Part shown: positions 1 to 64,000 of the stretch, piece after piece
Numbering within the stretch: the first letter of the stretch is position 1
Layout of the letters: every line of letters starts with the position of its first letter
Assembly: GCF_003986955.1 (NCBI RefSeq)
Contig: NZ_PIPN01000001.1
Coordinates: 124,001 to 188,000, forward strand
Length of the DNA stretch: 64,000 bases
Source: Aliidiomarina sedimenti
Lineage (GTDB): Bacteria > Pseudomonadota > Gammaproteobacteria > Enterobacterales > Alteromonadaceae
Direction: 5' to 3'
Program-made: the position numbers and the translations under genes
The notes under the pieces: model-generated
Seen by the model: only the letters and a program-made list of their open reading frames with translations
The model's database searches: none
Told to the model about the DNA's origin: nothing

Positions 1-36
1 TTGATTGCTAAAGGGAGTAATTGGAGGGTTGGTAAT

Positions 37-113
37 TGGTCGGCGTGAGAGGATTTGAACCTCCGACCCCTGACACCCCATGACAGTGCGCTACCAAGCT
101 GCGCCACACGCCG
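37..113 (-). tRNA. tRNA-Pro(GGG)
   Basis: On the minus strand the cloverleaf folds with a 7-bp acceptor (CGGCGTG/CACGCCG), discriminator A and an encoded CCA (37-39). The anticodon loop is ATGGGGT, giving anticodon GGG. The anticodon stem CTGTC/GTCAG keeps one T-T mismatch; from memory the E. coli proL tRNA has the same mismatch, so it is not a sign of decay. The T-arm GGAGG-TTCAAAT-CCTCT is intact. Confidence 0.95.
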
Positions 114-212
114 ACCGTGCGATGTATCTTACTGAAATCGAGTAAAAAGACAAGCGCTATAGCACTCAGGTTAGGCTAACTGCTCAGATTGTCACCATTT
201 TAGCAGGCTGTG

Positions 213-1859
213 CTAGCGTCGCGCCCGGCCGAAGCGCTGGAGCTCCTGCAGACTGTCAATCAATACCGGCGTTGGTGGGGTTGCGCCGGGGCGCAGCTCA
301 CCTTCATGGTTATAGACACTCAGGTCACCATTACGCTCCAGAATTGTGGTCTGTTCATCTTCAAAAATGTAGAACCGCGAGTTCACACTATGGACCCGGG
401 GCAGGCTTTCACTGCCCTTGCTAAGGTCACGTCCAACTGCAAAGGTGTCGAAGTCCTCAGCACAGGACATGAAGCCACTGAGGGCGGTCGGCATGACGTC
501 GCTTATTTGCGCAAACTGGTTACTGATAGCATCACCGCGACTATTAATATTGGCGCCCCAAAGGGGCACCGCAAACTGTTGCCAGATAGTTGGCAGATTG
601 CGGGTGCGTAGATTCCATGAGGGGGATTCCTGTCCTGCTGCGGGGGTCAGTGCCGTCACAATGATTCTATGATTGGCTCGTTCAGCCGCTATGATTGCGG
701 TGATCATCGCCGCGAGATCCTGGTTAGCCGCAAAGACAATACTCATCGGCTGACTGGCACTATGCTGATTAGGCCACATCACCAGTTGCGAACGGACACT
801 TCCTGGTGCGTTATCGAGAGACCAGTTCAGCGTGTGGTAAAAGTTCACATCGTGACCATAGTCTTGCATGGTCGACTGATAGGCCGGCTGTATCTGATCG
901 CGCTCAATATGGTGTTGGTAGATATCTGGCAGGCTATACACCATTTCAAAGGCGCTGCTTTGCACACTGGTATGGCCGATAGCAGTCTCGGCCAGGGGTT
1001 GCAGGTTATTGACACGGCTTTCAATAACACGCTGTTGCTCCTGGTTGAGGCTGTCAAAAGCGACAATCAGGGTGGGCCGGGTTAATGGGGCTTTAGAACA
1101 CAACAGGTTGCTTAGCGGGTATTGCAGTTCAAGGCGGTCTGCCTCGGTTAGCTGATCGCGCTGGCTTTGATAGGTTTCTGCAGAAATCCAGCCATGCCGG
1201 GCCATTAATGTTTTGGCGGTGGATGGATAGGACAGGGGAAGCAGATCGTCCTGCTGGGTAATGGGCGTATACAGATTGGCGTCGGCCCAGATATGAATCA
1301 TGTGGCTTGCCAGAAAACAGGCCACAAAAGCGGCGCTGATTTGTTGGCCGATACGATGGCCGCGCAGCCGGTCAAGACGCTTCCAGGTCAGGTTGGCCAG
1401 GGTTACTTGCATCGAAAGAATGAGCAGGAAGGTAAATATTACACCGACCAGGCCAACGAAGCTGGCGCCGGCAAAAATATCTTCTGCGTCGCCGGCCATT
1501 TGGGCCAGCGAATAGGTATTTAAATGAAAACCGTACTGACGAAAAAAGAGCGCATCAAAGAGTAAAATAAACAAACCAAAGGAGGCGATAAGCGCACCTA
1601 GCCCGCGTAAAATACGCGAGTAGGGCAGTACCATGCAGAACGGGAACAGCAGCAGGATAAAAAAGACAAACGGCAGGAAGGCAAAATGCCCGAGCCAGTT
1701 GACGACCAGATAGAGATTGCCGAGGGCAGACCCGGTTCCACCGATGGTTTCCACATACAAAATACCAATAAAGAGACACAGCAGAATATTGGTAAACGTA
1801 AACCAATGGCCCCAGCTGATTAGTCGTGCAATGCGGTCTCGTTTTTGGTATTTGCCCAT
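213..1859 (-). CDS. lapC: LapC/PbgA/YejM-type inner-membrane protein (DUF3413 plus sulfatase-like domain)
   Basis: A 548-residue inner-membrane protein of the YejM/PbgA/LapC family. In enterobacteria this protein senses LPS and controls LpxC turnover through LapB. The N-terminal third is DUF3413, with about five hydrophobic segments between residues 18 and 195. It carries family landmarks such as SWGHWF near residue 15 and the IWADANLYTPIT stretch near residue 190, just after the last membrane span. The remainder is a degenerate alkaline-phosphatase-fold periplasmic domain. E. coli YejM is 586 residues, so the length fits. It starts 12 bp after yejL on the same strand, so the two probably form an operon, divergent from yejK as in E. 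coli. Confidence 0.93.
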   Translation of the reverse strand: MGKYQKRDRIARLISWGHWFTFTNILLCLFIGILYVETIGGTGSALGNLYLVVNWLGHFAFLPFVFFILLLFPFCMVLPYSRILRGLGALIASFGLFILLFDALFFRQYGFHLNTYSLAQMAGDAEDIFAGASFVGLVGVIFTFLLILSMQVTLANLTWKRLDRLRGHRIGQQISAAFVACFLASHMIHIWADANLYTPITQQDDLLPLSYPSTAKTLMARHGWISAETYQSQRDQLTEADRLELQYPLSNLLCSKAPLTRPTLIVAFDSLNQEQQRVIESRVNNLQPLAETAIGHTSVQSSAFEMVYSLPDIYQHHIERDQIQPAYQSTMQDYGHDVNFYHTLNWSLDNAPGSVRSQLVMWPNQHSASQPMSIVFAANQDLAAMITAIIAAERANHRIIVTALTPAAGQESPSWNLRTRNLPTIWQQFAVPLWGANINSRGDAISNQFAQISDVMPTALSGFMSCAEDFDTFAVGRDLSKGSESLPRVHSVNSRFYIFEDEQTTILERNGDLSVYNHEGELRPGATPPTPVLIDSLQELQRFGRARR

Positions 1860-1871
1860 AGTGACGTCAGC

Positions 1872-2096
1872 TTATGCTTTGTGTGCGTGCACTGATTGTA
1901 GCAGGACGCGTGAAAACTGTTCGGCCATTGCTTCTTGCCTGGCGGCAGGGACTCCGCGGGAAATAACATTGCTCACAGCGTTACCCAGTGTCATCAGGCA
2001 TAAGTCGACAGGTATCTGTTGGTCTTCAAAAACTGCCATCACATCATCTAATAGCTGTTCTTGTTGCTCTGCAGAATATTTTGAAACAATCGGCAT
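1872..2096 (-). CDS. yejL: YejL family protein (DUF1414)
   Basis: A 74-residue protein matching YejL/DUF1414 along its length: N-terminal MPIVSKYSAEQQEQLL, then a central DLCLMTLGNAVSNVI that aligns with DLSLMVLGNMVTNLI of E. coli YejL. The biochemical function is not established for the family. It lies 12 bp upstream of the lapC-like gene on the same strand. The 72 bp to yejK on the other strand must hold both divergent promoters. Confidence 0.92.
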   Translation of the reverse strand: MPIVSKYSAEQQEQLLDDVMAVFEDQQIPVDLCLMTLGNAVSNVISRGVPAARQEAMAEQFSRVLLQSVHAHKA

Positions 2097-2168
2097 AAAA
2101 GGCTGGCTTCGCTCATGTTAGAATAGTCGAATGATAACACAACCAATTTTTCAGGACAGACCCGGATT

Positions 2169-3227
2169 ATGAATTTAAGCTTAGAAAATAGTGTCGTACA
2201 CCATGTCTTTCAGGACCCGGATGGGAACATTGGCTTGCGCCTGGCACCGGAGCCGTTGCTACTAAAAGAAGAAGTGGAAGTATTATTAGAAGAGCTTAAT
2301 AAGGTTTATAACGCCAAGCCCGCGAAAGGCTATGCCAGCTTTGTGTCGCCCGATGATCCGCGTTTTCAGGAAGCTGAAGGCGGTGAGTCTGTCCCGTTAC
2401 CGGAATTTCCGAAGTTGCTCGACAGCCGCCTGCAAAACGGTATCGCCTTTGTTGACTTCTCGCAGCAAGTTGCGCGCCTGTTACGCAATGAGCTCGAGCA
2501 TTATCAGTTTTTAGAGTCTGGTTTTTTATTGCTGGCTGAGTATCAGCAAACCGGCGACAGTTTTCTGCTGGTGGCGTTTTTGCCGGTTAAAGACGGCGTG
2601 ACGGTCTCCGCTGACTTATCGGTCGACCGGTCGTCGCAGTTAGATATCAGTAAAGTTCAGCTGGCAGCGCGGGTTAATCTGAGTGATTACCAGACTGGGA
2701 TCAGCGACAGCCACTATATATCGTTTATCAAAGGCCGGGCGGGGCGCAAAGTGGCTGAGTTTTTTCTCGATTTTCTTGGTTGTGCTGAGCGGGTTAATGC
2801 CAAGAAAGAGACTGACCAACTGGTGCAAAGTGTCCAGGAACTGGTTCGTCAGGACGACTTGTCGCCGGAGGTGGCGTCTGAAATCCGCAAAGACGTGTAT
2901 GACTACTGTGGTGAGCAATGGAGCCAGGGCGAACAGATCCGGTTGAGTGATATCGACACCCGTTTAGCTGAAAAAGGGGCCGGTTCGCTGAAAGCCTATT
3001 CCGAGCAGCAAGGGGTCAGCATGGCAGACGAGTTCCCGGCAGACCGCAGCAGTTTGCGTAAGCTGATGAAGTTTCAGGGCCAGGGTGGCGGTATGAGTGT
3101 CGCGTTCGAGCAGGACATGCTCGGTGAGCGGGTGCAGTATGATCCAAAAACAGACACCTTAACCATAGTCGGTACGCCACCTAACCTGCGCGATCAATTG
3201 CGTCGTTTTTATGGTCAGGATAGTTAA
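2169..3227 (+). CDS. yejK: Nucleoid-associated protein YejK/NdpA
   Basis: A 352-residue homologue of YejK (NdpA), a nucleoid-associated protein of unknown exact role (E. coli form 335 residues). Diagnostic stretches are KGRAGRKVAEFFLDFLG near residue 187, FPADRSSLRKLMKF near residue 285 and the C-terminal GTPPNLRDQLRR. The gene is divergent from yejL-lapC and converges on cspD, with a hairpin between them. Confidence 0.95.
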   Translation: MNLSLENSVVHHVFQDPDGNIGLRLAPEPLLLKEEVEVLLEELNKVYNAKPAKGYASFVSPDDPRFQEAEGGESVPLPEFPKLLDSRLQNGIAFVDFSQQVARLLRNELEHYQFLESGFLLLAEYQQTGDSFLLVAFLPVKDGVTVSADLSVDRSSQLDISKVQLAARVNLSDYQTGISDSHYISFIKGRAGRKVAEFFLDFLGCAERVNAKKETDQLVQSVQELVRQDDLSPEVASEIRKDVYDYCGEQWSQGEQIRLSDIDTRLAEKGAGSLKAYSEQQGVSMADEFPADRSSLRKLMKFQGQGGGMSVAFEQDMLGERVQYDPKTDTLTIVGTPPNLRDQLRRFYGQDS

Positions 3228-3241
3228 CCGTCAGATAAAAC

Positions 3242-3268
3242 AATGCCAGCACGGAGGCTGGCATTGGC
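3242..3268. terminator. Hairpin between convergent yejK and cspD
   Basis: Inverted repeat AATGCCAGC (3242-3250) / GCTGGCATT (3257-3265) with a 6-nt loop, located between the yejK stop and the cspD stop. The plus-strand tail GGCTTTGTC is only weakly T-rich, and the minus-strand tail is TTTTATCTG. A shared bidirectional terminator is likely but not certain. Confidence 0.6.
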
Positions 3269-3314
3269 TTTGTCATTGACGCTGGAAAGCGATGCAATGT
3301 AAAGTTGTGCTTAA

Positions 3315-3536
3315 TTAGGATTTAATGTCAGTGGAGTGAGGCGTAATATGCACTGCATGCAGACCTTTTGGACCTTCCTGAAGTTCAAACTGAACTTCCT
3401 GGCCTGCTTTAAGTGTACGGTAGCCTTCCATTTCGATGGTCGAGTAGTGAGCAAAAATGTCGCCACTCTTTTCTTCACTTTCAATAAACCCGAAGCCCTT
3501 GGAGTTATTGAACCATTTGACCTTGCCCGTTGCCAT
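3315..3536 (-). CDS. cspD: Cold-shock-like protein CspD
   Basis: A 73-residue CSD protein with RNP-1 (KGFGFI, residues 13-18) and RNP-2 (DIFAHY, residues 26-31). The GYRTLKAGQEVQF and GPKGLHA segments match CspD rather than CspA. CspD is a single-stranded DNA/RNA-binding inhibitor of replication in stationary phase. The frame stays open 26 codons further upstream, but the MATGKVKW start at 3536 is chosen because the family begins there and AGAAGGAT sits about 10 nt upstream. Divergent from clpS, as in E. coli. Confidence 0.95.
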   Translation of the reverse strand: MATGKVKWFNNSKGFGFIESEEKSGDIFAHYSTIEMEGYRTLKAGQEVQFELQEGPKGLHAVHITPHSTDIKS

Positions 3537-3874
3537 ACTTCTACATCCTTCTTGTTCGACACAAGTTGTTGTTACTAAAAGCCAAACTGCTTTATTGTTG
3601 TTATTAATTGTCAATTTTAATGATTACATGCACTTATCTTATTTATCAGTTTGCGATAAGTTGGTGTAAGCATTCAGCTGGTAAGAGGCTTTCGTTATAG
3701 AAAGCGAGTGTTCCAGCAGGAGGCATTGAAAATACTTTCATTTGCCACCATGTCTACAATAGATAAGTGCAAAAATTAGTCAAGAAAGTTTAACCAAAAA
3801 AGAAACATTTTTTTAACCTTTTATTATCAACTACGCTCTCAACAGTGTAAAAATTTCGGTCTATAGTTAGTGCT
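3537..3874. promoter_or_regulatory. cspD-clpS divergent intergenic region
   Basis: 338 bp, A+T-rich, between the divergent cspD and clpS starts. It must carry both promoters, but I cannot pick convincing -35/-10 pairs. On the cspD side, the leader contains CTTGT-gtcga-ACAAG directly before the AAGGAT ribosome-binding site. This small hairpin could affect cspD translation (inference). No open frame here looks like a gene. Confidence 0.4.
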
Positions 3875-4192
3875 ATGAGCAGATTTAGTGATTCGATCCC
3901 CCAGCACCACCTTGATGAAGACGTCGAACATAAGTTGTCGCCGCCGTCGATGTACCAGGTATTGCTGAATAATGATGATTACACCCCAATGGATTTTGTC
4001 ATTGAGGTGTTAATGCGCTTTTTTAAGCTTGATACGGAAGCGGCAACTGATGTTATGTTGAAGGTGCATTACCAGGGTAAAGCAGTTTGCGGTGTTTATT
4101 CTGCAGAGATTGCCGAAACAAAGGTGGTGCAGGTAAACCAATATGCTCGTGAAAACCAGCACCCACTGCTCTGTACGATGGAGCAGGCTTAA
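3875..4192 (+). CDS. clpS: ATP-dependent Clp protease adaptor ClpS
   Basis: A 105-residue ClpS adaptor, which delivers N-degron substrates to ClpAP. The core motif [11 protein letters not shown] (residues 32-42) and the later [12 protein letters not shown] (His65) supply the expected N-degron pocket residues. The N-terminal 25 residues are a flexible extension, as in other ClpS proteins. It lies 24 bp upstream of clpA, with an AAGGAG-type site just before clpA, so clpSA form an operon. Confidence 0.96.
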
Positions 4193-4216
4193 CACCCATG
4201 AAGTAAGGAGTGGCCC

Positions 4217-6496
4217 ATGCTGAACAAAGCACTAGAACTGACCCTGAACGATGCCTTTCGTCTGGCACGTGAGCGTCGTCATGAATTGATGACCGTTGAG
4301 CATCTGTTGGTTGCGCTGCTCGATAACCCGGATGCGTCGGACGCCTTGCGGTCTTGCGGACTGAACTTTGAGCAGCTTAAAGAAGAGCTGCTTAGCTATA
4401 TTGACCGCAGTACACCCAAGTTCTCGGATGATGATGAAGCGATGGATACGCAGCCTACGCTGGGTTTTCAGCGTGTCTTACAGCGCGCTGTGTTCCATGT
4501 ACAAAGCTCTGGTAACGCTGAGGTAACGGGTGCCAACGTGCTGGTTGCTATTTTTAGTGAGCAGGAATCGCAGGCCGTGTACTTGCTGAATAAGCAGGAC
4601 ATCAGCCGACTGGATGTGGTCAATTTTATTTCCCATGGTTTTTCGCGCATTGAAGACGAAGGCCCGATGGATGATCCTGAAGCAGAAGCGGGTGCGCAAG
4701 AAAAAGGCGACGAAGAGCAAAGCTATTTGCAGCGCTTTTGCAGCAACCTTAACGTGCAGTCAAAAGCCGGTAAAATCGACCCGCTGATTGGCCGCGAGCA
4801 GGAAGTCGAGCGGACCATTCAGGTTCTCTGTCGTCGGCGCAAGAATAACCCGTTACTGGTGGGTGAAGCTGGCGTGGGTAAAACAGCCATAGCTGAAGGC
4901 CTTGCCTACCGTATCGTCAACGAGGATGTACCGGAAGTTATCGCCGACGCGGTTATTTACAGCCTGGATATGGGTGGCCTGCTGGCCGGTACCAAGTATC
5001 GCGGTGATTTCGAGAAACGCTTCAAAGCCTTGCTCAAAGAGCTTGGCAACCATGACAACGCGATCCTGTTTATCGATGAGATCCACACCATTATCGGTGC
5101 TGGTTCTGCCTCGGGTGGCGTCATGGATGCATCCAACTTACTCAAACCTTTGCTGACCACGGGTGAGCTGAAATGCATCGGTTCGACCACTTATCAGGAA
5201 TATAAGAACATCTTTGAGAAAGATCGGGCGCTGGTGCGCCGGTTCCAGAAAATCGATGTCAATGAGCCGTCGGTGGAAGATACCACCAAGATTTTGCAAG
5301 GTCTTAAAGACCGTTACGAATCGCATCATGGCATTCGTTATACCCAGCCAGCCCTGCGTGCGGCCGCTGAACTGTCGGCCAAGTACATTAACGAACGTCA
5401 CCTGCCGGATAAAGCGATTGATGTGCTGGATGAAGCAGGCGCCAGTCAGCGTTTGCTGCCAGCCTCAAAACGCAAGAAAACCATTGGTGTGTCGGATATT
5501 GAGCTGATTGTTTCAAAAATTGCCCGAATTCCTGAGCAGTCTGTCTCGCGCAATGACCAAACCATGCTTTCTCAGTTAGATCGCAATCTGAAAATGGTGG
5601 TGTTTGGTCAGGACCAGGCCATTGACGAACTAACCGCGGCTATACGTCTGGCTCGTTCCGGGTTAGGCAATGAACACCGCCCGGTAGGCTCGTTTATGTT
5701 TGCCGGCCCGACCGGGGTTGGTAAAACCGAAGTCACGCAGCAACTGGCGAAGGCCATGGGCGTGGAGCTCTTACGCTTTGATATGTCCGAGTATATGGAA
5801 CGCCATGCGGTTAGCCGTCTGATCGGTGCGCCTCCGGGCTATGTCGGCTACGAGCAGGGTGGTCTGCTAACGGATGCTGTGATCAAGCATCCTTACAGCG
5901 TGGTGTTGTTAGATGAAATTGAAAAAGCACACAGCGATATATTCAATATCCTGTTGCAGGTAATGGATAACGGCACCCTGACTGATAACAACGGGCGTAA
6001 GGCAGATTTCCGTAACGTTATCCTGGTTATGACCACCAACGCCGGCGTGCGTGAAACCGAGCGTAAGAGTATTGGTTTCCAACAGCAGGATTCGTCGGTG
6101 AATGCGATGGCGGAAATTAATCGCCTGTTCACTCCTGAGTTCCGAAACCGTCTGGATGGCACTGTCTGGTTTAATCACCTTGATACCAGTGTTATCGAGC
6201 GAGTGGTGGATAAATTTATCTGCGAATTGCAGGCTCAGCTTGATAAGAAAGGTGTCTCGCTTGAAGTCGATACCACCGCCCGTACCTGGTTAACGGAGAA
6301 AGGCTACGATAAAGCGATGGGCGCACGGCCGATGAGTCGAGTGATCCAGGAGCATATCAAGAAGCCATTGGCCAATGAGATTCTGTTTGGCTCGTTGACC
6401 AAAGGTGGCAATGTGCTTATCAGTGTCGAGAACAGCGATGCTGACACGCTGACCTTCACCTATGACAGTAAGAATGAAGAGGCCGTGGTGTCATAG
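4217..6496 (+). CDS. clpA: ClpA, ATPase subunit of the ClpAP protease
   Basis: A 759-residue two-ring AAA+ unfoldase, close to E. coli ClpA (758). The N-domain (about residues 1-145) binds ClpS. The first Walker A, GEAGVGKTA, is near residue 215 and the second, GPTGVGKTE, near residue 497. The KSIGFQQQD loop near residue 617 corresponds to the ClpP-docking IGL/F loop. No clpP is in this window. Followed by a strong terminator at 6530-6553. Confidence 0.97.
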   Translation: MLNKALELTLNDAFRLARERRHELMTVEHLLVALLDNPDASDALRSCGLNFEQLKEELLSYIDRSTPKFSDDDEAMDTQPTLGFQRVLQRAVFHVQSSGNAEVTGANVLVAIFSEQESQAVYLLNKQDISRLDVVNFISHGFSRIEDEGPMDDPEAEAGAQEKGDEEQSYLQRFCSNLNVQSKAGKIDPLIGREQEVERTIQVLCRRRKNNPLLVGEAGVGKTAIAEGLAYRIVNEDVPEVIADAVIYSLDMGGLLAGTKYRGDFEKRFKALLKELGNHDNAILFIDEIHTIIGAGSASGGVMDASNLLKPLLTTGELKCIGSTTYQEYKNIFEKDRALVRRFQKIDVNEPSVEDTTKILQGLKDRYESHHGIRYTQPALRAAAELSAKYINERHLPDKAIDVLDEAGASQRLLPASKRKKTIGVSDIELIVSKIARIPEQSVSRNDQTMLSQLDRNLKMVVFGQDQAIDELTAAIRLARSGLGNEHRPVGSFMFAGPTGVGKTEVTQQLAKAMGVELLRFDMSEYMERHAVSRLIGAPPGYVGYEQGGLLTDAVIKHPYSVVLLDEIEKAHSDIFNILLQVMDNGTLTDNNGRKADFRNVILVMTTNAGVRETERKSIGFQQQDSSVNAMAEINRLFTPEFRNRLDGTVWFNHLDTSVIERVVDKFICELQAQLDKKGVSLEVDTTARTWLTEKGYDKAMGARPMSRVIQEHIKKPLANEILFGSLTKGGNVLISVENSDADTLTFTYDSKNEEAVVS

Positions 6497-6529
6497 CCCG
6501 GCGCTTGTCAGCTGAATCGCAGACAGTAA

Positions 6530-6553
6530 AAAACCCGGCATGTGCCGGGTTTT
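6530..6553. terminator. Rho-independent terminator after clpA
   Basis: GC-rich hairpin ACCCGGC-atgt-GCCGGGT preceded by AAAAA and followed by TTTTTTT. It sits 34 bp after the clpA stop, between clpA (+) and infA (-). The A and T runs on both sides make it plausible in both directions. Confidence 0.9.
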
Positions 6554-6607
6554 TTTGTGCTATCTGACAGCTGTCGTTGATGTTTTCCGTATATAGACAG
6601 CGCTCGA

Positions 6608-7611
<1,004 letters not shown>

Positions 7612-7621
7612 GGCTTCAACC

Positions 7622-8593
<972 letters not shown>

Positions 8594-8665
8594 TTAACTC
8601 CGTTCTCGTTGCGAGATGTGTCAGAAAAAATGTGAAAATATTGTATGGCCTAAGCCCTTAAGCGT

Positions 8666-8700
8666 AAAGAGCCAGGACACCCTGTGCCTGGCTCTTTTTT
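8666..8700. terminator. Hairpin between ald and trxB
   Basis: Inverted repeat AGAGCCAGG / CCTGGCTCT with a loop of about 12 nt. It is followed by TTTTTT on the plus strand and by TTTACGC on the minus strand. It lies downstream of ald and upstream of trxB (both minus), so it would terminate ald. The longer T run is on the plus-strand side, so strength in the ald direction is uncertain. Confidence 0.6.
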
Positions 8701-8744
8701 AAATTGCCGCTATCGGGCAAACCGAATAAAACAGATACGCTCGA

Positions 8745-9872
8745 CTACAGATCCAGCGCTTGCAGCGGATCAATATAATCCAGTGCCAGTTCCTGACCGA
8801 GGTCATCATGCACTGCTTTATAGGTGATTTTACCCTTGTGCATGTTAAGGCCGTCGAGCAGGTTTTTGTTGTTACGCATCGCTTCAATGCCTTTGTTCGC
8901 CAGCATAATACCGTACGGCAAGGTTGCATTGTTGAGCGCAATGGTCGACGTGCGGGCAACGCCGCCCGGCATGTTGGCCACACAGTAGTGGACTACATCT
9001 TCAACCACATAGGTTGGGTCCTGGTGGGTGGTTGCTTTCGAGGTTTCAAAACAGCCACCCTGGTCAATCGCGACGTCAACCACCACAGAGCCTGGCTTCA
9101 TGTTCTTAAGGTGCTCACGGGTCAGCAGCTTCGGTGCTGCCGCGCCTGGAATTAATACCGCACCGATGACCAGATCCGCTGTTTTTGAATAATGGTCAAT
9201 CGCATCAACCGTGGAGTAGATGGTTTTAACCCGGCCAGCGAAAATATCGTCCAGCTCTCGCAGACGTGGCAACGAACGATCCAGAATAGTGACATCCGCA
9301 CCCATCCCAATTGCCATCTTAGCAGCGTTGATACCAACCACACCGCCACCAATGACCAGAACTTCGGCCGGGGCTACACCTGGTACGCCGCCAAGCAGAG
9401 TACCGCTACCGCCATGGGCTTTTTCCAGGTGATGCGCGCCTGCCTGGATTGACATCCGGCCTGCGACTTCAGACATTGGTGCCAGCAGTGGCAAGCCATT
9501 GCGGTTATCCGTTACGGTTTCATAGGCAATGGCAGTTACACCAGCTTCCGCCAGCAGTTTAGTCTGCGTAGGATCTGGTGCCAGGTGCAGATAGGTATAC
9601 AGAATCTGACCTTCGCGCAGCATTTTGCATTCGTTAGGCTGAGGCTCTTTCACTTTAACGATCATCTCTGCCTTGGCAAAGATTTCGTCAGGGGTTTCAA
9701 CAATGCTGGCACCGGCCTGAATGTAATCTTCGTTGGTGAAACCAATCGCCGTACCGCCATTGTTTTCGACCATCACCTGGTGGCCATTGGCGATATACTC
9801 GCGCACGGCTGCTGGCGATAAACCAATACGGTACTCGTGGTTTTTGATTTCCTTAGGAACACCAATCAACAT
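8745..9872 (-). CDS. ald: Alanine dehydrogenase
   Basis: A 375-residue NAD-dependent L-alanine dehydrogenase (alanine + NAD+ + water to pyruvate + ammonia). Markers are [17 protein letters not shown] at the start, KVKEPQ and LHLAPD in the active site, and a Rossmann motif, [12 protein letters not shown], near residue 170. A TTG five codons upstream is in frame, but the ATG at 9872 has GAGG at a 9-nt spacing and matches the family start. Divergently placed against lrp across 150 bp, so Lrp is the obvious candidate regulator (inference). Confidence 0.95.
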
Positions 9873-9981
9873 AACTAACTGCCTCAATTCGACGTGTAAA
9901 AAGTTGGCAAAAGTATAACGTAAGGCTAGTTGAACTTACTCACTTTTTTTGTGGTTAAAATTAGGTAAAAATGCTGCCGTT

Positions 9982-9991
9982 TTGCTAAAAT
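9982..9991 (+). promoter_or_regulatory. Probable lrp promoter -10 (extended)
   Basis: TGCTAAAAT (9983-9991) is an extended -10 element about 30 bp before the lrp start. No clear -35 is seen, which is usual for extended -10 promoters. The A+T-rich ald-lrp spacer is a likely place for Lrp autoregulation. Confidence 0.45.
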
Positions 9992-10022
9992 GAAGCGTAT
10001 CGTTCTGAATTAAGGCTTAAAA

Positions 10023-10496
10023 TTGGAAAAATTCACTATTGACCGCATTGACCGTAAGATTTTGCGCATTCTGCAAGACGATGGCAGACTCTCCAATGTG
10101 GCTTTGGCTAAAGCGGTGGGCCTTAGCCCCACACCTTGTCTGGAGCGGGTTCGTAAGCTCGAACGGCACGGCGTCATTGAAGGTTATTATGCACGGGTGA
10201 ACCCGGACAAACTGGGGTCGCCGTTGCTGATATTCGTTGAAATCACTCTGACCCGGACTTCAGCCGATTCCTTTGCTGAGTTCAGTGAGGCGGCGCGGCG
10301 CACGGATGAGATTTTAGAGTGCCATTTAGTGTCGGGGAACTTCGACTTTCTGATTAAGGCCAGAGTGGCGGACATGGCTTCTTATCGGCGGCTATTGGGC
10401 GAGACGATTCTGAACATGCCCGGGGTCAACGAGTCACGTACCTATGTGGTAATGGAAGCCATCAAGCAGGAAAATAAAGTCCTGATCAGGGGCTGA
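10023..10496 (+). CDS. lrp: Leucine-responsive regulatory protein Lrp
   Basis: A 157-residue Lrp/AsnC regulator, close to E. coli Lrp (164). The HTH region runs from about residue 8 to 60 and includes [16 protein letters not shown]. The RAM effector domain contains [12 protein letters not shown] and the conserved [21 protein letters not shown]. The start is TTG at 10023, supported by AAGG 7 nt upstream. It sits between ald and ftsK as in related genomes; E. coli also has trxB-lrp-ftsK. Confidence 0.95.
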
Positions 10497-10546
10497 TCTG
10501 CAGGTGGTTTGGGTTACAATCGCAGCAGGAATTTATAAACGCACGA

Positions 10547-13144
10547 ATGACAAATGGAAAGACTATGACAGGTGTGCAAAGGTTACTTGAAGTCGGCTTA
10601 TTGCTAGCTGGCGCGTTAGCCGTTTTTCTTTTGATTGCTTTGCTCACATTCCATCCCGCCGATCCGGGTTGGTCCCAGGCAGGTAGCAGCGACCAGATAT
10701 ACAATGCAGCGGGCGTGATTGGTGCGTGGTGTGCCGATGTGCTGTTGTTTACGCTGGGTTTTGTGGCCTATTTTATTCCCTTTGTGGTGATGGGCTTTGG
10801 TTACATGCTGTTTCATCGGCCCCATCATCTGCTTAGCCTCGATTATTTAGGCGTAAGCCTGCGTATCATTGGTGCCATCTTATTGCTGACCGGCGCCTCG
10901 GCACTGGCGAGCCTGAATTTTTCTGATATTTATTACTTTTCCTCCGGTGGTGTGCTCGGCGATGTGGTAAGCAGCGCTATGCTGCCGCATTTCAATTTAC
11001 TTGGCACCACCTTATTGCTACTGACCTTTGTGATGACCGGTTTTACCCTGGTGAGCGGTATTTCCTGGCTCAACATTGCTGATCGGATCGGGTATGCGGT
11101 CATTGCCGGCTGCGTGTGGATAATAAATAAAGCCCGTAACTCGGCTCCGGATGCAGATATCGATGAGGACGACTCGGCAGAGCCCAGAAAGCAGCTTAAG
11201 AACAGTCGTAATAACCACCAGCCGCTGGTACTGGAGCATGTCGCAGCGGACCATGCAGACCCTTATGAGGGCGAAGCCTACGAGGAAGCTTACGAGCTTG
11301 AGCATGGGGACACGCCGCCCTGGTATAAACGAGTTTTACAAAAGTTTGGCAAAGGCGATAAGGCGTCCGCAGAGGATGCTGAGCTGAGCGATGACGCGGA
11401 CTCATTTAATGAGCGTGCCGAACCGCAATTGTCAGCATTAGATGATGACGATTTCTCGATTGACTGGGGCGATGACGCCCCGCAAAGCCAGTCGCGGGAC
11501 AAACAGAGCTACCAGGCGGCGAAGGCGCAATCGGCGGATGATGCGGATGACGACCTGTTCGCCACTACGCCTGACTTAAATCCAACTGCAGCCCCGGCAG
11601 CAGCGCGCAAAAGCAGTCCGCCAGTGGCGCAAAAACCATTAGATCCGGCGACCTTGTTACCGACCATTGAGTTGCTGGACCGACCTAATAAAACAACTAA
11701 TCCGCTGAGTCAGCAAGAGCTGGATCAGATTAGCAGTACCGTCGAAGCGGTGTTGAAAGACTTCGGGGTCGACGTTCAGGTGGCCGGTGTGCAGCCGGGA
11801 CCGGTGATCACCCGCTTTGAGCTTGACCTGGCGCCAGGGGTCAAAGTCAGCAAAATATCCAATCTGTCGAAAGACATTGCACGCAGTTTGTCGGCATTGG
11901 CGGTGCGTGTGGTTGAAGTTATTCCGGGTAAATCATACGTCGGGCTTGAGTTGCCGAATAAAGAACGGGAAATTGTCTGGTTGCGCGAAGTCATTAGCTG
12001 CGACAACTTTCAGAAGTCAGCCTCACCGTTAACCATGGTGCTGGGTAAAGATATCTCCGGCAAGCCGGTGGTGGTCGATCTGGCCAAAATGCCGCACTTA
12101 CTGGTCGCTGGTACCACTGGCTCGGGGAAATCGGTGGGCGTCAACGTGATGATATTAAGCCTGCTGTATAAATCACAGCCGGAAGACGTTCGCCTGATTA
12201 TGATCGACCCGAAAATGCTCGAGCTGTCGGTCTATGAAGGGATCCCGCACTTGCTAACTGAAGTAGTGACGGATATGAAAGATGCCGCCAATGCGCTGCG
12301 CTGGTGTGTTGGCGAAATGGAACGTCGCTACAAGTTGATGTCAGCAGTCGGCGTGCGCAACCTGAAAGGTTACAACGCCAAGGTAACCGAAGCCATTGCC
12401 AGAGGTGAGCCGCTAAAAGACCCAACCTGGAAACCAGGTGACAGCATGCACGAGACGGTGCCGGAGCTAGAGAAGCTGCCGCATATTGTGGTGGTGGTCG
12501 ATGAGTTCGCTGACATGATGATGATTGTCGGTAAGAAGGTCGAAGAGCTGATAGCGCGTATTGCCCAGAAAGCTCGGGCGGCAGGTATTCATCTGATCCT
12601 GGCGACCCAGCGACCGTCAGTGGATGTTATTACTGGCTTGATTAAAGCCAATATTCCAACCCGCATTGCCTTTCAGGTCTCATCGAAAATTGATTCGCGC
12701 ACCATTCTCGACCAGGGCGGGGCTGAACAGCTGTTAGGGCAGGGCGATATGCTTTACCTGCCGCCTGGAAGTGGCGTGCCGACGCGGGTTCATGGTGCCT
12801 TTGTGGATGACCATGAAGTGCATAAAGTAGTGGCTGACTGGAAAGCGCGGCAGAAGCCTAATTATCTGGATGAAATTCTGACCGGAGACAGTGGCGATGA
12901 CGGTTTGTTGCCGGGTGAGCAGCCCAGTATTGATGGCGAAGAACTGGATCCACTGTTTGATGAGGCCGTCGCTTTTGTTACCGAAACCCGGCGGGTCTCG
13001 GTGTCCAGCGTGCAGCGCAAATTCCGTATCGGGTATAACCGGGCTGCGCGCGTTGTCGAACAAATGGAAATGTCTGGTGTCGTAAGCAACGCCGGGCATA
13101 ATGGTGCCCGTGAAGTATTGGCGCCACCGCCGCCAAGGGATTAA
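10547..13144 (+). CDS. ftsK: DNA translocase FtsK
   Basis: An 865-residue FtsK. Four hydrophobic segments in residues 10-195 anchor it at the division septum. An acidic, low-complexity linker follows (about 200-365), then the motor domain with Walker A GTTGSGKS near residue 523 and Walker B VVVVDEF near residue 649. The C-terminal winged-helix gamma domain ([19 protein letters not shown]) reads KOPS and activates XerCD at dif. It is much shorter than E. coli FtsK (1329) because of the short linker. An in-frame ATG at 10565 has the better ribosome-binding site (GGAAAG), so the true start may be six codons later. Confidence 0.96.
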
Positions 13145-13155
13145 AAGGATAACCT

Positions 13156-13788
13156 ATGAAAATTGCTACCTATGGTGTTGCCAGTGTGCTGCTTGCTATG
13201 TCAACGCTGGCTTTTGTTTCGAACGCAGCTGAGGTTGATGACCTGCGCAGTAAGCTGGACCAGATTGACACCCTGCATGCCAGTTTTGAACAGCAGGTAT
13301 TCGATGAGCGTGGAGAGCTTCAGGAAGAGCTGGAAGGTGACCTGATCCTCAAACGCCCGCACTTTTTGCGTTGGGAAACGACGTTTCCGGATGAGTCAAT
13401 CATGGTCGCAGACGGAGAGGCAGTCTGGTATTTGAACGCCTTTGTTGAGCAACTGAGTATCTTTGATCAGGCGCAGAACCTTGAGCAAAATCCGATGCTG
13501 GTGCTACTAAGCGACGACGATGCGGCCTGGAACGAATTTACCATTGAGCGCGATGGTGAATTCTGGGTTATTCGCGAAGAGGAAACCGGGTATTCGCAGG
13601 TGAGCCTGGCGATTGCCTTTGATGCCGATGACGCCATCCAGACCATGCGCATCGACGATGGGCAGGGCCAAATCAGTGTCTTCGCCCTGAGCAATACGGA
13701 ATTAAACCGTGGCGCTGATGCGCATGAGTTCGAAATTGACGTGCCCGAAGGCGTTGAGATAGATGACCAGCGTGGACAGAGCTTTTAA
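13156..13788 (+). CDS. lolA: Outer-membrane lipoprotein carrier LolA
   Basis: A 210-residue periplasmic chaperone that carries lipoproteins from LolCDE to LolB. It has a signal peptide of about 24 residues (cleavage near SNA-AEVDD) and the LolA-like features LDQIDTLHASFEQQV and a GDLILKRPHFLRWET strand region. It lies 11 bp after ftsK with AAAAGGAT upstream, and 9 bp before rarA, so ftsK-lolA-rarA read as one operon, as in E. coli. Confidence 0.93.
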   Translation: MKIATYGVASVLLAMSTLAFVSNAAEVDDLRSKLDQIDTLHASFEQQVFDERGELQEELEGDLILKRPHFLRWETTFPDESIMVADGEAVWYLNAFVEQLSIFDQAQNLEQNPMLVLLSDDDAAWNEFTIERDGEFWVIREEETGYSQVSLAIAFDADDAIQTMRIDDGQGQISVFALSNTELNRGADAHEFEIDVPEGVEIDDQRGQSF

Positions 13789-13797
13789 GGAGCCTTT

Positions 13798-15219
13798 GTG
13801 GCCGACAATTTGAATCTTGATTTAGACGATGATGCAAATCGCGACGGATCTGGTTCAGATTCCGCTAATCAGCAGAAGCCTGAGAACACTGCGTCTCAGG
13901 CTTCCTCATTTGATCCATCCGCGCCCTTAGCGGCGCGGATGCGGCCCCGTAGTATCGCCGACTATGCAGGGCAGGCGCATATACTGGCGCCAGGCAAACC
14001 GCTGCGTAGCGCGATTGAGCAGGGGCACCTGCATTCGATGATTTTCTGGGGCCCCCCGGGCACCGGCAAAACGACCCTTGCAGAGCTTATAGCCCAGGCG
14101 GCAAATGCTCGCGTGGCGCGGTTGTCTGCAGTGACCTCCGGGGTCAAAGACATTCGTAAGGCGATTGAAGAAGCACAGCTATACCGGCAACGCGGTACTC
14201 GTACGCTGGTCTTTGTCGACGAAGTGCACCGTTTTAATAAAAGCCAGCAAGATGCATTTTTGCCGTTTATTGAAGATGGCACCATTGTGTTTGTCGGTGC
14301 GACCACCGAAAACCCCGGTTTTGAATTAAACAATGCTCTGTTGTCGCGGGCCCGGGTCTACCGTCTGCAGTCGCTTAACAAAGAGGCATTGCACGACGTT
14401 TTGCTGGAAGCGCTGAAGGACAAAGAGCGTGGGTTAGGGCAGCTGTCGCTGCAACTCGATGATGATGCAGTCAATTACCTGTTGCAGGTCGCCAATGGCG
14501 ACGCCCGGCGGCTGTTAAATTACCTGGAAGTGGCAGTCGACTTTGCTGAACCCGCTGCGGATGGCCTGCGTCTGAGTCAGGCCACCATACGCGAGGCGAT
14601 TGGAGAGAAGCAGACCCAGTTCGACAACCAGGGTGAACTCTATTATGACCTGCTCTCGGCGTTTCATAAGTCGGTACGCGGCTCGTCGGCTGACGGTGCG
14701 TTGTACTGGTATTGCCGTATTCTGGCGGGCGGTGGTGATGCGTTAATTGTCGCCCGGCGATTACTGGCAATTGCCTCCGAAGACATTGGCAATGCCGACC
14801 CGCGAGCCTTGCAGATTGCGTTAAATGCCTGGGACACCTACACCCGGGTAGGCCCGGCAGAAGGCGAACGGGCGATTGCCCAGGCCGTGATCTATTGCGC
14901 CAGTGCGGCGAAAAGTAACGCGGTGTATAAAGCATTTAATGCCATGCTCAAAGAAGCCAAAGAGGGGCCTGATTATCCGGTGCCGGACCATTTGCGCAAT
15001 GCGCCAACCAGCGTCCATAAAGCCGAAGGCTTTGGCGCTGATTATCGCTATGCCCATGATGAACCTCATGCCTATGCCGCCGGTGAGCGCTATTTGCCGC
15101 AGGAGCTGAATGACCGTGACTGGTACCAGCCGTCTGAGCGGGGTTTAGAAAAACAAATCAGCGAGAAACTGCGTCGTTTACGTACCCTCGATCAGCAAAG
15201 TGACCGTCGCCGTGACTGA
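13798..15219 (+). CDS. rarA: Replication-associated recombination protein RarA (MgsA)
   Basis: A 473-residue AAA+ ATPase of the RarA/MgsA/WRNIP1 family, acting at stalled replication forks. Walker [10 protein letters not shown] is near residue 85 and Walker [18 protein letters not shown] near residue 141; a sensor segment, [19 protein letters not shown], follows. The start is GTG at 13798 with AAGGAG 7 nt upstream. The N-terminal 40 residues are an acidic, disordered extension. The 3' end overlaps the first crcB gene by 20 bp. Confidence 0.95.
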
Positions 15220-15607
15220 GATCCACCAGTACTTAACGTTTTGGCATGTGCTGTGGATTGGCCTCGGCGGCGGCTTTGGTGCCGCGCTGCGCTATAGCCT
15301 GAGCCAGGTTGTGTCACGCAAAGGTCGTCACTGGCCATGGCCGACCTGGCTGGTGAATGTCAGTGGCGCACTGGTGTTGGGCGCTATAGCAGCTTACTTC
15401 AATGATTTCGGCTATGAACCGGCATTCTTTTTCTGGGAGTTGGGTATCCTCGGCGGGTATACCACCATGTCGACCTTTGCTGTAGAAACTGTGACACTGG
15501 CTCATCAGCGTCGTATCGGACTGGCCCTGGGGTACGCGCTCAGCAGTGTATTAGCCACGCTGGCGGCGCTTATGCTTGGGTTTACGCTGGCGGGTTTGCT
15601 ATCATGA
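15200..15607 (+). CDS. crcB: Fluoride channel Fluc/CrcB, first subunit
   Basis: A 135-residue four-helix membrane protein of the Fluc/CrcB family, which exports fluoride. It has [13 protein letters not shown], the pore Asn in [11 protein letters not shown], and the Na+/pore segment [13 protein letters not shown]. The GTG at 15200 lies inside rarA; a GTG at 15212 is an alternative start. Its stop overlaps the next crcB start as ATGA, so the pair is probably translationally coupled and may form a heterodimer. No fluoride riboswitch was recognised upstream. Confidence 0.9.
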
Positions 15608-16029
15608 GCCCGGTCAGCCGCGCGATACTTTTAGTCTTTGTGGGTGGCACCCTTGGCAGCATGGCTCGTTTAACGGTTAGTTTGCTGTTGTACCAGCATT
15701 ACCTGGGGGCAGGCAATCATTACACTGTGGCAATGGCGGCGACGCTTGCGGTCAATGTCATAGGGTCGTTGGCACTGGGCGCTTTAGCGGCGTTACGTCA
15801 GCATAAACGTATTCCCGCAATGCTGTGGCTCTTGCTAGGCGTCGGCGGACTCGGTGCGTTTACTACCTTTTCTGCCATGGCGCTGGACACCTTTATCGCC
15901 ATTCAGCTGGCACACTGGTCGCTGGCTGGTTTGTATGTGGTTGCAACCATTGCTGGCTCTGTCAGTGCGGCCGCATTAAGTTATGTTTGGACACTTTATT
16001 TAACTCGTTCGCCACGCGTTAGCGCGTAG
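15604..16029 (+). CDS. crcB: Fluoride channel Fluc/CrcB, second subunit
   Basis: A 141-residue CrcB homologue directly overlapping the first. Four hydrophobic segments are seen. Family features are GGTLGSMARLTVS, AVNVIGSLALG and the pore segment GGLGAFTTFSAMA. It is clearly diverged from its neighbour, so this is not a recent duplication. The paired arrangement resembles heteromeric Fluc systems known in other bacteria, in which each gene supplies one half of a dual-topology channel (inference here). Confidence 0.9.
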   Translation: MSPVSRAILLVFVGGTLGSMARLTVSLLLYQHYLGAGNHYTVAMAATLAVNVIGSLALGALAALRQHKRIPAMLWLLLGVGGLGAFTTFSAMALDTFIAIQLAHWSLAGLYVVATIAGSVSAAALSYVWTLYLTRSPRVSA

Positions 16030-16051
16030 CTTTGAGTGAGTTTGGGCTTGA

Positions 16052-17380
<1,329 letters not shown>

Positions 17381-17384
17381 CGCC

Positions 17385-17714
17385 TCAGATGCATTTTGCC
17401 GGTTTAGGCAGGCCCGCGATCCGCGTGGCCTGCTTGGCGGGTCCTTTCGGAAACAAAGTGTACAGGTAACGACTGCTGCCTTTGTCTTCTCCCATACTTT
17501 GTTTGACCGCTTTGACCAGTACCCGCATCGCCGGGCTGGTCTCATATTCTTTGTAAAACGCCTGCACAAAATTGACCACTTCCCAGTGCGCCGGCGTCAT
17601 TTCAATGTTCTCAAGGCTGGCAATATACTCCGCCAACTCCGGTGACCAGTCGTCCAGGTTTGCGAGGTACTCGTGCTTATCGGTGGGGTAGCTTTTCCCG
17701 TTAAATTCAATCAT
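17385..17714 (-). CDS. tusE: Sulfurtransferase TusE (DsrC family)
   Basis: A 109-residue TusE, the final sulfur acceptor of the TusABCDE relay that supplies MnmA for 2-thiouridine at U34 of tRNAs. The C-terminal GLPKPAKCI holds the active Cys108, the penultimate residue. The conserved [16 protein letters not shown] is present. A TTG 15 bp further upstream would overlap tusB; the ATG at 17714 matches the family start. Last gene of tusDCBE. Confidence 0.94.
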
Positions 17715-17718
17715 AGGC

Positions 17719-17991
17719 TTACCAGTCAATTGACGATTGATGCTGTATCACCAGCTCAACCCAGTCGTCATAATCAATCCACTCGATGTGGGGAAATTGC
17801 ACAGGGTCGAGACCCCGTGCGAGCGCATCAGCGGCCACCGCATAACTGCCACTGGCGAAGCCAGTCTCACTGAGAAGCTGATAGAGCGCATCGGCGCGCA
17901 ACAGTACGCTGTCGTCGGCAGTTAACTCTGCGAGCACGTTACGGCCGCGCTGGAAGCTCTGAAAGGATGAGAAAACGTGAAGTATAGCCAT
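17719..17991 (-). CDS. tusB: Sulfur relay protein TusB (DsrH family)
   Basis: A 90-residue DsrH/TusB-like protein: N-terminal [10 protein letters not shown], central [14 protein letters not shown] and a C-terminal Trp as in the family. TusB assembles with TusC and TusD into the (TusBCD)2 hexamer that passes sulfur from TusA to TusE. The start overlaps the tusC stop as ATGA. It is the most divergent member of the set, so the identification leans on gene order. Confidence 0.85.
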
Positions 17992-18341
17992 CAGCAGCGC
18001 ACCACCTTGCTGCTGTTCTGCAGCAGTGCATAGAGCTCGCTGTCACTGACCGGGGTCGCCTCAATAGCCAGCTGCGTGGCCTCCAGCTGTCGTTCCGCTA
18101 ATGCAGTGGCAGACACATAGAGGTGCTCAAGTTCGAATACATCACTCAAAATACGGTATTTAACCAGCGGATTTTTACTTTCGATGGCATGGGTTTGCTG
18201 GTTAATAAGCTGAAACACACCATCATGCTGAAAGATAACCTGCACCGGCTGGTCCAGACTGACTGCCATCATAATCATATCCAGCGCATTGCGTGCAGCG
18301 TCACCGTCATGCGGCGGCAGGCTATTAATAAAGGTTAACAT
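17991..18341 (-). CDS. tusC: Sulfur relay protein TusC (DsrF family)
   Basis: A 116-residue DsrE/DsrF-fold protein between tusD and tusB. It has the family's NSLPPHDGDAARNALDMIM opening and a predicted sheet ending in YVSATALAERQL. It is a structural subunit of TusBCD without the sulfur-carrying Cys of TusD. The gap from tusD is 9 bp and the tusB start overlaps its stop, consistent with one transcript. Confidence 0.88.
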   Translation of the reverse strand: MLTFINSLPPHDGDAARNALDMIMMAVSLDQPVQVIFQHDGVFQLINQQTHAIESKNPLVKYRILSDVFELEHLYVSATALAERQLEATQLAIEATPVSDSELYALLQNSSKVVRC

Positions 18342-18350
18342 ACGAGCTCC

Positions 18351-18734
18351 TTAAAACTGCACCAGCCGATCGCTGGTGGCAACCGCTTCCATGTATTCCG
18401 CGAGGCCACCGGCGTGATAACCGGGCGCCAGGTTTCCAGCACTGAAGTCCTTCAAATCACCGGCAGCGACGATGCCATGACGGGCCGCGACGGTGGCACA
18501 GATCACCAATGGAAATTGATGGTTACTGGCCAGCGACTGCCACAGCTGACGGACATCCTGTTCATCTGCGCTTTGATGGGCGAGGGCGTTGCCATGGTGG
18601 ACAGCGTCGCCATAAAAGAAAACTTGCTTGATTTGATGGCCTTTCGCTACTGCTGCCTGACAAAATTTGTAGGCACTGTAGCTGTGGTGCCCTTGTTCCG
18701 GGCTGTGTTGAATCAGACAGGTAATAGATGCCAT
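18351..18734 (-). CDS. tusD: Sulfurtransferase subunit TusD (DsrE family)
   Basis: A 127-residue DsrE family protein, the sulfur-carrying subunit of TusBCD. The conserved Cys is at residue 79 in LVICATVAARHGIV, matching the CVSAAARRG region of E. coli TusD. An AYKFCQAAVAKGHQI helix and a VFFYGDAV strand come before it. First gene of the tusDCBE operon; the promoter should lie in 18735-18790, after the yccA terminator. Confidence 0.92.
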   Translation of the reverse strand: MASITCLIQHSPEQGHHSYSAYKFCQAAVAKGHQIKQVFFYGDAVHHGNALAHQSADEQDVRQLWQSLASNHQFPLVICATVAARHGIVAAGDLKDFSAGNLAPGYHAGGLAEYMEAVATSDRLVQF

Positions 18735-18795
18735 GGTGCGCTCTAGGGTTCAGAAAGTCAGTCAGGTGGCCAGTATAACGGATCTGACGCTAATA

Positions 18796-18830
18796 AAAAC
18801 GCCCCGTGGCGCTGACCACGGGGCGTTGTA
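18796..18830 (-). terminator. Rho-independent terminator after yccA
   Basis: Perfect 12-bp stem AACGCCCCGTGG / CCACGGGGCGTT around a 6-nt loop, followed on the minus strand by TTTTTATTAG. It lies between the yccA stop and the tusD start and separates the two units. Confidence 0.9.
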
Positions 18831-18874
18831 TGCTAAATAAGCGTGTTCTGAATAGACGTGCTAGCTAGTCGCGA

Positions 18875-19537
18875 TTATTCGCGGCCAAACGCCATCAGAA
18901 TGTTCAACAGGCTGACGAAGATGTTGTACAGCGAGACGAACAGGGTCACGGTTGCAAGAATGTAGTTACGCTCGCCACCTTTGATGATAGCGCTGGTTTG
19001 CATCAGAATCGCACCCGCTGAGAACAAAATAAACAAGGCGCTCAAGGCCAGACCCAGCGCCGGCATTTTCAGGAACAGATTAGCAATAAAGCCAACCACG
19101 ATAACCACAAAACCAGCAACCATCATGCCGCCAAGGAACGACATATCTTTCTTCGTGGTCAGCACATAGGCAGACAGCGAGAAGAAAATCAGAGCCGTGC
19201 CACCAAGCGCCATCATGACAATTTCAATGCCGCCGCTGCCAATCGCGTAGTTTAACATCGGACCCAGGGTGTACCCCATAAAGCCGGTTAACGCGAACAC
19301 AGATAATAGGCCCGCAGAACTGTTAGCGGTTTTATGAACCAAAAATAGTAAGCCGTAAAAACCGACCAGGGTAATAATAAGACCTGGGTGAGGCAGGCCC
19401 ATTGCCATACTAATACCTGCCACTGCAGCAGAGAAGGCTAAAGTCATCGCCAGCAGGGTGTAGGTATTGCGCAGTACTTTGTTCGTCTCAATGCTTGCAG
19501 CACTTGAGCGAGTTGTATGCACTGTAGGATTATTCAT
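18875..19537 (-). CDS. yccA: BAX inhibitor-1 family protein YccA
   Basis: A 220-residue, seven-helix membrane protein of the BI-1/YccA family; E. coli YccA (219 residues) modulates FtsH. Hallmarks are NKVLRNTYTLLAMTLAFSA, ALGGTALIFFSLSAYVLTTKKDMSFLG (quoted in two parts across this stretch) and the C-terminal FVSLYNIFVSLLNIL. The ATG at 19537 has GGAG about 10 nt upstream; the longer frame is not needed. E. coli also has yccA beside tusE, so the neighbourhood is conserved. Confidence 0.93.
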   Translation of the reverse strand: MNNPTVHTTRSSAASIETNKVLRNTYTLLAMTLAFSAAVAGISMAMGLPHPGLIITLVGFYGLLFLVHKTANSSAGLLSVFALTGFMGYTLGPMLNYAIGSGGIEIVMMALGGTALIFFSLSAYVLTTKKDMSFLGGMMVAGFVVIVVGFIANLFLKMPALGLALSALFILFSAGAILMQTSAIIKGGERNYILATVTLFVSLYNIFVSLLNILMAFGRE

Positions 19538-19686
19538 CGTGGTAGTACTCCAGTTTCCTTGCAAATTTAGGCTTTTATGCGATGGTAAATGAGAACGTAA
19601 ACATTGACCTCATTAAGCCTGACTGGTTCCCATCTTAGCGCACTTCGGGGGGGGGATTCTACAGTTTTAGCAGGGGCGTCATGGTA

Positions 19687-19727
19687 AAAGAAAAGGCCCT
19701 GCGCTTTCGCGTAGGGCCTTTTCTTTT
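19687..19727 (-). terminator. Terminator downstream of tRNA-Ser
   Basis: Hairpin AAAAGGCCCT-(loop)-AGGGCCTTTT (inner arms GCGC/GCG extend it) just beyond the 3' end of tRNA-Ser on the minus strand. It is followed by CTTTTAC in that direction. Confidence 0.8.
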
Positions 19728-19731
19728 TTAT

Positions 19732-19822
<91 letters not shown>

Positions 19823-20165
19823 GGGGCCTGCCTCAGCAGGACGAGGCGAATATTAAAGAGCTTGCGGCAGCTTGTAAAGCCCAAACTTAAAAAAAAGTGC
19901 TGACTGTTGCGTTTTTGTGCAGCTTGCATTGTTTTTCGCCGATTTGTCCGCTTTGTCTTCAAATGAGGTCAATTTGCCACCAATTGCGTGTCGCTCGCTG
20001 TGATAGCAGTTGAATTAGCCAATATCGTACTTTTGGCGTATTGCGGTGCTAGGTAATGCTACCTAGAACAAAAAGTGTACAGGCAGGTAATAAAAACAAT
20101 AAAACCGGCCCGACGACAACACAATCAAGAGGCATAACACCAACACAAAACAAGGATGTATTATT
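19823..20165. promoter_or_regulatory. Intergenic region upstream of the uvrY-like gene
   Basis: 343 bp with no credible gene. It holds the promoter of tRNA-Ser (minus) and the leader of the uvrY-like regulator (plus). The only distinctive element is the 18-bp inverted repeat at 20049-20066. AAGGA about 9 nt before 20166 supports the regulator start. Confidence 0.5.
20049..20066. promoter_or_regulatory. Inverted repeat CTAGGTA-ATGC-TACCTAG
   Basis: Perfect 7-bp arms around 4 nt, about 100 bp upstream of the uvrY-like gene. Its size suits a dimeric LuxR-type HTH protein, but the arms do not match the reported GacA/UvrY box (TGTAAG-N6-CTTACA). Its role as an operator is inference. Confidence 0.4.
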
Positions 20166-20840
20166 ATGCGACAACTTATTATCGCCGTCAGCGGGGACGT
20201 CTGCCGGGCGGGTTTGCAGGCAACCTTTGAACACGAGCACTGGCGTTGTACTGCCAATGTTCAGAACCGCCATCAGTTACTGCACGAGCTACGCGGGCCC
20301 GCAGAGCGGATCGTCATACTCGACTCGAATTTCTGCGCCCAGGGGTCAAAGTCGTTAATCCGTGCGATCAAACGGCAGGCACCACTAACGCGGATCATTT
20401 TCTGGTGCTTTAAGGTGGGCAGTGCGATTGACCACTATATTGCGGATGAAGAAATTGATGCGTACATGTACCAGTACACAGAGGCCGAAGAGTGGTTGAA
20501 GGCCTGTATGCAGGTTCACCTCGGCTACAAGTACTTCACGCCGTATCTGACCGGCATTTTTCGCCGCATCAAGCAAAACGGTGATGAGCAGCCGCTGCTC
20601 AGTGGCTTAAGCAAGCGCGAACGGCTGGTATTACAGCTGCTCTGCAGCGGTGATACGGTCAATGACATTGCGTCACGTTTGTTTATCTCGCGCAAGACAG
20701 TCAACACCTTCCGCTATCGCCTGTTTAAAAAGACCAATACGCAAAGTGATGTGCAGTTGGTCCATTTGGCGATTAGTACAGGTTTAGTGCCGTTGACGCC
20801 GAATCCATATGAGCACGGACGGTTACCTGTTCGCGAGTAA
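20166..20840 (+). CDS. uvrY: UvrY/GacA-related LuxR-type regulator with degenerate receiver domain
   Basis: A 224-residue protein in the uvrY position, directly upstream of uvrC. The C-terminal LuxR HTH (LSKRERLVLQLL...FISRKTVNTFRYRLFKK) is intact and UvrY-like (ISRKTVNTFRYR vs LSPKTVNSYRYR). The N-terminal receiver keeps Asp53 (IVILDSNF). The paired acidic residues after strand 1 are replaced (AVSGD instead of LVDDH), and the conserved Thr and Lys are also gone (FWC and YMYQ at those places). Classical BarA phosphorelay control is therefore doubtful. The uvrY name rests on synteny and the HTH; function may differ. Confidence 0.75.
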   Translation: MRQLIIAVSGDVCRAGLQATFEHEHWRCTANVQNRHQLLHELRGPAERIVILDSNFCAQGSKSLIRAIKRQAPLTRIIFWCFKVGSAIDHYIADEEIDAYMYQYTEAEEWLKACMQVHLGYKYFTPYLTGIFRRIKQNGDEQPLLSGLSKRERLVLQLLCSGDTVNDIASRLFISRKTVNTFRYRLFKKTNTQSDVQLVHLAISTGLVPLTPNPYEHGRLPVRE

Positions 20841-20882
20841 ATTTGCTATGATATGGGCACTTTGAAGTATCCACGAGTGCCC

Positions 20883-22721
20883 ATGAATTCTAGCTTTGAC
20901 GCCCAGGCTTTCATTAATAACCTAACCCATCAGCCCGGTGTTTACCGGATGTATGACGCTGATGGGGTAGTTATTTATGTCGGTAAAGCAAAAGACCTGC
21001 GCAAGCGGGTGAGTAGTTACTTTCGTAAGCAGGTCGATGCAGTTAAAACCAAGGCATTGGTCAAAAATATTGCGACCATGGATGTCACGGTTACCAACTC
21101 AGAAACCGAAGCGCTGATCCTGGAAAACAGTTTCATCAAAAAGTTTCGTCCCCGCTACAACGTGCTGCTGCGCGACGATAAGTCGTACCCATATATTTTC
21201 ATCTCTGCCCATGAACATCCCCGGATCGCCTTTCATCGTGGCACCAAACGTGAAAAAGGGGAGTATTTCGGGCCCTTTCCGAATGGTTCAGCGGTGCGTG
21301 AAAGCCTGCGCTTGCTGCAGAAACTGTTTCCGGTACGCCAGTGCGACGACAGTTATTATCGCGCGCGCAGTCGGCCCTGCCTGCAGCACCAGCTTAAGCG
21401 TTGCCTGGCACCCTGTGTGGGTCTGCCGACCGAAGCCGAGTATCAACAGCAGGTGGATTTAGCCAAGCTATTCTTACGCGGTAAGAATCAACAGGTAGTG
21501 GACAGCCTGATGCAACGCATGGAAGAAGCCAGTGCCCAGCTGGAGTTTGAAAAGGCGGCCCGCTTTCGTGATCAGATAGGCGCCTTGCGTCAGGTTCAGG
21601 ATAAGAACGCGGTGAGCGGCAGCCAGTCGATGCTGGATGTGATTGGCTTGCATCGTGAAAGCGGCTTTAGTTGTATTCAGGTACTCTTTATTCGCGATGG
21701 TCAGGTTCAGGGCAGTCGCAGCTATTTTCCTAAAGTTCCGGCGAATACCGATAACAGTGAATTGTTAGAATCGTTTCTGCTCCAGTTTTACTTGAATCAA
21801 CAGCGGGCAGGGCAGATCCCGGCGGAAGTCATTTTGCCGCATGGTGAGACTATTAGTAGTGATGTTCAAACGGCGCTGAGCGATGCGCTTGAGAAGCCTC
21901 TGAAAATCAATGCCACCAGCCGTGGTGAGCGGGCCCGTTATCAGTCGCTGGCGAATAAAAACGCGATGAATTCGGTGAGTAGCAAGCTCAGCTCACAAAC
22001 CACTATGGCAAATCGCTTGTCGGCACTGAAAAAGGCGCTGGAGAAGGCGCGGGTATGGGATGTTGATAAACCGGTTGAACGGATGGAATGCTTTGATATT
22101 TCCCATACCATGGGTGATCAGACTGTCGCCTCCTGCGTGGTTTTCGATCAGCAGGGGCCATTAAAGTCTGATTACCGACGGTTCAACATCAAAGACATTA
22201 CCGGTGGTGATGACTATGCGGCCATGGCGCAGGTGATGGAACGCCGCTACAAACACGCGATTGAACAGGATAATGTGCCGGATATCCTGTTTATTGACGG
22301 TGGTAAGGGGCAGCTAAAACAGGCCGAAGAGTATTTCGCCGACTGGCCGCAACCGCCGTTGCTAATTGGTGTCGCCAAAGGTGAAAGCCGTAAACCCGGG
22401 CTGGAAACCCTCTTTCTCGGGTTTGGTCAGGGGGCTATTCAGTTAAATGAAGATGACCCGGGGTTGCACTTGATCCAGTACATTCGCGATGAGTCCCACC
22501 GTTTTGCCATTACCGGGCATCGTCAGCGTCGTGCAAAAGTGAAAAAAACCTCTACATTAGAGGAAATTGAAGGCGTTGGGCCGAAGCGGCGAAAAACTTT
22601 ATTACATAACTTGGGTGGATTACAACAGGTAAAAAGCGCTAGTATAGAGCAACTTGCACAGGTCCCTGGGATTAGCCGTGCTATGGCTGAAACCATTTAC
22701 CATGCCTTCCGGGACGAATAG
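20883..22721 (+). CDS. uvrC: Excinuclease ABC subunit C
   Basis: A 612-residue UvrC, which makes both incisions in nucleotide excision repair. The order is N-terminal GIY-YIG nuclease (GVYRMYDADGVVIYVGKAKD), Cys-rich segment, UVR motif (LEFEKAARFRDQI), RNase H-like nuclease domain (MECFDISHTMGDQTVASCVV) and C-terminal tandem HhH (IEGVGPKRRKTLL, VPGISRAMAE). The start at 20883 is chosen because MNSSFDAQAF aligns with MSDQFDAKAF of E. coli; a start 30 bp upstream is possible. It follows the regulator by 42 bp, as in E. coli uvrY-uvrC. Confidence 0.96.
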   Translation: MNSSFDAQAFINNLTHQPGVYRMYDADGVVIYVGKAKDLRKRVSSYFRKQVDAVKTKALVKNIATMDVTVTNSETEALILENSFIKKFRPRYNVLLRDDKSYPYIFISAHEHPRIAFHRGTKREKGEYFGPFPNGSAVRESLRLLQKLFPVRQCDDSYYRARSRPCLQHQLKRCLAPCVGLPTEAEYQQQVDLAKLFLRGKNQQVVDSLMQRMEEASAQLEFEKAARFRDQIGALRQVQDKNAVSGSQSMLDVIGLHRESGFSCIQVLFIRDGQVQGSRSYFPKVPANTDNSELLESFLLQFYLNQQRAGQIPAEVILPHGETISSDVQTALSDALEKPLKINATSRGERARYQSLANKNAMNSVSSKLSSQTTMANRLSALKKALEKARVWDVDKPVERMECFDISHTMGDQTVASCVVFDQQGPLKSDYRRFNIKDITGGDDYAAMAQVMERRYKHAIEQDNVPDILFIDGGKGQLKQAEEYFADWPQPPLLIGVAKGESRKPGLETLFLGFGQGAIQLNEDDPGLHLIQYIRDESHRFAITGHRQRRAKVKKTSTLEEIEGVGPKRRKTLLHNLGGLQQVKSASIEQLAQVPGISRAMAETIYHAFRDE

Positions 22722-22748
22722 CAACCAATTACGAGAGAAGCCTACTTC

Positions 22749-23306
22749 ATGTGGAATATTCCTAATTTATTGACATCATTCAGGATTTTTCTGATCCCCG
22801 TATTTCTGGTGGTGTTTTACTTACCCGTTGAGAATGCGCATTTTCTGGCGGCACTTATTTTTGTTCTGGCCGCTATTACCGATGCTCTCGATGGCTGGGT
22901 AGCGCGCAAATTCGATCAAATGACCAAGTTCGGCGCATTTTTTGATCCTGTGGCCGATAAGATCATGGTTGCAGCGGCTTTGATTGTGGTGGTGGAAGAC
23001 TACGGAAGTCTATGGATTACCGTCCCGGGGCTGATTATTATCAGTCGTGAACTGATTGTTTCTGCGCTACGTGAATGGATGGCTGAAATCGGTAAGCGGT
23101 CAGCTGTTGCTGTGTCCAGTCTTGGAAAAGTGAAGACCATCGCGCAAATGGTCGCTCTGACAGGTTTACTCTGGCAGGCGAATAAAGGCATTGAAGTGAT
23201 TGCGACCATGGCGCTTTATGTGTCTGCGGTACTGACCATTTGGTCGATGTACATATATCTGGATAACGCCTGGAAAGACCTGACTGACGAATCGAACGCT
23301 AAGTAG
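22749..23306 (+). CDS. pgsA: CDP-diacylglycerol-glycerol-3-phosphate 3-phosphatidyltransferase PgsA
   Basis: A 185-residue membrane enzyme making phosphatidylglycerol phosphate. The CDP-alcohol phosphotransferase signature is complete: D48-G49-x2-A52-R53-x8-G62-x3-D66-x3-D70. Several hydrophobic helices are seen. It lies 27 bp after uvrC and is followed by tRNA-Gly, the same order as E. coli uvrC-pgsA-glyW. Confidence 0.96.
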   Translation: MWNIPNLLTSFRIFLIPVFLVVFYLPVENAHFLAALIFVLAAITDALDGWVARKFDQMTKFGAFFDPVADKIMVAAALIVVVEDYGSLWITVPGLIIISRELIVSALREWMAEIGKRSAVAVSSLGKVKTIAQMVALTGLLWQANKGIEVIATMALYVSAVLTIWSMYIYLDNAWKDLTDESNAK

Positions 23307-23356
23307 TCAAATCAGTTAAAAATTACGCAAACAGTCAGCTTAAAGCAAATAAAGTG

Positions 23357-23384
23357 TTGACTGTGGCGTATCTGGCAGTAAAAT
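23357..23384 (+). promoter_or_regulatory. tRNA-Gly promoter
   Basis: TTGACT (23357-23362), a 16-bp spacer and TAAAAT (23379-23384), placed about 16 bp before the tRNA 5' end. A strong sigma-70-type promoter by inspection. Confidence 0.7.
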
Positions 23385-23399
23385 GCAAAGCATCGAAAC

Positions 23400-23475
23400 G
23401 CGAGTATAGCTCAGCTGGTAGAGCGCGACCTTGCCAAGGTCGAGGTCACGAGTTCGAACCTCGTTACTCGCTCCA
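23400..23475 (+). tRNA. tRNA-Gly(GCC)
   Basis: A 76-nt tRNA with acceptor GCGAGTA/TACTCGC, anticodon loop TTGCCAA (GCC), T-loop TTCGAAC and encoded CCA. In E. coli the equivalent glyW is immediately followed by cysT and leuZ; here those tRNAs are 5.1 kb further on. Confidence 0.97.
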
Positions 23476-23485
23476 AATTTCGCAC

Positions 23486-23511
23486 AAAACGCCACCCTCG
23501 GGTGGCGTTTT
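23486..23511 (+). terminator. Terminator after tRNA-Gly
   Basis: Hairpin AAAACGCCACC-ctcg-GGTGGCGTTTT followed by GCGTTTTAG, 11 bp after the tRNA. It ends the tRNA-Gly transcript and insulates the chemoreceptor gene downstream. Confidence 0.88.
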
Positions 23512-23592
23512 GCGTTTTAGGTTCATTTTTTAAATCAGACCCGCTAGGATACCGGTACACATATCAGACAATCCTTTGCTGTTGGGGGTCTA

Positions 23593-25539
23593 ATGGACTT
23601 GAACAAGCTACCGATCCGAACGCTGCTGGTTATCTTTATGGCCATCGCGCTGACTGTTGTCACGCTCGCTGCAGCATTTGTAAACATCTCACAATTCTCC
23701 CGTTTCTATTATTCTCAGACCGAAACCGAACTGTTGCCAAACGCGTTAGGGCGCCTGGGTGAAGAAGTACGCTCTGAAATTAACCGCCCGATCCTGTTAT
23801 CGACGGCGCTGGCGCAGAATAGTTTTTTGCATGAATGGACACGGCAGGCAGATACCAGCAGTTCACTGCATCAACAGTCGGTGGATTTTCTAGCCAGCTA
23901 TGGTGCGCAGAATGAAGCAGATGCTGTGTTCTGGGTCAGCGCGCTGGATCAGCGTTACTACACGCAGAATGGCTTTTTCAAAGAGATGTCTGATCAGGAC
24001 CCTCGTGATAGCTGGTTCTTCGACTTTATGAACAGTGATGAAAGCGTGCAGCTGAATCTTGACCCCGATGAACAAAGTGGCGCGCTAACGCTGTTTGTAA
24101 ACACTCGGGTCGAGGACCCTGAAACGGGCCAGGCGCTGGCTGCTGCAGGCCTGGGTTTTGATGTCACAGAGATTTCGCAGATGGTCGCCCAGCGTCAGCT
24201 TGGTGAGCGTGGCTATATCTTTCTGGTGGATCAGCAGAACCATGTTATAGCCCACAGCGACAATGGATTCATTGGTCGCGCGTTGGCTGATATTAGTGAT
24301 TACCAGCCACTGGCAGAGTTTGTCGGACAGCAGGCTCAGGGGTTTCGCCAGCAACGGGTCACCATTGATGGCGAAGAAGTCTACGTCGGGGTCACCGATG
24401 TCGATGGTACCGGATTAAACGTGATCGGGATCTTCCCGGTCAGTGAAGTATCCTCTGAGATCAATGCGGTGTCCGCCTGGGCATTACTGGTCAGCCTGTT
24501 ACTGGCAGTTGGTTTTGTTATTGCCAGCGTCTTTTTTGCCAATAACCTGAGTAAAAAAATTCGTCGGGTGGGAGACCAGTTGTTATCAATGTCAGGTGAC
24601 GGTGGCGACTTAACGGTACGGCTGGATGACTCAGCAAATAACGAGCTGGGTCACCTGGCGAAAGGGTTTAATGCGATTATCGGTACCATCGGAAACATGG
24701 TGGAGAACATCAAAGAGTCGCAGGCGCTGATGAAAAAAGACATTGATACCATTGGTGACTTAACCGGCCGTACCGCCGATGCGACCAATGAGCAAGGTGA
24801 GCAAACCGATCAGGTGGCCACGGCAATCAACGAAATGGGTCAGACCGTGGCCGATATCTCGTCGATTGCAAATCGCACCGCGGACAATTCAGAATCGGCG
24901 TTAACTGAGGTTACCCAAACCAGTCAGAGCATGTCTGAGACCTCGACCGCCATGCACTCACTGAATGAGTTAATTAATAACACCCAGCAAACCATTGCAG
25001 AATTTGCCGCGCAAGCCGAGGCGATTGACGGTGTGGTTGAAGTTATCAATAACATTTCTGAGCAGACCAATTTACTTGCGTTGAATGCTGCCATCGAAGC
25101 CGCACGAGCCGGTGAGCAGGGCAGAGGCTTCTCTGTGGTGGCGGATGAAGTCCGCACCCTGGCGCAACGCACCAAGACCTCCACCGCTGAAATTCAGGAA
25201 CAGGTCGCGCAACTGCAGGCACTGGCGGCGAAATCGACCAAAGCGATACAGCAAGGCAGTGAAGATACCGAGACGGTGACTCAGCTGACCGAGCGCTCGG
25301 CGCAATCGCTGAAACAGGTAGAGGCTGCTTTCCAGCAAATAAGTGATGGTAACCATCAGGTGGCGACGGCCACCGAAGAGCAGAGCAGTGTGGTTGAGCA
25401 TGTCAATCAGTCTGCCCACGCCATTCGTGAAAGCGCACTGGAAATTAACGACAACCTGAAACAGCAGCGTGCATCAATGCGCCATCTTAGCGAGTTGGCG
25501 GACCATATGAACGCTCTGGTCAGTCAGTTTAAAGTATGA
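23593..25539 (+). CDS. Methyl-accepting chemotaxis protein with periplasmic Cache-type sensor
   Basis: A 648-residue chemoreceptor. One transmembrane helix is near residues 13-35, then a periplasmic region of about 255 residues with dCache-like features ([26 protein letters not shown]). A second helix lies near 293-317, followed by HAMP and a coiled-coil signalling domain with the hairpin tip [20 protein letters not shown]. The ligand is not readable from sequence. A DUF2007 gene overlaps its stop as ATGA. Confidence 0.93.
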
Positions 25540-25868
25540 TGAAAGTCCAGAGTCACTGGGTGAAAGCCTATAGCGCGGGCAATCCCATGGAAGCCGAGCT
25601 CCTGGTGGGGTTGCTGCATCGCCAGGGGATCCGCGCAGGCTTGCGTAGCCAGGGACTGATGGGCGGCATTGGCGAGTTGCCGATGGATGCGTTGTACACC
25701 CCAGTCTGGGTGCCTGCTGAGTCGCTCGTGGCGGCCAAGCAGGTACTCACTGCCTATGAAGCGCAAAGCGGTGATGAATGGCGGTGCCAGAACTGTGCTG
25801 AAGTGAATGGCAGCAGCTTTGAACTATGCTGGCAATGCGGCGAGCCGCCAGCTGAACCGACTGGATAG
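25536..25868 (+). CDS. DUF2007 protein with C-terminal zinc ribbon
   Basis: A 110-residue protein. The N-terminal part fits DUF2007 (putative signal-transducing, PII-like fold): [19 protein letters not shown] and [15 protein letters not shown]. The C-terminus carries a two-CxxC zinc ribbon with cysteines at 84, 87, 98 and 101. The start overlaps the chemoreceptor stop (ATGA), implying coupled translation. Function is unknown. Confidence 0.8.
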
Positions 25869-26038
25869 GAGTCCTCTTATTCTCTGCATATGATTCATTT
25901 GACCAAGCGCAAGATCCAGAAAGAGTGCGTCCGCTAGAATAGCTTTTCATCCTATCAGGCGAGTTGTCATCAGTGTGTCGTCAACGTACTCTAGGCTACT
26001 GAACAGGGTATTAAAATTAGAACTACGAGGGATCTTGT

Positions 26039-27568
26039 TTGCCTTTTCTTAAGGACTTTTATCACGCTGTCGTCCACGCGTTACGCAACCTGTTACCTAT
26101 TGTCATCGTGGTGGCTGTATTCCAGGCGCTGGTGCTGCAACAGATGCCGGATGGGCTGGCAAGTATGGCGCTTGGTTTGCTTATTGTTGCCTTTGGCGTT
26201 GCGCTCTTTTTGCAGGGACTTGAGCTCAGTATCTTCCCGGTGGGAAAAAGCCTCTCTAACCAGTTTGCGCGGCGTGGCTCGCTGCCAATTTTACTGCTGT
26301 TTGGGTTTGCCATTGGTTTTTCAGCGGTAATTGCAGAACCCGCATTAATTGCAGTCGCAGAACAGGCCCAGACCATTAGCGAAGGACGCATCGATGCATT
26401 GACGCTGCGTTTACTGGTCGCTACCTCGGTCGGCCTGGTGGTCGCACTCGGTGTGTTACGCACCCTGATGGGCTGGCCCATTCACTGGATCATGATCACC
26501 GGCTATATGCTGGTGGTGGCGGTGACCTATTTTGCCCCGGAAGAGATTGTCGGCTTAGCCTATGACTCTGGTGGCGTAACCACGAATATTGTCACGGTTC
26601 CGCTGATAGCGGCGTTGGGTATTGGCCTGGCGGCATCGATCCGGGGTCGTAACCCGTTAATGGATGGTTTTGGTCTGGTCGCGATGGCGGTGATGGTGCC
26701 GATGATCAGCGTGCAGGTGTACGGGATCCTGGTCTACGCTGGTGGCGCGGAAACTGCCGAACTGGTTATTAAGCAGGAAAGCGGGAAAACTGGTGGTGCG
26801 GTGCAAATGCTACTGGACCTGGCATATATGGTTCGTGACGTCTTGCCGATTATTCTGACCGTACTGTTTTTCCAGTACATCGTGCTCAAGCGAAAGCTGA
26901 ATAATCCGCGCGTGGTTGCACTTGGCTTTGGGCTGGTTATCCTTGGTTTGTATGCCTTTGTGGTCGGCCTCAAACTGGGCCTGTTTCCAATTGGAACCAG
27001 CATGGCTGAGCAGCTGATAGGACTCGGGGCGATCCACTTTGTGTACCTGTTTGCCTTTGCTATCGGTTTCGCCACAACCATGGCTGAACCCGCCTTAATC
27101 GCGATAGGGCAACAGGCAGAGGAAGCCGCGCAAGGCCGGGTCAATGGCAACGCGATTCGAATTCTGGTGGCGATAGGAGTGGCTATCGGTATCACTATTG
27201 GTGTGCACCGGATCATCAGCGGTGATTCGATTCATTACTACATTATGGGCGGCTACTCGCTGGTGATTGTGCTGACGCTGCTCGCTCCGCGCTACATTGT
27301 AGCCCTGGCCTACGACCTCGGCGGCGTCACCACCTCGGAAGTCACAGTGCCACTGGTCACCGCGCTTGGCATCGGTCTGGCGACCCATATCGAAGGGCGT
27401 AATATACTGATTGATGGCTTTGGCTTAATTGCCTTCGCCTCAATTTTTCCAATTGTAACCGTGATGACGTACGCCATCGTGGCAGACTTTATCGCGCGCC
27501 GAAAAGACATAGCTCGAAACGACGCAGTTGAATCAACAAACGACCAAACGAAAGAGGGAAGCGCATGA
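26039..27568 (+). CDS. DUF1538 membrane protein, internally duplicated putative transporter
   Basis: A 509-residue integral membrane protein made of two DUF1538 halves with a repeat period of exactly 250 residues. AEPALIA occurs at about 99 and 349, GGVTT-x2-VTVPL at 178 and 428, and IxGRNxLxDGFGL at 201 and 451. About 12 or more hydrophobic segments in two similar sets suggest a transporter with pseudo-twofold symmetry. The start is GTG at 26039 with GAGGG upstream. The stop overlaps the PII-like gene start (ATGA). The substrate is unknown. Confidence 0.85.
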   Translation: MPFLKDFYHAVVHALRNLLPIVIVVAVFQALVLQQMPDGLASMALGLLIVAFGVALFLQGLELSIFPVGKSLSNQFARRGSLPILLLFGFAIGFSAVIAEPALIAVAEQAQTISEGRIDALTLRLLVATSVGLVVALGVLRTLMGWPIHWIMITGYMLVVAVTYFAPEEIVGLAYDSGGVTTNIVTVPLIAALGIGLAASIRGRNPLMDGFGLVAMAVMVPMISVQVYGILVYAGGAETAELVIKQESGKTGGAVQMLLDLAYMVRDVLPIILTVLFFQYIVLKRKLNNPRVVALGFGLVILGLYAFVVGLKLGLFPIGTSMAEQLIGLGAIHFVYLFAFAIGFATTMAEPALIAIGQQAEEAAQGRVNGNAIRILVAIGVAIGITIGVHRIISGDSIHYYIMGGYSLVIVLTLLAPRYIVALAYDLGGVTTSEVTVPLVTALGIGLATHIEGRNILIDGFGLIAFASIFPIVTVMTYAIVADFIARRKDIARNDAVESTNDQTKEGSA

Positions 27569-27918
27569 AGTTTTCAGTATTGGTGGCTATCGTGCCGGAA
27601 GAACTAGAACAGGAATCCATTGATGCCGCGCGTGAACATGGCGCAGGCGGCATCACCGTGATGTCGGCCAGAGGCATCAGCAATACGGTTAAGAAAACGT
27701 TTTTTGGCCTGACCTATGACGGCAGCCAGAGTGTGCTGGTGATGGTACTGGAGAAAAGCCTCTCCCTTGATGTGCTGAAGTCGTTGCAGAGCATCGTCAA
27801 CCCGCCGGATAAAGACGACTCCAAAGGGCTGGTGTTCACGCTTGGCCTTGAGCACCTGGCGGGCATTGATATGACGCAGGTCGAGAAATTTGAACAACAC
27901 GTAAAACAAACACTGTAA
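27565..27918 (+). CDS. PII-like signalling protein
   Basis: A 117-residue protein with a PII-like ferredoxin fold pattern (MKFSVLVAIVPEELEQESIDAAREHGAGGITV). It lacks the GlnB/GlnK T-loop with the uridylylated Tyr and ends in a different helix, so it is not a classical nitrogen PII. It is translationally coupled to the DUF1538 gene upstream, which suggests it binds or gates that membrane protein, as GlnK does AmtB (inference). Confidence 0.75.
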   Translation: MKFSVLVAIVPEELEQESIDAAREHGAGGITVMSARGISNTVKKTFFGLTYDGSQSVLVMVLEKSLSLDVLKSLQSIVNPPDKDDSKGLVFTLGLEHLAGIDMTQVEKFEQHVKQTL

Positions 27919-27942
27919 CTTTAATTCGCAGGGTACAAACTA

Positions 27943-28365
27943 GTGAACGATTCCAACGAAACCAGAAAGGCAATTGCAATGCAAGTACGTGACGTAATGG
28001 TAAAAGACGTGGTCTGTGTCTCGCCTTTCGCCACCATCCGCGAGGCGCTGAGCCTGATGAAACGGCATGACCTTAAGTCATTGGTGGTCGACAAGCGAGC
28101 TGATCATGATGCCTTTGGACTGATTACTTACACCAACATCATGAAAACCATCATCGCCGAAGAAGGCGATATCGACTTGCTCAACGTCTACGATGTCTGC
28201 GCCAAACCTGCGCTGTCAGTCGGCAAAAGCCTTGCCGTTAAGCATGTTGCCGCGATGATGACTGAGCATCGGGTTAAACGCCTGGTGGTTCTTGACGACA
28301 ACGACCTCGTCGGCTTTATCGCCATGGACGATATTATGGATATTCTGCTCGCCAGCATAGATTAA
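27943..28365 (+). CDS. Tandem CBS-domain protein
   Basis: A 140-residue protein consisting of one CBS pair (Bateman module): VRDVMVKDVVCVSPFATIREAL and later VGKSLAVKHVAAMMTEHRVKRLVVLD. These usually bind adenine nucleotides. The GTG at 27943 and an ATG at 27979 (with AAAGG upstream) are both possible starts. Third gene of the DUF1538/PII-like/CBS module, 24 bp after the PII-like gene. Confidence 0.88.
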   Translation: MNDSNETRKAIAMQVRDVMVKDVVCVSPFATIREALSLMKRHDLKSLVVDKRADHDAFGLITYTNIMKTIIAEEGDIDLLNVYDVCAKPALSVGKSLAVKHVAAMMTEHRVKRLVVLDDNDLVGFIAMDDIMDILLASID

Positions 28366-28510
28366 ACTATGCGACCCGTTGCTTAATAGTTAACCTGTTG
28401 AAAAATAGGCTTATTTGCTTAAGCCTAGGACAGAAACTACGAATAATTAGGCACTTGTCGCAAAAGCGTCTGAAAAACGCGCAATCAGTTCGTTTTATTG
28501 CAAAAGACTG

Positions 28511-28546
28511 TTTACAGGCCAGCAAGATGGTGGCAGAATTGCGCCC
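28511..28546 (+). promoter_or_regulatory. tRNA-Cys(-Leu) promoter
   Basis: TTTACA (28511-28516), a 17-bp spacer and CAGAAT (28534-28539), followed by the GC-rich discriminator TGCGCCC. The GC discriminator is typical of stringently controlled stable-RNA promoters. It is 32 bp before tRNA-Cys and would also serve tRNA-Leu. Confidence 0.65.
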
Positions 28547-28577
28547 AGCACTGGCACAGAGCCAGTCGAGCTTAACT

Positions 28578-28651
28578 GGCGGGTTGGCAGAATGGCTATG
28601 CAGCGGATTGCAAATCCGTGGATCTCGGTTCGACTCCGGGACCCGCCTCCA
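28578..28651 (+). tRNA. tRNA-Cys(GCA)
   Basis: A 74-nt tRNA with acceptor GGCGGGT/ACCCGCC, anticodon loop TTGCAAA (GCA), T-loop TTCGACT and encoded CCA. It is followed after 55 bp by tRNA-Leu. Confidence 0.97.
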
Positions 28652-28706
28652 TTAAGTTGTTGGCTTTTCTCAGGCAAGCAACAAAGCTCTATTCCACAAA
28701 AGTGTC

Positions 28707-28793
28707 GCCCGGGTGGTGAAATTGGTAGACACAAGGGATTTAAAATCCCTCGCTCGTAAGAGCGTGCCGGTTCAAGTCCGGCCCCGGGCACCA
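28707..28793 (+). tRNA. tRNA-Leu(UAA), attachment site of the adjacent element
   Basis: An 87-nt class II tRNA: acceptor GCCCGGG/CCCGGGC, anticodon stem AGGGA/TCCCT with loop TTTAAAA (UAA), variable arm CGCTCGTAAGAGCG, T-loop TTCAAGT and encoded CCA. Its last 56 bp (28738-28793), from the anticodon stem to CCA, recur exactly at 30943-30998. Confidence 0.97.
28738..28793 (+). repeat. attL-type direct repeat (inside tRNA-Leu)
   Basis: 56 bp identical to 30943-30998. The flanking bases differ on both sides (G vs C before, A vs T after), which defines the limits. Identity starts in the anticodon stem-loop, a common crossover location for tRNA-specific integrases. Confidence 0.93.
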
Positions 28794-28813
28794 ATTTTTT
28801 ATATTTTAAATCA

Positions 28814-28839
28814 ATATTTTATATGGCCATATAAAATAT
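28814..28839. repeat. 26-bp perfect palindrome beside attL
   Basis: The sequence ATATTTTATATGG is followed directly by its exact reverse complement, with no spacer. It starts 21 bp after the tRNA CCA. With no loop and no following T run it is unlikely to be a standard terminator. A protein-binding or recombination-accessory site is possible (inference). Confidence 0.7.
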
Positions 28840-28869
28840 AGAGTTGTTTGAATTCACTAAAAAAGCAAC

Positions 28870-28878
28870 TGTTTAAGT
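28870..28878 (+). repeat. TGTTTAAGT repeat, copy 1
   Basis: First of four same-orientation copies of TGTTTAAGT inside the element. 77 bp right of the attL repeat. Possible arm-type recombinase site. Confidence 0.5.
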
Positions 28879-28897
28879 CCGTTTTAATTTTGTTTGA

Positions 28898-28910
28898 TGT
28901 TTAAGTTTCT
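28898..28910 (+). repeat. TGTTTAAGTTTCT repeat, copy 2
   Basis: Second copy; it shares 13 bp (TGTTTAAGTTTCT) exactly with copy 4 near the right end. 28 bp from copy 1. Confidence 0.55.
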
Positions 28911-29034
28911 GCTCCCCTCTAGCGTGTCTAAATCCACTGCTATTTTCATAGTTATATCGTTTTAGCCAGAGCACGATTTTTGCTCGATTTCATATGCATT
29001 CTGTTCGGTGCCCCCTTGCTTTTTCGATGCCTAC

Positions 29035-29047
29035 TGTTTAAGTTTTC
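29035..29047 (+). repeat. TGTTTAAGTTTTC repeat, copy 3
   Basis: Third copy, differing from copies 2 and 4 only after the first 11 bp. Preceded by AC, as in copy 1. Confidence 0.5.
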
Positions 29048-29366
29048 CTTTATAAGCCGCATTCCGTAAAAATCTTATCTCATTTTTCAATACTCGAAAC
29101 ACCTAAGCTCTTCGGTTAATTCATAGAGATTTCTTCAAAAATTTCAAAGATCTAACACTTTAAACTGATGGTTATCAACACCACGATACTTTATCTGTGA
29201 AATGGCCTGGACAGGTTTGTATAACTTGCCGCTATAATAAAAAGTCTAAATTAGAGGTTGCATTTCGCGTAATATCGCACTACTTTGTAAAAACCTTTGC
29301 ACCCGCACATCTCTAGGTTGGGATCGTGTTGAAACGGTGGAAGGAGAGACAAAAGAGAATTTTACT

Positions 29367-30560
29367 ATGAGCAGACTAAGTCTGAACAAGGCCGTTGCGC
29401 CTGCAAGCAACAAAACCAAAGTTCAATTCCATTCACTGCGCAATATTTCTAGCCCAGATGATCTATCAAATGATCGGAAAGTATTAACAGGGCATATGAA
29501 AGCGTCAGAAATTCTACAAATCAGCACTAATGACAACGTACGAGACTACCTTCTGGCTGTCGATGGTAAGAAGAAAGTTCCTACAGCTGTCCATCGAGCT
29601 ATTACAGCGACCCTTGAAAACTCACCTGAGAAATTTTCAGTGTTGAACGGTGGAATTACCATCGTAGCTGAAGCTTATGATGTCGATGAGAAAGTTAGAG
29701 AATTGACGCTAATCAACGCGAGCATTATTAATGGTGCTCAAACGCAAGGAATTCTGAGGGACTATATTAACACGCTAGAAGATCCTAAGGATTTTCCAGA
29801 TATTCATATCACTTTCGAATTGATAATTTGCACTGATGAGCCTTTGATAGCAGAAATATCGATAGCGCGAAACTTTCAGAATGACGTTAAGATGTTGTCA
29901 ATATCTGGAAAGCTTGGCTCATTTGATGATTTAGCTAAGTCTATAGAGAAGCATTTTGATGGGTTGAAGCTAAGACTATCGGAAACAGACTCTCCTGACG
30001 ATACACTTGATACCGAGAAGCTATTGCAAGTTATAACAGCTCTGACTCCTGAGGAAATTTGGACTAAGTTAGGGCGAGGTGATTTAGCTAACAAGAATTA
30101 CGCATACAACCAGAAAACGAAATGCTTAAAGCAGTTTACAGAAATGGCCAAAAGCGTCAAAGACGGCACTGCAAATGCAGATACTAAAGACGCGTATGAG
30201 TTCTTCGTAGAGATAGCACCGTCAGCATGGGAGCTATATCAAAAATGGAAAACACATGAGGGCTTCATCGGAACAGGTATCAGGTCTATTCATAGAGACG
30301 GCAAAAAAATCCTGGACGTTCCAGATGGTATTGTTTTTCCAGCATTAGCTGCTCTCGCAGAATTTGTAACAAAGTCTGAAGATGATAATTGGCTTCTAAC
30401 GATACCAGATATATTTGATGACAGAGACCTAATCAGCGCTATCAAATCAACTTACCAAAACGTTGCTGACCACAAGCCATATGTAATGGGCAGGTCGAAA
30501 GCTGCTTATTCATCGTTAATCCAAGTTACCGCTATTTATAAGCGATTACTGAATAAGTAA
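29367..30560 (+). CDS. AIPR-like (abortive infection phage resistance) protein
   Basis: A 397-residue protein (407 if the GTG at 29337 is used). It fits the AIPR family pattern: NVRDYL (57-62 from the ATG), NGGITIV (94-100), SIINGAQT (119-126) and ISIARNFQNDVK (164-175). These correspond to the family's 'NvRdyL...F...NNGITi...IvNGaQT...IarN.QNpVk' landmarks. It has no signal peptide or membrane helix. It is somewhat shorter than many AIPR proteins. The ATG is preferred (AGAG 9 nt upstream); GGAGAG sits too close to the GTG. It is the only substantial gene between the att repeats, is A+T-rich and has its own terminator. Antiphage function is inferred from the family name and context only. Confidence 0.8.
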   Translation: MSRLSLNKAVAPASNKTKVQFHSLRNISSPDDLSNDRKVLTGHMKASEILQISTNDNVRDYLLAVDGKKKVPTAVHRAITATLENSPEKFSVLNGGITIVAEAYDVDEKVRELTLINASIINGAQTQGILRDYINTLEDPKDFPDIHITFELIICTDEPLIAEISIARNFQNDVKMLSISGKLGSFDDLAKSIEKHFDGLKLRLSETDSPDDTLDTEKLLQVITALTPEEIWTKLGRGDLANKNYAYNQKTKCLKQFTEMAKSVKDGTANADTKDAYEFFVEIAPSAWELYQKWKTHEGFIGTGIRSIHRDGKKILDVPDGIVFPALAALAEFVTKSEDDNWLLTIPDIFDDRDLISAIKSTYQNVADHKPYVMGRSKAAYSSLIQVTAIYKRLLNK

Positions 30561-30569
30561 GTACGTATC

Positions 30570-30601
30570 GTCTGGGAGAGGTGGTCTTCTCCCAGACTTT
30601 A
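30570..30601 (+). terminator. Terminator of the AIPR-like gene
   Basis: Perfect 10-bp stem GTCTGGGAGA / TCTCCCAGAC, 8-nt loop, followed by TTTAATAATTTATT. It begins 9 bp after the stop codon. Confidence 0.88.
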
Positions 30602-30878
30602 ATAATTTATTAGCTCAACAAAAGAGCAGTTAACATTTTCATTATGAAGTGAGTTAGATCTTGCAGTCAGATCAACACCAAAGTCGGACATTGGCTTAGG
30701 TAAATCCCCCTTGAAGCTCTACTGTCTGTAGAAAATTCTTAAGGTTTCTAAAAGAGGCAATATCTTCGTGTGCTTCGATACGGTAGACCTTTTATATTTC
30801 ATTGGCGTTGCGATACTTATCAGAAGGCATTTATTGGGGAAGAGGTCAGAGGTTACAAACTGTGAAATCGGAATCATG

Positions 30879-30891
30879 TGTTTAAGTTTCT
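30879..30891 (+). repeat. TGTTTAAGTTTCT repeat, copy 4
   Basis: Right-end copy, 51 bp before the attR repeat and identical over 13 bp to copy 2 at the left end. Confidence 0.55.
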
Positions 30892-30942
30892 AGTGTGCTG
30901 TATAAGCTATTGATTTTAAAGTGTTTGTTTTAATGACATGGC

Positions 30943-30998
30943 ATTTAAAATCCCTCGCTCGTAAGAGCGTGCCGGTTCAAGTCCGGCCCCGGGCACCA
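30943..30998 (+). repeat. attR-type direct repeat (orphan tRNA-Leu 3' end)
   Basis: Exact 56-bp copy of the tRNA-Leu 3' part, from anticodon loop to CCA. It lacks the acceptor 5' strand and D-arm, so it is not a tRNA gene. It marks the right boundary of the element. Confidence 0.93.
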
Positions 30999-31425
30999 TT
31001 TCTTAGTTTCTCTAGTTCTCCTGATGTCTTTAAATCTTTTTAAAACAAGCTAATTGGCCACTTCTTTGTGCTGCCCCGTTGGTTGTTCATAGACCTTCCT
31101 GTATTCAAATAACAGTCAGAAACTATCTATGACTCTCGGCCCACTCCAATGATCTGGTCAAATCGCCGCTTACCTGCATGTTTGGATACCTAGTCTGCTT
31201 CATTACACCTTTAACTTGTGCGGGGTAGACCCTAAGCGATGAAGTTCTGGGTAGTTGTCGGTACCCAACTAACTCAACCGACATCACGAAATAAAAAGCT
31301 AGGCGGGCATTTTTGCTTGATATATACAAAGTCTTGTGGTAATGAAATTTAGATTGGCGAAGAATCTACAACACGCTTGTCGCGATTTTTTAGCAAGTTA
31401 AAGGCAAAAATACTGAGGGAAATGT

Positions 31426-32472
31426 ATGAAAGTCAGATTATTAGCGTTGTCTGGTCTATTTTTCTCCAGTATTACTTTTGCTGAAACCGCGGTGATATGT
31501 GAAAGCTGTAGTACGGAATCTGCTGCAGAAGCTTTCGCAAAGTCGAACGCGAACACCCTTCAATGCTCGTCGGAATTTGGACCCGATATAACATGCCAAT
31601 CTATCAACAAAGTAATTACCTTTGTTGATTCCAATTCAGGGCAGGCGTATAAATACAACGTGTTCCACGAAAGAGATTTCCCATGGAGTGTGCAAGCTGA
31701 AAGAATACCTCTTTCGTCAGATAGAGAAGAGTCATTTCGAATATTAATGAAGTTTGTCAGGGATTCAAATAGTGCGATAACGGAAGCCTCTGCTGATAGT
31801 CATGAAATATTGGGCTCGTTTAATATCAGTTCATCTAGTGCCAACAGATCTTCAAATTCTGACGGTGCTTGTCCGACAGACACGGCTTTAAGTGCTCTTA
31901 CCAATCCAAACACTCTTGATTCCATTCAAAATAGAGCCGCGATCGAAATCGGGACAAAATTGATAAGTAGAAATAACGACCTGAATTTAAACCCAGTAAA
32001 AATCGACAGAAGCTATTCATTAAGTTTTTTGGGTTTAACCAGCTCAATCTTGGCAGACAGCGCCTCAAGAGACCCGTCTTTTATCGTGACGTTTGATGAG
32101 TCGGAAAGACCGGGGTCGAGGAAAGATTTCTTCGCTTATCAAGTAAGCATACTAGGGTTTGATGAACAAAATCTTCCAATTATGAATTTCAATCTTTTGG
32201 GCGCTTCGCAAGTCGCCGGATACAGACTAGAAAATCTATCAGGTAGCAGCGGGTCCTTGGCAATTGAGAATGAATGTGTCAAGGAGAGGCTCGAAGAGGC
32301 GGTAAATAACGGCGTCCTAACGCCAGCTGTAAACCTGGGTGGCTCAGCAGGTGGCGAGCCAGCTCCTGCTCCCCCAGGCCCTGGTTGGACGTTCCCTACG
32401 AGCGGTGGATGCCAGATCGTTGACTTTTATCAAGGTGGGACGTTGTTGTACACATTTAGGGTTTGTAGTTAG
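31426..32472 (+). CDS. Unrecognised secreted protein
   Basis: 348 residues; I do not recognise a family. A clear signal peptide (MKVRLLALSGLFFSSITFA, cleavage after Ala19) directs it to the periplasm or beyond. A CxxC (Cys25/28) and Cys47/57 follow. The middle is Ser/Asn-rich with no membrane helix. The C-terminus has a Gly/Pro/Ala linker (GGEPAPAPPGPGW) leading to a short end domain, GGCQIVDFYQGGTLLYTF, with Cys329 and Cys347 able to form a disulfide. A+T-rich and just right of the tRNA-Leu element, so probably acquired. GAGGGAA precedes the ATG. Confidence 0.75.
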   Translation: MKVRLLALSGLFFSSITFAETAVICESCSTESAAEAFAKSNANTLQCSSEFGPDITCQSINKVITFVDSNSGQAYKYNVFHERDFPWSVQAERIPLSSDREESFRILMKFVRDSNSAITEASADSHEILGSFNISSSSANRSSNSDGACPTDTALSALTNPNTLDSIQNRAAIEIGTKLISRNNDLNLNPVKIDRSYSLSFLGLTSSILADSASRDPSFIVTFDESERPGSRKDFFAYQVSILGFDEQNLPIMNFNLLGASQVAGYRLENLSGSSGSLAIENECVKERLEEAVNNGVLTPAVNLGGSAGGEPAPAPPGPGWTFPTSGGCQIVDFYQGGTLLYTFRVCS

Positions 32473-32523
32473 GTTATTCCCGAATGAAGTTTGCCACTAC
32501 AGGTTTGAGGCAAAATGTTTCAT

Positions 32524-32541
32524 GCCCTCTATGAGGGCTTT
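32524..32541 (+). terminator. Weak hairpin after the secreted-protein gene
   Basis: GCCCTC-tat-GAGGGC followed by TTTACA, about 50 bp after the stop. The short stem and weak T run make it only a possible terminator. Confidence 0.4.
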
Positions 32542-32606
32542 ACACCCCACCCAAAATCACCCACACTAGGTTCATAATAATTTGAATTCAGGAATAGTAG
32601 TGGACC

Positions 32607-33476
32607 ATGCTGGACGATCTTTCTTACGCTCAAAAACAGCGCCTCGCGTACATTGATTTTTGCTTATTGTTTAAAGGCTCACTGTGCCGCATTGATTTGG
32701 TAGAAAAGTTTGCGGTGGGGCTATCCGCGGGCTCGCGTGACTTTAATCTCTATAAAGAGCTGGCCCCTGACAATCTCAGCTATGACGTCAAGTTGAAACG
32801 CTATTTCCAGACTGCAGAATTCCAACCGCTTTTTGAGCATGACGCGCAGCGCACCCTCGCGAAACTGGCGAATAACATTTCGGATGGGTTTGATGCTATC
32901 GGCGATGTGACATACCCGGTTGAGCCTGCGTCGAATTTAAATGTGCCGAACATCTTTTTAGTGGCCAAAGTGGTGCAGGCCACCCTGAATAAATTCGCAG
33001 TGGAGATTGAATACACGTCGCTGACTAGCGGCAACGACAAACGCGTTATTGTCCCGCATTCGATTGTCGATAACGGGCTGCGCTGGCATGTTCGTGCGTT
33101 TGATCGGAAATCAGAAAGCTTTCGCGATTTTGTTTTAACCCGAATTCATAAAGTAAATCGTGCCACCGAGGCGAAGCCGTTTGAAAGCCCTGAGGCTGAC
33201 CATGAATGGAATCGCATCATTACCTTGCAGTTTGAGCCACACCCCAACAACATCAAATACCCGGCCGCGATAGAACTCGATTATGGGATGCAAAATGGCA
33301 TGTCCGAAGTCAATGTGCGCGCGGCGATGGTCGGGTATCTGCTCAGGCGCTGGAATGTCGATTGCACCGAAAACGCAGAGCTAACTGGCCCGGAATTTCA
33401 GCTCTGGTTACGCAACCGTCATAGCTTAATGAATACCAGCAACCTGGCGATAGCGCCGGGGTATAAGGTGGCTTGA
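32607..33476 (+). CDS. WYL-domain transcriptional regulator, BrxR/CapW type
   Basis: A 289-residue protein with the three-part BrxR/CapW layout. An N-terminal winged HTH (QKQRLAYIDFCLLFKGSLCR, then SRDFNLYKELAP) is followed by a central WYL domain with LRWHVRAFDRKSESFRDFVL (the W-H-V version of the motif). A C-terminal WCX-like extension ends in LLRRW and LWLRNRH. These proteins repress BREX, CBASS and other defence operons and sense a ligand through WYL. No BREX or CBASS genes are nearby; the closest defence-like gene is the AIPR-like gene 2 kb upstream. Confidence 0.85.
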   Translation: MLDDLSYAQKQRLAYIDFCLLFKGSLCRIDLVEKFAVGLSAGSRDFNLYKELAPDNLSYDVKLKRYFQTAEFQPLFEHDAQRTLAKLANNISDGFDAIGDVTYPVEPASNLNVPNIFLVAKVVQATLNKFAVEIEYTSLTSGNDKRVIVPHSIVDNGLRWHVRAFDRKSESFRDFVLTRIHKVNRATEAKPFESPEADHEWNRIITLQFEPHPNNIKYPAAIELDYGMQNGMSEVNVRAAMVGYLLRRWNVDCTENAELTGPEFQLWLRNRHSLMNTSNLAIAPGYKVA

Positions 33477-33528
33477 TAGCGTAAGGAATATTGGTGGTCT
33501 AACGCAGCGTGGTTCAGGGAAGGGGGAG

Positions 33529-33564
33529 ATGATGACTAAACAGCAGATTAAGTTATTTACCTAA
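33529..33564 (+). CDS. Possible 11-codon leader ORF
   Basis: MMTKQQIKLFT and stop, with a very strong GGGGGAG ribosome-binding site directly upstream. It ends 13 bp before the SnoaL-like gene. It could be a leader peptide or the stub of a lost gene; nothing beyond the site supports expression. Confidence 0.25.
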   Translation: MMTKQQIKLFT

Positions 33565-33577
33565 TAAAAGGTTTTCA

Positions 33578-34009
33578 ATGCGTCATTTCATTTTTGTAAT
33601 TGCTAGCTGTCTGCTACTGACTGTAATGTCAGGTACGGCACAGGCTGAAGACTCGGCTAATGCGCAGCGGGTGCGAGATTTTGTGGCGGCATTCAATGCC
33701 CATGACACTAGTGAGATGGCGGAATTTGTTACGGAGGATGTGCAATGGTTTGCGGTGAACGGCGCGTCACTCTCGGTTGAGACGGATGGTAAAAGCGCCT
33801 TGCTGGCAGCGATGGATGGCTATTTTCAGTCCTGTGCGTCGTGCTCATCTCAGCTTGTTGAGGTGATGCAGTCGGGCAATCAGGTCATTACCATCGAAGA
33901 GGCTAGCTGGCGCGGCCAAAGCGGTATGCAATCGCGGCGAAGCACGGCTGTGTATGAGTTTGCTGGTGATCTGATTCAGCGCGTGTATTACTTCCCCGCC
34001 CAACGATAA
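33578..34009 (+). CDS. Secreted SnoaL/NTF2-like protein
   Basis: A 143-residue protein with a signal peptide (cleavage near TAQA-EDSAN). A SnoaL-like NTF2 fold follows: ANAQRVRDFVAAFNAHDTSEMAEFVTEDVQWF (seen over residues 28-59) and later TAVYEFAGDLIQRVYYF. Such proteins bind small hydrophobic ligands or act as isomerases; no specific activity can be assigned. Two cysteines (CASC) sit mid-protein. Confidence 0.75.
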   Translation: MRHFIFVIASCLLLTVMSGTAQAEDSANAQRVRDFVAAFNAHDTSEMAEFVTEDVQWFAVNGASLSVETDGKSALLAAMDGYFQSCASCSSQLVEVMQSGNQVITIEEASWRGQSGMQSRRSTAVYEFAGDLIQRVYYFPAQR

Positions 34010-34099
34010 AACGCGTTTCCTGTGCTACTTTTTTCTTAGTTACGTTCTTAATTACCGTCTTAACTACCGGCTTAACTACTAAAAAAGAGAAAACACTGC

Positions 34100-34570
34100 A
34101 TGGAAACTGAAATCCCGATTCTTGATATGTTGACCCGCTTGTCTGTGGCAGCCGGGCTTGCTTTATTTTTGGGCCTGGAACGCGAGCTGCACGGCAAACC
34201 GGCCGGTTTGCGGTCGCACATGCTGGTGTCATTGGGTTCGGCGACTTTTATTATCATTGGGATGAGTATTTTGTTTGCGACCGCCGAAGGCGACCCGTCG
34301 GCGCGGATTGATCCGAGTCGGGTGGTAGAAGGAGTGATTGGCGGTATTGGCTTTCTTGGTGCCGGCAGCATTATTCGTAGTGGCGGACATATTCAGGGCA
34401 TTACCACGGGGGCGTCTATATGGCTGGCGGGCGCTATTGGTGTGTCTGCGGGTATCAATAATTTTCCGCTGGCGGTTATGGTGACCGTGATTGCGCTGAT
34501 TATCATGGTCGGTCTGGGTCAGTTTGAGCGCGAAGTGATTAACGAGAAGAAAAATAAAAAGCAAAGCTAG
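34100..34570 (+). CDS. MgtC/SapB family membrane protein
   Basis: 156 residues with about five hydrophobic helices and the MgtC signature: GLERELHGKPAGLRSHMLVS near residue 27, then VVEGVIGGIGFLGAGSII and TTGASIWLAGAIG. MgtC proteins bear on Mg2+ homeostasis and F-ATPase control. It is the short form lacking the C-terminal ACT-like domain of Salmonella MgtC. Its end overlaps the convergent gene by 4 bp. Confidence 0.88.
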   Translation: METEIPILDMLTRLSVAAGLALFLGLERELHGKPAGLRSHMLVSLGSATFIIIGMSILFATAEGDPSARIDPSRVVEGVIGGIGFLGAGSIIRSGGHIQGITTGASIWLAGAIGVSAGINNFPLAVMVTVIALIIMVGLGQFEREVINEKKNKKQS

Positions 34571-35070
34571 CTCAAGCAGCGGCATGCTTTGACCAGTCCA
34601 TTTAAAAACGGGCCGGCGAGGCGTTGCTGACCAACTAAAATATCCTCGATCAGGCTGTTTTCAACGGAGCAGAGAGCGCCGCTGGCGTAGGGGCCGGCGT
34701 AAATAAGCTCATCGCCATCAAAAATAAGCGCGGCGGGGGACGCGGGCATACTGAAACCGGCCGCTTCAACCCTGGTGATATCAAGCTGGTGTTGTTCGAC
34801 CTGGTCAGGAACGCTGTCGCGGTGATTGTCGGCCAGAGGGTTGCAGCTGCAGAAAGAGCGACGAACATGAACCAGAGTCAGGCCTTGCTGCGGTGGTAAG
34901 TCGAGTGCTGACAAGGTTAACGAGGGTTGCGCGTCAAGCCAGCGTTGCTGTGGGTCGAACTCGCCGTAATTGCCAAATGTGAAATGGTAGAGTAAAGCTG
35001 CCGTGGCAACTACCCATACAGCGCAGAACACTCGCCAGCTCAGCGCGCGAAAAGAATGTCGTGTTGTCAT
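34567..35070 (-). CDS. Membrane-anchored Cys-rich protein (DUF6436-like), paralogue A
   Basis: 167 residues. One N-terminal transmembrane helix (about 12-30) precedes a periplasmic domain. Landmarks are GEFDPQQRWL, a CSC motif (SFCSCNPL), PAALIFDGDELIYAGPYASG, CSVENSLIEDIL and C-terminal KACRCL. The gene at 43106-43615 has every one of these in the same order. The layout suggests a thioredoxin-like fold with paired cysteines. I believe it falls in DUF6436, but the family number is from memory; function is unknown. Confidence 0.7.
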   Translation of the reverse strand: MTTRHSFRALSWRVFCAVWVVATAALLYHFTFGNYGEFDPQQRWLDAQPSLTLSALDLPPQQGLTLVHVRRSFCSCNPLADNHRDSVPDQVEQHQLDITRVEAAGFSMPASPAALIFDGDELIYAGPYASGALCSVENSLIEDILVGQQRLAGPFLNGLVKACRCLS

Positions 35071-35238
35071 TAAATTGCCATTTCAGGATCTGACTATAGT
35101 GTAGAACAAAACGGCTCGCAGGGTCCAACAAGCGGCCGGGTTGGTGTAATATAGCGGCGGTTTTTGATGATTCATTGCTGAATCATCCTATCAGGGGCAA
35201 GGCTGCCTCGTTGTCGATAGTTTTTTCAGGATTAACTA

Positions 35239-36474
35239 ATGTCACTTCACTCTTCATTATCAGCTGGCGCTGCGTTGTCGCGTCGCCAGTGGCTTGTTGC
35301 GGTTGCTCTTGTGGTACTGGCGCTCAATCTGCGCCCGGCACTGGCGGCTATAGGCCCGCTGTTACAGTCTATTCAGAGCGATCTTGCACTGAGTTTTAGC
35401 ACCGCTTCCTTACTCACCTCGTTACCCGTGCTGGCCATGGGCTTGTTGAGCTTTGTCGGCTTCCGCCTGGCGCAGCCGCTCGGTGTTGAACGCACGGTAG
35501 CCGCCTCGATTCTGCTGTTAGCCGTTGCCACGGCCATGCGATTTTGGGTGCCAGGGGCTGGCTGGATGATCCTAACTGCGGTTCTGGCTGGTATTTCCAT
35601 TGCCATGATCCAGACCTTAGTGCCCGCCATTATTAAAGCGCGCTTCGCGACCCGAGCACCTTTGATTATGGGCTTCTATGTCACGGCGATTATGGCTGGA
35701 GCGGCGATTGCCGCAATCAGCACACCGCTACTCGCTACCCAACTTAGCTGGCGGGAGAGCCTTGGTCACTGGGTCTGGCTGGCGTTGTTTGCACTGATAG
35801 TATGGGTCTGCTGGGTTAGTCGTTCCCAGGAAGAACCGGTGCATCAGAGGGCAACGCCAGGCCCGGGCTTGTCGCATTGGCGTAATCCACGCAGCTGGCA
35901 ACTGGCGGTATTCTTTGCGTTGGGAACCAGCTGTTATGTCAGCGTATTGGCGTGGCTGGCTCCCTATGCGCAGGAGCTTGGCTATTCGTCTAAACAAGCC
36001 GGGTTGTTGCTCGGGTTCCTGACCGCGTGCGAAGTAGTTGCCGGGATCTTGTTCCCCTGGTGGGCTTCACGTCGCAACGACAAACGTGTAGTGATAGCGG
36101 TGTTGTGTATGTTGCAACTGGTTGGGTTCAGCGCCCTGGCGCTGATACCACACAGCGCCTTACTGCTTTGGATTGGATTAATCGGGCTCGGTATTGGTGG
36201 GATCTTTCCACTGGCGATGATTATTACCATGGATCATATCGAAAGTCCGTTGCAGGCAGGCCGACTGACAGCCTTTGTTCAGGGGGTCGGTTACCTGATT
36301 GCAGCACTGGCTCCGTGGGCCGCTGGTGTGCTGCGCGACTACCTGCAAAGTTTTACCCTGGCCTGGTTCCTGCTTGCGTCGACAAGCCTGATTGCACTTT
36401 GGTTAGGGATGAAATTCAGTGCGCTCAGTTACCGTCGTCACTATCCATCGGACGCGGTTGAAGTGGCTGGTTAA
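35239..36474 (+). CDS. CynX/NimT-type MFS transporter
   Basis: A 411-residue major facilitator with 12 hydrophobic segments. The N-terminus (VALVVLALNLRPALAAIGPL) is diagnostic for the cyanate/nitroimidazole (CynX/NimT/YeaN) branch. The central loop near residues 195-215 is short. No cyanase or related gene is adjacent, so the substrate is unknown. Confidence 0.87.
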   Translation: MSLHSSLSAGAALSRRQWLVAVALVVLALNLRPALAAIGPLLQSIQSDLALSFSTASLLTSLPVLAMGLLSFVGFRLAQPLGVERTVAASILLLAVATAMRFWVPGAGWMILTAVLAGISIAMIQTLVPAIIKARFATRAPLIMGFYVTAIMAGAAIAAISTPLLATQLSWRESLGHWVWLALFALIVWVCWVSRSQEEPVHQRATPGPGLSHWRNPRSWQLAVFFALGTSCYVSVLAWLAPYAQELGYSSKQAGLLLGFLTACEVVAGILFPWWASRRNDKRVVIAVLCMLQLVGFSALALIPHSALLLWIGLIGLGIGGIFPLAMIITMDHIESPLQAGRLTAFVQGVGYLIAALAPWAAGVLRDYLQSFTLAWFLLASTSLIALWLGMKFSALSYRRHYPSDAVEVAG

Positions 36475-36587
36475 GCACTTTGTAAAGACTCTTAACACTT
36501 TGATTTGGAAAACCTTACTCATTTTAGAGTAGAATTCGTTGCGAGGCCGTTCAAGAAGATCGGCCGACAATTCATGGAGAAGAAAAA

Positions 36588-37646
36588 ATGAAAACAAGTA
36601 AGTTAGCGATTGTAGTAAGTTTCATTCTCGGCGGTGTCGCCGGGGCGGTCGCCTATAACTATCTCGGGGCTTTCTCCGACGGTAGTTCAGCTTTCCGTAG
36701 CGCAGACCGTTTCCCAACGTTAAGTATGAGTGAAACCACACGTGGCGAGTTGACTCAGGCAAGTTCAATTAACCTTAAAGATGGTTCACGCTATCAGGCG
36801 TTTATCCTGCGCCCAGATCAGACTGGCCTGTTGCGGATCGAGCAAGAAGGTGCCCTGGATGCTCAGATGGTGCTGTTGAATGAAGATCGGGAAGTGGTTC
36901 AGACCAGCTCTGAAGGCGAACTTTTCAGTTACTTTGAAAGTACCCCTGAGCAGACGTTAACCTTAATTGTCAGCGGTCTCGATTTCAGTTCATACGGTCC
37001 GTTTCGGCTTAACACTGAGTGGCTGGAAGTGATCAATGAAGGTGAGCTTACCTTTGAAGACAGTATTCAGGGATACCTGAGTGGGGCACCTAACCAGTAT
37101 CAGTTGGTGGTCGAAGAAGCAGGTATGTATCAGATTGATATGTCGACTTCACTGTTTGACAGTTACTTGCGGATCGAAGGCAATGGCGTCAATGCCACAG
37201 ACGATGACAGCGGAAGCAGTCTTAATGCACGCCTGTCGGTGATGCTGGAACCAGGCGAGTACACAGTGACGGCGACCACGCCTTACGGCGATGCCAGCGA
37301 TACCTTTGGCACGTTTAATTTGCAGGCCACTAAGCTCAATGGCATGGATGACTATCAGCAAGGCGGTAGTGTGGAACTTGGCCAACGGGTTATGGGCTTC
37401 CTGCAAAATGGCTCTATGAACTACACATTAACGGTCGAAGAAGACAGCCAGGTGCGTATTGCGCTGAATTCAGATGCATTTGATACAGTACTGGAAGTGC
37501 AGGGGGGCGATGTCACTCTGTACGATGACGATGGTGGCACTGGCACGAACTCGTTGATTAGCGAGCAACTGCCAGCTGGTGAATACAGTATTCTGGTACG
37601 TGGATTTTCCTCCGGACAGGGTGCATTCACACTCGACATACAGTAA
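36588..37646 (+). CDS. Exported protein with three PPC-like beta domains
   Basis: 352 residues, with an N-terminal signal or anchor helix (about 5-27, LAIVVSFILGGVAGAVAY). Three repeats of a PPC-type jelly-roll follow. Each has a Tyr/Phe-x-hydrophobic pattern after 'GYLSGAPNQYQL' or 'GFLQNGSMNYTL', an acidic turn (DDDSGSSLN, DDDGGTGTN) and 'LEPGEYTV' or 'LPAGEYSIL'. PPC domains usually sit C-terminal to secreted proteases; here they stand alone. The acidic turns suggest Ca2+ binding. The partner is unknown. Confidence 0.78.
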   Translation: MKTSKLAIVVSFILGGVAGAVAYNYLGAFSDGSSAFRSADRFPTLSMSETTRGELTQASSINLKDGSRYQAFILRPDQTGLLRIEQEGALDAQMVLLNEDREVVQTSSEGELFSYFESTPEQTLTLIVSGLDFSSYGPFRLNTEWLEVINEGELTFEDSIQGYLSGAPNQYQLVVEEAGMYQIDMSTSLFDSYLRIEGNGVNATDDDSGSSLNARLSVMLEPGEYTVTATTPYGDASDTFGTFNLQATKLNGMDDYQQGGSVELGQRVMGFLQNGSMNYTLTVEEDSQVRIALNSDAFDTVLEVQGGDVTLYDDDGGTGTNSLISEQLPAGEYSILVRGFSSGQGAFTLDIQ

Positions 37647-37722
37647 CGCTCACTGGCGAGACAGGTACTGGGTCGTTCACCACGGCCCAGTGCTCGTTTG
37701 CTGCTAACCAGAGTGGTTGTAC

Positions 37723-38304
37723 TTAAAAGCGATAGCCGACCGATACTCTCAGACTTGCGTACTCAGATCCCGTGGTCTGGTATTCAGTACTGACAAAAAT
37801 CGAGGGCGTCACCTGATAACCAACTCCTAAACCATAAGTTAAGTCCGTTTCGGAATAATCAGGTAAGTCAGCATGGGTTTCGATTTCGGTTCGAGCGACA
37901 CCAAAGCTGGCAAAGCCAATCAGATTGGTGGTGAAAGCAAATTCAGGGATCGCGGTGATGCTGTAATGGTTTAGCGACCCACTATGCAGGCGTGTTTGCG
38001 GAGTACAGATATCCGGGCAACTGGGCTGGCCTGCACTATTATAACCTGACCCACGTTCATACGTGGTGCGTAGCGATAGTCCCGGCCACAGCCGGTAATT
38101 CAACCCCAGGCCCCAGTTCGTCCCATCGTCGTCGATTATCACGTAGCCGCCATCCTGCCAACGTTCAGTCGTGTCTATCGAACTATTGGCGATATGGGCA
38201 CTTAGCATCCAGCCCGGTTCCTGTGCCTGCGCATTAACGGCAGAAGAGAAGAATGCTGAAGCGATGATCATGGGCGTCAGCCCGAGTGTTAGTTTTAGCA
38301 TCAC
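37723..38304 (-). CDS. Outer-membrane beta-barrel protein (OmpA/OmpW-size)
   Basis: 193 residues with a signal peptide (cleavage near VNAQA-QEPG) and alternating amphipathic strands. The last strand, YASLRVSVGYRF, ends in Phe, the BAM recognition signature. Size fits an eight-stranded barrel. Two Cys (CPDICTP) lie in a predicted extracellular loop. No specific function is assigned. Confidence 0.75.
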   Translation of the reverse strand: MMLKLTLGLTPMIIASAFFSSAVNAQAQEPGWMLSAHIANSSIDTTERWQDGGYVIIDDDGTNWGLGLNYRLWPGLSLRTTYERGSGYNSAGQPSCPDICTPQTRLHSGSLNHYSITAIPEFAFTTNLIGFASFGVARTEIETHADLPDYSETDLTYGLGVGYQVTPSIFVSTEYQTTGSEYASLRVSVGYRF

Positions 38305-38460
38305 GAGTTCCTTAGTTGTGCTTATTCTAAATTTTTATAGTTCAACTGCAGCTGCCCGGCTATAGCTTTGCGCTATTTTTAATACTAGTTTTGAAGATGG
38401 CTCAGAAGGGCGGGATTTTTCTTATAGTGAATGTATCGAGTGACGTAATCAGGTGGCTGC

Positions 38461-39675
38461 ATGCAAAAACCATTAGTGCCGGACAATGAACCCGCGCGAG
38501 TTAAAATCCTGCGGGATCTGTGTATTCTTGATACCAGCCTGGAAAGCCCGTATCAGGAGCTGACAGAGCTTGCCTGCGATCTGTTTGGGGTCGCGGTGAG
38601 TCTGGTGACACTGGTAGACGAACAGCGCCAGTGGTTTAAAGCCAATACGGGCCTGGATGTCAGTGAAACCAGTCGGGACGTATCGTTCTGCGCTCATGCA
38701 ATTGTCGATGGTCAGCCCTTGCTGGTGGAAGATGCACTCAAAGACGAACGTTTTTACGACAATCCATTGGTGACTGGTAAACCCAACATTCGCTTCTATG
38801 CGGGTATTCCCTTAACTCTGGACGGCGAGCATCTGTTAGGCACTTTTTGTCTGATTGACACTCAACCACGCCGCCTTAATGAGCGTGACTATAAGCGTTT
38901 GCAGGCGCTGGCAAAGCAAGCGGAAGCATTGTTACGTCTGCACCAGGCGCGCAACGAGGCGCAACAGGCGAATGCGGCAAAAAGTGAATTCCTGTCGTCC
39001 ATGAGCCATGAATTACGCACGCCGTTGAATGCAATTATGGGCTTTTCACAATTGCTGCAGGCCTCTGCTGCTGAACCCCTGAGTGTGAAACAATCGCAAC
39101 AGGTGGAGCAAATTTATCGCAGTGGTGAGCACCTTCTGGCGTTGATAAATGATGTCCTGGATCTGGCAAAGGTCGAGGCCGGAGAAGTCAGCATGCAACG
39201 CGAGCAGGTGGAACTGGCGACCTGCATCCGTCAGGTTATTGCCCTGCTTAAGCCGATGGCGGACAAATATAAAGTGTCTGTCATAGCGGATGATTTACCC
39301 TCGCTGACGGCATGTGTCGACCCGCTGCGGTTAAGGCAAGTGCTGGTCAACCTGATTTCGAATGCACTTAAATACAATCGGCCACAGGGATCTGTCTGGA
39401 TTGAAGTGGAGCAGGGCACTGAGCTCTGTATTCAGGTTAAAGACAACGGTGTAGGTATTGCGCCTGAGAAGCAGGCTGAAATTTTTACTGCATTCAACCG
39501 TGGTGGTTTTGAACAGTCAGCAATTGAAGGTAGTGGCGTTGGTCTGGCCGTGAGTCAGAATCTGGTCGAGCAAATGGGCGGCTGGCTGCGCGTGCACAGC
39601 GAACCAGGCAACGGCAGTACCTTTAGTCTGTGTTTGCCAGCGAAGGTACTGGTTGCACCTTCGACTGGCAGTTAA
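38461..39675 (+). CDS. Cytoplasmic GAF-domain histidine kinase
   Basis: 404 residues without membrane helices. An N-terminal GAF domain (about 20-165) is followed by HisKA with SHELRTPLNAIMGFSQLL (His183). The HATPase_c domain has the N box NLISNALKYN near residue 297, DNGVGIAPE and GSGVGLAVS. No receiver domain and no adjacent response regulator, so this is an orphan kinase. Confidence 0.9.
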   Translation: MQKPLVPDNEPARVKILRDLCILDTSLESPYQELTELACDLFGVAVSLVTLVDEQRQWFKANTGLDVSETSRDVSFCAHAIVDGQPLLVEDALKDERFYDNPLVTGKPNIRFYAGIPLTLDGEHLLGTFCLIDTQPRRLNERDYKRLQALAKQAEALLRLHQARNEAQQANAAKSEFLSSMSHELRTPLNAIMGFSQLLQASAAEPLSVKQSQQVEQIYRSGEHLLALINDVLDLAKVEAGEVSMQREQVELATCIRQVIALLKPMADKYKVSVIADDLPSLTACVDPLRLRQVLVNLISNALKYNRPQGSVWIEVEQGTELCIQVKDNGVGIAPEKQAEIFTAFNRGGFEQSAIEGSGVGLAVSQNLVEQMGGWLRVHSEPGNGSTFSLCLPAKVLVAPSTGS

Positions 39676-39693
39676 CTCCGCTTATGCAGTGAG

Positions 39694-40263
39694 TTAGTCC
39701 TCTTCGCGGGCGTAGGTTGCGATAAATCCGGCTCGCGAAATTTCATGCTGATGGATCATAAAACCAGCCAGTGCCGGGGACGCGTCTTCGGGTAATTCCA
39801 GTTGCTCAGTGTTCAGCGCATGCACGGTGAATGTATAGCGGTGCGGGGAATCACCTGCTGGTGGGCACATACCGCCCCAACCTTTATCGCCGTAGTCATT
39901 GCGCAGTTGCACCGCTCCATCTGGCAGATTATCACCATCGACAGCACCGGCATTACCCGCCAGTTCCGTGGTATCCGCTGGCAGATTCACCACGCGCCAG
40001 TGCCACCAGCCTGAACCTGTGGGGGCGTCAGGGTCGTGAACACTGACCGCAAAGCTGCGCGTTCCGGCGGGTGCGTTTTCCCAGCGTAGGGTGGGTGACT
40101 GATTGTCGCCGGCGCAACCAAAGCCGTTGTATTCAAATGACGCATCAATCTCGCCATCGGTTTCTACGTCCGGGCTATATAAATGAAAACCGGCCTCATT
40201 ATCCTGTGCCATTAAGCCAGCTGAAGCGGTCAATAAACACGCGGCAATACAAGTTCTTCGCAT
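39694..40263 (-). CDS. Exported YbhB/YbcL (PEBP) family protein
   Basis: 189 residues with a signal peptide (MRRTCIAACLLTASAGLMAQ). The PEBP/Raf-kinase-inhibitor-like pattern follows: NQSPTLRWENAPAGTRSFAV, DPDAPTGSGWWHWRVVNLP, YGDKGWGGMCPPAGDSPHRY and FTVHAL. The canonical DPDAP and GxPPAG-HRY pocket residues are present. The physiological role of bacterial PEBPs is unclear. Confidence 0.9.
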   Translation of the reverse strand: MRRTCIAACLLTASAGLMAQDNEAGFHLYSPDVETDGEIDASFEYNGFGCAGDNQSPTLRWENAPAGTRSFAVSVHDPDAPTGSGWWHWRVVNLPADTTELAGNAGAVDGDNLPDGAVQLRNDYGDKGWGGMCPPAGDSPHRYTFTVHALNTEQLELPEDASPALAGFMIHQHEISRAGFIATYAREED

Positions 40264-40440
40264 CGTTTACTCCTTAGATTGCAGTGTCATAGTTACTGTT
40301 TCAAAAAATCGGCTCAACTAAAAGCATGAAATGCATATAGATTGTCAGTCTTTGTATAGTGTAGACCAGATCTAAAATATGCTAACTTAAGCGTTAATAC
40401 AGACCTTTTCTACGAACGATCACAGGAAGCACGCCAAACT

Positions 40441-41940
40441 ATGAGTACGGACTCCTCACATGCGCTGCAACGCGCCAGTTTAGAAGGACTTAAGCTGGAC
40501 TGGAGCTATCAGTTTTTGACCCCAAAGCAACTGACTGATTACGCCAGTAAACGCTTACCTGAAAATTTTTCTGAGTTGCGTGAGCAACTGATCAAAGGCT
40601 GTTTTGAGAATAAATCGGAAGGGCGGCAGGTTACCCATACACTGAGTCGTTCGACTGAGTCGGTGGTAAAAGATCCGAAAACCTCTAAGTTTGCCGGCAT
40701 TGTGCGCAGGTTGCGCAGCGGAAACTGGCTCGGTGCCACCGGTAAACCGATCACCGATATCGTCAATGTTGGCGTGGGTGGCTCTGATCTGGGCCCGTTA
40801 ATGACCAGTTTTGCCCTTGGCGAGTTCGCCTCGGATGTGCAGCAACACAAGGTTACTACCCATTTTGTGTCATCCATGGATGGTGGTCAGTTGTACGCGG
40901 TGTTGCCAGTCGTTAACCCGGAAACCACGTTGTTTATTATTGCCTCCAAGTCGTTCGGCACCATTGATACCTTTGCCAATATTGATACCGTCCGTGAATG
41001 GATCAAACCAGCTTTTTATAAAGCGGGAAAAACAGAGCAGGACTGGGTTAAAGACCATATCGTCGGCTTGTCTGCGAACCCGAAAGCCATGACTGACTAT
41101 GGTATTCCTGCGGCACATCAGCTGACATTCAGTCAGTCGGTAGGGGGGCGTTTTTCGATGTGGTCGGCGATTGGTCTGTCTATTGCTACCACCTGTGGTG
41201 TCCGCGTATTTGAGCGCTTGTTAGCCGGCGCGCGCAAGATGGATGAACATTTTGCCACTGCGTCTGTGGAGCAGAACATTCCTTTGCTGATGGCTCTGAC
41301 CGGGTTATATAACCGCGAAGAGCGGGGTATCAACAACCTCGCTATTCTGCCTTACGACGGGCGTTTTCGCCATTTACCAAGCTATCTGCAACAGCTGGAT
41401 ATGGAAAGCAACGGCAAACAGTGCAACCACAATGACGAGGCCATTGATTATCCGACCGGGCCTATTATCTGGGGCGGTTTTGGTCCGAATGGCCAGCATG
41501 CGTTTTTTCAGCATTTGCATCAGGGATACGATAGTTTTAGCGCTGACTTTGTGCTGGTGCGTCGCCGCGAAGGGCCGCAGTTTACCGAGTCAGTGCAGGA
41601 GAGCCTGGCCGAGCAACAGGAGCTTGCAGTTGCCAACTGCCTGGCGCACCGTCGCCTGATGGCCTTTGGCCACAAGGGGGACAGCGCGCGTGACTACTAC
41701 CCGGGTGGTCACCCTTCGAATCTATTGGTTATTGACGAGCTGACGCCGGAAACTTTTGGCGCCTTGATTGCAGCCTATGAACATAAAGTCTTTGTGCAGG
41801 GGGTAGCCTGGGAACTGAATTCCTTTGATCAGCCAGGCGTTGAACGCGGTAAAAAAATTGCGGTGGATGTACTCAAGCGTATGCAGGGTGAAACAGACAC
41901 CCGCTTTGACCCTTCAACAGAAGCTGTCTTAAAAGGGTGA
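40441..41940 (+). CDS. pgi: Glucose-6-phosphate isomerase
   Basis: 499 residues, glycolytic/gluconeogenic isomerase of glucose-6-P and fructose-6-P. Motifs: VNVGVGGSDLGP near residue 104, GGRFSMWSAIGLS near residue 236, MESNGK (catalytic Glu), GPNGQHAFFQ (catalytic His) and a C-terminal YEHKVFVQG. It is about 50 residues shorter than E. coli Pgi and has SKSFGTIDT in place of SKTFTTQET, so it belongs to a diverged branch. Its stop overlaps the mltC start (GTGA). Confidence 0.94.
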   Translation: MSTDSSHALQRASLEGLKLDWSYQFLTPKQLTDYASKRLPENFSELREQLIKGCFENKSEGRQVTHTLSRSTESVVKDPKTSKFAGIVRRLRSGNWLGATGKPITDIVNVGVGGSDLGPLMTSFALGEFASDVQQHKVTTHFVSSMDGGQLYAVLPVVNPETTLFIIASKSFGTIDTFANIDTVREWIKPAFYKAGKTEQDWVKDHIVGLSANPKAMTDYGIPAAHQLTFSQSVGGRFSMWSAIGLSIATTCGVRVFERLLAGARKMDEHFATASVEQNIPLLMALTGLYNREERGINNLAILPYDGRFRHLPSYLQQLDMESNGKQCNHNDEAIDYPTGPIIWGGFGPNGQHAFFQHLHQGYDSFSADFVLVRRREGPQFTESVQESLAEQQELAVANCLAHRRLMAFGHKGDSARDYYPGGHPSNLLVIDELTPETFGALIAAYEHKVFVQGVAWELNSFDQPGVERGKKIAVDVLKRMQGETDTRFDPSTEAVLKG

Positions 41941-43088
41941 AGCGTTCTCCTGTCTTAGTCAGTGCCGTCGCTATTGGCTGCGTACTGATCCTGAATAGCT
42001 GCAGTTTGTCACACCAGCAATGGCGAACCATTGCGCAGCAAAGCGGGCTGCAGCAGCAGGCTGAAATTCTGCTGCGTGAAAAGCTTGAATCTATAAGCAG
42101 CGACGGTGACCTGGCTAACCTACCCGAGATTTTGCAGGCGCTGGGCAAGCTGCTGGAGAGCATTTGGGGTCAACGTGAAGACGAGGTTCCTTCTGATAAA
42201 CGGCTGGTTAAATACAGCAACGACTATCAGGCGCGGGCGATTGTCGATTTTGAACGCGGTTATCTGCGGGTCGAAACTGTGGCTGAAGAGAATCCACTGG
42301 AGCAACTGCGCCAGGCCACTGTACTGGCACTGCTAACGCCGGACAACCTGACCCTGGACGATATTTTTTCCGACAGCGAGCCACAGCTTGGTGAGGTCCC
42401 ATTTTTATACCCGCAAGTGCTGGATCAGGACGACGAACCGATCCGGTACCAGTGGCGGGCCGGGCGCTACGCCGATTATCTGATTGCGAATCACCTGCAG
42501 ACCCGGCGCAGCGAAGGTAGAACCATTCGTTACGTGCAAACCGATCTGGTTGAAGAGCATTTGCACCTGCGCAGCCTGGATTACGCTGATTCGGTACTGC
42601 GTTATGCCCGTCAGTACAATATTGCACCTGATTTGGTGTATGCCGTGATCGAAGTTGAAAGTGCGTTTAATCCCTATGCTGTGAGTCATGCGAACGCACT
42701 CGGGTTGATGCAGATTGTGCCGTCAACGGCTGGACGGGATGTGTTTGAACGGATTAAGAAACTACCGGGTGAGCCGACCCGTCAGCAGCTCTTCGTGGCT
42801 GATTTTAATATTGAAATTGGCACCGCCTATCTGCATTTGCTGGATGATCTCTACCTCAATCGTATTCTGCACCCGCAATCGCGCACCTACGCTAAAATCA
42901 GCGCCTACAATGGTGGCGCAGGCAATGTCTTCCGGGCATTCTCCAGTAATCGGGAGCAGGCGGTGGCCCGGATTAATAGTATGACGCCGCAGCAGGTGTA
43001 TCAGCAGTTGGTCAGCACGCATCCGTTCGCGGAAACCCGTAATTATTTACGCAAAGTACAGCAGGCAACGGCAGGGTATCAGGGCTAA
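41937..43088 (+). CDS. mltC: Membrane-bound lytic transglycosylase MltC
   Basis: 383 residues. A lipoprotein signal peptide with the lipobox ILNSC (near residue 22) anchors it to the outer membrane. The N-terminal MltC-specific domain precedes a C-terminal SLT domain, with catalytic Glu in VIEVESAFNPYA, then ALGLMQIVPSTAG and SAYNGGAGNV. The start is GTG at 41937, overlapping the pgi stop, so the genes are translationally coupled. It cleaves peptidoglycan glycan strands to 1,6-anhydromuropeptides. Confidence 0.92.
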   Translation: MKRSPVLVSAVAIGCVLILNSCSLSHQQWRTIAQQSGLQQQAEILLREKLESISSDGDLANLPEILQALGKLLESIWGQREDEVPSDKRLVKYSNDYQARAIVDFERGYLRVETVAEENPLEQLRQATVLALLTPDNLTLDDIFSDSEPQLGEVPFLYPQVLDQDDEPIRYQWRAGRYADYLIANHLQTRRSEGRTIRYVQTDLVEEHLHLRSLDYADSVLRYARQYNIAPDLVYAVIEVESAFNPYAVSHANALGLMQIVPSTAGRDVFERIKKLPGEPTRQQLFVADFNIEIGTAYLHLLDDLYLNRILHPQSRTYAKISAYNGGAGNVFRAFSSNREQAVARINSMTPQQVYQQLVSTHPFAETRNYLRKVQQATAGYQG

Positions 43089-43105
43089 CAGGCTTGTTGT
43101 GGTCG

Positions 43106-43615
43106 TTAGTCATTGAGGCAACGGCAAGCTTTAACCAGTCCATTCAGGTAACTGCCGGCGAGTCGTGTTTGACGCTTCAGAATATCCCGGATCAGGCTAT
43201 TCTCGCTGGCGCAAAAGGGGCCAGTTGCAAAAGGGCCCGCATACACCAGCGAGTCGCCGTCATAAAGTAGCGCCATTGGCGTCGCAGGAACGCTTAGTCC
43301 ACTCGCTTCGACCTCTGCAATCGAGCGTTCCACTACCTCAAGGGGTTGTTCAAGGCCGCTGTGGAGGTCGGCCAGGTGGCTTGCCAGATACGAATTGCAG
43401 CTGCATGATGCAGAGCTTACCTTGATCAGGGTGAAACCAGTTGCAGGTTGAATAGCAAGTTGAGTCAGCGACGGCTCAGACTGGTTGCCTAACCACTGTT
43501 GCCCGGGGTCGAACTCGCCATAGTCAGCAAAGACAAACCGATACATGAAGAAAGTACTCAGACCAAGCCATCCAATCAGGATGGCCCAGCCAAGACGTTG
43601 TTTTAGGTTTGTCAT
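43106..43615 (-). CDS. Membrane-anchored Cys-rich protein (DUF6436-like), paralogue B
   Basis: 169 residues, paralogue of the gene at 34567-35070. It has one N-terminal helix (about 8-28), then GEFDPGQQWL, ASCSCNSYL, TPMALLYDGDSLVYAGPFATG, CASENSLIRDIL and C-terminal KACRCLND. All cysteine positions are shared. The ATG at 43615 is 5 bp after the upstream chemoreceptor stop, so the two are likely co-transcribed; the longer frame into that gene is a shadow. Function unknown. Confidence 0.72.
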   Translation of the reverse strand: MTNLKQRLGWAILIGWLGLSTFFMYRFVFADYGEFDPGQQWLGNQSEPSLTQLAIQPATGFTLIKVSSASCSCNSYLASHLADLHSGLEQPLEVVERSIAEVEASGLSVPATPMALLYDGDSLVYAGPFATGPFCASENSLIRDILKRQTRLAGSYLNGLVKACRCLND

Positions 43616-43619
43616 TCGG

Positions 43620-45128
43620 TTACAGCTGAAAGCGTGAAGCTTCCTGATCGAGATCGGCACTGACCTGATCAACTGAACCAGCGCTTTGCGCGATTTGCAC
43701 AGCCTGTGCAGCCTGCTGGCGCTCCATTGTGCTAAGTTCCTGTGCGCTGCCGGCAATTTCGTTGCTTGAATTGGCCTGCTGTTGCAGTGCCCCGGCAATC
43801 GTCAGCAGGGCTTCGCGTACCTGATTTGCATTGCTATCAATGGTTTGTAACAGATGCTCGCTGTGGCTGATCGAGCTGACACTACTGTCAGCCTGCTCCA
43901 GGCAGCGTGCAACCGAATGCACGGACCGCTCGCTGGCATTCACCAGGCGTTCAATATTGGCCTGGATCTGCTCCGTTGAACCTTGAGTCTGTGACGCCAG
44001 CTTACGTACTTCATCGGCGACGACCGCAAAACCACGTCCATGTTCGCCAGCGCGAGCCGCTTCAATCGCCGCATTTAACGCCAGTAAGTTGGTCTGTTCA
44101 GCAACTTTATCAATCACTTCAAGCACACTGCGGATATCACCCACTGAGGCTGACATCTCATCCACATTGCTGCGCGCCTGCTGCAACTCATCGGCCAGCT
44201 GACTCATAGTCTGACGGCTGTTGGCCATTTGTGTGGTGCCTTCACTGACGCTGTCAGAGGCTTGCTCAGCGGCATCGGTCGCTTGCTGTGCCAGATCGGA
44301 GGTCTGCTCAATACTGACCGACATTTGTTCCGTGGCAGCGGCAATCCGCTCTACCTCCTCAAGTTTTTGCTGCATACCTTCCGATAGCATTTCGCCTTCG
44401 CGAAGCATGCTTTGCGCCTCCTGTTTCACCGTAGCGGCAGAACGCTCAATGGTTTGCATTGTGCGCTGAATTCCATCGAGTACCTGATTAAACTGTCGAG
44501 TCAGTGCGGAGTTTAGCGACGGACAGCGTTTATTAAGGACGATATGCCCATCGTCGGTTAGCATGTCACGGGTCACATTGAAGAATGCCTGGCTTACCTG
44601 GGCTTCTTTCAGGCTGGTGCGGCAAATAATGATTAAGACTATCGCTTCCACCACAACATAGGCGGCGTGAATCATCACGATGGTCAAGGTAGCGTCGCTT
44701 TGTGGTACCAGGAACACGCCCGCCCCATTGCTTTGCAAATACATAAACAGCAGGTGATGAACCGCAATGACCGCGGCGGCTGCGGCTACAACCAGCCAGT
44801 CACGGAAGGCTATCAGAATGGCAAGCAGAACAAAGATACCGAAATGGATCTCAGTCATGCCCATGCCCTGATGAATATGCAGTGCAGCAAACAGCATAAA
44901 GCTGATACCGTAGGAAATTCGTGCAATAGCGTGATCACCGAGCATACGGGTGAGTAGAAACGGAACTGCCAGCGCCGGAACGCCTATCAATAGCAATGCG
45001 CCCCAGGTTTGGTGCCAGCTAGCCAGCGCCAGTGCTAAGAACAACAAAAGCAGGTTTATACTATTACCGATCCGAAAAGCAAGCGGGCGAAAGTTATAAT
45101 GTGCAGCAGTTGATAAGTTTTTACTCAA
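43620..45128 (-). CDS. Methyl-accepting chemotaxis protein with a membrane-embedded sensor
   Basis: 502 residues. The first 190 contain about six hydrophobic segments (residues 22-170) with [19 protein letters not shown] and VIAVHHLLF, and no sizeable periplasmic loop. The C-terminal part is a standard chemoreceptor signalling domain with [24 protein letters not shown] is not obvious. Sensing is therefore probably within the membrane or cytoplasm (for example energy state; inference). Upstream of the paralogue B gene on the same strand. Confidence 0.88.
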
Positions 45129-45427
45129 AGCAGTTCCTTCAATGTATCGCTATGCGAAATGGTGGTATCAGTCAGGTTACAATTACGGGCTGAAACCTGA
45201 TTTGGTTTAAATCAAAAATTATTAATATTTCATTTTTCCGGTCGCGCATTATTGGTTAAAAAGTGGGCATTGCAAGCGTTATTGCTATGGTTATTGCATT
45301 TGACATGGTTAATTGTTAATTGACTGTTTGGTCGCAAAGCAGCAATGAAATAGTGGTGTACGTAAGGGCAGGCTTAAGTTAAAAGAGTATGCGTAAACCA
45401 CTAGGGAATGGCACTTAAGGGGTAGTC
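45129..45427. promoter_or_regulatory. Divergent promoter region, chemoreceptor / DUF1704
   Basis: 299 bp, A+T-rich around 45205-45320, between divergent genes. No convincing consensus promoter or conserved RNA was picked out by eye. AAGGGGTAG precedes the 45428 start. Confidence 0.35.
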
Positions 45428-46708
45428 ATGGTTGAACAACATTTGCTGGAAAGTGCGCGAACCTTGTCTGAACGGCTGGTTCAGTTGCAAGCACCGATCC
45501 GTGTGCTGGACGCAATTAACTGGGATCGAAGCGTACGTGAAGAGTTCTTTAAATATAAAGCGGAGCGGTTACCGGCAATTAACCAGGACACCTACGCCAG
45601 TCGCGCGCTAGGGTTTGATCCGAAAGAGTTACGCCACGCGTTCTCTCAGCTGCAGCGTGATATTGTGCGCCAGTTGGGCCAGCTGAGTCCGATTACCCAG
45701 CTAATGAGTCGTGCCTGTCGTGAATATAAAGACGTGTTGCGGATGCTGGAAAGCCGGGGCAGCAGTGACTTTCATGAATTGTCTGTAGAGCTGTACGGCC
45801 ATCCGGACGATGTCTTTCACGCCGGTGAACCTAGCCTCACCGAACTGGCACGGATGTTACGCCAGCCGTTAAGCGGCTTGTTAAGTACCGATGCCTTGCC
45901 TGAAGAAGCGAAAGACATTGAGGCGCCGGAAGCTGTCAATCGATTGCAGCGACAACTTGATACCAGCATGCACGAATTGCAGGTGCAGGTCATGCTATCC
46001 GATGGTATTGTCAGCGACGCATCGGCAGGCAGCGACCGGATCAAACTGAACCAGGGGGTGAAATTCTCCCAGCGTGAACTGGATATTCTCGAGGTGCATG
46101 AAGGCTGGATCCATGTGGGTACCACCCAGAACGGCCTGTCGCAGCCGTATCTTACCTGTCTGAGTAAAGGCATACCGAGCGCGACGGTTACCCAGGAAGG
46201 CCTGGCCGTGCTCACCGAAATTATTACGCTGCGCTCTACGCCACGGCGACTGGATAAACTGGTGCGGCGCATTGACGCCGTAGCCATGGCGACTCAGGGC
46301 GCGGATTTCATTGAAGTGTACCGGCAGAATATAGGTCATGGGATGACAGCCGATGAAGCTTTTACCTTAACCCAGCGCGTTTTCCGCGGTAGTACACCGG
46401 ACGGTTTACCCTTTACTAAAGATCTGGCCTATATCAAAGGTTTTGTGTTGGTCTACAACCTGATACAGGTGGCGATTCAGCGCGGCAAAATTGACCGTTT
46501 GCCATTGCTGCTGTGCGGCAAGATTGCGATTGACGACTTTGCCACGCTCTGCGAGCTGCATGATATCGGCGTAGTCGCGGATCCCGCTTATGTACCACCC
46601 CATTTTAAAGACTTACGCGGGTTAGCAACCTGGTTAAGTCTGAATCGTTTTCTCGGAGGCTTTTCCTTCGACCAGCTGGAACATGATTATCGCGGTTTAA
46701 TTACCTGA
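45428..46708 (+). CDS. DUF1704 'QEGLA motif' putative metallopeptidase
   Basis: 426 residues of the DUF1704 family ('flavohemoglobin expression-modulating QEGLA motif protein'). The name motif TQEGLAVLTEI is near residue 257. The probable zinc site HEGWIHVG (HExxxH) is near residue 218, with the trailing Glu of QEGLA as third-ligand candidate. Eukaryotic relatives (MATCAP) are tyrosine carboxypeptidases acting on tubulin. The bacterial substrate is unknown. It stands alone between divergent and downstream neighbours. Confidence 0.85.
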   Translation: MVEQHLLESARTLSERLVQLQAPIRVLDAINWDRSVREEFFKYKAERLPAINQDTYASRALGFDPKELRHAFSQLQRDIVRQLGQLSPITQLMSRACREYKDVLRMLESRGSSDFHELSVELYGHPDDVFHAGEPSLTELARMLRQPLSGLLSTDALPEEAKDIEAPEAVNRLQRQLDTSMHELQVQVMLSDGIVSDASAGSDRIKLNQGVKFSQRELDILEVHEGWIHVGTTQNGLSQPYLTCLSKGIPSATVTQEGLAVLTEIITLRSTPRRLDKLVRRIDAVAMATQGADFIEVYRQNIGHGMTADEAFTLTQRVFRGSTPDGLPFTKDLAYIKGFVLVYNLIQVAIQRGKIDRLPLLLCGKIAIDDFATLCELHDIGVVADPAYVPPHFKDLRGLATWLSLNRFLGGFSFDQLEHDYRGLIT

Positions 46709-46754
46709 GTTTTGCTATGCTAACGGCGTTTTTTGGGTCAGCAGAGGATTTACA

Positions 46755-47918
46755 GTGAAGGTCTCAATTTTAGGTTTGGTGTCGCTTATGGTAGCAGGGG
46801 TTTGGGCAGGACAGGCAAGTGCAACGATTCGTGTTGCGACCTTTAATGTCAGCATGGAAGCCGATAATTATCTGCCCCGGGGTGAACAGGGCGATCAGCA
46901 GGTACTTATTGAACGTCTGGCAAGTGGCGATGAAGCACAGATTCAAAACGTGGCTGAAATTATTCAGCGCACCCGGCCGGATATTCTTTTTTTGACCGAG
47001 TTTGATTACATTGCGGATCCTGGCAAGGGTGTTGAAGCCTTTTCAACCAATTACCTGCAGGTGGCTCAGGGTGGTCAGCAGCCCATCGACTACCCATATT
47101 ATTATTACGCCCCGGTAAATACCGGTCAGCCCAGCCCGTACGATCTGGATCGCGATGGTGTTGCCAGCGGGACAGGCGCCGATGCCTGGGGTTTTGGCAG
47201 TTACCCGGGTCAGTATGGCATGCTGGTGTTATCCAAATACCCGATCAATAAAGATCAGGTACGCACCTTTCAACAGTTTAAATGGAAAGACATGCCGGAC
47301 TATTTGCCAACCCGCACAGCGGACGGCGATGACTGGTACAGTGAAGAAGCCTGGCAGGACTTTCCGCTTAGCTCAAAATCGCACTGGGACCTGCCGATTG
47401 AGGTCGATGGCGAGACCCTGCACCTGCTTGCAAGTCATCCCACGCCACCCGTTTTTGACGGGCCAGAGAACCGCAATGGCATTCGTAACCATGACGAAAT
47501 CCGATTCTGGCGTGATTACATCCACAATGCTGAGTACATCTATGATGATCGCAATCAGTCAGGCGGTTTAGCGGCTCAACAGCGCTTTTTTATTGTCGGG
47601 GATTTGAATGCCTCTGCCGATGAAGGCGATGGTATTCGTAGCGCGATTGCCGGGTTACTTAACGATGAACTGGTGCAGGGGGCTGCCGAACCAGTCAGCT
47701 CCGGGGCCGCTGCGCACTCTGAGAGTGCTTATGCAGCAAGCCATACCGCGGCATGGGGCATGCGCGCGGATTATGTGATTCCCTCGGTCTACGGCGTGAC
47801 AGTGGTTGATAGTGGGGTCTTCTGGCCCGCAGCAGGGGAGCCAGGTCATGGCCTGGTCAGTTCCCGCGGGGCAAGCTCTGATCACCGTCTGGTCTGGCTC
47901 GATGTCCGCTTAAAGTAG
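46755..47918 (+). CDS. Secreted endonuclease/exonuclease/phosphatase family protein
   Basis: 387 residues with a signal peptide (cleavage near GQASA-TIRVA). EEP-fold motifs: RVATFNVSME, RPDILFLTEFD (catalytic Glu), ASHPTPP (His), VGDLNASADEG (Asp-Asn) and C-terminal SSDHRLVW (Asp-His). An insertion around residues 95-160 holds the PSPYDLDRDGVAS stretch. Probably a phosphodiesterase or nuclease for scavenging phosphate. The start is GTG at 46755 with GAGGA 7 nt upstream. Confidence 0.88.
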   Translation: MKVSILGLVSLMVAGVWAGQASATIRVATFNVSMEADNYLPRGEQGDQQVLIERLASGDEAQIQNVAEIIQRTRPDILFLTEFDYIADPGKGVEAFSTNYLQVAQGGQQPIDYPYYYYAPVNTGQPSPYDLDRDGVASGTGADAWGFGSYPGQYGMLVLSKYPINKDQVRTFQQFKWKDMPDYLPTRTADGDDWYSEEAWQDFPLSSKSHWDLPIEVDGETLHLLASHPTPPVFDGPENRNGIRNHDEIRFWRDYIHNAEYIYDDRNQSGGLAAQQRFFIVGDLNASADEGDGIRSAIAGLLNDELVQGAAEPVSSGAAAHSESAYAASHTAAWGMRADYVIPSVYGVTVVDSGVFWPAAGEPGHGLVSSRGASSDHRLVWLDVRLK

Positions 47919-48827
47919 TCCTTTTAAGTGCGCGACGACACTGCGTCCAAGCGCACTTAAATTATAACCGCCCTCAAGCACCGAGACGACACGGCCTTCT
48001 GCATGCTGCTCGGCAATCCCCTTAAGCTTTTCAGTGATCCAGAAATAGTCATCCTCAACCAGAAAAAAATGCGCCATCTCTTCTTCGGCATGGCCATCAA
48101 AGCCTGCTGATATAAGAATTAACTGGGGCTTAAATGCTTCCAGAGCGGGCAACCAACCATGGTACACCGCCTCGCGCCAGGCCAGGCTTTTGGTTCCAGC
48201 GGGCAGGGGAATATTGACGATGTGTGCGTTGTCGGTGTCGTCGCCGGTAAACGGGTAAAGCTGACTTTGAAAGGATGAGCACAACAACACGCGTTCATCG
48301 TTTTCAAAAATGTTTTCGGTGCCATTGCCGTGGTGAACGTCAAAATCAATGATAGCCACGCGTTCAATCGGGTACTCATGCAACGCATGACAGGCGGCGA
48401 TGGCCACGTTGTTGAGCAGGCAGAATCCCATCCCCTGATCATAGGTAGCATGGTGGCCGGGAGGTCGAATTGCACAGAATGCCTGTTGTTCCTTTCCTTG
48501 CATGACCTCGTCAACCGCATTAATGGCAGCGCCTGCTGCTGCTAATGCGGCGCGAAAACTGTCACCGGTTATTGGCGTATCCGGGTCCAGCCAGACATGG
48601 CCATCGGCTGGCAGCATACGTTGCAGTTCATCGACATAAGCCTTGCTATGAGCGCGGTAGACGGCTTCAAGCGGCGCGGCAGTGGCCTCTTTCTGGCGCA
48701 ATACATAATCCAGTCCTGAGCGGATTAATTGGTCCTGGATCGCAGCAATACGCTCAGGGCACTCCGGGTGCTCAGGGTCGGGGTTATGCAGCTCACAGTC
48801 AGGGTGGGAGAAAATGGTAATCGACAT
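47910..48827 (-). CDS. Class II histone-deacetylase-family protein
   Basis: 305 residues of the arginase/deacetylase superfamily. Active-site motifs: RPPGHHATYDQGMGFCLLNN and IIDFDVHHGNGT (zinc ligands Asp and His), and AGFDGHAEE. Bacterial members include acetoin-utilisation AcuC and acetylpolyamine hydrolases. It starts 2 bp after the stop of the CoA-transferase/GNAT gene, so it belongs to the acyl-CoA operon. Lysine deacylation of operon enzymes is an attractive role (inference). Confidence 0.88.
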   Translation of the reverse strand: MSITIFSHPDCELHNPDPEHPECPERIAAIQDQLIRSGLDYVLRQKEATAAPLEAVYRAHSKAYVDELQRMLPADGHVWLDPDTPITGDSFRAALAAAGAAINAVDEVMQGKEQQAFCAIRPPGHHATYDQGMGFCLLNNVAIAACHALHEYPIERVAIIDFDVHHGNGTENIFENDERVLLCSSFQSQLYPFTGDDTDNAHIVNIPLPAGTKSLAWREAVYHGWLPALEAFKPQLILISAGFDGHAEEEMAHFFLVEDDYFWITEKLKGIAEQHAEGRVVSVLEGGYNLSALGRSVVAHLKGLL

Positions 48828-48829
48828 GG

Positions 48830-50719
48830 TTAAGGTTCACCGCTATGAGGGTCGTCGGAGCCGTGATCTGTGGGTTCCTGCAACGACAGAATAAGAGAGA
48901 TTTCGCCAGGTTCGTCCGCCGGAACCCGTTTAAAGCCTGAACGTTCAAAGACATTTAGCATCGGGGTATTGCCGCTGCGTACCACCGCCTGCATGCTTTT
49001 GAGACCACGGATTTTAGCAATCCGGATCATTTCCTGTAATAGCAGAGTGGCCATGCCGTGGCCCTGATAATTTTCGCGGGTGACGAAGGCGACTTCGCAG
49101 CTATTCTGAGATTCGATCAGGTAATAGCGACCGACCGCCTGAATTTGAGCCGCCGAGCCTTTCTGCCGCACAATGCACAAGGCGAGGTCTTTGGACTGAT
49201 CAACACTGACCAGGGTGCAGGATTTTTCCCGGCTCATATGAGTTGGCACGGCATTGTAGCGGAGCTGCAGGGTTTCTTTGGTATGCGAGTAAAAGAACTC
49301 CTGCAGACGACGTTCATCGGACGGATACAACGGGCGCAAGTCGAAACGTTCACCGTGGATGGTCAGTTCTTTAAAGCCAACGTCGCCAAGCTCGGGTACA
49401 TCAACCGGGCTTTGTTGCTGATAGTCAGGAACCCAGACGTGTTTGCGAACTTCTTTGAGCAGGCTTTCGCGGAACCTGGGGTGGGCCACCCGGATCAGTT
49501 CCAGCGCTCGTTCACGAATGCTCTTGCCGCGCAGCGAGGCCACCCCAAATTCGGTGATCACGTAGTGAACATGGCCGCGCGAAGTCACCACCCCGGCGCC
49601 TTCCCGCAGGTTCGGTACTATCCGTGAAATACTGCCATCTTTCGCCGTCGAAGGCAGTGCGATAATGGGTTTGCCGCCAATGCTCATGCTGGCGCCGCGG
49701 CTGAAATCGACCTGACCACCAATACCACTGTAAAACTGATGACCAATTGAGTCGGAGACGACCTGACCGGATAAGTCGACTTCAATGGCGCTGTTGATGC
49801 TGATCATGTTGTCGTTGCGCGCGATGTTGGCCGGCGAATTAACATATTCACTGGGGTAGAAACCAATGTGCGGATTATGCGCGACAAAGTCATATAAGGC
49901 CTGGCTGCCGACACAGAAACTGGTCACTATTTTATTCGGGTGAAAGGTTTTGCGACGATTGTTGATCACCCCTTCCAGCATCAGGTTCATGATGTCGTCG
50001 GTGATCATTTCGCTGTGCACGCCAAGGTCTTTATGGTTACGCAGGTAGCGTAAGGTGGCCGAACTTATCTTACCTGAGCCGATTTGCAAGGTGGCGCCAT
50101 CTTCGACCAGTAGGGCGATGTACTGGCCAATACGTTCAATAATCTTGCTGCCTTCCGGCTCAGCGGTCTGCATGGTCGGCAAATCACTGGGATGTTCCCA
50201 CAGATAATCTATCTGATTACGGTGCAAAAAAGACTGGCCGTAAGTCACCGGCATATTGGGGTTCACCTGGGCTACGACGGTCGTGGCTGCTTTGGCGGCT
50301 GCCGAGACGATATCGACTGATACACCCATCGAGTGATAGCCATATTTATCCCCCGGCGCAAGCATAATTAAGGCCACATCCAGCGGCAAAATGTCACTGT
50401 TAAAAAGGTTAGGGATGTCGGAGGTAAAGGCCGGCGTATAGTCCGCCCGGCCTTCGTTCACCGCCTGGCGAACCGTGTCACCACCGATAAAAAAGGTATT
50501 CACTTTAAACAGATTTTTATGTTCAGGTGAGGCCCAGTGATTGTCTGAAAGGGTATACAACTGCACGATTTCGATGTCGTGCAGCTTGCTCGCGTGCGCA
50601 ATCAGATCATCAATCAATGCTGTGGGCACCGCTGCATGGCTGCCAATAAATATGCGCTGACCCGATTTAATAATTTTTGACCAGTCGAGCTGACTGGTCA
50701 CCACGGGGGTTTTTGCCAT
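48830..50719 (-). CDS. Acetyl-CoA hydrolase/CoA-transferase fused to a GNAT acetyltransferase
   Basis: 629 residues in two parts. Residues 1 to about 430 are an acetyl-CoA hydrolase/4-hydroxybutyrate CoA-transferase-like domain (FIGSHAAVPTALID, YHSMGVSVDIVSA, GIGGQVDFSRGAS, ITEFGVASLRGKS). Residues from about 455 are a GNAT N-acetyltransferase (LRPLYPSDERRLQEFF, then YQGHGMATLLLQEMIRIAK, the acetyl-CoA loop). GGGAGAGA precedes the ATG. One polypeptide thus joins acyl-CoA chemistry with an acetyltransferase, next to a deacetylase. Confidence 0.9.
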   Translation of the reverse strand: MAKTPVVTSQLDWSKIIKSGQRIFIGSHAAVPTALIDDLIAHASKLHDIEIVQLYTLSDNHWASPEHKNLFKVNTFFIGGDTVRQAVNEGRADYTPAFTSDIPNLFNSDILPLDVALIMLAPGDKYGYHSMGVSVDIVSAAAKAATTVVAQVNPNMPVTYGQSFLHRNQIDYLWEHPSDLPTMQTAEPEGSKIIERIGQYIALLVEDGATLQIGSGKISSATLRYLRNHKDLGVHSEMITDDIMNLMLEGVINNRRKTFHPNKIVTSFCVGSQALYDFVAHNPHIGFYPSEYVNSPANIARNDNMISINSAIEVDLSGQVVSDSIGHQFYSGIGGQVDFSRGASMSIGGKPIIALPSTAKDGSISRIVPNLREGAGVVTSRGHVHYVITEFGVASLRGKSIRERALELIRVAHPRFRESLLKEVRKHVWVPDYQQQSPVDVPELGDVGFKELTIHGERFDLRPLYPSDERRLQEFFYSHTKETLQLRYNAVPTHMSREKSCTLVSVDQSKDLALCIVRQKGSAAQIQAVGRYYLIESQNSCEVAFVTRENYQGHGMATLLLQEMIRIAKIRGLKSMQAVVRSGNTPMLNVFERSGFKRVPADEPGEISLILSLQEPTDHGSDDPHSGEP

Positions 50720-50827
50720 TCTCTCTCCCGGATAAGTTCCGGATAAGCCCCGTAGAGGGGCATCCTATGGTTCGCTACAGTGTGCCTGAGCAAGCAGACC
50801 GTTGCTATTCGACTTTAGCATACGACG

Positions 50828-52312
50828 TTAGTCGCGCAGCTCGTGCTTTAGCACCTTACCGTTGGCGTTGTGAGGCAACTCATCCATAACCATGAACTGG
50901 CGTGGTATTTTGTAATCAGCCAGTAAGGGTTTAAGGTGTTCTTTTAAGGTCGCTTCCGGGTCACTCAGTTCCCGGTTAAGGACCACACAGGCACGCACCG
51001 TCTCGCCCCATTCCGGATGCTCAACGCCAATTACCGCAGACTCAAGCACGGCAGGGTGCTCCGCTAACGCGTCTTCTATTTCGCGAGGGTAGATGTTAAC
51101 GCCGCCACTGATAATAATGTCTTTCTGCCGATCTTTGACCCAGTAGTAGCCATCCTCGTCCTGAATGGCGATATCGCCGGTTTTTAGCCAGCCATCACTG
51201 GTCAGGGTGTCGTCAGTCGCGTCCGGATTTTGCCAGTAGCCGAGCATGATCCCTTCACCGGTCAGTTGCAGCTCGCCAGGTTCACCCGCTTTCACTGGCT
51301 CGTTGTTTTCATCCACCAGACGAACTTCGGTGTTGTACGCCGCTCGCTTGCCAATGGACCCTGCTTTTGCGCCGTGTTCCTCAGGCAGCAGGACACAGCC
51401 GGTCGGGCCAGCTTCCGTTAAGCCGTAAACGCAATAGAACTTATCACTGCGAAACGCTTTGCGGGCCAGGTTGGCATGTTCGCTTGCCAGCGGGCCGCCG
51501 CCATATATCCAGTGGGTCATGGAGGATAAGTCACGGTTGCCGATGTCCGAATGTTGTGCCGTCAACAGGTAAGCTACCGGGGCACCAAAGAAGTGAGTGG
51601 TGCGTTCTTTTTCCACCAGATCAAGCAGCAAATCCGGCGTGAACGTGGGGGCGACTACGTGGGTGGCTCCTACCATAGTGCCACCGACCAGGCATAAATT
51701 GAGCGGTGCGGAATGGGTAAATGGCATCAGACTCAGAATGCGGCTGGTTGGCTTATATTCCATTTCAACGGCGAACATGGTGCCCACAGCACTCAATGCG
51801 TTGTGGTTAAATAGTACCCCTTTGGGTTTTCCGGTGGTTCCTGATGTGTAGAGCAGGGCACAGGCGTCATCCTGATCCACATTGAGTTCAAATTCGTCGC
51901 TGTCGAGGCCGCTTAGTAAGTCATCAATGTTGTCCATCCAGATAACATTGGTGCCGTCGTCAGCCAGAGGCTTGATCGCCGCGTCGGTCAGTTCGCAGGT
52001 AATGACTAAATCTGAACCACTGTCTTCGATAATGTACTCAAGTTCCGGCGTCGCTAAGCGAACATTGATCGGTACCACCACGGCGCCGAGCCGCTGCACC
52101 GCAAAGTAGCTGACAATAAATGCGAAATTATTCGGTAACAGCAGCGCGACGCGGTGGCCAAAGTCAACCCCGTGCTCGTCATGCAGATAGTTCGCCAGCT
52201 GGTTTACGCGCTGGTTCAGTTCTGCCCAGGTGTGACGGCCATTGGGTTCGACCACCGCTTCCTGCTGGGGGTATTTACGCGCATTGCGAGCTACATAACT
52301 GGGTATATTCAT
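50828..52312 (-). CDS. AMP-forming acyl-CoA synthetase
   Basis: 494 residues, ANL superfamily. The P-loop ALLYTSGTTGKPKG is near residue 155, YGLTEAGPTG near residue 300 and LKTGDIAIQDEDGYYWVKDR near residue 390. The C-terminal catalytic Lys is in ANGKVLK. It adenylates a carboxylic acid and transfers it to CoA; chain length is not readable. AAGGAG precedes the ATG. Second enzyme gene of the TetR-headed cluster. Confidence 0.92.
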   Translation of the reverse strand: MNIPSYVARNARKYPQQEAVVEPNGRHTWAELNQRVNQLANYLHDEHGVDFGHRVALLLPNNFAFIVSYFAVQRLGAVVVPINVRLATPELEYIIEDSGSDLVITCELTDAAIKPLADDGTNVIWMDNIDDLLSGLDSDEFELNVDQDDACALLYTSGTTGKPKGVLFNHNALSAVGTMFAVEMEYKPTSRILSLMPFTHSAPLNLCLVGGTMVGATHVVAPTFTPDLLLDLVEKERTTHFFGAPVAYLLTAQHSDIGNRDLSSMTHWIYGGGPLASEHANLARKAFRSDKFYCVYGLTEAGPTGCVLLPEEHGAKAGSIGKRAAYNTEVRLVDENNEPVKAGEPGELQLTGEGIMLGYWQNPDATDDTLTSDGWLKTGDIAIQDEDGYYWVKDRQKDIIISGGVNIYPREIEDALAEHPAVLESAVIGVEHPEWGETVRACVVLNRELSDPEATLKEHLKPLLADYKIPRQFMVMDELPHNANGKVLKHELRD

Positions 52313-52350
52313 TCTTGTTCTCCTTTAGTTCAGCTTGCGTCCTTGCAACT

Positions 52351-54075
52351 TTACTGGTTGCTAGAAAATTGGCTGCCAGGAAAGTGGCTGCCAGGAAAGC
52401 GCTCAGTGCCTGCCCGTTTAATAATAGCGGCACAATCGAGTCCCGTGGGTAAATTACCGTAGTTCAATCCGCTATGGCCGTCGAGTCGACCTGCACAGAA
52501 GGCATCCGCCACATACGCTGGTGCATGTTGCAATAACAAGGCGCCTTGTAATGCCAGCGCCATGCGGTCGGCCAGGTTACGGGCGCGGAACTGAGTGTCC
52601 GCCGGATCCGCAAAAGCACTATGCAACTGAGAGACGAAACGGTCAAAGCGACGGTCAGCGCCTTTGCCTTTTTCGACTTCACTGATAAATGCATCGAGTA
52701 CCTCGGGTTGTTTTTCAATGGCACGCAAAATATCCAGGCACTGCACGTTGCCAGACCCTTCCCAGATAGCATTGACTGGTGATTCACGGAACAGCCGGGC
52801 CATAATATGGGTTTCCATCACGCCGCTACCGCCGATCACTTCCATCGCTTCGTAGGCATGATTCGGTGTCCGTTTACATATCCAGTACTTGCCGACCGGG
52901 GTCGCAATCCGGGTGAGCAGCTGCTCATGTTCGTTCTCCTGATTATCCATTGCCCGCGCCATACGCATGGTCAGCGTCATTGCGGCTTCGCTTTCCAGCG
53001 CCAGATCGGCGAGCACGTTTTGCATCAAAGGTTGCTCACTCAGCCGGGCGCCGAACGCCTCGCGCTGACTGGCATGATGAATTGCCTGCACCGTTGCCTG
53101 ACGCATCCCGGACGAGGAACCGATCATGCAGTCGTAGCGAGTTGTGGCGACCATTTCAATGATGGTGCGCACACCGCGTCCTTCTTCACCTACCATCCAG
53201 GCAAAGGCACCACGCAGCTCGGTTTCACTGGAGGCATTGGCAACGTTGCCCATCTTGTTTTTTAACTGCTGAATTTGCAGCGGGTTTTTGCTGCCGTCGG
53301 GACGCCAGCGGGGTAACAGAAAGCAGCTCAGGCCTTTGTCGGTTTGCGCTAGCACTAAAAAGGCGTCGCACATTGGCGCGGAAACGAACCATTTATGACC
53401 GACAAGTTCGTAGGCCTGACCGGCACCAGCTTTACCAATCGGGTAGGCGCGGGTGCTGTTGCGCCGTACATCCGAGCCGCCTTGTTTTTCGGTCATCGCC
53501 ATGCCAATGGTCAGGCCTTGCTTTTGATCGTGCGGCACATTCCGCGGGTCATAATGGGGCGCCATGATTTTATCGGCCCATTGTTTGTAGAGATCAGGTT
53601 GATGACGTAGCGCCGGAATGGCGGCAAAGGTCATGGTAATGGGGCAGCCGTGAGCGGCTTCGACCTGAGTATGCAAATAGTACTTCGCAGCGCGGGCCAC
53701 ATGAGCACCTGCTTTGGGATCGCGCCAGGGGCTGGCATGCAGGCCGTGTTCGATGGCCGTGCGCATAAGCTGGTGGTAGGCCGGGTGAAAATCAATCAGG
53801 TCAACGCGGTGGCCATAGCGGTCATGGGTGATCAGGGTTGGTTTATGGGCATGTGCATTGGCCTGAAAACCAAGTTCAATGCTACTGGCCGCCCCGGCGA
53901 GCTGACCGAATTCGCTTAATTCTGTGAGCGCGTCGCCGGCGCCTTCTCGCTTGACTGCTTCCTGCAGGGCGCTGTCACTGCTAAAACTATTGTAATCCTG
54001 TAAGTAGTCAGGCTGGTTTTCAACCTGATGAGTTGTGGCCTGCAGACGCTCGGCCATCGGGTAGGTTGTACTCAT
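52351..54075 (-). CDS. AidB-like acyl-CoA dehydrogenase
   Basis: 574 residues, closest in layout to AidB/isovaleryl-CoA dehydrogenases: an N-terminal extension to about residue 170, then the flavin core with MTEKQGGSDVRRNST, GHKWFVSAPMCDAF, YDCMIGSSSGMRQA and MEVIGGSGVME. The ATG at 54075 overlaps the tetR stop (ATGA), so it is translationally coupled to its putative regulator. The last residues contain a short tandem repeat, FPGSH-FPGSQ, from two 15-bp DNA units. Confidence 0.88.
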   Translation of the reverse strand: MSTTYPMAERLQATTHQVENQPDYLQDYNSFSSDSALQEAVKREGAGDALTELSEFGQLAGAASSIELGFQANAHAHKPTLITHDRYGHRVDLIDFHPAYHQLMRTAIEHGLHASPWRDPKAGAHVARAAKYYLHTQVEAAHGCPITMTFAAIPALRHQPDLYKQWADKIMAPHYDPRNVPHDQKQGLTIGMAMTEKQGGSDVRRNSTRAYPIGKAGAGQAYELVGHKWFVSAPMCDAFLVLAQTDKGLSCFLLPRWRPDGSKNPLQIQQLKNKMGNVANASSETELRGAFAWMVGEEGRGVRTIIEMVATTRYDCMIGSSSGMRQATVQAIHHASQREAFGARLSEQPLMQNVLADLALESEAAMTLTMRMARAMDNQENEHEQLLTRIATPVGKYWICKRTPNHAYEAMEVIGGSGVMETHIMARLFRESPVNAIWEGSGNVQCLDILRAIEKQPEVLDAFISEVEKGKGADRRFDRFVSQLHSAFADPADTQFRARNLADRMALALQGALLLQHAPAYVADAFCAGRLDGHSGLNYGNLPTGLDCAAIIKRAGTERFPGSHFPGSQFSSNQ

Positions 54076-54704
54076 AATGACGCTCCTGTAACGGAATAAC
54101 GAAAGGGCGCCAAACCTCGCACACAAAACTGTGTAATGGTGTGAGTAATGGCGTGTGTAGGATCCTGAGCCTGCTGGGCAAGCGGGCCAATCAGGGCCTC
54201 GGCGATGGCGCCGACCATGGCGGTGCTGCTTAGCATGGGGTCCTGTTCGGGGATAAGTTGGTCGTCAATGGCCTGTTGCACTGCGCTGGCAAACAAGTTG
54301 GCGTATTGCAGACGATAATGCAGCCGCTGCTGATCAACTGCGGGGTCGACGGGTTCGGCAATCAGCGCCCAGGCTAGTTTAGGTGCTTTTAGTGCGCGTT
54401 CGGCGAAGGTTTGTAAGGCGTACTCAAGGCGGCTTAAAGCACATGAGTCTGCTTGTTGCAAACACCGCCGGACATGGTCGACTTCGGTTTCAGTCGCCTG
54501 ACGAAAGACTTCTGCTGCCAGTGTTTCTTTATTGGCAAAGTAGCGATAGAGGCTGCCGGTGGCAATCCCGGCACGCTGCGCAACCTGGTTCATTTGCAAG
54601 GCGGCAAAGCCTGCTTCTGCGACCAGCTCATGGCTCGCCTGTAGAATACGCTGTTCAGTCAGTGCTTTTCGGTCACGGACTTTGGCGGTTTCCCGATAGG
54701 CCAT
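54072..54704 (-). CDS. TetR family regulator of the acyl-CoA cluster
   Basis: 210 residues. The N-terminal TetR HTH (RILQASHELVAEAGFAALQM, then VAQRAGIATGSLYRYFANKE) is followed by a helical ligand domain. It heads the minus-strand cluster and overlaps the acyl-CoA dehydrogenase gene by 4 bp. A palindrome over its promoter (54738-54755) suggests autorepression, with an acyl-CoA as plausible inducer (inference by analogy with FadR/PsrA-type TetR proteins). Confidence 0.88.
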   Translation of the reverse strand: MAYRETAKVRDRKALTEQRILQASHELVAEAGFAALQMNQVAQRAGIATGSLYRYFANKETLAAEVFRQATETEVDHVRRCLQQADSCALSRLEYALQTFAERALKAPKLAWALIAEPVDPAVDQQRLHYRLQYANLFASAVQQAIDDQLIPEQDPMLSSTAMVGAIAEALIGPLAQQAQDPTHAITHTITQFCVRGLAPFRYSVTGASL

Positions 54705-54726
54705 ACTTCACTCGATGCGATGCGAC

Positions 54727-54755
54727 ATTATACAAAGAGTGAATCACGGTTCACT
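54727..54755 (-). promoter_or_regulatory. tetR promoter with overlapping palindromic operator
   Basis: On the minus strand TATAAT (54732-54727) lies 23 bp before the tetR ATG. Just upstream is the perfect inverted repeat AGTGAA-tcacgg-TTCACT (54738-54755), covering the spacer and -35 position. Binding there would block polymerase. Confidence 0.6.
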
Positions 54756-54777
54756 TTTTCATTCAAGCGAAATGTGT

Positions 54778-55230
54778 TTATTCTTTAAACGCTGTCGCTG
54801 CAAGTGTTTCGTTCAGCCAGGCATGCAACTGCTGCGGGGGCAGAGCGCCCGAAGTACGTGCAAGTTCCTGCCCCTTGTAGAACACCACCGTGGTCGGCAG
54901 ACTGCGTATCGCATAGGTCTGAGCCAGACTTGGCTGGCTCTCCGTGCTCAGGCTGGCAAAGCGGGCTCGTTCTGCGAAAGGCGCAGCCACCATTTCAAAC
55001 ACTTTTGAGAACTGGCGGCAGGGGCCACACCAGGAGGCCCAGAAGTCGACTACCAGCGGCATATCTGCATTGGCATGAGCGCGGAAGTTGTCGACCGTCA
55101 ATTCAAAAGGGATGCCGTGAATAAGTCGAGCTTTGCAGGACCCGCAGAGCGGGTGCTCTTTCAGACGCTGAAAGGGGATCCGGTTGGGCTTGTTGCATTG
55201 GGTACAGGAAATAATTACTGATTCAGTCAT
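54778..55230 (-). CDS. trxC: Thioredoxin 2 (TrxC)
   Basis: 150 residues. An N-terminal zinc-binding region with two CxxC pairs (CTQC at 9-12, CGSC at 29-32) precedes a thioredoxin fold with active site WASWCGPC. The cis-Pro is in RSLPTTVVFYKG. This zinc-thioredoxin layout is TrxC-specific; in E. coli it is induced by OxyR. TrxB at 8 kb would reduce it. Confidence 0.93.
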   Translation of the reverse strand: MTESVIISCTQCNKPNRIPFQRLKEHPLCGSCKARLIHGIPFELTVDNFRAHANADMPLVVDFWASWCGPCRQFSKVFEMVAAPFAERARFASLSTESQPSLAQTYAIRSLPTTVVFYKGQELARTSGALPPQQLHAWLNETLAATAFKE

Positions 55231-55331
55231 AACGCACTCGTCACCGTGGTTGTCATTACAGATTGCTCGCTATAGTATTTGTAAGATAGCTGAACCCAAT
55301 GATAACAATGTATTTATAAGCAGGGATACCA

Positions 55332-57509
55332 ATGAAAAAACCTTTACTCACCCTAATTGCAGCCGCGGTGCTCAGCGCCTGTTCGCCGGCCAGTGACAAT
55401 GCGAGCGAAAATGCGACTGAAAGTGGCGCTGAAACCAGTGCAACACAACAACAGGATCAAGCTTTGGACTACCCGCAAACCCGTCGTGATGACACCGTTG
55501 ATACCTATTTTGGTCAGGACGTTGCTGACCCTTTTCGTTGGCTCGAAGACGATCGCAGCGACGAAACTGCAGCCTGGGTCGAAGCTCAGAATGAACTGAC
55601 GTTTGATTACCTGGGGCAGATTGACTTCCGTGACCAGGTTCGCGAGCGTCTGGCCGATGCCTGGAACTATGAGCGTTTAGGCGCGCCGTTTGAAGAAGGC
55701 GATTACACCTATTTTTATCGCAACGACGGCCTGCAGAACCATTTTGTTGTCTATCGTCAGCAAGGCGATGGTGAACCGGAAGTATTCCTTGATCCGAATG
55801 AATTCAGCGAAGACGGCACTACCTCTCTGGCCGGGCTGAGCTTTTCACCGGACGGCTCGCTGGCGGCCTACGCTACCTCTGCTGGTGGCAGCGACTGGCG
55901 CACTATTTATATTATTGATGCCGAGACTAAAGAGCCTATCGGCGAGCCTTTGGTCGATGTGAAGTTCAGTGGGATCAGCTGGCGCGAGAATGACGGAATT
56001 TACTATTCGAAGTACGACAGCCCGGATGGCAGCCGTTTGTCCCAGCTGACGGATCAGCACAAGCTTTACTACCATGAACTGAATACCTCGCAAGCGGATG
56101 ACCCGGTTATCTTTGGTGGCAGCGACGAGCAGAAACATCGCTATGTCGGTGGTCGTGTGACAGACGACGGACGTTTTCTGGCGATTACCGCTGCCAACAC
56201 AACCTCAGGCAATAAGCTGTTCGTCATGGACTTGCAAGCCGATGAGCCAGAGCTTGTGACCGTGGTGGGTCATGAAGACAGCAACACCGGGCTGCTCACC
56301 AACGATGGTGATTACCTGTTGTTGCAAACCAATCTGGATGCACCGAACAACCGTTTAGTGCGGGTTAATGCGAGCGAGCCGGATTCGGCTAACTGGCAGG
56401 ATCTGATTGCAGAAGAAGACGAAGTACTCAGTGTCAGCCGCGGTGCCGGTTATATTTTTGCCAGCTACATGGTTGATGCTGTCTCCAAGGTTAAGCAATT
56501 TTCGATGGACGGCGAAGAGATCCGTGAAATCGACCTGCCAGGTGTTGGTTCAGCAGGTGGCTTCAGCGGTAAAGACGACGCTGATAAAATCTACTTCTCG
56601 TTTACCAATTACATTACGCCGCCCAGTACCTTCTCGCTGGACCCGGAAAGCGGCGACGCCGAGTTGTATTTTGCTGCGGAAACCACTTTTGACCCTGAGA
56701 ACTATGTCAGCGAGCAGGTATTCTATACCTCCAAAGACGGCACCCGCATCCCAATGATCATCAGCTACCGCAAAGATCTGCAGCGAGATGGCAGCAACCC
56801 GACCATGTTATACGGGTATGGCGGCTTTAACGTTAGCCTGACGCCTTCGTTCAGTGTGACTAACGCGGTGTGGATGGACCTAGGGGGTATCTACGCGGTG
56901 CCGAACATCCGTGGTGGTGGTGAATACGGTCAGGCCTGGCATCAGGCTGGTATTCGCACCAGCAAGCAAAATGTCTTTGATGACTTTATTGCGGCGGCTG
57001 AGTACCTGGTTGAGGAAGACTATACCTCTGCGGACAAGCTTGCCTTACGCGGTGGTTCGAACGGTGGTTTGCTGGTTGGTGCGGTGATGACACAACGTCC
57101 GGATCTGGCCAAAGTAGCACTGCCGGCGGTGGGTGTGCTGGATATGCTGCGTTACCATACTTTCACTGCGGGTGCTGGCTGGGCATATGACTACGGCACC
57201 GCTGAGCAAAGCGAAGAAATGTTCCAGTATCTGCATGGCTACTCGCCACTGCACAATGTGGAAGAGGGGGTGAATTACCCGGCCACCATGATCACAACTG
57301 CGGATCATGACGACCGTGTAGTACCGGCTCATTCATTTAAATTTGCCGCAGAACTGCAGTCAAAAGACGGTGGTGAGAATCCGCAGTTGATTCGCATTGA
57401 CGTCAATGCCGGACATGGTGCAGGCATGCCAACCTCGATGATTATCGACCAGGCAGCTGACGTACTGAGCTTCACCCTGTATAATATGGGGTATGAAAAA
57501 CTCGATTAA
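55332..57509 (+). CDS. Prolyl oligopeptidase family (S9A) lipoprotein
   Basis: 725 residues. A lipoprotein signal with lipobox LSAC (Cys17) is followed by an acidic, low-complexity linker. The seven-bladed propeller covers about residues 120-450 and the alpha/beta-hydrolase domain follows. Catalytic Ser576 is in GGSNGGLL, the Asp is in the DHDDRVVP loop (658-665), and His695 is in NAGHGAG. It cleaves after Pro in short peptides, here probably in the envelope. Its 3' end overlaps the next gene by 17 bp. Confidence 0.93.
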
Positions 57510-58587
57510 CCATCTGGGTGAGTACGCTGAGACACTGACGACGGCGTACCAGTCTCCATTTAAACGACGCCGCCGGTTTGCTTATGCAGCTGGCGGCGCG
57601 TTGCTTGGCGGCGTGGGAGCGGCGTTATCAGCTCCAGCGGTTTTTGCGGCTGGCGCAGCAGGCGTGGCGGGCAAAGTGAGTGCGGCTCTGCTTGCTTCAA
57701 AGGGGCTATCCGCAGCGCTTGGTAGCTACAACGGTTATCGCCTTGCCAATAATTACCTCGGTGAGCTCAAGTCGTTCGAATTCGTCTCCTTGACCGACGC
57801 TGTCGATACCGACGCAACCCATCAATACATCTTCATTAATGGCTTTCTCAGTCAGGACGATGCTGAACTGGCTGACTGGCGTAGCGCATTGGAGACGTTG
57901 CGAGAGCAACAGCTGAACACGACCAGGCAAGCCAACTTGTTTCCTGATATTACCCAGGCCCCGTGCTGGCATCTCAATTGGGAGTCAAAACGCTTAGCTG
58001 AGCTCAATCATTCGTTTGCCGGTCCTGGTGTGAAAAGCCTGCTAACCCGGCAGTGGCGCAGTGCGCCGCTTGGAGTCATCACGCAACTGGCGGACAATGC
58101 CTGGCACCACGCGTTGCTTAACGCGAAAAAAAGTGGTCGCTTACTGGCAGATGCGATCATGCAAAGTCCTCCGCATCAGCAATTTACCATCGTCGGACAT
58201 TCACTCGGGGCGCGGGTGGCATTCTATGCACTGCAAACCTTAGCCACTGAAGCGTCACAACGGGTGCGTGATGTTGTGCTGTTGGGGGCTGCCCAGGGGC
58301 GGCGTAACCGTGACCTGTGGTTAAAAGCTGAGTCGGCCTGTAGCGGTCAGCTGTATAATTGTTTCTCGACTGAGGATTCCGTGCTGCGCTGGGCCTATCA
58401 AAGTATTAACGTTGGCATGTCGAGACCGGCTGGTCTTGGTCCCGCGCCGTTACCGGTAGCCAACATCGATTGCTCAGCGCTGGTCAATTCACACTCACGC
58501 TGGAAAGAGAACCTGCCAGCGATTTTAGCGGCCATTACAGCCTCCACCGCAGACAATATTACTCCACAGCCATTGGTTGCAGAGTAA
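57493..58587 (+). CDS. DUF726-like alpha/beta-hydrolase
   Basis: 364 residues. A Gly/Ala-rich hydrophobic stretch (about 28-75) could insert into membrane as a hairpin. A hydrolase domain follows with [11 protein letters not shown], the nucleophile elbow GHSLGAR near residue 236 and [11 protein letters not shown]. This matches DUF726 (TMCO4-like) proteins, putative lipases/esterases. It overlaps the prolyl oligopeptidase gene by 17 bp, so expression is probably linked. Substrate unknown. Confidence 0.75.
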
Positions 58588-58596
58588 CCCGTCTGT

Positions 58597-59478
58597 TTAC
58601 AGCTTATTGATGCGAAGGGCGGCCGGGCAGACTTCAATTCGAACCGGGCTGCTGCCAAAGTATTCACCGTCGACCTGGACCGCTAAACCACTGCTCTTAA
58701 CGGTGATTTCTGTGAGCTGCCCCGATTGCACCTGTTTGGCCTGAAGATGTTTTTGTAGCAGCATTCGGAAAAGACATCGCACCGTCGCCGGGCGACGCTT
58801 TTCTTTAAGATGGGTGTAGGCAAGTAAGCCATCATTTAACCGTGCGTGTGGGGTAATCGGGATCCCTGCGCCGAAGTAACGGCCGTTGCCAATACTAAGC
58901 ATAAAGGAATTTGGCTGTAGCCCGCCGTTGACCTTCTGACTGGCGTCTTCGAGCACAATAGGGCGGGCCTGATAAGCGGGAAGCAGCTGCAGCGCACGAC
59001 TGATATAGGTTAACTTGCGTGGCCAGGTGCGGTGTTTAAGACGCTTGACCAACTCGCCGTCAAAGCCAACACCTGCATTATTGAGAAAGTATCGGTCGTT
59101 GACCTTACCCAAATCAATGTTGATGGTTTCACCGCTTAACGCCGCATTGATAATTTCTTCAGCTGACATACCAGCGACCCAGACCCGGGCGAAATCATTA
59201 CCCGAACCGGCGGGTACCACACCCAGTATGGTGTTGGTATGCGCCACCGCGTTGACGGCCAGATTAAGGGTACCGTCACCGCCGACCGCAATCAGCAAAT
59301 CGGCATCATGACAGGCCGCCTTCAATGCTTTCAAATCGGCTGCAAAGTTACCTGTGCTGGCAAACATGTAGGTATCGGCCGGTAGCTTTGGCTGCAGGCG
59401 TTTGAATAGCATGTGCCGTCGCACATGCAGCGCCGGGTTATGCAAAACAACGATGTTGCGGTGTGTCTGTGTACTCAT
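58597..59478 (-). CDS. YegS/DAGK-type lipid kinase
   Basis: 293 residues of the diacylglycerol/sphingosine kinase-like family. The nucleotide-binding GGDGTLNLAVNAV is near residue 65, VVPAGSGNDFAR near residue 87, and a second-domain signature, GNGRYFGAGIPITPHARLNDG, near 195-215. E. coli YegS phosphorylates phosphatidylglycerol; the substrate here is unknown. It converges on the DUF726 gene with 9 bp between stops. Confidence 0.87.
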   Translation of the reverse strand: MSTQTHRNIVVLHNPALHVRRHMLFKRLQPKLPADTYMFASTGNFAADLKALKAACHDADLLIAVGGDGTLNLAVNAVAHTNTILGVVPAGSGNDFARVWVAGMSAEEIINAALSGETINIDLGKVNDRYFLNNAGVGFDGELVKRLKHRTWPRKLTYISRALQLLPAYQARPIVLEDASQKVNGGLQPNSFMLSIGNGRYFGAGIPITPHARLNDGLLAYTHLKEKRRPATVRCLFRMLLQKHLQAKQVQSGQLTEITVKSSGLAVQVDGEYFGSSPVRIEVCPAALRINKL

Positions 59479-62013
<2,535 letters not shown>

Positions 62014-62055
62014 TCTGACAGAGCATGCGCTGCATGCTATCTAAAGATTCGATTC

Positions 62056-62082
62056 GAAGCCCGGCATATGCCGGGCTTTTTA
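62056..62082 (+). terminator. Rho-independent terminator after idh
   Basis: AAGCCCGGC-atat-GCCGGGCTT followed by TTTAT, 43 bp after the idh stop. The stem is nearly the same as that of the clpA terminator. Confidence 0.9.
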
Positions 62083-62326
62083 TTGCGCGAAAACTTATTT
62101 ATAATAATTTTTCAACATATCAACGGCACGCGTTATGGATAACAGGCAAACTTCTCAATTCCCTTCGGATCAGGCAAGTTTTTGGCATGGCAATCGCTAT
62201 GTCTTCAGTTACCAAAACCACAGCATTGAACTTTGGACTTCAAGCTTTACTGTCGATTTAGATATACCCATGAGCTGAGCAGAATGATTAACTCAGAACG
62301 TTAGAGAAGACAGAAGAGGACGTATC
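62083..62326. other. Intergenic stretch after idh, with one short ORF
   Basis: 244 bp beyond the idh terminator. It contains a TATAAT at about 62099-62104 (ATTTATAATAATT), the 47-codon ORF described separately, and AGAGGAC before the 62327 start. No other feature is seen. Confidence 0.4.
62135..62278 (+). CDS. Short ORF, possible truncated gene
   Basis: 47 codons, MDNRQTSQFPSDQASFWHGN followed by RYVFSYQNHSIELWTSSFTV and a short tail. The 'NG-x-RY-x-F-x-YxNHSIxLWxSxFT' pattern resembles the start of a longer beta-rich N-terminal domain of membrane proteins, then breaks off after SSFT. It may be the stub of a deleted gene. A TATAAT about 30 bp upstream could give a transcript, but there is no clear ribosome-binding site. 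Confidence 0.3.
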   Translation: MDNRQTSQFPSDQASFWHGNRYVFSYQNHSIELWTSSFTVDLDIPMS

Positions 62327-62530
62327 ATGCAAACAAATTCGGTAACAGTAAACGTCATGTTTTGGCTCTTACGGGTAGCGGTCTATGTGGCGATAGCCTA
62401 CGGGCTGGGGTTCCTAATGGGATCTTTTACCGATGTTCCGGCAGTCATAACTGGGGTGGTCATTGGTGCGATATTTGTGAGCGTATGGTTGTGGCGCGAA
62501 CGGCGGTCTGTTGCACGGGCGGAGGCTTAA
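62327..62530 (+). CDS. Small two-helix membrane protein
   Basis: 67 residues, unrecognised. Two hydrophobic helices (about 10-32 and 37-55) form a hairpin with a short loop; the C-terminus is basic (WRERRSVARAEA), probably cytoplasmic. AGAGGAC precedes the ATG. It lies 104 bp upstream of another membrane-protein gene on the same strand. Confidence 0.6.
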   Translation: MQTNSVTVNVMFWLLRVAVYVAIAYGLGFLMGSFTDVPAVITGVVIGAIFVSVWLWRERRSVARAEA

Positions 62531-62634
62531 GGCAACTTGCGGGAATAACATCGGCCGCCAGTCGAAATGACTTTTATCTTCAACGAAATTATGGTTTCAT
62601 TAACTTTCAATAATAAAAACAAGGAACTAGCAAC

Positions 62635-63090
62635 ATGTCTCAATTCGAAGGAAAATTTGGTCCAGCCGTTGTTCAGGCGTTGATCCTTTGTGTAGTGCGC
62701 TTTTTTACCATTCCATGGAAAATCTGGAAAGGGGCGGTATTTCGTTTAGCTGCATTGCGCAATATGAGCGACGAAGACAAAAGCGTGGCCGAAACGTCTG
62801 AGTTCCCGGTGTTTGACTGGTTCAGAACCGCATGGGACGGGATTATTTTCCTATCGTGGCCGGTCGCGATCATTATTGCTGTGTTAGCGTTTCTGGGGGG
62901 GCTGTTTAACGGGTATGGTTCGTATGCGTTAGGTGGTGCCGTAGCAACCTTAGTCTATGCCTATTTCGCTGTGATTCTGATGTCACTGATGAAAGAGAGC
63001 CTGATCTTAATTCTGACGATCGCGCTGAATGTCGAACGCATTAATGCGAAGACTCCAGGCGTGAAAACTGCAAATTCAGAGAGTGAATAA
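62635..63090 (+). CDS. Uncharacterised membrane protein
   Basis: 151 residues, family not recognised. Hydrophobic segments lie near 12-30, 70-90, 95-112 and 113-132, with a soluble acidic stretch (SDEDKSVAETSE) between the first and second. AAGGAAC upstream of the ATG supports the start. Followed by a strong hairpin terminator, so it may be co-transcribed with the small protein before it. Confidence 0.65.
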   Translation: MSQFEGKFGPAVVQALILCVVRFFTIPWKIWKGAVFRLAALRNMSDEDKSVAETSEFPVFDWFRTAWDGIIFLSWPVAIIIAVLAFLGGLFNGYGSYALGGAVATLVYAYFAVILMSLMKESLILILTIALNVERINAKTPGVKTANSESE

Positions 63091-63140
63091 ACGGGTTGCA
63101 GAAAGACTGAGTGTTGCTCGGACTTTCTGAATCCAGTTAA

Positions 63141-63171
63141 AAATACCCGCCTGTATGGCGGGTATTTTTTT
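63141..63171. terminator. Terminator between convergent membrane-protein genes
   Basis: AAAATACCCGCC-tgta-GGCGGGTATTTT with T/A runs on both sides, between the stops at 63090 (+) and 63193 (-). Suited to both directions. Confidence 0.88.
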
Positions 63172-63192
63172 GTCTGGCAAAAGCTAAACCGG

Positions 63193-64000
63193 TTAGCGGT
63201 CGTCGCTCTCGAAGTCGTTTGAAAAGATGTTCCATAAGGTAACGAAAAGAGCGGTCAGGATAGGGCCAATAATAAAGCCATGGATGCCGAAAATGCTCAA
63301 CCCGCCGAGAATCGACAGCAGGATTAACCAGTCTGGAAGGCGAATATCGCGCCCGACCAAAAGTGGACGCAATATATTGTCGACCAGCCCGATAATGACA
63401 GCACCAAAAATGAGCAGAATGACGCCCTGCATGATCTCGCCGCTAAACAGCAGGTAGGCCGCTATTGGACCCCATACCAGAAACGAGCCCAATGCGGGAA
63501 CCAGTGACAGGATACCTATTAACACACCCAGGAACAGCGCCCCCGGAATACCCAGGATAGCCAGAATAGCCCAGCCTAAAATGCCTTCGACCGCCGCTAC
63601 AATAAAAGTGCTTTTAAAGGTGGCCCGGGTTACTTTTACGAAGCGATCTGACAATTTATCTTCACGCCCTTCACCTAGCGGAATGGCATTGCGTACGGCC
63701 TGAGTGATTTTCTCGCCGTCGCGGAAAAAGAAAAACGTCAGATACAGCATAACGCCCATGCTGACCAGAAAATGAAAGGTACTTCGACCCAGCTTAAATG
63801 CCTCCTGGGCGATGTACTGACTGGAGGATGAAAGCGTGTCACTGAGACGTTGCCCGAGATCGCTGGCATTGAGGTCATACCGATTCATGAGCTCAGGTAC
63901 GATAGGCAGATTTTCTTCGATATATTGCTGAATCACCTCACCATCAATGTCGCCCTGATCAAAACTCTGATAGATATCGTTGGCCTGGCTTACAATCTGG
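63193..64000 (-). CDS. AI-2E transporter family protein (PerM/YdiK type), partial
   Basis: The C-terminal part (269 codons visible) of a UPF0118/AI-2E exporter-like membrane protein; the frame runs unbroken past the window end at 64000, so the N-terminus is missing. Hydrophobic segments include FHFLVSMGVMLYLTFFFF, VAAVEGILGWAILAILG and FLGVLIGILSLVPALGSFLV. PALGSFLVWGP and DNILRPLLVGR are family landmarks. Substrates of this family vary and are often unknown. The GTG at 63936 is internal, not the start. Confidence 0.88.
   Translation of the reverse strand, partial: QIVSQANDIYQSFDQGDIDGEVIQQYIEENLPIVPELMNRYDLNASDLGQRLSDTLSSSSQYIAQEAFKLGRSTFHFLVSMGVMLYLTFFFFRDGEKITQAVRNAIPLGEGREDKLSDRFVKVTRATFKSTFIVAAVEGILGWAILAILGIPGALFLGVLIGILSLVPALGSFLVWGPIAAYLLFSGEIMQGVILLIFGAVIIGLVDNILRPLLVGRDIRLPDWLILLSILGGLSIFGIHGFIIGPILTALFVTLWNIFSNDFESDDR

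Follow-up and report, generated by a model that had tools for sequence, protein, structure and literature searches.

The question raised by this locus is how a small DNA segment with no visible integrase came to lie between two copies of the end of a tRNA gene, and whether it still moves. The analysed stretch, hereafter the window, is 64 kb long. It contains an intact tRNA-Leu(UAA) gene at 28707–28793 on the plus strand (ARAGORN; Rfam tRNA, 58 bits), which serves as the insertion target. The 3' part of this gene, from the anticodon loop to the CCA end, forms the left att copy (28738–28793) of an exact 56-bp direct repeat, and the right, or distal, att copy lies at 30943–30998 on the same strand; no further site for the last 14 bases was found within the 64-kb window. 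The 2,149 bp between the repeats have a GC content of 38.4%, compared with 51.4% for the window, and hold a single substantial gene, which belongs to the AIPR family; the remaining frames of at least 50 aa measure 51–72 aa and lie on the strand opposite to AIPR. These coordinates and this composition confirm the preliminary description of a 56-bp tRNA-Leu(UAA) 3'-end repeat around A+T-rich DNA with one substantial gene. Low GC content extends beyond the right repeat to ~32 kb. The first 273 bp past the right att (30999–31271) have no match in the sister species G010; homology resumes at 31272, and from there on the low-GC DNA outside the repeat is common to the window's genome (G000) and G010. 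The A+T-rich stretch 31426–33476 carries one gene without a Pfam match and one WYL-domain gene and is ~96% identical to G010; its genes were not found downstream of tRNA-Leu(UAA) in the other congeners examined.

The insertion site was compared across the genus at 18 tRNA-Leu(UAA) sites in 17 congeneric genomes, for up to 40 kb downstream, with short contigs at three of the sites (G005b, G006, and G011). A second copy of the tRNA end (at least 16 bases, same strand) was present at three sites: the window, G008, and G003. At the G003 site (L117/L118), tRNA-Leu(UAA) is occupied by a prophage of ~37.5 kb, which has an exact repeat of 59 bp and encodes a 344-aa integrase next to the tRNA; the seven prophage proteins tested comprise integrase, terminase, portal, major head, tape measure, tail fibre, and endolysin. 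The sister species G010, with flanks 96% identical to those of G000, has no AIPR gene. After the same tRNA it carries ~10.9 kb (L037, 4045–14972) with Lamassu-type LmuA, LmuB, and weak LmuC matches and two frames judged by eye to be IS3-type. Integrase remnants lie at two points within it, one of which shares 62.7% identity with the G003 integrase, and the search for a distal att copy in G010 found none. A possible island of ~9 kb follows tRNA-Leu in G007 (L045, 5494–14783), with a 443-aa integrase frame near a 25-bp att-end match; the stricter scan (at least 16 bases, same strand) listed no second att there.

Because a prophage, a Lamassu-type island, and the AIPR elements occupy the same tRNA, tRNA-Leu(UAA) is a recurrent integration site. 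Other cargo at this site was what the preliminary description had suggested looking for, and the G003 prophage, the G010 island, and the AIPR-plus-Upx element of G008 are such cargo, which supports its view of the locus as the product of integrase-type insertion. From species to species within the genus, this one tRNA-Leu site can hold AIPR, AIPR plus Upx, Lamassu-type genes, or a prophage. Two identical copies in direct orientation would also arise without integration if replication slippage or unequal exchange had locally duplicated the tRNA 3' end. The low GC content of the insert, the different occupants of the same site in congeners, and the differing affinities of the two G008 copies nevertheless argue against local duplication, which we regard as very improbable.

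The affinities of the G008 copies deserve a closer description. Between the G008 tRNA and its distal att there are 13 mismatches in 56 positions. The distal att differs at 2 of 56 positions from the G000 and G010 tRNAs, and the G008 tRNA at 6 or more from that of every other congener examined. Because the two copies differ to this extent and the distal one is near the G000 and G010 tRNAs, they have separate histories, which is expected from integration and not from slippage. Crossover placement in tRNA genes follows a sublocation rule, and the position of the crossover decides which half is foreign. If that position was the anticodon loop, at the start of the repeat, the tRNA half of G008 would be the incoming one. 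The 3' half of the G008 tRNA-Leu(UAA) gene (L038, 11901–11987), with its CCAG/CTGG T-stem, does not resemble that of any congener examined and was possibly replaced by integration. A donor search for this half in 196 family genomes, a sample from which G008 itself is absent, returned one genome (G020) that matches the T-arm and acceptor end with 1 mismatch in 30; its variable arm differs.

The gene carried by the element runs from an ATG at 29367 to 30560 on the plus strand and encodes 397 aa with a clear match to PF10592 (85.4 bits against a cut-off of 25, E 7e-24). A GTG start at 29337, which would give 407 aa, is unlikely because, in the homologue from G008, an in-frame TAG lies four codons ahead of the ATG. 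The AIPR domain was found in all five members of alignment A2. The profile match of the window protein starts at about position 245 of the AbiU (PADLOC) and phrog_1841 profiles, and the protein is a short form without the ~245-residue N-terminal part of longer AIPRs; the MzaE profile NF041935 scored 22 bits against an equivalog cut-off of 1050. A strong hairpin terminator follows the gene at 30570–30597 on the plus strand (66-nt stretch folded, −22.4 kcal/mol, z −4.64). The 130 nt before the gene are somewhat more conserved than fourfold sites (p 0.015; p 0.08 for 345 nt) and are probably its 5' UTR; the leader RNA showed no unusual fold, and an Rfam scan gave nothing over the gathering score besides two tRNAs.

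AIPR proteins are classed with abortive infection proteins. The family assignment made in the preliminary description stands, with PF10592 as its basis, and the abortive role that it attached to the family is weakened, because the short form does not have the N-terminal region that has been named as the toxin: one review ascribes an N-terminal HEPN toxin (RNase) domain to AIPR proteins (PMC3506569). No HEPN family was matched in the window protein at E ≤ 5 in Pfam. The protein has R37-x5-H43, with H43 replaced by Ser in L056 and L145, and no invariant R-x4-6-H was found among the aligned members. The structure model is weak (pLDDT 66), and we draw no mechanism from it; Foldseek with this model gave 0 matches at E ≤ 0.001, and searches of PDB by sequence gave nothing below E 0.17 with the protein or 8.5 with the profile. 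A figure legend on P4-satellite defence hotspots names AIPR (PMC9122126).

The distribution of the gene bears directly on whether it has moved. Among 16 congeneric genomes it was present in one, G008, at the same tRNA. The G000 and G008 proteins are identical at 390 of 397 residues and the genes are 95.5% identical (dN 0.0076, dS 0.20, dN/dS 0.04), a pattern of substitution indicating strong purifying selection. The core flanks of the same two genomes are ~72% identical. The adjacent DUF1538 core gene has a dS of 3.2 between G000 and G008 and 0.19 between G000 and G010, and two shorter core genes gave a dS of −1 for G000–G008 (taken as saturated) and 0.05 and 0.13 for G000–G010. Because the AIPR dS of 0.20 lies far below the core-gene value of 3.2, these divergences indicate that the gene passed from one species to another at about the time of the sister split. 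The opposite pattern, in which all close relatives carry the gene at core-gene divergence, had been named in advance as the finding that would speak against a mobile element, and it is not the pattern observed.

Beyond the genus, strong matches were confined to G000 and G008 among 395 sampled family genomes, and two further family genomes gave weak matches in longer frames of 576 and 605 aa. At E ≤ 1e-15, the gene was matched in one of 394 order genomes (G000) and in two of 398 phylum genomes (G000, and G854 at 48% identity); these two samples overlap, and G008 appears in neither. A single-protein query of viral_contigs returned nothing, and an alignment query returned four records with relatives at 46–48% identity; a further relative (47.7%) lies on a Tritonibacter plasmid. 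All of these relatives at 46–49%, namely the four viral_contigs records, the plasmid, and G854, have the same short length, which points to a short AIPR subfamily present on viral_contigs records and a plasmid. In the viral_contigs set, L143 has an integrase 1.2 kb from the AIPR relative, L144 has a terminase, and L146 has, by reading, an integrase-like frame 5 kb away; L146 and G854 encode one and the same protein and do not count as independent records.

The second instance, in G008, is longer. Its element of ~6 kb carries AIPR and a convergent Upx gene, with the distal att 6.0 kb from the tRNA; the Upx gene encodes 1,224 aa and matches PADLOC Upx over residues 17–1204 (E 3e-148). In the window, 30614–30835 on the minus strand is a decayed remnant of the AIPR–Upx junction, with the frame broken (blastn against the 16-kb G008 locus, 164 of 229 columns identical, 72%, E 1e-21); within it, about 30726–30835 matches the last ~36 Upx codons, with a weak protein-level match (E 0.03). 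The right inner end, 30879–30942 on the plus strand, is likewise related to that of G008 (44 of 61 columns identical over 30879–30938, E 0.004). Because the G008 version is longer and the window retains this remnant of the Upx region, the window element is a reduced form, and the alignments identify it as having arisen by deletion from a two-gene element or from a relative of one. The suggestion that an element carrying only AIPR is a compact functional minimal unit is therefore not supported. With Upx beside AIPR in G008, Lamassu-type genes at the G010 site, and relatives near phage genes, an anti-phage role of AIPR is likely from the company that it keeps.

Divergence between the two elements is uneven along their length. 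At the left end, G000 and G008 differ at 22 of 136 positions, similar to the AIPR fourfold sites (22 of 162, p 0.62), and the left end and AIPR may, on these counts, share one history. To the right of the terminator, divergence is higher (52 of 216, Fisher p 0.013 against the same fourfold sites), which indicates that the elements were not transferred uniformly over their whole length and speaks against a simple transfer of the entire unit as it now stands. Both this unevenness and the deletion signalled by the Upx-region remnant favour a reading in which the window element is an immobile end stage of decay: an integrase-bearing island lost its integrase and most of its genes, AIPR was kept as useful, and AIPR with the left flank was later exchanged between species by homologous recombination. 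Core flanks that are so divergent between G000 and G008 would, however, be a poor substrate for such exchange.

Integrase genes were sought in the element and in the genomes that carry it. PF00589 had three matches in G000, none in the element: two of 307 aa and 342 aa, Xer-like by size, and one of 417 aa near tmRNA. None of the three serves tRNA-Leu by position. The 417-aa frame adjoins the tmRNA gene (L049, G000:C6, 10211–11895), probably as part of another island. When 11 integrase sequences were compared with the element by tblastn, no match fell below E 0.19, and the same queries, as a positive control, do find the G010 integrase remnants; these 11 are the sequences recovered from 36 tried (31 loci plus 5 frames by coordinates), and the null result is limited to them. 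The G008 element is also without an integrase, with five PF00589 matches in that genome, none in or near the element, and no tblastn match better than E 0.5 with the 11 integrases. No conjugation genes were seen in the window element, and no second, tandem or accreted, element was seen beside it. The earlier claim of a non-autonomous element without a visible integrase is thus supported by both searches. Its proposed movement in trans by an integrase elsewhere stays hypothetical, since no integrase placed for the tRNA-Leu site was found in G000. For the decay reading, this missing integrase and the integrase remnants of G010 at the same site are favourable; the failure of queries that detect those remnants to detect any in either element is not, nor is an att repeat still identical at 56 of 56 positions or an end motif intact in both species.

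This end motif, TGTTTAAGT, occurs four times in the 64-kb window, always on the plus strand and always within the element. The copies at 28870–28878, 28898–28906, and 29035–29043 start 77, 105, and 242 nt past the left att, and the fourth, at 30879–30887, ends ~55 nt before the right att that it adjoins. Shuffles of the window gave 0.45 expected copies, and none of 100 reached four; among 248 overlapping bins, that of the element alone had any 9-mer at four same-strand copies; and of 2000 Markov-1 sequences, one reached four copies and none gave a 9-mer with the end arrangement. The G008 element has three copies at the left and, at the place matching the fourth window copy, two at the right, in the same orientation at both ends as in G000. 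The A+T-rich 8-mer TTTTATAT, counted on both strands, also occurs four times at the G000 ends and is not found at the G008 ends. Arm-type sites of tyrosine integrases lie at inner ends in direct orientation, and TGTTTAAGT, by analogy, suggests candidate integrase arm-type sites; it is a hint rather than a proof, because TGTTTAAGT was singled out post hoc and the two elements have their left copies from common descent.

These two considerations also favour reading TGTTTAAGT as a regulator operator or a leftover of common ancestry, with the att repeats alone mattering. A survey of family genomes adds to them. The paired motif gave 27 matches in 17 of 295 genomes and lies by tRNA-Leu only in G000 and G008; in the 15 others, no tRNA was present in the 3-kb locus, save for one tRNA-Gln 1.4 kb away. 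Because a reversed control pattern gave 10 matches in 10 genomes, most of the 27 may be chance. The presence of the motif at both ends in one orientation in both elements, its failure to arise in shuffles, and the different repeated motif of the G003 prophage at comparable positions (TTGGAAGA and neighbours, within ~110 nt of both att sites) count against the non-arm reading, which we lean away from while granting it appreciable weight. The distinct motif at the G003 ends likewise speaks against the G003 integrase as the helper.

A helper integrase with the same end motif was not found in genome_contigs, viral_contigs, or the family genomes. The pattern TGTTTAAGT followed after 45–75 nt by TTTAAAATCCCTCG had no match in viral_contigs; its single match in genome_contigs, in a Pseudocolwellia tRNA cluster, was judged on reading to be chance. 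These pattern scans may omit the window's own and near genomes. None of the 27 paired-motif loci, of ~3 kb each and checked with a crude text motif for integrases, had a tRNA and an integrase-like frame alongside. The left-end DNA had no match in phages or plasmids, and among 236 family genomes it was present in G000 and G008 only.

Taken together, these results establish that the tRNA island is real, has well-defined bounds, is without an integrase, and belongs to the cis-mobilizable kind. That it is a CIME-like island at tRNA-Leu(UAA) on which an integrase acts or acted in trans is our preferred explanation, which we hold to be as probable as not; the immobile end stage of decay is nearly as likely. 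Under the preferred explanation, an integrase made elsewhere, by a phage or island using tRNA-Leu(UAA), would recombine the tRNA 3'-end repeats, probably binding the TGTTTAAGT arm sites at both inner ends first. Recombination at the repeats would excise or insert the cassette, and phage or DNA uptake would carry it from cell to cell. The ancestral cassette would have carried convergent AIPR and Upx defence genes, of which the window copy would have lost Upx and kept AIPR under purifying selection. The arm-site role, the movement in trans, and the anti-phage action of AIPR are the parts of this scheme that we infer, and the data hold only two instances of the element, in G000 and G008.

A broader proposal, speculative and in our view unlikely, is that a family of 2–6 kb recombinase-less defence cassettes with complete docking sites (a tRNA core and TGTTTAAGT arms at both ends) hitch-hikes on the integrases of phages and islands using tRNA-Leu(UAA), as MITEs do on transposases, with anti-phage cargo. 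Many defence genes sit in islands without visible means of movement. The cassettes of G000 and G008, which are without an integrase, occupy the same tRNA, and have att repeats, a common end motif, and transferred cargo, offer a small testable case for recombination in trans.

Among known systems, PICI and P4-like phage satellites have their own integrase together with phage-hijacking or packaging genes; no integrase, hijacking gene, or packaging gene was seen in the window element. Its protein shares the AIPR domain with AIPR, AbiU, and MzaE proteins (PF10592; PADLOC AbiU; NF041935) and differs from them in being short, without the ~245-residue N-terminal part. No published description of the element was found among titles and abstract openings, subscription papers being mostly outside the literature searched. 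Islands in tmRNA genes with defence cargo, one of them moved by a jumbo phage (I55 class), resemble it in having an RNA-gene target, direct repeats, and defence cargo without transfer genes, but they encode a tyrosine integrase and AlpA, neither of which is present here, and the window element is far smaller (PMC12595487). MITEs and CALINs are transposase- or integrase-less hitchers that follow the same logic, with the recombinase supplied in trans; their recombinase and site type are different, the window element using tRNA att sites (PMC11389934). The closest counterpart is the CIME, which, as defined there, retains attL and attR, has lost its integration genes, derives from an ICE or IME, and is mobilised in cis by an accreted element (PMC5704250). 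Like a CIME, the window element keeps attL and attR at a tRNA 3' end without integration genes, which we infer were once present. Unlike a CIME as described there, it has no tandem integrase-bearing partner seen alongside and only one intact gene. It is CIME-like by its att sites and absent integration genes; descent from an ICE or IME would be conjectural, the element retaining no trace of what it came from. It is thus a known kind of element, a CIME-like tRNA island, to which the AIPR cassette pair at tRNA-Leu(UAA) adds an example.
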